This document shows positions 1 to 18,660 of a stretch of DNA of 18,660 bases, in pieces. Source of the stretch: Anaerolinea sp. GTDB taxonomy: Bacteria; Chloroflexota; Anaerolineae; Anaerolineales; Anaerolineaceae. Position 1 is the first letter of the stretch, and every line of letters begins with the position of its first letter. The stretch spans positions 1 to 18,660 of the forward strand of contig PNNU01000014.1 of NCBI GenBank assembly GCA_013824385.1. The letters run 5' to 3'. Both the position numbers and the translations under genes were made by a program. A model generated the notes under the pieces. That model was not told the origin of the DNA. It ran no database searches and worked only from the letters and a program-made list of their open reading frames with translations.

Positions 1-295
1 CTAATATTTAATGGAATAGATTTCATTATAAAAGAATGTCGTCTATATTTTCCTTGATGGTAATCATAAACTGGTCGAGCTGCAATGTGCCCCTGCCTTG
101 CAGATATCCACAGCCCTGGATAGGTCATTCTGTCTCTGGATTAGATGAATCAAGAGATACTAATGTAATATAATCATGTCACCTTTGAATAACCCTAATT
201 TCCCCGGAGATTAGGAAAAATCGAAGACCAGGATCAACGGAGTCAAAGGTCCCTTTTCTCCATACAGAAACGCAATTGCGAAAACCACACTATAA
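1..295. other. Unassigned left edge, no recognised gene
   Basis: AT-rich DNA downstream of the radical SAM gene. I see no recognisable gene. On the minus strand an ATG at 126-128 opens a frame that stays open for about 42 codons to the window edge (it begins MTYPGLWISA). It has only a weak purine-rich stretch upstream, and an open run of this length can occur by chance, so I do not call it a gene. An imperfect 22-nt inverted repeat lies at 194-215. No clear intrinsic terminator follows the radical SAM stop codon. Confidence 0.4.
194..215. repeat. Imperfect 22-nt inverted repeat
   Basis: CCTAAT at 194-199 is complementary to ATTAGG at 210-215, and the inner bases pair further with one mismatch. 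It lies about 80 bases past the stop of the radical SAM gene. On the minus strand it is preceded, not followed, by a T run, so it is a poor intrinsic terminator for that gene. Its role is unknown. Confidence 0.35.
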
Positions 296-1117
296 CTACC
301 CATTACACTCTTTACACAAATCAATCTCCTTCCGCCCGCCCGACTTCAGGAGGGTATCCTTGAACTTCGAATACTTATGCGATTGCCATATATTGATCAG
401 GCCTTTCTCTTCGACATTTCCAAACAAGTATTTACCGTAATAATCATTACAACAGAGCACAACATCACCACGCCAGTTAACGACAAGCTGGGAAGCCGGT
501 CGCGGACATGGCCTCATGTCACTCCCGGCTTTTTCCACATTCTCCAGGAGACCGGCCTTATTCCGTTTCTCGACATCAACAAATTTTCTGACAGAGACAA
601 AATCCCCATATTGCTGCTGCAATCTACAGAGCTCCGGCTTGTCATCATTGTCATAATTGGTTACATATATTTCATCCATCCCTTTTTTTATCAATTCCCT
701 CAGAATATCTTTTGTAAGAAAATCTCCATTAGAAAAAACCATTATCTTCGCAAAAGGGCACGCCCTTCTGATCTGTCCGACCAACGCCACCATCCTCTTG
801 TCAGTCAACGGTTCACCATAAAGATGAGGAGAAATTCTCCCAGAATAATTTAGCTTTCCCAGTTCAGTAATAAGCTTATCAAACAAGCATTGCCTCATGA
901 TACCTTTTTCTCGAGGAGGATACTTATCATTGTTCGGACAGAAGTCGCACTGCCGGTTGCAGTAAGCCGTTGTTTCAATTGTAATCGACAAGAAAAGCCC
1001 CATCCATCGCTTCTGGACAAAAAAAAGGATAGTATGAAAACCCCTCCTGATTCGTCTATTGCCAATAAACGAAAATAAAGCAATAACCCGACACACGAAC
1101 AATCCTAAAATGTACAT
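296..1117 (-). CDS. Radical SAM/SPASM domain protein
   Basis: 273 aa. A hydrophobic N-terminal stretch (about residues 2-19) may associate with the membrane. The radical SAM cluster motif is C53-x3-C57-x2-C60 (CNRQCDFC), which binds the 4Fe-4S cluster that cleaves S-adenosylmethionine. It is followed by the HLYGEPL segment common in this family. The C-terminus is a SPASM-type auxiliary cluster domain: CPRP, VLCCND and a final CKECNG. The ATG at 1117 has a strong Shine-Dalgarno (GGAGG, 4 nt spacing), which fixes the start. It is the last gene of the polysaccharide run, 63 bp after the acyltransferase. Radical SAM/SPASM enzymes in such loci are usually of unknown substrate; peptide modification or sugar radical chemistry (epimerisation, dehydration) are both possible. 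Family assignment is firm, substrate unknown. Confidence 0.9.
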   Translation of the reverse strand: MYILGLFVCRVIALFSFIGNRRIRRGFHTILFFVQKRWMGLFLSITIETTAYCNRQCDFCPNNDKYPPREKGIMRQCLFDKLITELGKLNYSGRISPHLYGEPLTDKRMVALVGQIRRACPFAKIMVFSNGDFLTKDILRELIKKGMDEIYVTNYDNDDKPELCRLQQQYGDFVSVRKFVDVEKRNKAGLLENVEKAGSDMRPCPRPASQLVVNWRGDVVLCCNDYYGKYLFGNVEEKGLINIWQSHKYSKFKDTLLKSGGRKEIDLCKECNG

Positions 1118-1180
1118 TTAACCTCCAGACTCACCCAGAATCGACGTCAGTAGGCAATTATATTATTGATTTTTAGATCA

Positions 1181-1717
1181 TTACTGCTCTATGGGATGTG
1201 CTCTGAGTTTATCGCCTCGCTCACTTACGTCTATTTTTTCAAGTCGGCCATTCTTTAATAATAGATTTGATCCAACATTTGCTCTCACTACCTCTCCCGC
1301 AGAGATAACGCATCCTTCACTTATAATCACACCAGGATAGACTAGAACATTAGCACCAAGCCATACATTATCTCCAATAATTGTTCTTTTTCTTTTCGGA
1401 TCTGAACACCGTACAGGGAAACCAATTTTATGGGTCGATGTTAAGATAACTGTGCGGGCACCCATTGATATATTATTACCGATTATCAATTCGCCGGAAC
1501 AATCTAAAAAGCATTCTTCATTGATCATTGTTTTATTCCCGATATGCAGCGAGCCATTCCCGAATAGTGTAACGTTTTTTCTTATATAGGAGCCTTTACA
1601 TGAATAATTTTTTATCAGCATATGAATTAAATGACTTCTGAAGGTGGAGTTAAATATATAAATATTTGCAAAAAAAAGTACGCTTTTTCTGAAAAGCTCG
1701 CTTAATGATATAAACAT
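1181..1717 (-). CDS. Hexapeptide-repeat (left-handed beta-helix) O-acyltransferase
   Basis: 178 aa. Residues about 50-150 carry imperfect hexapeptide repeats ([IV]-G-x-x-x-x), seen in LHIGNKTMI, LIIGNNISMG, TIIGDNVWLG and VISEGCVISAG. This is the left-handed beta-helix fold of the WbbJ/CysE/LacA acyltransferases, which act as trimers. H96 in TSTHKIG sits where the catalytic histidine of this family is found. By family it should transfer an acetyl group from acetyl-CoA to a sugar hydroxyl or amine. The start at 1717 has GGGAG 9 nt upstream, just outside the IS-end relic at 1734-1801. The relic therefore separates this gene from the GT-B-like gene upstream, and could once have disturbed its expression. 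The exact acceptor is unknown. Confidence 0.88.
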   Translation of the reverse strand: MFISLSELFRKSVLFFANIYIFNSTFRSHLIHMLIKNYSCKGSYIRKNVTLFGNGSLHIGNKTMINEECFLDCSGELIIGNNISMGARTVILTSTHKIGFPVRCSDPKRKRTIIGDNVWLGANVLVYPGVIISEGCVISAGEVVRANVGSNLLLKNGRLEKIDVSERGDKLRAHPIEQ

Positions 1718-1733
1718 CTATATATGCTCCCGT

Positions 1734-1801
1734 GAGACCTTTATCTCATGAAATAGGCTATGTTGTCCTCAGAAATGTGATATGTAAATGTTGCCAAATA
1801 A
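1734..1801. mobile_element. Truncated relic of an IS110-family left end
   Basis: This 68-bp stretch aligns with the left end of the intact-length element at 9384-9450. I count about 55 identical positions, 12 mismatches and one 1-base gap (about 81%). Shared blocks include TTTATCT, GAAATAGG, GTCCTC, GATATG and AAATGTTGCCAAA. Similarity ends at 1801 on one side and about 1734 on the other. No transposase or right end follows; the GT-B-like gene stop codon is 6 bp beyond. It is therefore a left-end fragment of a related but diverged element, left after a deletion. It has the same orientation as the complete element. Confidence 0.85.
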
Positions 1802-1806
1802 TCTCA

Positions 1807-3087
1807 TCACGTCATCTTGTACCGACCAATTAACGTTGCTACCTCGTCTAGAAACACTTTTGAATTCGGCTCATTTGTTGTGCCAAGATAACGTCGAAAG
1901 TAGCTCTCACGCTGGCGAGCATCCAAGCTGAAATCGGAGAGTGACTGTCTCGACAGATCTCGCAAAATTTCCAGCCCCGTCTGTTTCCAAACTACACCCG
2001 GATAGTTAAAGAAACCGTTCGGCCCAGACCACCGACGGTACATGGATACACCTGTTTCACCCCAGGAGGGATAATCAGCCAAACCCGCCACATCCACCGT
2101 CAAGTACGGCACACCGACTCCAACTGCCTCTCGAACACCAAAACTGAAGTAGCCGATGCAAAGTGACGCAATTGACATCACCTCCAGAATGCTATGCGGA
2201 TAATAGCTTTCGTCACCAATCTCGCGATCTGCAACCTTCTGCTCACAGGGCCAAACATGATCACGATGGCGTTTCTTAATCAGCAAAAAGGCATCGTTGT
2301 GTCGACAAAATCGGCTTATCACCCCCACAACCTGAGCAAGATTGGGACTCAACAATGAATGATACCAAATCCAAAACTGGCGAGGGTATCGAATCAAAGC
2401 CCTCATCTTATCCTTGGTCGTGGCTGCCGAAAAAAGTGCAAGGCGGGAATTCACTGATCGCGCATCCACCCAGTTGAGATAAACAACAACGGGCTGTTCA
2501 TGCGGTATACCAAGTCTCATTCTCACTTCAGACGGCTTAATAAGCGCCAACTGGTCGATTTGCGGCCATCCAGTAAAGCGCACTTTTTCACGAATGCTTT
2601 GCTCCAGAGCCAAGCTATATGGTGTATTTTGGTATTCCCTCATGATCACCAGTGCCTGCTCAAACCAGAATGGCGTCGTCAGAGCAAACAGGTCAGTTGC
2701 AGCGACGTTCCTATCATTGCGAATGTAGTATGACCAGCTGCAATCGCCTTCCATACACACACACAGCGACCGCTTCCCGGGTTGGATATCGGCATTGCTC
2801 TCGTGGGCGGCTAGTATGTCTATAACAGCATCGACTTTATGCCCACGAATCATCTCATTCAGTTCCTCGTGCCCGCGAAACTCTCGTATCACAGGTCGCC
2901 CACTGCGATACGTTGGTACCTTTTCGACTCTGGGCTCATCCAGTGGACGCATCGGTAACGGAGTGCCCACATCATGCCAGCATTCAACTTTCCATCCACG
3001 CTTCAGAGCCGCATCAATCGGAGCGGCAAAAAGCCGATACCAATTCATGCGCCATATCACAAAAGCAATACTTGTCACTGATGCCAT
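1807..3087 (-). CDS. Probable GT-B-fold glycosyltransferase-like protein
   Basis: 426 aa, no signal peptide. I do not recognise a named family with certainty. Features point to a two-domain GT-B fold as in CDP-glycerol glycerophosphotransferase-like and UDP-GlcNAc 2-epimerase-like proteins: FTGWPQIDQL (171-180) after the N-terminal domain, the basic LLIKKRHRD segment (268-276), and ILEVMSIASLCIGYFSFGV followed by REAVGVGVPYLTVD (300-332). That last block resembles the nucleotide-sugar-binding stretch where a conserved Glu precedes a G-x-P loop. It lies between the broken ABC exporter and the acyltransferase, consistent with glycan assembly in the cytoplasm. The start at 3087 has AGAGG about 8 nt upstream. 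The stop is 5 bp from the IS relic, so the region just beyond may have been lost, although the reading frame itself looks complete. Confidence 0.65.
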   Translation of the reverse strand: MASVTSIAFVIWRMNWYRLFAAPIDAALKRGWKVECWHDVGTPLPMRPLDEPRVEKVPTYRSGRPVIREFRGHEELNEMIRGHKVDAVIDILAAHESNADIQPGKRSLCVCMEGDCSWSYYIRNDRNVAATDLFALTTPFWFEQALVIMREYQNTPYSLALEQSIREKVRFTGWPQIDQLALIKPSEVRMRLGIPHEQPVVVYLNWVDARSVNSRLALFSAATTKDKMRALIRYPRQFWIWYHSLLSPNLAQVVGVISRFCRHNDAFLLIKKRHRDHVWPCEQKVADREIGDESYYPHSILEVMSIASLCIGYFSFGVREAVGVGVPYLTVDVAGLADYPSWGETGVSMYRRWSGPNGFFNYPGVVWKQTGLEILRDLSRQSLSDFSLDARQRESYFRRYLGTTNEPNSKVFLDEVATLIGRYKMT

Positions 3088-3165
3088 CAGTCGGCCCTCT
3101 TCCTCTCCACCAGCTGCATGTGTGTCAAAAGCTGAGGTAAAATGAATTTGTCATAATCCTTTTAT

Positions 3166-3219
3166 CCGATTCGGGGTCGATTCATCGGCCCGAATCGAAA
3201 TGCGATACTCGAATCGAAA
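3166..3219. repeat. Cluster of inverted and direct GAATCG repeats (possible operator)
   Basis: In the 172-bp gap between the ABC exporter and the GT-B-like gene, CGATTCGGG (3167-3175) pairs with CCCGAATCG (3189-3197) as a 9-bp perfect inverted repeat with a 13-nt loop. CGAATCGAAA occurs exactly twice, at 3191-3200 and 3210-3219, 19 bp apart. Another GATTC lies in the loop. No T run follows on either strand, so it is not an ordinary terminator. A protein-binding site or a structured leader for the GT-B-like gene is possible. Confidence 0.45.
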
Positions 3220-3259
3220 GTTTGCTGAGCTCACAACGCCACCGCTGTCTACACCAATG

Positions 3260-5034
3260 CTATGGTTGCTGGACCGCGATCATAGTACTCAAAATGCTGC
3301 CTGGTTTGGCGCACAGATCCTTGAAAGGGCCTTCCTCGGCCACCCTGCCCTGTCTCATCACATAAACCTGATTGGCCTTGGCAATCGTTGAGAGCCGATG
3401 CGCAACGATTAGAATCGTGGTGTCCTGGGCCACCTGCTCAATCGATTGCTGAATGAGCAGTTCCGACTCTGAATCTAAAGAGCTCGTCGCTTCATCGAGA
3501 GTCAGCAACTCCGGCTTGCGCAGCAGCGCCCGGGCGAGCGCAATGCGCTGGCGCTCTCCACCGGACAGACGAACACCGCGATCGCCAACGATGGTATCGA
3601 TGCCTTGGGGCAATTTTTTGACGAAATCCGACGCATTGGCGAGACGCAATGCCTCCCAAAGATCGTCTTCCTTCGCCTGCTCAAAAGACCACAGCAGATT
3701 GTCTCTAATCGTGGTGTGAAACAACAGTGGGTCTTGCGGCACATAGCCAATTCTCTCTCTGAAGCTGTTTTGTTTCCAATCCCCAAGCGGTACTCCATCA
3801 ATCAAGACTTGGCCTCTCTCTGGAATCTGCAAGCCCAGGACAAGATCCATCACCGTCGATTTGCCTGAGCCGGACTCGCCCAACAGAGCGGTCATCTGGC
3901 CCTTTAAAATATTAATGTTAAGACCTAAAAGCGTCTCCATGCGTCCAGGATAGGTAAAATAAAGGTCTTTGAGTTCAACACCGCGTTCCAGCCGTGTAAA
4001 GACGCGGGACCCCTCGATTTCTTTAACCGAGCTTGCATTTTCGCACAGTGACATTAACTGCTCATAACTGGGCAGAAAATTGCTGATGCTGATGTTGCCT
4101 TGAAGCAAGGACGCAAGAATCGGTAGAGAGGCCAGCAAGCTCCACATCACTGCCGCCAACTCGGAGATACGAGCTTGCTGATGTAGGGCAATCCCCATCG
4201 CGACCACCAACGCCAGCATTGCCAAAGGATTGAAGAAGTTGGGCACTGCCGTAGCAAGGATTTGCGAACGTAGGGTGACACGCGTATGTTGATCGAAGGC
4301 CGTCAGGTAACGTTCCCGTGCCTGTCTCTGCCGCCCAAAACCAAGGATCAGTCGTGCTGCACCCAGTAATTCACTCAAGACACCCATCATTACATTGGCC
4401 GTATCGGTGTTGCGTACACCCAAGCGGTAGCTGATGCGATGCAAGAGCATGAATGGCACGCCAAGCAGCACTGCGAGACCCAACGCCGTGAGAGTCATGG
4501 AGGCATTCAGCCAAATCGGCACAGCCAAATAGATTGCCAACTGGATAACCTGCGCCAGCAGGCTCGCCAAACGACCGAGGGTGTCCCCAATATTGATGAG
4601 TTCCCTGTTCAGCGTGTTCAACAGGCGACCATGATCCGATCCACTGAAGAATTCCCACCGCGCGTTGAAGAAAGCGTATAGCGCATCGCCAAAAGGCCAC
4701 GCAAGACAGCGTATTTGATCAGCAAAATTGCGTAGCGGATCGCGACCGTCAGCGTGCCTTTGAGCAAATTCAAGCCGACGAACAAGAACCCAAAGAGCCA
4801 GACACTGGGCGACACGCCGATTCCTGAAAAGATCCTGAGTACAACCTGCGTGATGCGACTGGGTTTCCCCAATGATGGGTCTAGGAGGAATTCCGCCATG
4901 GGTACAATTGCCAACACCGACATTGCCGTCACTGCGCCCTCCACAACCAGGAGCAGAAAAAGCAGGCCAAAATGCCTTGGATAGCGGGTCATAAACTCGC
5001 TGAATATCGTAACGATACTGGAGGATTTTTTCAT
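3260..5034 (-). pseudogene. MsbA/PglK-like ABC exporter (fused permease-ATPase), one frameshift
   Basis: Two adjacent frames (5034-4618 and 4621-3260) together encode one protein of about 591 aa, the usual size of a half-transporter of the MsbA/PglK (lipid A or lipid-linked oligosaccharide flippase) type. The N-terminal part has membrane segments from about residue 20 on. The C-terminal ATPase has Walker A GESGSGKST, Q-loop YVPQD, signature LSGGERQ, Walker B LLTLDEATSS and H-loop VAHRLS. The break lies at a short A run on the plus strand (4671-4673): adding one base there restores an uninterrupted MRYTLFFNARWEFFSGSDHG reading. As given, translation ends at 4618 after 138 residues, and the second frame could only restart at a TTG (4621). 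Either a true inactivating deletion or a sequencing error. No clear Shine-Dalgarno is seen for the 5034 ATG. Its likely job is flipping a lipid-linked glycan. Confidence 0.85.
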
Positions 5035-5080
5035 AATTTCAGTTACTGACCACGATGGTGGTGTATAATGTCACGACAGT

Positions 5081-6382
5081 TCATTTCAACCAGTCGAGGT
5101 TGTTCCGCAGGAATTGCGCTCCGAAACGCGCACGTATCTCGCCATGCAGAGGGCCACCATGATAGGGGTTAATGGCATCGGTGGGAAATATCTCCCAAAA
5201 TCTTCTCTGGAGGACTTCATCATCTTCGTGTTTTTGCCATGTTCCGGCCAGGCGCTCTACCATTTCGGTTGCGGCATCACGAATTTCTTCGGGCGTGTTT
5301 TCGATTAACTTGATGCCTTTAGCTTCATAGTCCTGAGTATACGCAGAAAAGCCGACACCGCATTTGAAAATCTCGCTCAGGGTAAGACTTCTTTGCTTTT
5401 CTACTGAGAAGTGCTTCTTTGTTAACAACAAAAACTCCCTTCTGAATGTTGGTAACCAGCCCAATGGAACGAGGTTTACGTAAACTACAGGCCGCCGGAA
5501 CATCTTGGGTACTTCATCCAAGCCTGTGCCTGTTGAAATACAGAAATCGCATTTCGCACCCAGATAAATATCCATGAAATCGTTGCGCATTCCATCCGTA
5601 GCATAATCAATAATTTTTGGGTGAACTATCCGCATGGCCTCCCTGACTTTGGCACCCATCCGAATCACAAAGTACCCGCGGTTGGCCAGTTCCTCTGCGG
5701 CTAAAACAAAGTTCCGGATATCACAGTCACGGAATTCATAGTAGCTAAATCTACCCGGTGATAGCATTTCCAGATAGGCGCTGTCGCGCACACTCAGAAA
5801 GACAAAATGGGCGTCCGGTGGAATACCCATCGCACGCAAACCCGCAACGCCGCGACTCTCTTCCTCAGGGGTAAATTTCAGATGGGGCGGGAAACGATCC
5901 AGCAGGTTATACACATCCCGATCGTGCTGGGTATTATTTCCGATCTCATGCTTTGCGCCATCTGCTATCAAACGGTTGACCTCTGCGATGGGAGTGAGGA
6001 TCCAAGAGGGCCACACATCCAGAACCCGTTTCCACATTATTGCCAGTTGCATATTGCAGACACTTCGCGTCCTATCCATATAGAAGCAATCTACATGGCG
6101 TTGTCTGGGCACGTTAATACCAGCATCCCGTTCACAGAGGTACATCTCGGTATTGCCGGCAAAGTGGCCGATTCTCCCACTCGCCAGGCGGCCCCACCGC
6201 ACAAGCAACCAGGGCCTGATCAGGCGCAATAAAAGAACAGCGGGAACAAAGGGGAGAAGGGGGATGTAAAGACGTAGCTTGAGGAGAATTTGCAGGGCGC
6301 ACTTCATCTTTCTAAACAGCTCTGCCCATCCACCACGCTGAATCTGTAACAGTTGAAGCTTGATAAAATTGATCGTGCTCAT
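5081..6382 (-). CDS. TIGR04372-like putative glycosyltransferase
   Basis: 433 aa. The sequence has features I associate with the TIGR04372 family of putative glycosyltransferases: IGHFAGNTEMYLCERDAG (about 70-90), CFYMDRTRSVCNMQLAIMWKR, FVFLSVRDSAYLEM, the GYFVIRMGAKV block, and FCISTGTGLDEVPKMF followed by RPVVYVNLVPLG near residue 300-330. The last block resembles the donor-binding region of GT-B enzymes. A hydrophobic segment at about residues 35-60 may attach it to the membrane. It lies 46 bp upstream of the ABC exporter gene and 59 bp after the GT2-like gene, so the three were probably co-transcribed. Family naming is from memory of conserved blocks; donor and acceptor sugars cannot be read from the sequence. 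Confidence 0.75.
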   Translation of the reverse strand: MSTINFIKLQLLQIQRGGWAELFRKMKCALQILLKLRLYIPLLPFVPAVLLLRLIRPWLLVRWGRLASGRIGHFAGNTEMYLCERDAGINVPRQRHVDCFYMDRTRSVCNMQLAIMWKRVLDVWPSWILTPIAEVNRLIADGAKHEIGNNTQHDRDVYNLLDRFPPHLKFTPEEESRGVAGLRAMGIPPDAHFVFLSVRDSAYLEMLSPGRFSYYEFRDCDIRNFVLAAEELANRGYFVIRMGAKVREAMRIVHPKIIDYATDGMRNDFMDIYLGAKCDFCISTGTGLDEVPKMFRRPVVYVNLVPLGWLPTFRREFLLLTKKHFSVEKQRSLTLSEIFKCGVGFSAYTQDYEAKGIKLIENTPEEIRDAATEMVERLAGTWQKHEDDEVLQRRFWEIFPTDAINPYHGGPLHGEIRARFGAQFLRNNLDWLK

Positions 6383-6441
6383 AAAGTTAAAATTAACTAG
6401 GAATCGACACAGGGGTTGTTCAGCTTACATATTTGAGTCAC

Positions 6442-7503
6442 TCAAGCGAAATGAAATGTTTCCAATATTTTTTTTATACGCCTCAATTCATCAAGGTCTA
6501 CGATCGCACCCTGCTTCTTCCATTGTTCTGCCATTTCTATTATCGGTAGTCGATCAATCACCATTTCGGGGGTTTTTTTCAATGGCTTTAATTTTCTGTA
6601 TATTTCCAACAATATGCCGGGTAGTAAGCTGTGGATGAATAGCAAAATTAAAAATAAAGGATTTTTTTTCTTAACGGTTTTTTCATCCCACGTCAGATAA
6701 GTAGCCACGGCATCTTCTAAAATTCTCCTGATTTCGAATTTAGTTGGCCCCTCATCTGATCTTAGAACTGTAATAACTGTATTAAAAAACTCCTCTACCT
6801 CTTCTTTATAATTTTTATTGTTATACCATTCTCGCACTGACATTTGCGGATGTGCTGGGTTTTCGCCACTTCTAAGCCACATAAGCGTATCGATGACTTT
6901 TGATTTTCCTTGATAGGCACACGCTATTTCATAGGCAATTTCATAAACATTATCGGAAGAATACTCCTTTAACCCATATACTCTAATATTATTTTTCCAA
7001 ACTTCGGATTTCGTGACAGCATAGATAGTTGAGCAGCGATAGGGATTCATATGTGCAATAACTCGTTCTCTCGCACTATCACTGGACAATTCATAATTTT
7101 TAAAGTCATTGTCCCATGGTTTACCTTTTATTGCTTGATCTACTACCCTAAAAGAAAGACATCGACCAATACACGCCACCAGTGTTTCATCTTTGTTCAG
7201 TTCCTCTATACAATTTTCGAGCGCATTGGGGATAAAGAATTCATCATCACCTAATAAAGAGGTATAGAAAGTATTTACTAAATTCGGAGCTTGCGCAAGG
7301 CGTCTAGCAAAAGAAATGGGCATGTGGTGATAATGAATATTCCCTTCCATGATCTTGAGTGCCTCCGTATCTATAGGAGTGCGCGAACCATCCAACACAT
7401 GGAGCGTTACCGATGAGCCAGACCAATATCTCATTTGCCGAAGCGCGTAGCGCGGTCGTTCAAACGATGGGACGATAAGTGTTAATTCTGATAATAATGA
7501 CAT
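6442..7503 (-). CDS. GT2-like glycosyltransferase (possibly TIGR00180-family type)
   Basis: 353 aa. The N-terminus LTLIVPSFERPRYALRQMRYW is the classic opening of a GT-A/GT2 nucleotide-sugar-binding domain. TSLLGDDEFF places D86 and D87 where the metal-binding DXD-type motif is expected. The middle carries a substrate-binding part, and residues about 280-300 are hydrophobic (LFLILLFIHSLLPGILLEIY), followed by a charged tail. This layout resembles the proteins named TIGR00180-family glycosyltransferases, but that label is tentative. The coding sequence is AT-rich compared with the gene downstream. The start at 7503 has only a weak purine stretch (GGTAAGAA) upstream, and a 114-bp gap with a small palindrome separates it from the methyltransferase gene upstream. 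Confidence 0.75.
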   Translation of the reverse strand: MSLLSELTLIVPSFERPRYALRQMRYWSGSSVTLHVLDGSRTPIDTEALKIMEGNIHYHHMPISFARRLAQAPNLVNTFYTSLLGDDEFFIPNALENCIEELNKDETLVACIGRCLSFRVVDQAIKGKPWDNDFKNYELSSDSARERVIAHMNPYRCSTIYAVTKSEVWKNNIRVYGLKEYSSDNVYEIAYEIACAYQGKSKVIDTLMWLRSGENPAHPQMSVREWYNNKNYKEEVEEFFNTVITVLRSDEGPTKFEIRRILEDAVATYLTWDEKTVKKKNPLFLILLFIHSLLPGILLEIYRKLKPLKKTPEMVIDRLPIIEMAEQWKKQGAIVDLDELRRIKKILETFHFA

Positions 7504-7533
7504 TGATTCTTACCATTGTTCAAAGTTCTCAAA

Positions 7534-7549
7534 GTAAATTATTATTTAC
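7534..7549. promoter_or_regulatory. 16-nt palindrome upstream of the GT2-like gene
   Basis: GTAAAT and ATTTAC flank a 4-nt TATT loop, 31 bp upstream of the 7503 start codon. It is followed on the gene side by a near-repeat (TTCAAAG and TCTCAAAG). The short T run is too weak for a terminator. A regulator site or weak attenuator in this 114-bp gap is possible, no more than that. Confidence 0.25.
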
Positions 7550-7617
7550 GGATAAGCTCTAAGTTAAAGCGGTTCAAGCCTCGCTGCTGAAATTGGCGGC
7601 AATGTTTTTTAAGGGAT

Positions 7618-8385
7618 TCATAACCTTTTCAACCAAGCACTAGGCCAATGGGTAACACTCTCAGATAATGAGCTTTCGTTAAACAGCCACAATGGCTGTT
7701 CCAACGTAAATTCATTACGATCTTTAGCAAATTCAATTACCGCATCTACTGGATTATTCCATTTCCATTCCAGATTGCCTCTTGGTACATCGTTAAGGTT
7801 TTTCATAATACCGTCCGTGGCAACAATGTATGAGCCTGGCGTAATCAAACTGCTATATGCTTCCAATTCTTCAAGTACGTGTTGTTTGCTATGGTTTGAA
7901 TCCAGAAATACCATGACTGATTCGCCTGGCATGATTAGATTTTTTATATGTTCCACTGTCTTTGGATCCGTGGAACTCCCCTCAATTAAGGTAACGTATG
8001 AATAAAGGGTATGTTCTTCAATAGCTCTGCGGTTATGTGGACGTATTTCAACATCAATACCTATGACTTTACCTCTGCCCATGATTTTGCAGAGGCTGGC
8101 ATAAAAAATCAGAGATCCGCCATGAGCAACGCCGGTTTCAATAATAACATCCGGTTTAACACGATAAATAACTTCCTGCGCGCGAATAATATCTTCGGGT
8201 AGCTGAATAATTGGTCTTTCTAGCCATGTGAATGTATAGGTATATTTTTGATTCCAACCAATTTTTAACCATGCTTTGGAAATCAAATCAAAGGCTTCCT
8301 CGGAATACAATTGAATATTCTTTTTACTACAATCTGGATATTCAATCATCAAAATATTTTCATTGAAATTAAGATTTAGCTTCAT
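7618..8385 (-). CDS. CmcI-like SAM-dependent methyltransferase (cephalosporin hydroxylase family)
   Basis: 255 aa from the chosen ATG at 8385, which overlaps the TGA of the epimerase gene as ATGA; this coupling is why I prefer it to the longer frame starting at 8412. The core is a Rossmann methyltransferase of the CmcI/rhamnosyl O-methyltransferase family. DVIIETGVAHGGSLIFYA (79-96) binds SAM, and GRGKVIGIDVEIRPHNR (103-119) carries the acidic end of strand 2. VMVFLDSNHSKQHV (157-170) and VATDGIM (188-194) supply probable metal and active-site residues. Family members mostly O-methylate sugars or are annotated as hydroxylases. Sitting directly after an NAD-dependent sugar epimerase, it most likely O-methylates a sugar or the growing glycan in the cytoplasm. 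Family confident, substrate unknown. Confidence 0.86.
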   Translation of the reverse strand: MKLNLNFNENILMIEYPDCSKKNIQLYSEEAFDLISKAWLKIGWNQKYTYTFTWLERPIIQLPEDIIRAQEVIYRVKPDVIIETGVAHGGSLIFYASLCKIMGRGKVIGIDVEIRPHNRRAIEEHTLYSYVTLIEGSSTDPKTVEHIKNLIMPGESVMVFLDSNHSKQHVLEELEAYSSLITPGSYIVATDGIMKNLNDVPRGNLEWKWNNPVDAVIEFAKDRNEFTLEQPLWLFNESSLSESVTHWPSAWLKRL

Positions 8386-9314
8386 AGCAGTTTGACCTGC
8401 CTTTGCCACCATTCTATTGTTTGCATGATGCCGCTTTCAATGCTATATTTCGGCTGCCAGTTAACTTCACAATTTAGTTTCTTTGTATCAGCTAATAAGA
8501 CATGAGGTTCATCTTGGCGCATAGGAATTGCTCCTAAGTGGATAAGATTGTTCTTTTGCATTTTATCTGCGATTGTGAGAATAATATCTTTTACAGTTAT
8601 TAGTTGTCCAGATGCTATATTTACAGGTCCAGTCACATTGCTTTTTAGAAGATCAACGAAAGCACTTGCCACATCTTCAACATGCATGTAGTCACGAAGC
8701 TGCGTACCAAAGGAACATTTTGCAGTTTGATCTTTTAGTAGATTATTGATAACTGATGCGACCAACCGTTTTTGATTTTCGTGAGGTCCATAAACAAAAA
8801 AAATTCTTCCCCATGCACTGCTTAAACCTGTCTCCTCTGAAAAAATATATAATAAATTCTGTAAAGCATTTTTACATTTACCGTACACAGTCGAGGGCAT
8901 AAGTGGCGTAATTTTTTCTGAACAGTAACCATAACGCCAATCATACTCGGCACAACTCCCAGCCATAACGATCCTTTGACCACCGCACTTTTGGAATGCA
9001 TACATTAAATGCAAACTTGCCTCAACCCAACGCATGCTTTCTAATGAGGTCCAAAATTCTTCAGGCTTGGCAAGCCATGCAAAGTGAAGAAGGTGTGATG
9101 GTCGCAATGACTCTATGAATTCTGAAATCTCCTTCGTATCGAGTAAATCTACCTTATGCCATTGTACTGGGAACTTGTTTTCTTTTGGAATTACCATGCC
9201 AACTGCATGTACATCGAAACCATTTGATATGAGTAAGTGTAAACTATGTTGGCCAATAAATCCAGAAGCCCCAGTAACGAGAACACGATTTACTTTTTCT
9301 GTCAATTGATTCAT
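8382..9314 (-). CDS. NAD-dependent epimerase/dehydratase (extended SDR)
   Basis: 310 aa. VLVTGASGFIG (11-21) is the nucleotide-binding G-x-x-G-x-x-G motif. S120 in MAGSCAEYDW and Y144-x3-K148 in STVYGKCKN form the SDR catalytic triad. RDYMHVEDVASAFVDLL and GPVNIASGQLITVKDII are typical of the sugar-binding half of nucleotide-sugar epimerases, dehydratases and 4-reductases. The ATG at 9314 has GGA 7 nt upstream; a longer frame from a TTG at 9326 exists but is less likely. Its stop overlaps the start of the CmcI-like gene. The IS inserted about 70 bp upstream separates it from wzt, so it may depend on a promoter near or inside the IS end. Exact sugar product cannot be told; resemblance to CDP-abequose or dTDP-6-deoxytalose synthases is only general. 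Confidence 0.88.
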   Translation of the reverse strand: MNQLTEKVNRVLVTGASGFIGQHSLHLLISNGFDVHAVGMVIPKENKFPVQWHKVDLLDTKEISEFIESLRPSHLLHFAWLAKPEEFWTSLESMRWVEASLHLMYAFQKCGGQRIVMAGSCAEYDWRYGYCSEKITPLMPSTVYGKCKNALQNLLYIFSEETGLSSAWGRIFFVYGPHENQKRLVASVINNLLKDQTAKCSFGTQLRDYMHVEDVASAFVDLLKSNVTGPVNIASGQLITVKDIILTIADKMQKNNLIHLGAIPMRQDEPHVLLADTKKLNCEVNWQPKYSIESGIMQTIEWWQRQVKLL

Positions 9315-9396
9315 GATTTTATCCAATCGGCGTTTGTTTTCATCTCATTAAATCTACATATCAGACATCACTACTGTACAGACGAGAGCTTTATCT

Positions 9397-9406
9397 TAGG
9401 AAATAG
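9397..9406 (+). repeat. IS left subterminal inverted repeat
   Basis: TAGGAAATAG, exact inverse of 10957-10966. The relic carries a degenerate version (CATGAAATAG) at 1747-1756. Confidence 0.75.
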
Positions 9407-9417
9407 GAAAAGCGTCC

Positions 9418-9446
9418 TCTAAAATGCGATATGGAAATGTTGCCAA
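9418..9446 (-). promoter_or_regulatory. Possible weak outward promoter in the IS left end
   Basis: On the minus strand, TTGGCA (9446-9441) is a good -35 match. It is followed after 17 bases by TTTAGA (9423-9418), a poor -10 matching 3 of 6 consensus positions. It points toward the epimerase and all genes left of it. The -35 is conserved in the relic, the -10 is not. Weak evidence only. Confidence 0.2.
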
Positions 9447-9478
9447 ACAAAAACCATATACACAATAAGGAGGACGCC

Positions 9479-10746
9479 ATGAAAAACGTAACAGATTCGG
9501 GACAAAAAGTAAAAAGGCAAAAAAGTTTGGTGGCACTGGAACGCGCATCCTGGATTTTGGGTATCGACGTCGGCAAGGAGAAGCTTTCCTGTGCCTGTTG
9601 CTGAAGGATGAGACGTTTCGTTGCCGGTTCGATGTTGAAGCTTCTCTGAATGGTTTCCAGATGATGCTGGAGAGAGTGAAGACGGAGACCAGAGGGGACG
9701 GGACGGTTGTGTTTGCACTGGAGCCGACGGGGCATTACTGGATGATTCTGGGCCAGTTTTTCGAAGATCACAACCAATCCTATGTGTTGGTTCATCCTTT
9801 GGTGGTCGCGCGGAGTCGCGAAGTCAAGCAACTCAACCGAGGAAAGGCCGATGCTTCCGATGCCCGTTTGATTGCAGAATTGGCTTGCCGGGGGACAGTG
9901 ACCCGGACACAGATACCGGAAGATGACTGGGCAACGATCCGCTTTTATGCCCGGGAATATATGGATCGAGAGAAAGAGATCACCCGGTAGAAGAATCGGA
10001 TGATGAGTTATCTGGAGACGACACTGCCGGGTTTCCTGGAGATTTTCCCCAAACCCCTGGGGATGAATAGCCGGGCTTGTCTGCGTTCTTTGGTCAATTT
10101 TAGAGAAGTCCTCCAGGGAAATATCGTCCAGTTTGAGAGCCAAGCTCGTAAAAGCCTCACAGGCAAAAGACTGATGACTTCCCGGGTCAGGCGTCTCTTT
10201 GAGATGCTTCAGCGGGGAGACGCCCTCGGCCTCAGGGCTGGTCGTAAAACCTTGTTCTGGAGGATTATCAACAGCCTTGATCGTTTGGAGTTGTATGAGA
10301 AGCAGCAGGATATGGCACGCAAGGCCTTGATAAATCTTTACGAGCAGTGCGAGTTCAAGCCATATCTGGATTCGGTATGGGGAACAAGCTCTCTGACCAA
10401 TTCCTTGGTGTTGGGATTGATGGGAGATCCTACTTCTTATGACACCCCGGCTTCTCTGATCAAAATGGCGGGATGCGATCCGGTGCCCAACGAGTCCGGA
10501 AAATTCAAGGGCAAGGCATCCATCTCTCATCGTGGTAGGAATCTTCTCCGCAAGACAGGAGACCGAACCTCCTTCCTTCTGGAAAAAAGAAACACCGTCT
10601 TTCGGAACTTTATGAATCATTTGACTGTGCGCCCTAAGAATAAACTTACGAAACGGCAGGCCAGGATCGCCTGTATCAACAAGTATTTTCGGATTATCTG
10701 GGTGCTCTGTAACCACCGGGTGCTCTTTAATCCGGCGTTGGCATAA
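9479..10746 (+). pseudogene. IS110-family transposase, frameshift plus in-frame stop
   Basis: The original gene encoded about 422 aa, starting at the ATG at 9479 behind a strong AAGGAGG (5 nt spacing). The first frame reads ILGIDVGKEKLSCA (first DEDD aspartate in GIDVG) and then stops at TGA 9602-9604. One missing base near 9594 would join it to the next frame as KLSCALLLKDETFR. That frame has the catalytic glutamate in ALEPTGHYW and the KADASDARLIAELA aspartates, then meets an in-frame TAG at 9988-9990 (EITR-stop-KNRMMSYLET). It continues in the same frame to 10746 with the C-terminal Tnp_20 domain: SLIKMAGCDPVPNESGKFKG, holding the catalytic serine, and ISHRGRNLLRK. Two independent lesions mean it is almost certainly inactive and any mobility would need a transposase supplied in trans. 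Apart from these lesions the protein looks full length. Confidence 0.92.
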
Positions 10747-10956
10747 ATCGTATTGCGTTTTGGAGGCACCAAGTACCGGATTGGCATGACATTCATGGAT
10801 GGTGAGCCCGTGAGCTTTGAGAGCTAAATGCTTGTGTTGCAATATGGGCAACCTTCTTTTCCCATGCTCGGATGAAGAATATTGGAGAAAATCCATAAGA
10901 TAAATCGAGGGGAAAGGATCCAACTTCATGATTGCCTATGTCCATTTTGGGCTTGA
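10747..10956 (+). ncRNA. Candidate bridge-RNA region in the IS right end
   Basis: About 210 bases without a gene between the transposase stop and the right inverted repeat. IS1111-group elements are known to carry their bridge RNA here. By hand I can fold a stem of 10749-10756 with 10839-10846 (TATTGC with GCAATA plus flanking C-G and G-U pairs), enclosing CACC (10767-10770) paired to GGTG (10801-10804). A second long hairpin has a continuous 3' arm, 10916-10929 (GGATCCAACTTCAT), pairing with ATGAAG (10872-10877), TTGG (10882-10885) and ATCC (10891-10894), with bulges of 4 and 5 nt and a 21-nt apical loop. No folding program was run, and exact RNA ends are unknown. Confidence 0.4.
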
Positions 10957-10966
10957 CTATTTCCTA
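10957..10966 (-). repeat. IS right subterminal inverted repeat
   Basis: CTATTTCCTA on the plus strand, exact inverse of 9397-9406. Its outermost three bases (10964-10966) are also the TAG stop codon of wzt on the minus strand. Confidence 0.75.
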
Positions 10967-12298
10967 TAGAATTATTTTCTTATCGGCACAATAAGAATCA
11001 TCCGCGACGTTTGATTTATTCATGCTTCTGAAACGTTCAACTTGCCACTCTAACAAAGGTCTTAACACACCACCCCACTGTCCTCCATATCCGTATCGAT
11101 GTGGATTATCGATGACTGTATCTTGCACGTTTAATGTCAGGTAGTGTTGCTTAAAAAAATGGACGATATGACCTAATTTTGGATATTCGGTTAAGGCAAA
11201 TCCAATTGTATAAGTACCTTCATTCAATAGATGCTGAGGTACATGGCATTTCGTAATGTAAATACCCGGATTAAATTTTTCCATTTTTTGAGCGTTACTA
11301 ACAAAGGCTAATATTCCTTCAGAGGTCGTGAAATGATAATTTGGAACCGCAACATATTTTATATCAGATCCGATTTGATAGACCATTTCCACAACTACTG
11401 GCTCATCTATTCGAATGGATGCTACGTTATTCCCGTTTTGATCTAGTATCCTTGCAGAAATAAACCGAGTAGTTCCAATAGCCGCAATCTCTTCTTGGTT
11501 CTCATCTTCCCGATTTATTTGCTGTTTAGTATAATGAGCAACTGCTTCTGCTGCAGTTGATTCGTAAGTAATTCCACCTTTTTCAAGGACCACTCCTTTT
11601 GTACATAGGTTACTTATAGCAGCCAAATTATGGCTCACAAAGAGGACTGTCCGGCCTTTTTTTGCCGCAGATCCCATCTTGGCCATACATTTTTTCTGAA
11701 AGCTGATGTCCCCTACTGCCAGCACCTCGTCAACTAACAGAATTTCAGTCTCTAAATGTGCCGCCACGGCAAATGCCAGCCTGACATACATGCCGCTGGA
11801 ATAGCGCTTCACGGGAGTGTCGATGAACTGTTCCACCTCGGAAAAATCCACAATATCATCGAACTTGCTTTTGATCTCCTGCCTTACCATGCCTAGGATG
11901 GCTCCATTCAGGTATATGTTTTCTCGCCCAGTTAAGTCAGGGTGAAAGCCTGTTCCTACCTCGAGGAGGCTCACTATACGGCCTTTGACTTTAATCTGTC
12001 CACTAGTGGGTGACGTAACTTGAGAAATGATCTTGAGCAGTGTGCTCTTACCCGCGCCGTTGGAACCGATAATGCCAATCACCTCGCCTTGTTGCACCTT
12101 CAGGTTCACGTCCCGTAGCGCCCAAATACATTCGCCATCACAGTTGTTGTGGTTGGCATAGCCGATCTTTTGCAGGGGGTCCGGTCTACCGCGCGTCTTT
12201 GCCCACCATCGGTTGAGGTCCTCATAAAACATGCGGGTGCTGATACTGCCCAACTGATAATATTTGCTTACATTTTCGATGGAAATAACAACAGCCAT
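10964..12298 (-). CDS. wzt: O-antigen/polysaccharide ABC exporter ATPase (Wzt) with C-terminal sugar-binding domain
   Basis: 444 aa. The ATPase domain has Walker A GSNGAGKS (78-85), the SLLEVGTGFHPDLTGRENIYLNG segment typical of polysaccharide exporters, signature YSSGMYVRLAFA (166-177), Walker B LLVDEVLAVGD (187-197) and switch SHNLAAI. A linker (about 240-265) leads to a Wzt_C-like beta-sandwich (about 265-430) ending GGVLRPLLEWQVE, the domain that recognises the modified end of the exported chain in Wzt proteins that have it. It acts with Wzm at the inner membrane, exporting undecaprenyl-linked glycan. Its ATG follows the wzm stop by one base (TAACATG). The stop codon lies in the inverted repeat of the inserted IS, so the last one or few residues (KKIIL) may differ from the ancestral end; the domain itself is complete. 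Confidence 0.93.
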   Translation of the reverse strand: MAVVISIENVSKYYQLGSISTRMFYEDLNRWWAKTRGRPDPLQKIGYANHNNCDGECIWALRDVNLKVQQGEVIGIIGSNGAGKSTLLKIISQVTSPTSGQIKVKGRIVSLLEVGTGFHPDLTGRENIYLNGAILGMVRQEIKSKFDDIVDFSEVEQFIDTPVKRYSSGMYVRLAFAVAAHLETEILLVDEVLAVGDISFQKKCMAKMGSAAKKGRTVLFVSHNLAAISNLCTKGVVLEKGGITYESTAAEAVAHYTKQQINREDENQEEIAAIGTTRFISARILDQNGNNVASIRIDEPVVVEMVYQIGSDIKYVAVPNYHFTTSEGILAFVSNAQKMEKFNPGIYITKCHVPQHLLNEGTYTIGFALTEYPKLGHIVHFFKQHYLTLNVQDTVIDNPHRYGYGGQWGGVLRPLLEWQVERFRSMNKSNVADDSYCADKKIIL

Positions 12299-12299
12299 G

Positions 12300-13175
12300 T
12301 TACACGGTATCCATAAAAGTCCGTTCGACGCGGTTGAAAATCAACACTCCGATCAGTAGCACCACTATCATAAAACCAAGGCTGTAAAGCAGATGCATAA
12401 CATTTACTATCCCAGCGCCGAGGTAGGCATATCTGAAGCTTTCCAGGATGGGGGTCATGGGGTTGGCAAGAATAATGAAGCGATACTTTTCGGGCACTTG
12501 CGACAACGGGTAGATGACCGGCGTGGCGTACATCCACAACTGCACTCCAAAAGTCACTAAAAATTGCAGATCCCGATAGCGCGTCGTTAGAGATGAAACA
12601 ATAATGCCAAATCCCAGACCGAGCCCTGCCATGAGGAATAGCAGCAGGGGTGTTAGAAGGATCCAAGCATTGGGCCGGATGGCTGCGCCGAATAACCCGA
12701 AATATGCCATAAAACATAGGAACAAGGCAAACTGGATCGCCAGAGTGATCAGGTTAGAAATCAGGATCGAAATGGGCACCGCTAAGCGGGGGAAATAAAC
12801 TTTACCGAATATGCCTGCGTTGGCTGTAAAAGTGTTTGATGTTTTCGTCAAGCAGGTAGAAAAGTAATTCCAGGCGACGGTTCCAGCCATATAGAACAAA
12901 AACTGTGGAAGACCGTCCGTTGACAAACCGGCTAACCTTCCGAAGATTACGGTAAATGTCAGAGTTGTCACTATCGGCTGTATCAGATACCAGAGCGGCC
13001 CCAGAATCGTTTGTTTGTAATAGGCTACGAAATCTCGCCAGACGAAAAGAGCAATCAGGTCGCGGAAGCGCCACAGCTCAGTCAGCCTCAGATCCAGCCA
13101 GTGTTGCTGGGGGCGGATGACCATGGTCCAGTCATCATCTTTCGGTATTGATTCGGTTGAATATATATCAGACAT
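12300..13175 (-). CDS. wzm: Polysaccharide ABC-2 exporter permease (Wzm)
   Basis: 291 aa, the normal size of the family. It has an N-terminal amphipathic part (HWLDLRLTELWRFRDLIALFVWRDFVAYYKQT), then about six membrane spans. Typical ABC-2 stretches include ILGPLWYLIQPIVTTLTFTV and ANAGIFGKVYFPRLAVPISI, followed by TTRYRDLQFLVTFGVQLWMY with ATPVIYPLSQVPEKYRFI. It forms the channel through which Wzt drives lipid-linked polysaccharide to the periplasm. It is followed after one base by wzt, so the pair is translationally linked. The start at 13175 lacks an obvious Shine-Dalgarno, though the N-terminus fits the family. Confidence 0.93.
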   Translation of the reverse strand: MSDIYSTESIPKDDDWTMVIRPQQHWLDLRLTELWRFRDLIALFVWRDFVAYYKQTILGPLWYLIQPIVTTLTFTVIFGRLAGLSTDGLPQFLFYMAGTVAWNYFSTCLTKTSNTFTANAGIFGKVYFPRLAVPISILISNLITLAIQFALFLCFMAYFGLFGAAIRPNAWILLTPLLLFLMAGLGLGFGIIVSSLTTRYRDLQFLVTFGVQLWMYATPVIYPLSQVPEKYRFIILANPMTPILESFRYAYLGAGIVNVMHLLYSLGFMIVVLLIGVLIFNRVERTFMDTV

Positions 13176-13216
13176 ACGGTTTCACTATCACTTTTGGCTG
13201 AAAGGTGTACCGCCCA

Positions 13217-14269
13217 TTAATCCATATCCAGGACGACCCGTCCCGCATTACCGCATTTGATCAGTTGAATGGCCTCGTTAATGCTATCCAGCTTGAATTC
13301 ATGGGTGATCAGCCCCTCCAACTTCATCTTGCCCGATTGAACCAGACGCAGGTAATTTGGGATGTCCACATGCGGCGTCGCGCTTCCTCCGTGCGACCCT
13401 TTCAGCACTTTCTTGAAGTGAAGCGGTAAGGTGTATATGGATGCGTGATCACCCTTTTTGGGCACTCCTACCAGAATAGTTTTTCCATCCGGATGCGTCA
13501 GGCTATAAGCCTGTTCGATGACTCTTGCATTGCCCGTCGTCTCGATGGCAACATCAGCTCCTTCAGCGCCGACAATCCTGCGAATCTCCGCTTCCAGATC
13601 GATCACTATGCTGGAATTTAAAACGTGGTCAGCGCCGAATTGCCTGGCCTTTTCAAGTTTAGAATCCACGATATCTATGGCAATCACAGGATGTGCGGAA
13701 ACCATTTTCGCCCCCTGAACGATGTTGAGTCCAACGCCACCAACACCAAAGACTACCAGCGACTGGCCAATTTTGAGTTGGGCGTCGTTGTTGATGACAC
13801 CTAATGCCGTTGTGATTGCACAACCGAAAAGGGTTGCCAATTTCAGATCGAAGGTCGGAGGAATTACCGTGAGCCGGTTTTCAGAGACAATCGCATATTC
13901 ATTGAATGTTGTTACCCGTCCGGCATTTAGAAGCCTATCCTGCCAACGGTATAATGGTAATGCCGATTCAACACCCAGGCCTTTCATCCAATGCAAAACT
14001 ATAAAATCGCCTGGCTTGACAAATTTAACCCCTGCACCAATGTCAACGACCTCGCCGGAACCTTCATGACCAAGCAGGTGTGGCAGGTATTTATCCACGC
14101 CCTTGACACCATCAATCTCGCCGATCTGGGAGCCGCAGATGCCACTGTAAAAAATCTTCACCAGGACCTGCCCGTAGTCCAATGTTTGCGGCAATTCTAC
14201 ATCGTCAATTACTAAGGGCTTCTTCTGTTCAGTAAGAATAGCGGCGCGCATAAACCGTGGTATTGACAT
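13217..14269 (-). CDS. Medium-chain (zinc) alcohol/polyol dehydrogenase lacking the structural zinc loop
   Basis: 350 aa MDR-family oxidoreductase. Catalytic zinc ligands are visible: C45 (SGICGSQ), H68-E69 (LLGHEGSG) and C150 (LFGCAITTALG), as in class III alcohol dehydrogenases. VVFGVGGVGLNIVQGAKM (172-189) binds the nucleotide, and the acidic residues of AIDIVDSK suggest NAD rather than NADP. The usual four-cysteine structural zinc lobe (about residues 95-115) is absent and replaced by HWMKGLGVESALPLYRW. The start is firm: GAGG 7 nt before the ATG at 14269. It sits between a C-methyltransferase and wzm, so it probably oxidises or reduces a (nucleotide-)sugar or related polyol for the polysaccharide; the actual substrate is not readable. 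Confidence 0.87.
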   Translation of the reverse strand: MSIPRFMRAAILTEQKKPLVIDDVELPQTLDYGQVLVKIFYSGICGSQIGEIDGVKGVDKYLPHLLGHEGSGEVVDIGAGVKFVKPGDFIVLHWMKGLGVESALPLYRWQDRLLNAGRVTTFNEYAIVSENRLTVIPPTFDLKLATLFGCAITTALGVINNDAQLKIGQSLVVFGVGGVGLNIVQGAKMVSAHPVIAIDIVDSKLEKARQFGADHVLNSSIVIDLEAEIRRIVGAEGADVAIETTGNARVIEQAYSLTHPDGKTILVGVPKKGDHASIYTLPLHFKKVLKGSHGGSATPHVDIPNYLRLVQSGKMKLEGLITHEFKLDSINEAIQLIKCGNAGRVVLDMD

Positions 14270-14286
14270 GAGTTACCTCTATATTT

Positions 14287-15480
14287 TCAGAATGGGGGAG
14301 GAATGAAAAATCGGTCTCCGTATATCCGCAGCCGGTCTGCAAGCCTGCTTGCGACAACGTGAGGAAGAGGAATGTAAACAGTGCCCTTATCCGGCAGGTT
14401 TTTAGGGTGATAGACAGGGCGACCTAAAAACAGTTTGTTGATTCGATCTGGATCCTCATCAACAAAAAAAGAAATTTGATAGGGAATTTCATTGTACAAC
14501 CAGGCACCTGAAATAGATGTCCCGAATATTCCTAAGTCATCATGAGCTGCGATTCGAGAAGCACAGGCGATATTTTCTTTCAACCAGGCAATTGCTGAGA
14601 GGAGCCACTGATGGGAATTCTCTAACGCTGCTTCTGATGCCAACAACATTGTATTTGCTACGACATTTTTACAGGCCAATACGGTCATTTCCTTTGGAAC
14701 AATGTCGGTCGAGGCCAGAACAATTTCAAATCCGCATCTCTCCAGAAGATTTTTTATGTTGTTCATATCTAAATGCAAGCAGTGGTCAGCTATAACCAAA
14801 TCAAAAGGATTGAGGGTGTAACATGGGATTTCAATCAGCAACAGACCTTGGGGGGTCAGTTTATCCTTCACTTTCCGAAGGAAATGAACCGGATCCACCA
14901 TGTGCTCCAGACAATGAATCATTGAAATCATGTCGAATGGCCCGGCAATATCTGTCAATTCACAAGAATAAAATGCATCGACATGATCTATCTTTTCAAT
15001 AGCTGTCCTGTTTTTCTCATCAAATTCCAATCCTGATAAAATCCAGGAGGGACAAATTTTAGAAAAGCATCTCAACAAATTGCCGTTTCCACATCCGATG
15101 TCCAGCAGAGTGCCCCGTGCTGGGAGCGCATACTGCTTGAGCAACTGAGTAAGGATTGATTCCGACCTGGACTGGGATAGTCCCTTTGACTGTTCAAATA
15201 CCTTTTGTTCCTGGCCGTCAGCCTGATAGTATACGGCATAAGTTCTATATATTTCTTCACAGTTGCGTAGGTAAGCATTATCAGCAACCTTTTGAATAAA
15301 ACCACAGGAGTAGCATACTCCGAGCTTTCCTCCTCTTCTCCAAGGACGGCAATCCGATGTCACTAAGGCAAGTTGGGCAAAATCTTCAACCAAAAGAATA
15401 TTAGCAGTTTGACAGATATGGCATTTATATACTTGTTTTTTCATGCAGTTACATTTTCTAATGACGCCCGGGATAAACAT
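14287..15480 (-). CDS. SAM-dependent C-methyltransferase with N-terminal zinc domain
   Basis: Up to 397 aa. An N-terminal zinc-binding domain has C20-x2-C23 and C56-x2-C59 (YKCHIC, VCYSCG). The central class I methyltransferase carries the SAM motif LLDIGCGNGNLL (125-136) and MISMIHCLEHMVDPVHFLRK. A third, Rossmann-like C-terminal domain (about 305-397) reads LGIFGTSISGAWLYNE and FFVDEDPDRINKLFLGRPVY. This three-domain order is that of the nucleotide-sugar C-methyltransferases (TylC3/NovU type), which add a methyl branch to a keto-sugar carbon. Some relatives serve other small-molecule pathways. The start is uncertain: neither the 15480 ATG nor the internal one at 15444 (MKKQVYKC) has a clear Shine-Dalgarno; the internal one fits the family better. 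It is followed by the dehydrogenase after 17 bp. Confidence 0.85.
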   Translation of the reverse strand: MFIPGVIRKCNCMKKQVYKCHICQTANILLVEDFAQLALVTSDCRPWRRGGKLGVCYSCGFIQKVADNAYLRNCEEIYRTYAVYYQADGQEQKVFEQSKGLSQSRSESILTQLLKQYALPARGTLLDIGCGNGNLLRCFSKICPSWILSGLEFDEKNRTAIEKIDHVDAFYSCELTDIAGPFDMISMIHCLEHMVDPVHFLRKVKDKLTPQGLLLIEIPCYTLNPFDLVIADHCLHLDMNNIKNLLERCGFEIVLASTDIVPKEMTVLACKNVVANTMLLASEAALENSHQWLLSAIAWLKENIACASRIAAHDDLGIFGTSISGAWLYNEIPYQISFFVDEDPDRINKLFLGRPVYHPKNLPDKGTVYIPLPHVVASRLADRLRIYGDRFFIPPPF

Positions 15481-15506
15481 TCGACTTCAATGCGTCAATG
15501 ACCTGC

Positions 15507-16634
15507 TTATTGAACATAATGAGGTGATTTCGCGGTCCTGGTTCTCACGGCACCTTCTTCAGCAGCAAGTCCTAACTTATTTATGATCTCCTTTTTGTTC
15601 AGGTAGTCTGCCACATAGCCAGCAGCGATTTCGGTACCGCGGGCATTCCAGTGGGAGTCTGTACGGAAATATAGACCCAGATGTTTATTCGCAAGAAAAA
15701 CACCCTGTAAATCGACAGCATGAACACCTTTTTGTTCGAGCCTATGGATCAATTCCGGAAAATATTGTTTTGAAAACTCATCCGTTTTTTCCGAATACAA
15801 CAGGCACCTCCGTGGCACTAGCACCAGGATATAAGTATAACCCTGTTCTGCAAGATTTTTACTAAACTTTGAAATCATGGCCACCTTTGTGTTTAAGTCA
15901 TCTTCCGAAAATGGAACACGATATTCCGGGGCACAGGAATAATCATTTTGATGTTCATGAAAAAAATATTTACTCAGCAAATCATCAAAGCCTGCTTTAA
16001 TCTTGCGAAACAACATTGAATAAGGATAATACCTTTTTACGGCTACAGGTTGCACATCATTTTTTGCCGGTTGATAGGCTTTGATCACGAACTCTCCTGG
16101 AAACAGTTCTGGTAGCCGGGTATGATAAGTGTCCAGAACATTTATAATAATCTTAACCTTCCTGTGCTCAGGTTTACTTAATAGGTGCTCCAGCTTGGTT
16201 TGCCTGCCGGCGTTATAAACCGATTCAGATAGCAAAACGCCCAAACGCCAGGGGAATGTTTCATCATCGCTGAGTCCTGAGCCAAAGCAGTGTGAATCCC
16301 CATAAATGAGGATGTTGTACTTGTTGGAAGGAAAGGGAACAGCCCGAAATCCATCCGCATCCGTGGTCACACGGGTAAAGTGAGACTCCTGGTAGCGGAA
16401 GAAGTGCCCTCTTGACATATCACCCTTCTCAAAGCCTGTCCATACAGGCGGCCTTTCCGGATGCGGATATATGATCTCACTGAAATATTCCCATGCTCTG
16501 AAGTAAAAGAGGGATGGCTTGTAAAGAAAAAGGGCATAGGAAATCACCATAGGGAAAATTATCAACACAATTAACCCAACCGAATAATTTCGATGTGTTT
16601 TCTCAGAACTGATAGTAGAGGAATTCACGGACAT
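15507..16634 (-). CDS. AlgJ/AlgX-like SGNH-fold O-acetylation protein
   Basis: 375 aa. One membrane segment (about residues 18-37) anchors it so that the rest faces the periplasm. The SGNH hydrolase-like motifs are ILIYGDSHCFG (nucleophile S114) and FRTDSHWNARG (D326, H328), the D-x-H-W pattern of AlgJ/AlgX and related polysaccharide acetyltransferases. Its start overlaps the end of the MBOAT gene by 32 bp, so the two are coupled. By analogy with AlgI-AlgJ/AlgX, the MBOAT protein brings an acyl group across the membrane and this protein places it on the glycan. No good Shine-Dalgarno is seen for 16634, consistent with coupling. Acceptor sugar unknown. Confidence 0.85.
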   Translation of the reverse strand: MSVNSSTISSEKTHRNYSVGLIVLIIFPMVISYALFLYKPSLFYFRAWEYFSEIIYPHPERPPVWTGFEKGDMSRGHFFRYQESHFTRVTTDADGFRAVPFPSNKYNILIYGDSHCFGSGLSDDETFPWRLGVLLSESVYNAGRQTKLEHLLSKPEHRKVKIIINVLDTYHTRLPELFPGEFVIKAYQPAKNDVQPVAVKRYYPYSMLFRKIKAGFDDLLSKYFFHEHQNDYSCAPEYRVPFSEDDLNTKVAMISKFSKNLAEQGYTYILVLVPRRCLLYSEKTDEFSKQYFPELIHRLEQKGVHAVDLQGVFLANKHLGLYFRTDSHWNARGTEIAAGYVADYLNKKEIINKLGLAAEEGAVRTRTAKSPHYVQ

Positions 16635-18192
16635 GATCTAGATCAACCAGACTGTAGGCAGCAATTACCACGATAAAAAAAAACCAGGCCAGATTCGGTC
16701 TCCACTGGAGTTTCAGCGAGAAAGAAGCGGTTTCTATTAGCCCATGAGCGTTGAGGACGGGTTTATAATTAGACATGAATTCACTTGTATTTGGTAAAAA
16801 CGAGACAATCATAAAAGAAATTGTGATGAGGAAAATACAAAATAATGAAGCGCCGTCTGGAAATTGAGAGACAACATTGGGAAAGAGGCCTGTGGACTTA
16901 ATGCCGTTTGACGCCAGAATTTCTCCTAAACTACCAAGTTTAGTCATCATCATTTGAGGCATGCTGATATCGCCGCTAATCATTCCACTGAAAACAGCCT
17001 TTGCTTCCTGCAGTGATTTGGCCCGAAAGAACACCCAGGCAAAAACAACCACAACAAAAGTCAGGCCCTGCGCAAACCGGCTGGTCAACCACTGGTATCG
17101 AACAGGCGTCTTGAGATCAAGTTTGACGATGATATTGCGCCATGCCTGATTGATAATCAGATAGATGCCATGCACCCCCCCCCAAAGAACGAATGTCCAC
17201 CCGGCACCATGCCACAGTCCGCCAAGGAGCATCGTGCCCATCAGATTAACATAACGCCGGATTTCACCCTTCCGGTTTCCGCCGAGCGGAATGTAAAGAT
17301 AGTCCCTCAGAAAACGGGAAAGCGTCACGTGCCAGCACCGCCAAAACTCAATGATGTTCTTTGCTTTATAGGGAGAATAGAAGTTGAGGGGGAGAACGAT
17401 ATTGAACATCCGCGCCAAGCCAATAGCCATATCCGTATAGCCGGAGAAATCGAAGTATATTTGGAACGTATAGGCCAATGCCCCGAGCCAAGCCTCGAAT
17501 AATGTCAGTTGAACTCCTTTACCTGCCGCTTCAAAAACAATATTGGCATAAACGGCAATGTTATCAGCCAGAATGACCTTTTTAAAGAGACCGATAAAGA
17601 ATATGGTTAGTCCGACGGATAGGTTCGAATAATGTAAATGATACGTTTCATGTTTTTCAAACTGGGGGATAATCTCCTGATAACGAACGATCGGTCCGGC
17701 AATCAATCGCGGAAAGAAACTTACAAATATACAATATTCGAGGAAATCCCCCTTTTTGACCTCGCCGCGGTAACTATCCACAAGGCAGGCGACCTGTTCA
17801 AAAGTATAGAAACTCAGACCAATGGGCAATATGATATGTTGTAAGATAAAAAAAGAACTGGTGTAATGGTTGAGGTTGGCAATGATAAAATCGGTATATT
17901 TGTAATAACCGAGAACCCCCAGATTGAAAAGGATACCCGCGGCCAAGACACATCTTGCGATTATATGACTTCTATGATCAGAGCGCGTCAACCATGAAAA
18001 GAATCCGTAATTAACAAAAATAGACACAAGAATAAGGATAACAAAAGTAGGATTCCACCAGCCGTAAAAAAAAAGGGATGCGCAGAACAACCAGAACATT
18101 CCGAGGTTTCGATCGAATCGTGAAATCAAGAAAAAACCGAGTAATGCTGGTGGCATGAAAGCAAAGATAAATATGTAAGAATTAAATAACAT
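16603..18192 (-). CDS. MBOAT-family membrane O-acyltransferase (AlgI-like)
   Basis: 529 aa polytopic membrane protein, close to AlgI/DltB-like relatives in length. Family signatures: YFDFSGYTDMAIGLARMFNI (246-265), LPLNFYSPYKAKNIIEFWRC then WHVTLSRFLRDYLYIPLGGN (268-306), and LLGGLWHGAGWTFVLWGGVHG (322-342). H328 is the likely catalytic histidine, with H288 and H341 also conserved. It should move acetyl or another acyl group from cytoplasmic acyl-CoA to the periplasmic side, handing it to the SGNH partner whose gene overlaps its 3' end. The coding strand has a run of nine G (17183-17175) encoding W337-G-G-V340, and two nine-T runs; slippage at any would abolish the enzyme. The frame is intact here. 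Only a weak ribosome site precedes 18192. Confidence 0.92.
   Translation of the reverse strand: MLFNSYIFIFAFMPPALLGFFLISRFDRNLGMFWLFCASLFFYGWWNPTFVILILVSIFVNYGFFSWLTRSDHRSHIIARCVLAAGILFNLGVLGYYKYTDFIIANLNHYTSSFFILQHIILPIGLSFYTFEQVACLVDSYRGEVKKGDFLEYCIFVSFFPRLIAGPIVRYQEIIPQFEKHETYHLHYSNLSVGLTIFFIGLFKKVILADNIAVYANIVFEAAGKGVQLTLFEAWLGALAYTFQIYFDFSGYTDMAIGLARMFNIVLPLNFYSPYKAKNIIEFWRCWHVTLSRFLRDYLYIPLGGNRKGEIRRYVNLMGTMLLGGLWHGAGWTFVLWGGVHGIYLIINQAWRNIIVKLDLKTPVRYQWLTSRFAQGLTFVVVVFAWVFFRAKSLQEAKAVFSGMISGDISMPQMMMTKLGSLGEILASNGIKSTGLFPNVVSQFPDGASLFCIFLITISFMIVSFLPNTSEFMSNYKPVLNAHGLIETASFSLKLQWRPNLAWFFFIVVIAAYSLVDLDHVREFLYYQF
17175..17183 (-). repeat. G9 homopolymer inside the MBOAT gene
   Basis: Nine consecutive C on the plus strand (G9 on the coding strand) spanning codons TGG GGG GGG GTG. 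It falls between the catalytic H328 and H341 codons, and a one-base change would shift the frame and remove the C-terminal third of the protein. Candidate slipped-strand (phase variation) site. Confidence 0.6.
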
Positions 18193-18224
18193 GGATAACC
18201 AGTATGGGCCGATGGCCTCTTATC

Positions 18225-18660
18225 TCAGGGGAAGACTTCATCAAGCACATCCCATACCGTCGGTGGTTCTATACTCAGCTCTTCTTCCAATCGAGTCGTA
18301 TCGAGTGTTGTATATTCCGGAAGCGTTTCGAATCTCAATCCCGATTGATCGACGCTAATCGGTTCGATTAATTTCTGCGAGATTCCCATTTTCCGCGCCA
18401 GATATCTTGCCATCTGTTCGTAGGTAACGTCTTCCCTGGCTGAAACTTGCCAGCGGCCGTAACTTTCCCGTTGCATGATGGCGATAATTACCTCAATGGC
18501 AAACTGGAGAGAAATGGGTGACAAAACCATATCAGACAAAGGGTGAATCGTCTTACCCTGCCGGAGATCTGTGATCCAGTTCTGTATGAGTGCCATCCCC
18601 GGGCTGATGATCTTTGTGAAACGAACAATGGCCACCCTCTCCGTTAAATCAGTCAGTCCG
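18225..18660 (-). CDS. Sugar-nucleotide epimerase/reductase, 3' part (cut by window edge)
   Basis: The frame is open to the right window edge; a GTG at 18635 is internal (upstream codons read LTDLTERVAIVRFTKI), not the start. The visible roughly 145 residues match the C-terminal, sugar-binding half of RmlD/epimerase-type extended SDR proteins: VAIVRFTKIISPG, LIQNWITDLRQGKTIHPLSD, MVLSPISLQFAIEVIIAIM, YGRWQVSAREDVTYEQMARYLARKMG. The NAD-binding half lies outside the window. It precedes the MBOAT gene by 32 bp in the same direction. Related proteins in polysaccharide loci reduce or epimerise nucleotide sugars; which sugar cannot be told. Confidence 0.75.
   Translation of the reverse strand, partial: GLTDLTERVAIVRFTKIISPGMALIQNWITDLRQGKTIHPLSDMVLSPISLQFAIEVIIAIMQRESYGRWQVSAREDVTYEQMARYLARKMGISQKLIEPISVDQSGLRFETLPEYTTLDTTRLEEELSIEPPTVWDVLDEVFP

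What the first reader, a model, noticed from the sequence alone, without database searches (positions are those of the whole stretch)
10747..10956. Candidate bridge RNA in the IS right end with long bulged hairpin
IS110/IS1111 recombinases are guided by a bridge RNA; in the IS1111 group it is encoded 3' of the transposase. This 210-nt region has no gene. Its most striking element is a 14-nt 3' arm (10916-10929) fully pairable with three blocks on the 5' side separated by bulges, with a 21-nt apical loop. A second domain closes with TATTGC/GCAATA. With a dead transposase beside it, a preserved guide RNA could still be used in trans.
Basis: partly seen in the sequence, partly recalled or inferred. 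Interest (0 to 1): 0.72.

Follow-up and report, generated by a model that had tools for sequence, protein, structure and literature searches.

The report
Guide RNA of a broken insertion sequence
The stretch beside a dead jumping gene encodes a guide ('bridge') RNA of a known kind, whose loops match the element's own end and its landing site; it is a good worked example rather than a new kind of system.

Summary
Two relatives (L001, L002; transposase 71-73% identical) give the same two-domain fold: a closing stem (10794-10799 with 10925-10930) around a target domain (10801-10853) and a donor domain (10855-10918). Seven of 36 pairs changed on both sides. Folding energy alone proves little. In the relatives' genomes the right flank of one copy is a dispersed repeat; its empty copies give the target GAGACCT-TT-GCATAAC with core TT. 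The RNA holds GACCT-TT, TGCAA and AAGATAA as guides, and one guide base changes together with the window's own left flank. The window's right flank does not fit its guide. Guide order, motif and protein length (422 aa) point to the IS110 type with a 3' RNA, a combination mentioned in PMC11187229. The transposase is broken by a frameshift and a stop; no promoter stands out in the integrated copy, so action in trans is possible but unshown. New member of a known kind.

The parts
9393..10974 (+). Insertion sequence between its two TT cores
   Evidence: Ends by comparison with L001, L002, L003, L124, L125 and with empty sites
9384..9392 (+). Left target flank GAGAGCT plus core TT
   Evidence: Corresponds to GAGACCT-TT in relatives and in empty repeat copies
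9393..9398 (+). Left end ATCTTA next to the core, complementary to the donor guide
9397..9406 (+). Left subterminal inverted repeat TAGGAAATAG
   Evidence: only TAGGAA is kept on both sides in L001
9412..9477 (+). Leader hairpin over the ribosome-binding site of the transposase gene
   Evidence: z -3.15, 0 of 200 shuffles as good; arms at 9412-9419 and 9470-9477; arms also in L001 and L003
9479..10746 (+). Broken IS110-family transposase gene: reading frame changes before 9598, stop at 9988-9990
10794..10930 (+). Bridge RNA core with its closing stem (10794-10799 with 10925-10930)
   Evidence: covariance model built from window, L001, L002 spans 10794-10930 (by construction)
10801..10853 (+). 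Target-binding domain
   Evidence: Same fold predicted singly in all three sequences
10810..10819 (+). Left target guide GTGAGCTTTG; GAGCTTT matches the left flank plus core
10837..10844 (+). Right target guide TTGCAATA; TGCAA would pair TT-GCA
   Evidence: Fits L001 and L002 flanks, not the window's own right flank
10855..10918 (+). Donor-binding domain
10871..10883 (+). Possible left donor guide; AGAAT (10876-10880) matches the right end
   Evidence: Weak: chance 0.09-0.11
10896..10904 (+). Right donor guide TAAGATAAA, complementary to the left end TTTATCTTA
10953..10958 (+). TTGACT, a -35-like box that would face TATCTT across the joined ends (17-nt spacer)
10957..10966 (-). Right subterminal inverted repeat (CTATTTCCTA on the + strand)
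10975..10976 (+). Core TT at the right junction, placed by comparison with L001 and L002 (the window has TTTT here)

Best explanation
The region is the bridge RNA (seekRNA) gene of an IS110-type insertion sequence whose guide RNA lies 3' of the transposase. [quoted passage not shown] the second pairs with the joined ends of the element. In intact relatives the recombinase would use this RNA to excise the element as a circle, in which a promoter forms across the joined ends and drives transposase and RNA, and then to insert it in one orientation at GAGA(C/G)CT-TT-GCATAAC, the edge of a dispersed repeat. The window copy is a broken, non-autonomous copy with recognisable ends and RNA. Shown: conserved fold, compensatory changes, target and core from empty sites, RNA-DNA matches. 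Inferred: binding by the recombinase, transcription, circle formation, any use in trans.
For: Transposase domains PF01548 and PF02371; P0002 passes NCBIfam NF033542 'IS110 family RNA-guided transposase' (147.9 bits, cut-off 140; the window's 248-aa piece scores 65.9, below it). Same two domains in single folds of three sequences. 7 of 36 pairs with changes on both sides, 2 of 500 shuffles reach that. Empty target copies and TT core. Core-anchored ordered guide chain reached by 0, 2 and 3 of 1000 shuffles for L001, L002, window. Guide base C in L001/L002 and G in the window matches the flank base C (L001, L003) and G (window). Junction promoter TTGACT-17-TATCTT.
Against: Only three RNA sequences, two of them close. 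L001 breaks three of six closing pairs. Energies are near shuffles in the relatives. The window's right flank does not match its guide. The left donor guide is weak (chance 0.09-0.11). The reverse (IS1111) guide order also scores better than most shuffles: 35, 19 and 8 of 1000. Unanchored single matches are mostly ordinary. No Rfam match. No RNA data.
Confidence: 0.9

Rival explanations
1. An IS1111-type seekRNA: IS1111 transposase, long subterminal repeats, 3' RNA, top-strand guide first.
For: RNA lies 3' of the gene; the window has a 10-bp subterminal inverted repeat; the reverse guide order is not far behind in the window (8 of 1000 shuffles).
Against: 422 aa against 330-350; GCDPVPNESG lacks the L of GL-P----S(T)G; better score for bottom-strand guide first; only TAGGAA is kept as inverted repeat in L001. 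Definitions from PMC11187229.
Confidence: 0.07
2. Beyond being a bridge RNA gene, the window copy's RNA is still made and used in trans by an intact relative in the same cell.
For: Ends and RNA look whole while the gene is broken; in PMC11187229 a non-coding region in trans restored circle formation and transposition of ISEc11; a protein 94% identical to the longer piece exists (P0002).
Against: No genome of the host is held, so no partner is known. Promoter-like sites are at chance number (2 found, 1.9 expected) and the junction promoter exists only in a circle. The break is recent, so survival of the RNA needs no selection.
Confidence: 0.1
3. Not an RNA gene: conserved DNA of the right end (protein-binding or remnant sequence) with chance complementarity.
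For: Energy near shuffles in L001 and L002; single unanchored matches mostly ordinary.
Against: Two-sided pair changes, slid controls at 0 or 1, and the ordered guide chain at the core.
Confidence: 0.03

Closest known systems
Bridge RNA of IS621 and the IS110 group (PMC11208160, passages read)
   Same: Target loop first, donor loop second, two guides per loop, core dinucleotide, bottom-strand target guide first
   Different: RNA is 3' of the transposase here, not 5'; transposase 422 aa against 328 aa for the IS621 chain in PDB 8wt6; core TT instead of CT
seekRNA of IS1111 members such as ISEc11 and ISPa11 (PMC11187229, parts 1-5 of 9 read)
   Same: RNA 3' of the transposase; ISPa11 also targets a dispersed repeat (REP)
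   Different: Order of the target guides reversed, longer transposase, other C-terminal motif, weaker subterminal repeats
IS110-family members with a downstream non-coding region, mentioned in PMC11187229 (group marked in its Fig. 1b; figure not seen)
   Same: IS110-type protein features with a 3' RNA
   Different: Whether this element falls in that group was not tested

Membership tests
IS110/IS1111 superfamily | DEDD (RuvC-like) domain plus PF02371 C-terminal domain | tested here: met
   PF01548 in 9598-9990 and PF02371 in 10000-10746; 3 PDB sequences matched, among them IS621 and ISCro4
Bridge RNA / seekRNA | Structured RNA in the long non-coding region with two internal loops | tested here: met
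Bridge RNA / seekRNA | Loops match target and donor around a shared core | tested here: met
   in L001 and L002; in the window three of four guides fit, the left donor guide only weakly, and the right target guide fails
Bridge RNA / seekRNA | RNA is bound by the transposase and needed for movement | not testable with these tools
   Needs experiments
IS1111 group | Non-coding region downstream of the transposase | tested here: met
   About 228 nt between stop and right core
IS1111 group | Subterminal inverted repeats, usually 11-13 bp, perfect or near-perfect | tested here: inconclusive
   10 bp in the window, 6 bp shared in L001
IS1111 group | Transposase of 330-350 aa | tested here: not met
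   Intact relative P0002 has 422 aa
IS1111 group | GL-P----S(T)G motif | tested here: not met
   GCDPVPNESG in P0002 and the window
IS1111 group | Top-strand target guide precedes bottom-strand guide | tested here: not met
   Bottom-strand guide at 10810 precedes top-strand guide at 10837; scores
IS110 group | G--P----SG motif | tested here: met
   GCDPVPNESG
IS110 group | Bottom-strand target guide precedes top-strand guide | tested here: met
   only one IS110 member (ISEc21) was shown this way in PMC11187229
IS110 group | Non-coding region upstream of the transposase (usual, not universal) | tested here: not met
   It is downstream; PMC11187229 states that some IS110 members have it downstream
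IS110 group | Transposase places in the IS110 branch of a tree | not tested
   No named IS1111 reference turned up in the rows shown

The most novel reading that the evidence does not exclude
A distinct lineage in which an IS110-type enzyme keeps the IS110 guide order although its bridge RNA sits at the 3' end, and whose decayed copies persist as guide-and-ends elements that an intact relative can mobilise in trans to the edge of one dispersed repeat family.
Probability: 0.15. Interest if true: 0.55.

Novelty: new member of a known kind. Interest (0 to 1): 0.36.

Why it matters
It gives a reading of a bridge RNA outside the well-studied elements, with target, core and three guides taken from genomes alone. 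It separates two traits often taken together, RNA position (3') and guide order (IS110). If borne out it is a compact test case for how the guide RNA changed ends in this family and for RNA-guided homing to genomic repeats.

Tried and rejected
My first reading of the right target guide as TGCAATA against TATTGCA (note) was cut to TGCAA once empty sites fixed the core at TT. A 10-nt match TTGGGTAATA in L002 (3 of 300 shuffles) was set aside as chance because it lies in the apical stem-loop of the donor domain and matches flank beyond the shared target. A second 7-nt match of the window's left flank, GAGAGCT in the apical hairpin of the target domain, and AGGAAAC in L001 and L002 were also set aside.

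No similar DNA in plasmids (with the window's element, with the L001 non-coding region) or, for the repeat, in phages. Three viral-contig scans gave no relative; a fourth gave 36 loci, each 30% identical or less. Searches of 291, 291 and 389 genomes and a pattern search of 389 added no close relative; the one addition, in G344, is 29% identical. The rows visible are the same genomes. Rfam gave nothing at the thresholds used. A covariance model built from the three sequences hit only those three among 70 of the roughly 170 sources then held; duplicate, partial and G001/G002 loci were mostly left out. The homologue alignment of the transporter (six homologues) could not decide whether the window's right flank is original. 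No structure prediction was run.

Full report
What the element is. The window carries one insertion sequence between two minus-strand ORFs: an epimerase-like one at 8382-9326 and an ABC transporter with a Wzt_C domain at 10964-12298. The transposase gene reads from an ATG at 9479 (read), changes frame before 9598 and has a stop at 9988-9990. Its pieces match PF01548 and PF02371 and are 91% and 94% identical to an intact 422-aa protein, P0002. No genome is held for the window, so the host is unknown.

Relatives. The species-genome scan found 98 relatives and kept 80. Three are close: L001 (71% identical, whole), L002 (73%, 3' part) and L003 (64%, 5' part, same genome as L002). The other 77 are 37% identical or less. 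The 3' non-coding parts of the window, L001 and L002 share long identical blocks: GGTGAGCCCGTGA, TGCAATATGGGCAACCTTCTTTTCC, CTCGGATGAAGAATATTGG and AAGATAAATCGAGGGGAAA. The two domains are 86% identical between window and L001 (99 of 115), against 73% (539 of 737) for the 3' part of the coding sequence.

Fold. Each of the three sequences folded singly gives the same two domains: a target domain and a donor domain, each a stem, an internal loop and a small apical hairpin. A closing stem joins them, 10794-10799 with 10925-10930 in the window and the corresponding stem with mostly different letters in L002. RNAalifold returns the closing stem on alignment A4, whose ends I had cut at that stem. 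On A4, 97.2% of cells pair and 7 of 36 pairs changed on both sides: 5 in the closing stem, 1 in each apical hairpin. Shuffles average 3.0 such pairs, 2 of 500 reach 7, and slid structures give 0 or 1. L001 breaks three of the six closing pairs. On the uncut alignment A3 RNAalifold finds the two domains but not this closing stem, and its covariation term is about zero. With three sequences, two of them close, this is good but not massive support. Energies do not help: z -1.84, -0.44 and -0.49.

The letters are there, but its stems have pairing probability 0.0 in context and forcing its six outer pairs costs about 9 kcal/mol. Neither relative has the 3' arm or TATTGC.

Target and core. Searching the genomes of L001 and L002 with L001 showed that its right flank is a dispersed repeat: 23 places in one genome and 29 in the other with up to 2 mismatches, 0 for the reversed control pattern in both. 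Of these 52 places I read 33 with distinct sequence from fetched loci, 1 occupied and 32 empty. In the 32, positions -7 to -1 before the TT read GAGACCT, each in 29 to 32; the whole 7-mer is exact in 22 and is GAGAGCT in 1. From -8 outwards no base exceeds 19 of 31. The element thus sits 9 nt inside the edge of the repeat. Empty site GAGACCT-TT-GCATAAC, left junction GAGACCT-TT-ATCTTAGG and right junction AGAATTA-TT-GCATAAC fix a TT core. Left flanks of relatives' copies read GAGACC in 4 of 4 (L001, where the contig begins, L003, L124, L125); the RNA of the last three copies is not seen. Right flanks of L001 and L002 share TTGCATAAC, after which L002 departs from the repeat.

Guides. In the target loop L001 and L002 have GTGACCTTTG, matching GACCT-TT, and then TGCAA, complementary to TT-GCA. 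In the window the first guide is GTGAGCTTTG and the left flank GAGAGCT-TT, so guide and flank changed together; this is one change between two lineages. In the donor loop AAGATAA (TAAGATAAA in the window) is complementary to the left end TT-ATCTT, and AGAAT may match the right end. Within the loops the chance of matches this long is 0.00085, 0.043, 0.091 and 0.0022 for L001, 0.0016, 0.056, 0.092 and 0.0022 for L002, and 0.0031, 0.76, 0.11 and 0.0005 for the window, in the order left target, right target, left donor, right donor. I drew the loops after looking, so these are guides only. The stricter test, anchored on the core and ordered along the whole non-coding region, gives 0, 2 and 3 of 1000 shuffles for L001, L002 and the window; the reverse order gives 35, 19 and 8 of 1000. 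In the window part of that score comes from a right-target match outside the target loop. Unanchored longest matches were reached by 6 (window left), 172 (window right), 41 (L001 left), 194 (L001 right), 53 (L002 RNA with L003 left flank) and 3 (L002 right, set aside) of 300 shuffles.

What does not fit. The window's right flank, TT-TTCTTATCGG, does not match TGCAA, and the repeat is not in the window (0 matches with up to 3 mismatches). The joined flanks keep the transporter frame open to a double stop, but the six homologues end earlier. A poor target and a later rearrangement both remain open.

Which group. Definitions are from PMC11187229 (parts 1-5 of 9 read). IS1111 transposases are 330-350 aa with GL-P----S(T)G, subterminal repeats usually of 11-13 bp, top-strand guide first; IS110 types have G--P----SG, usually an upstream RNA, and bottom-strand guide first in the one member tested. 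Here: 422 aa, GCDPVPNESG, bottom-strand guide first, downstream RNA, inverted repeat of 10 bp in the window and 6 bp in L001. This is IS110-type with a downstream RNA, which the paper mentions for some IS110 members. No tree was built. In seven multi-copy groups of distant relatives the shared sequence runs about 410-460 nt past the matched transposase (BLAST ends, one group stopping at a contig end, and some reaching into shared target repeats), so a long 3' region is probably common in this branch. PMC11208160 (passages read) describes the two-loop design with the target loop first, as seen here.

Working. Joining the ends gives TTGACT, 17 nt, TATCTT, a promoter of the kind PMC11187229 reports for circles. 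In the integrated copy promoter-like sites are at chance number, and a leader hairpin covers the ribosome-binding site. I infer that an intact relative makes RNA and protein from its circle. The broken window copy would need a foreign transposase, and some transcript across it, to take part.

Verdict. A very probable bridge RNA gene, correctly suspected, with a wrong fold and probably a wrong subgroup label; a new member of a known kind. Apart from PMC11187229 and PMC11208160, the papers were seen only as search listings with the start of the abstract.

Noticed in passing
L011, L013, L014, L018, L056, L020 (Aneurinibacillus) and L100, L101, L103, L115 (viral contigs): Distant relatives seem to insert in ribosome-binding sites: left flank AAGGAG in 9 of 10 copies (L011 has TTGGAG), an ATG shortly after the right end in 7 of the 9 copies whose right end was read (by eye). 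Their 3' region holds AAGGAGC, AGGAATG and GGGAGG, matching flank and ends (no shuffle control).
   Followed up: partly
G001 and G002 genomes; loci L126-L169: Dispersed repeat GAGACCTTTGCATAACGCCCCCTTTTGCCCGATTACTGCGTCAGGCTCAAATTT, 23 and 29 places, with two main continuations (CAATCCTCGAAATACTC or CGGCACGAAGTGA). No Rfam match in the 4 loci scanned, no phage match. Nature unknown.
   Followed up: partly
9412-9477: Leader hairpin GCGTCCTC/GAGGACGC covers the ribosome-binding site of the transposase gene; arms also in L001 and L003. It may damp translation from read-through transcripts.
   Followed up: no
10770-10791 and 10934-10955: In the window the closing stem is predicted to be prolonged by further pairs; its non-coding region is longer (205 nt against 190 and 193). 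This explains its lower energy.
   Followed up: no
10964-10976: The right end of the element supplies the stop codon of the wzt-like transporter ORF; without the element the frame would run a few codons further to a double stop.
   Followed up: partly
10836-10852: A terminator-like site is called inside the target domain (1 found, 1.9 expected), probably just the bridge RNA stem.
   Followed up: no
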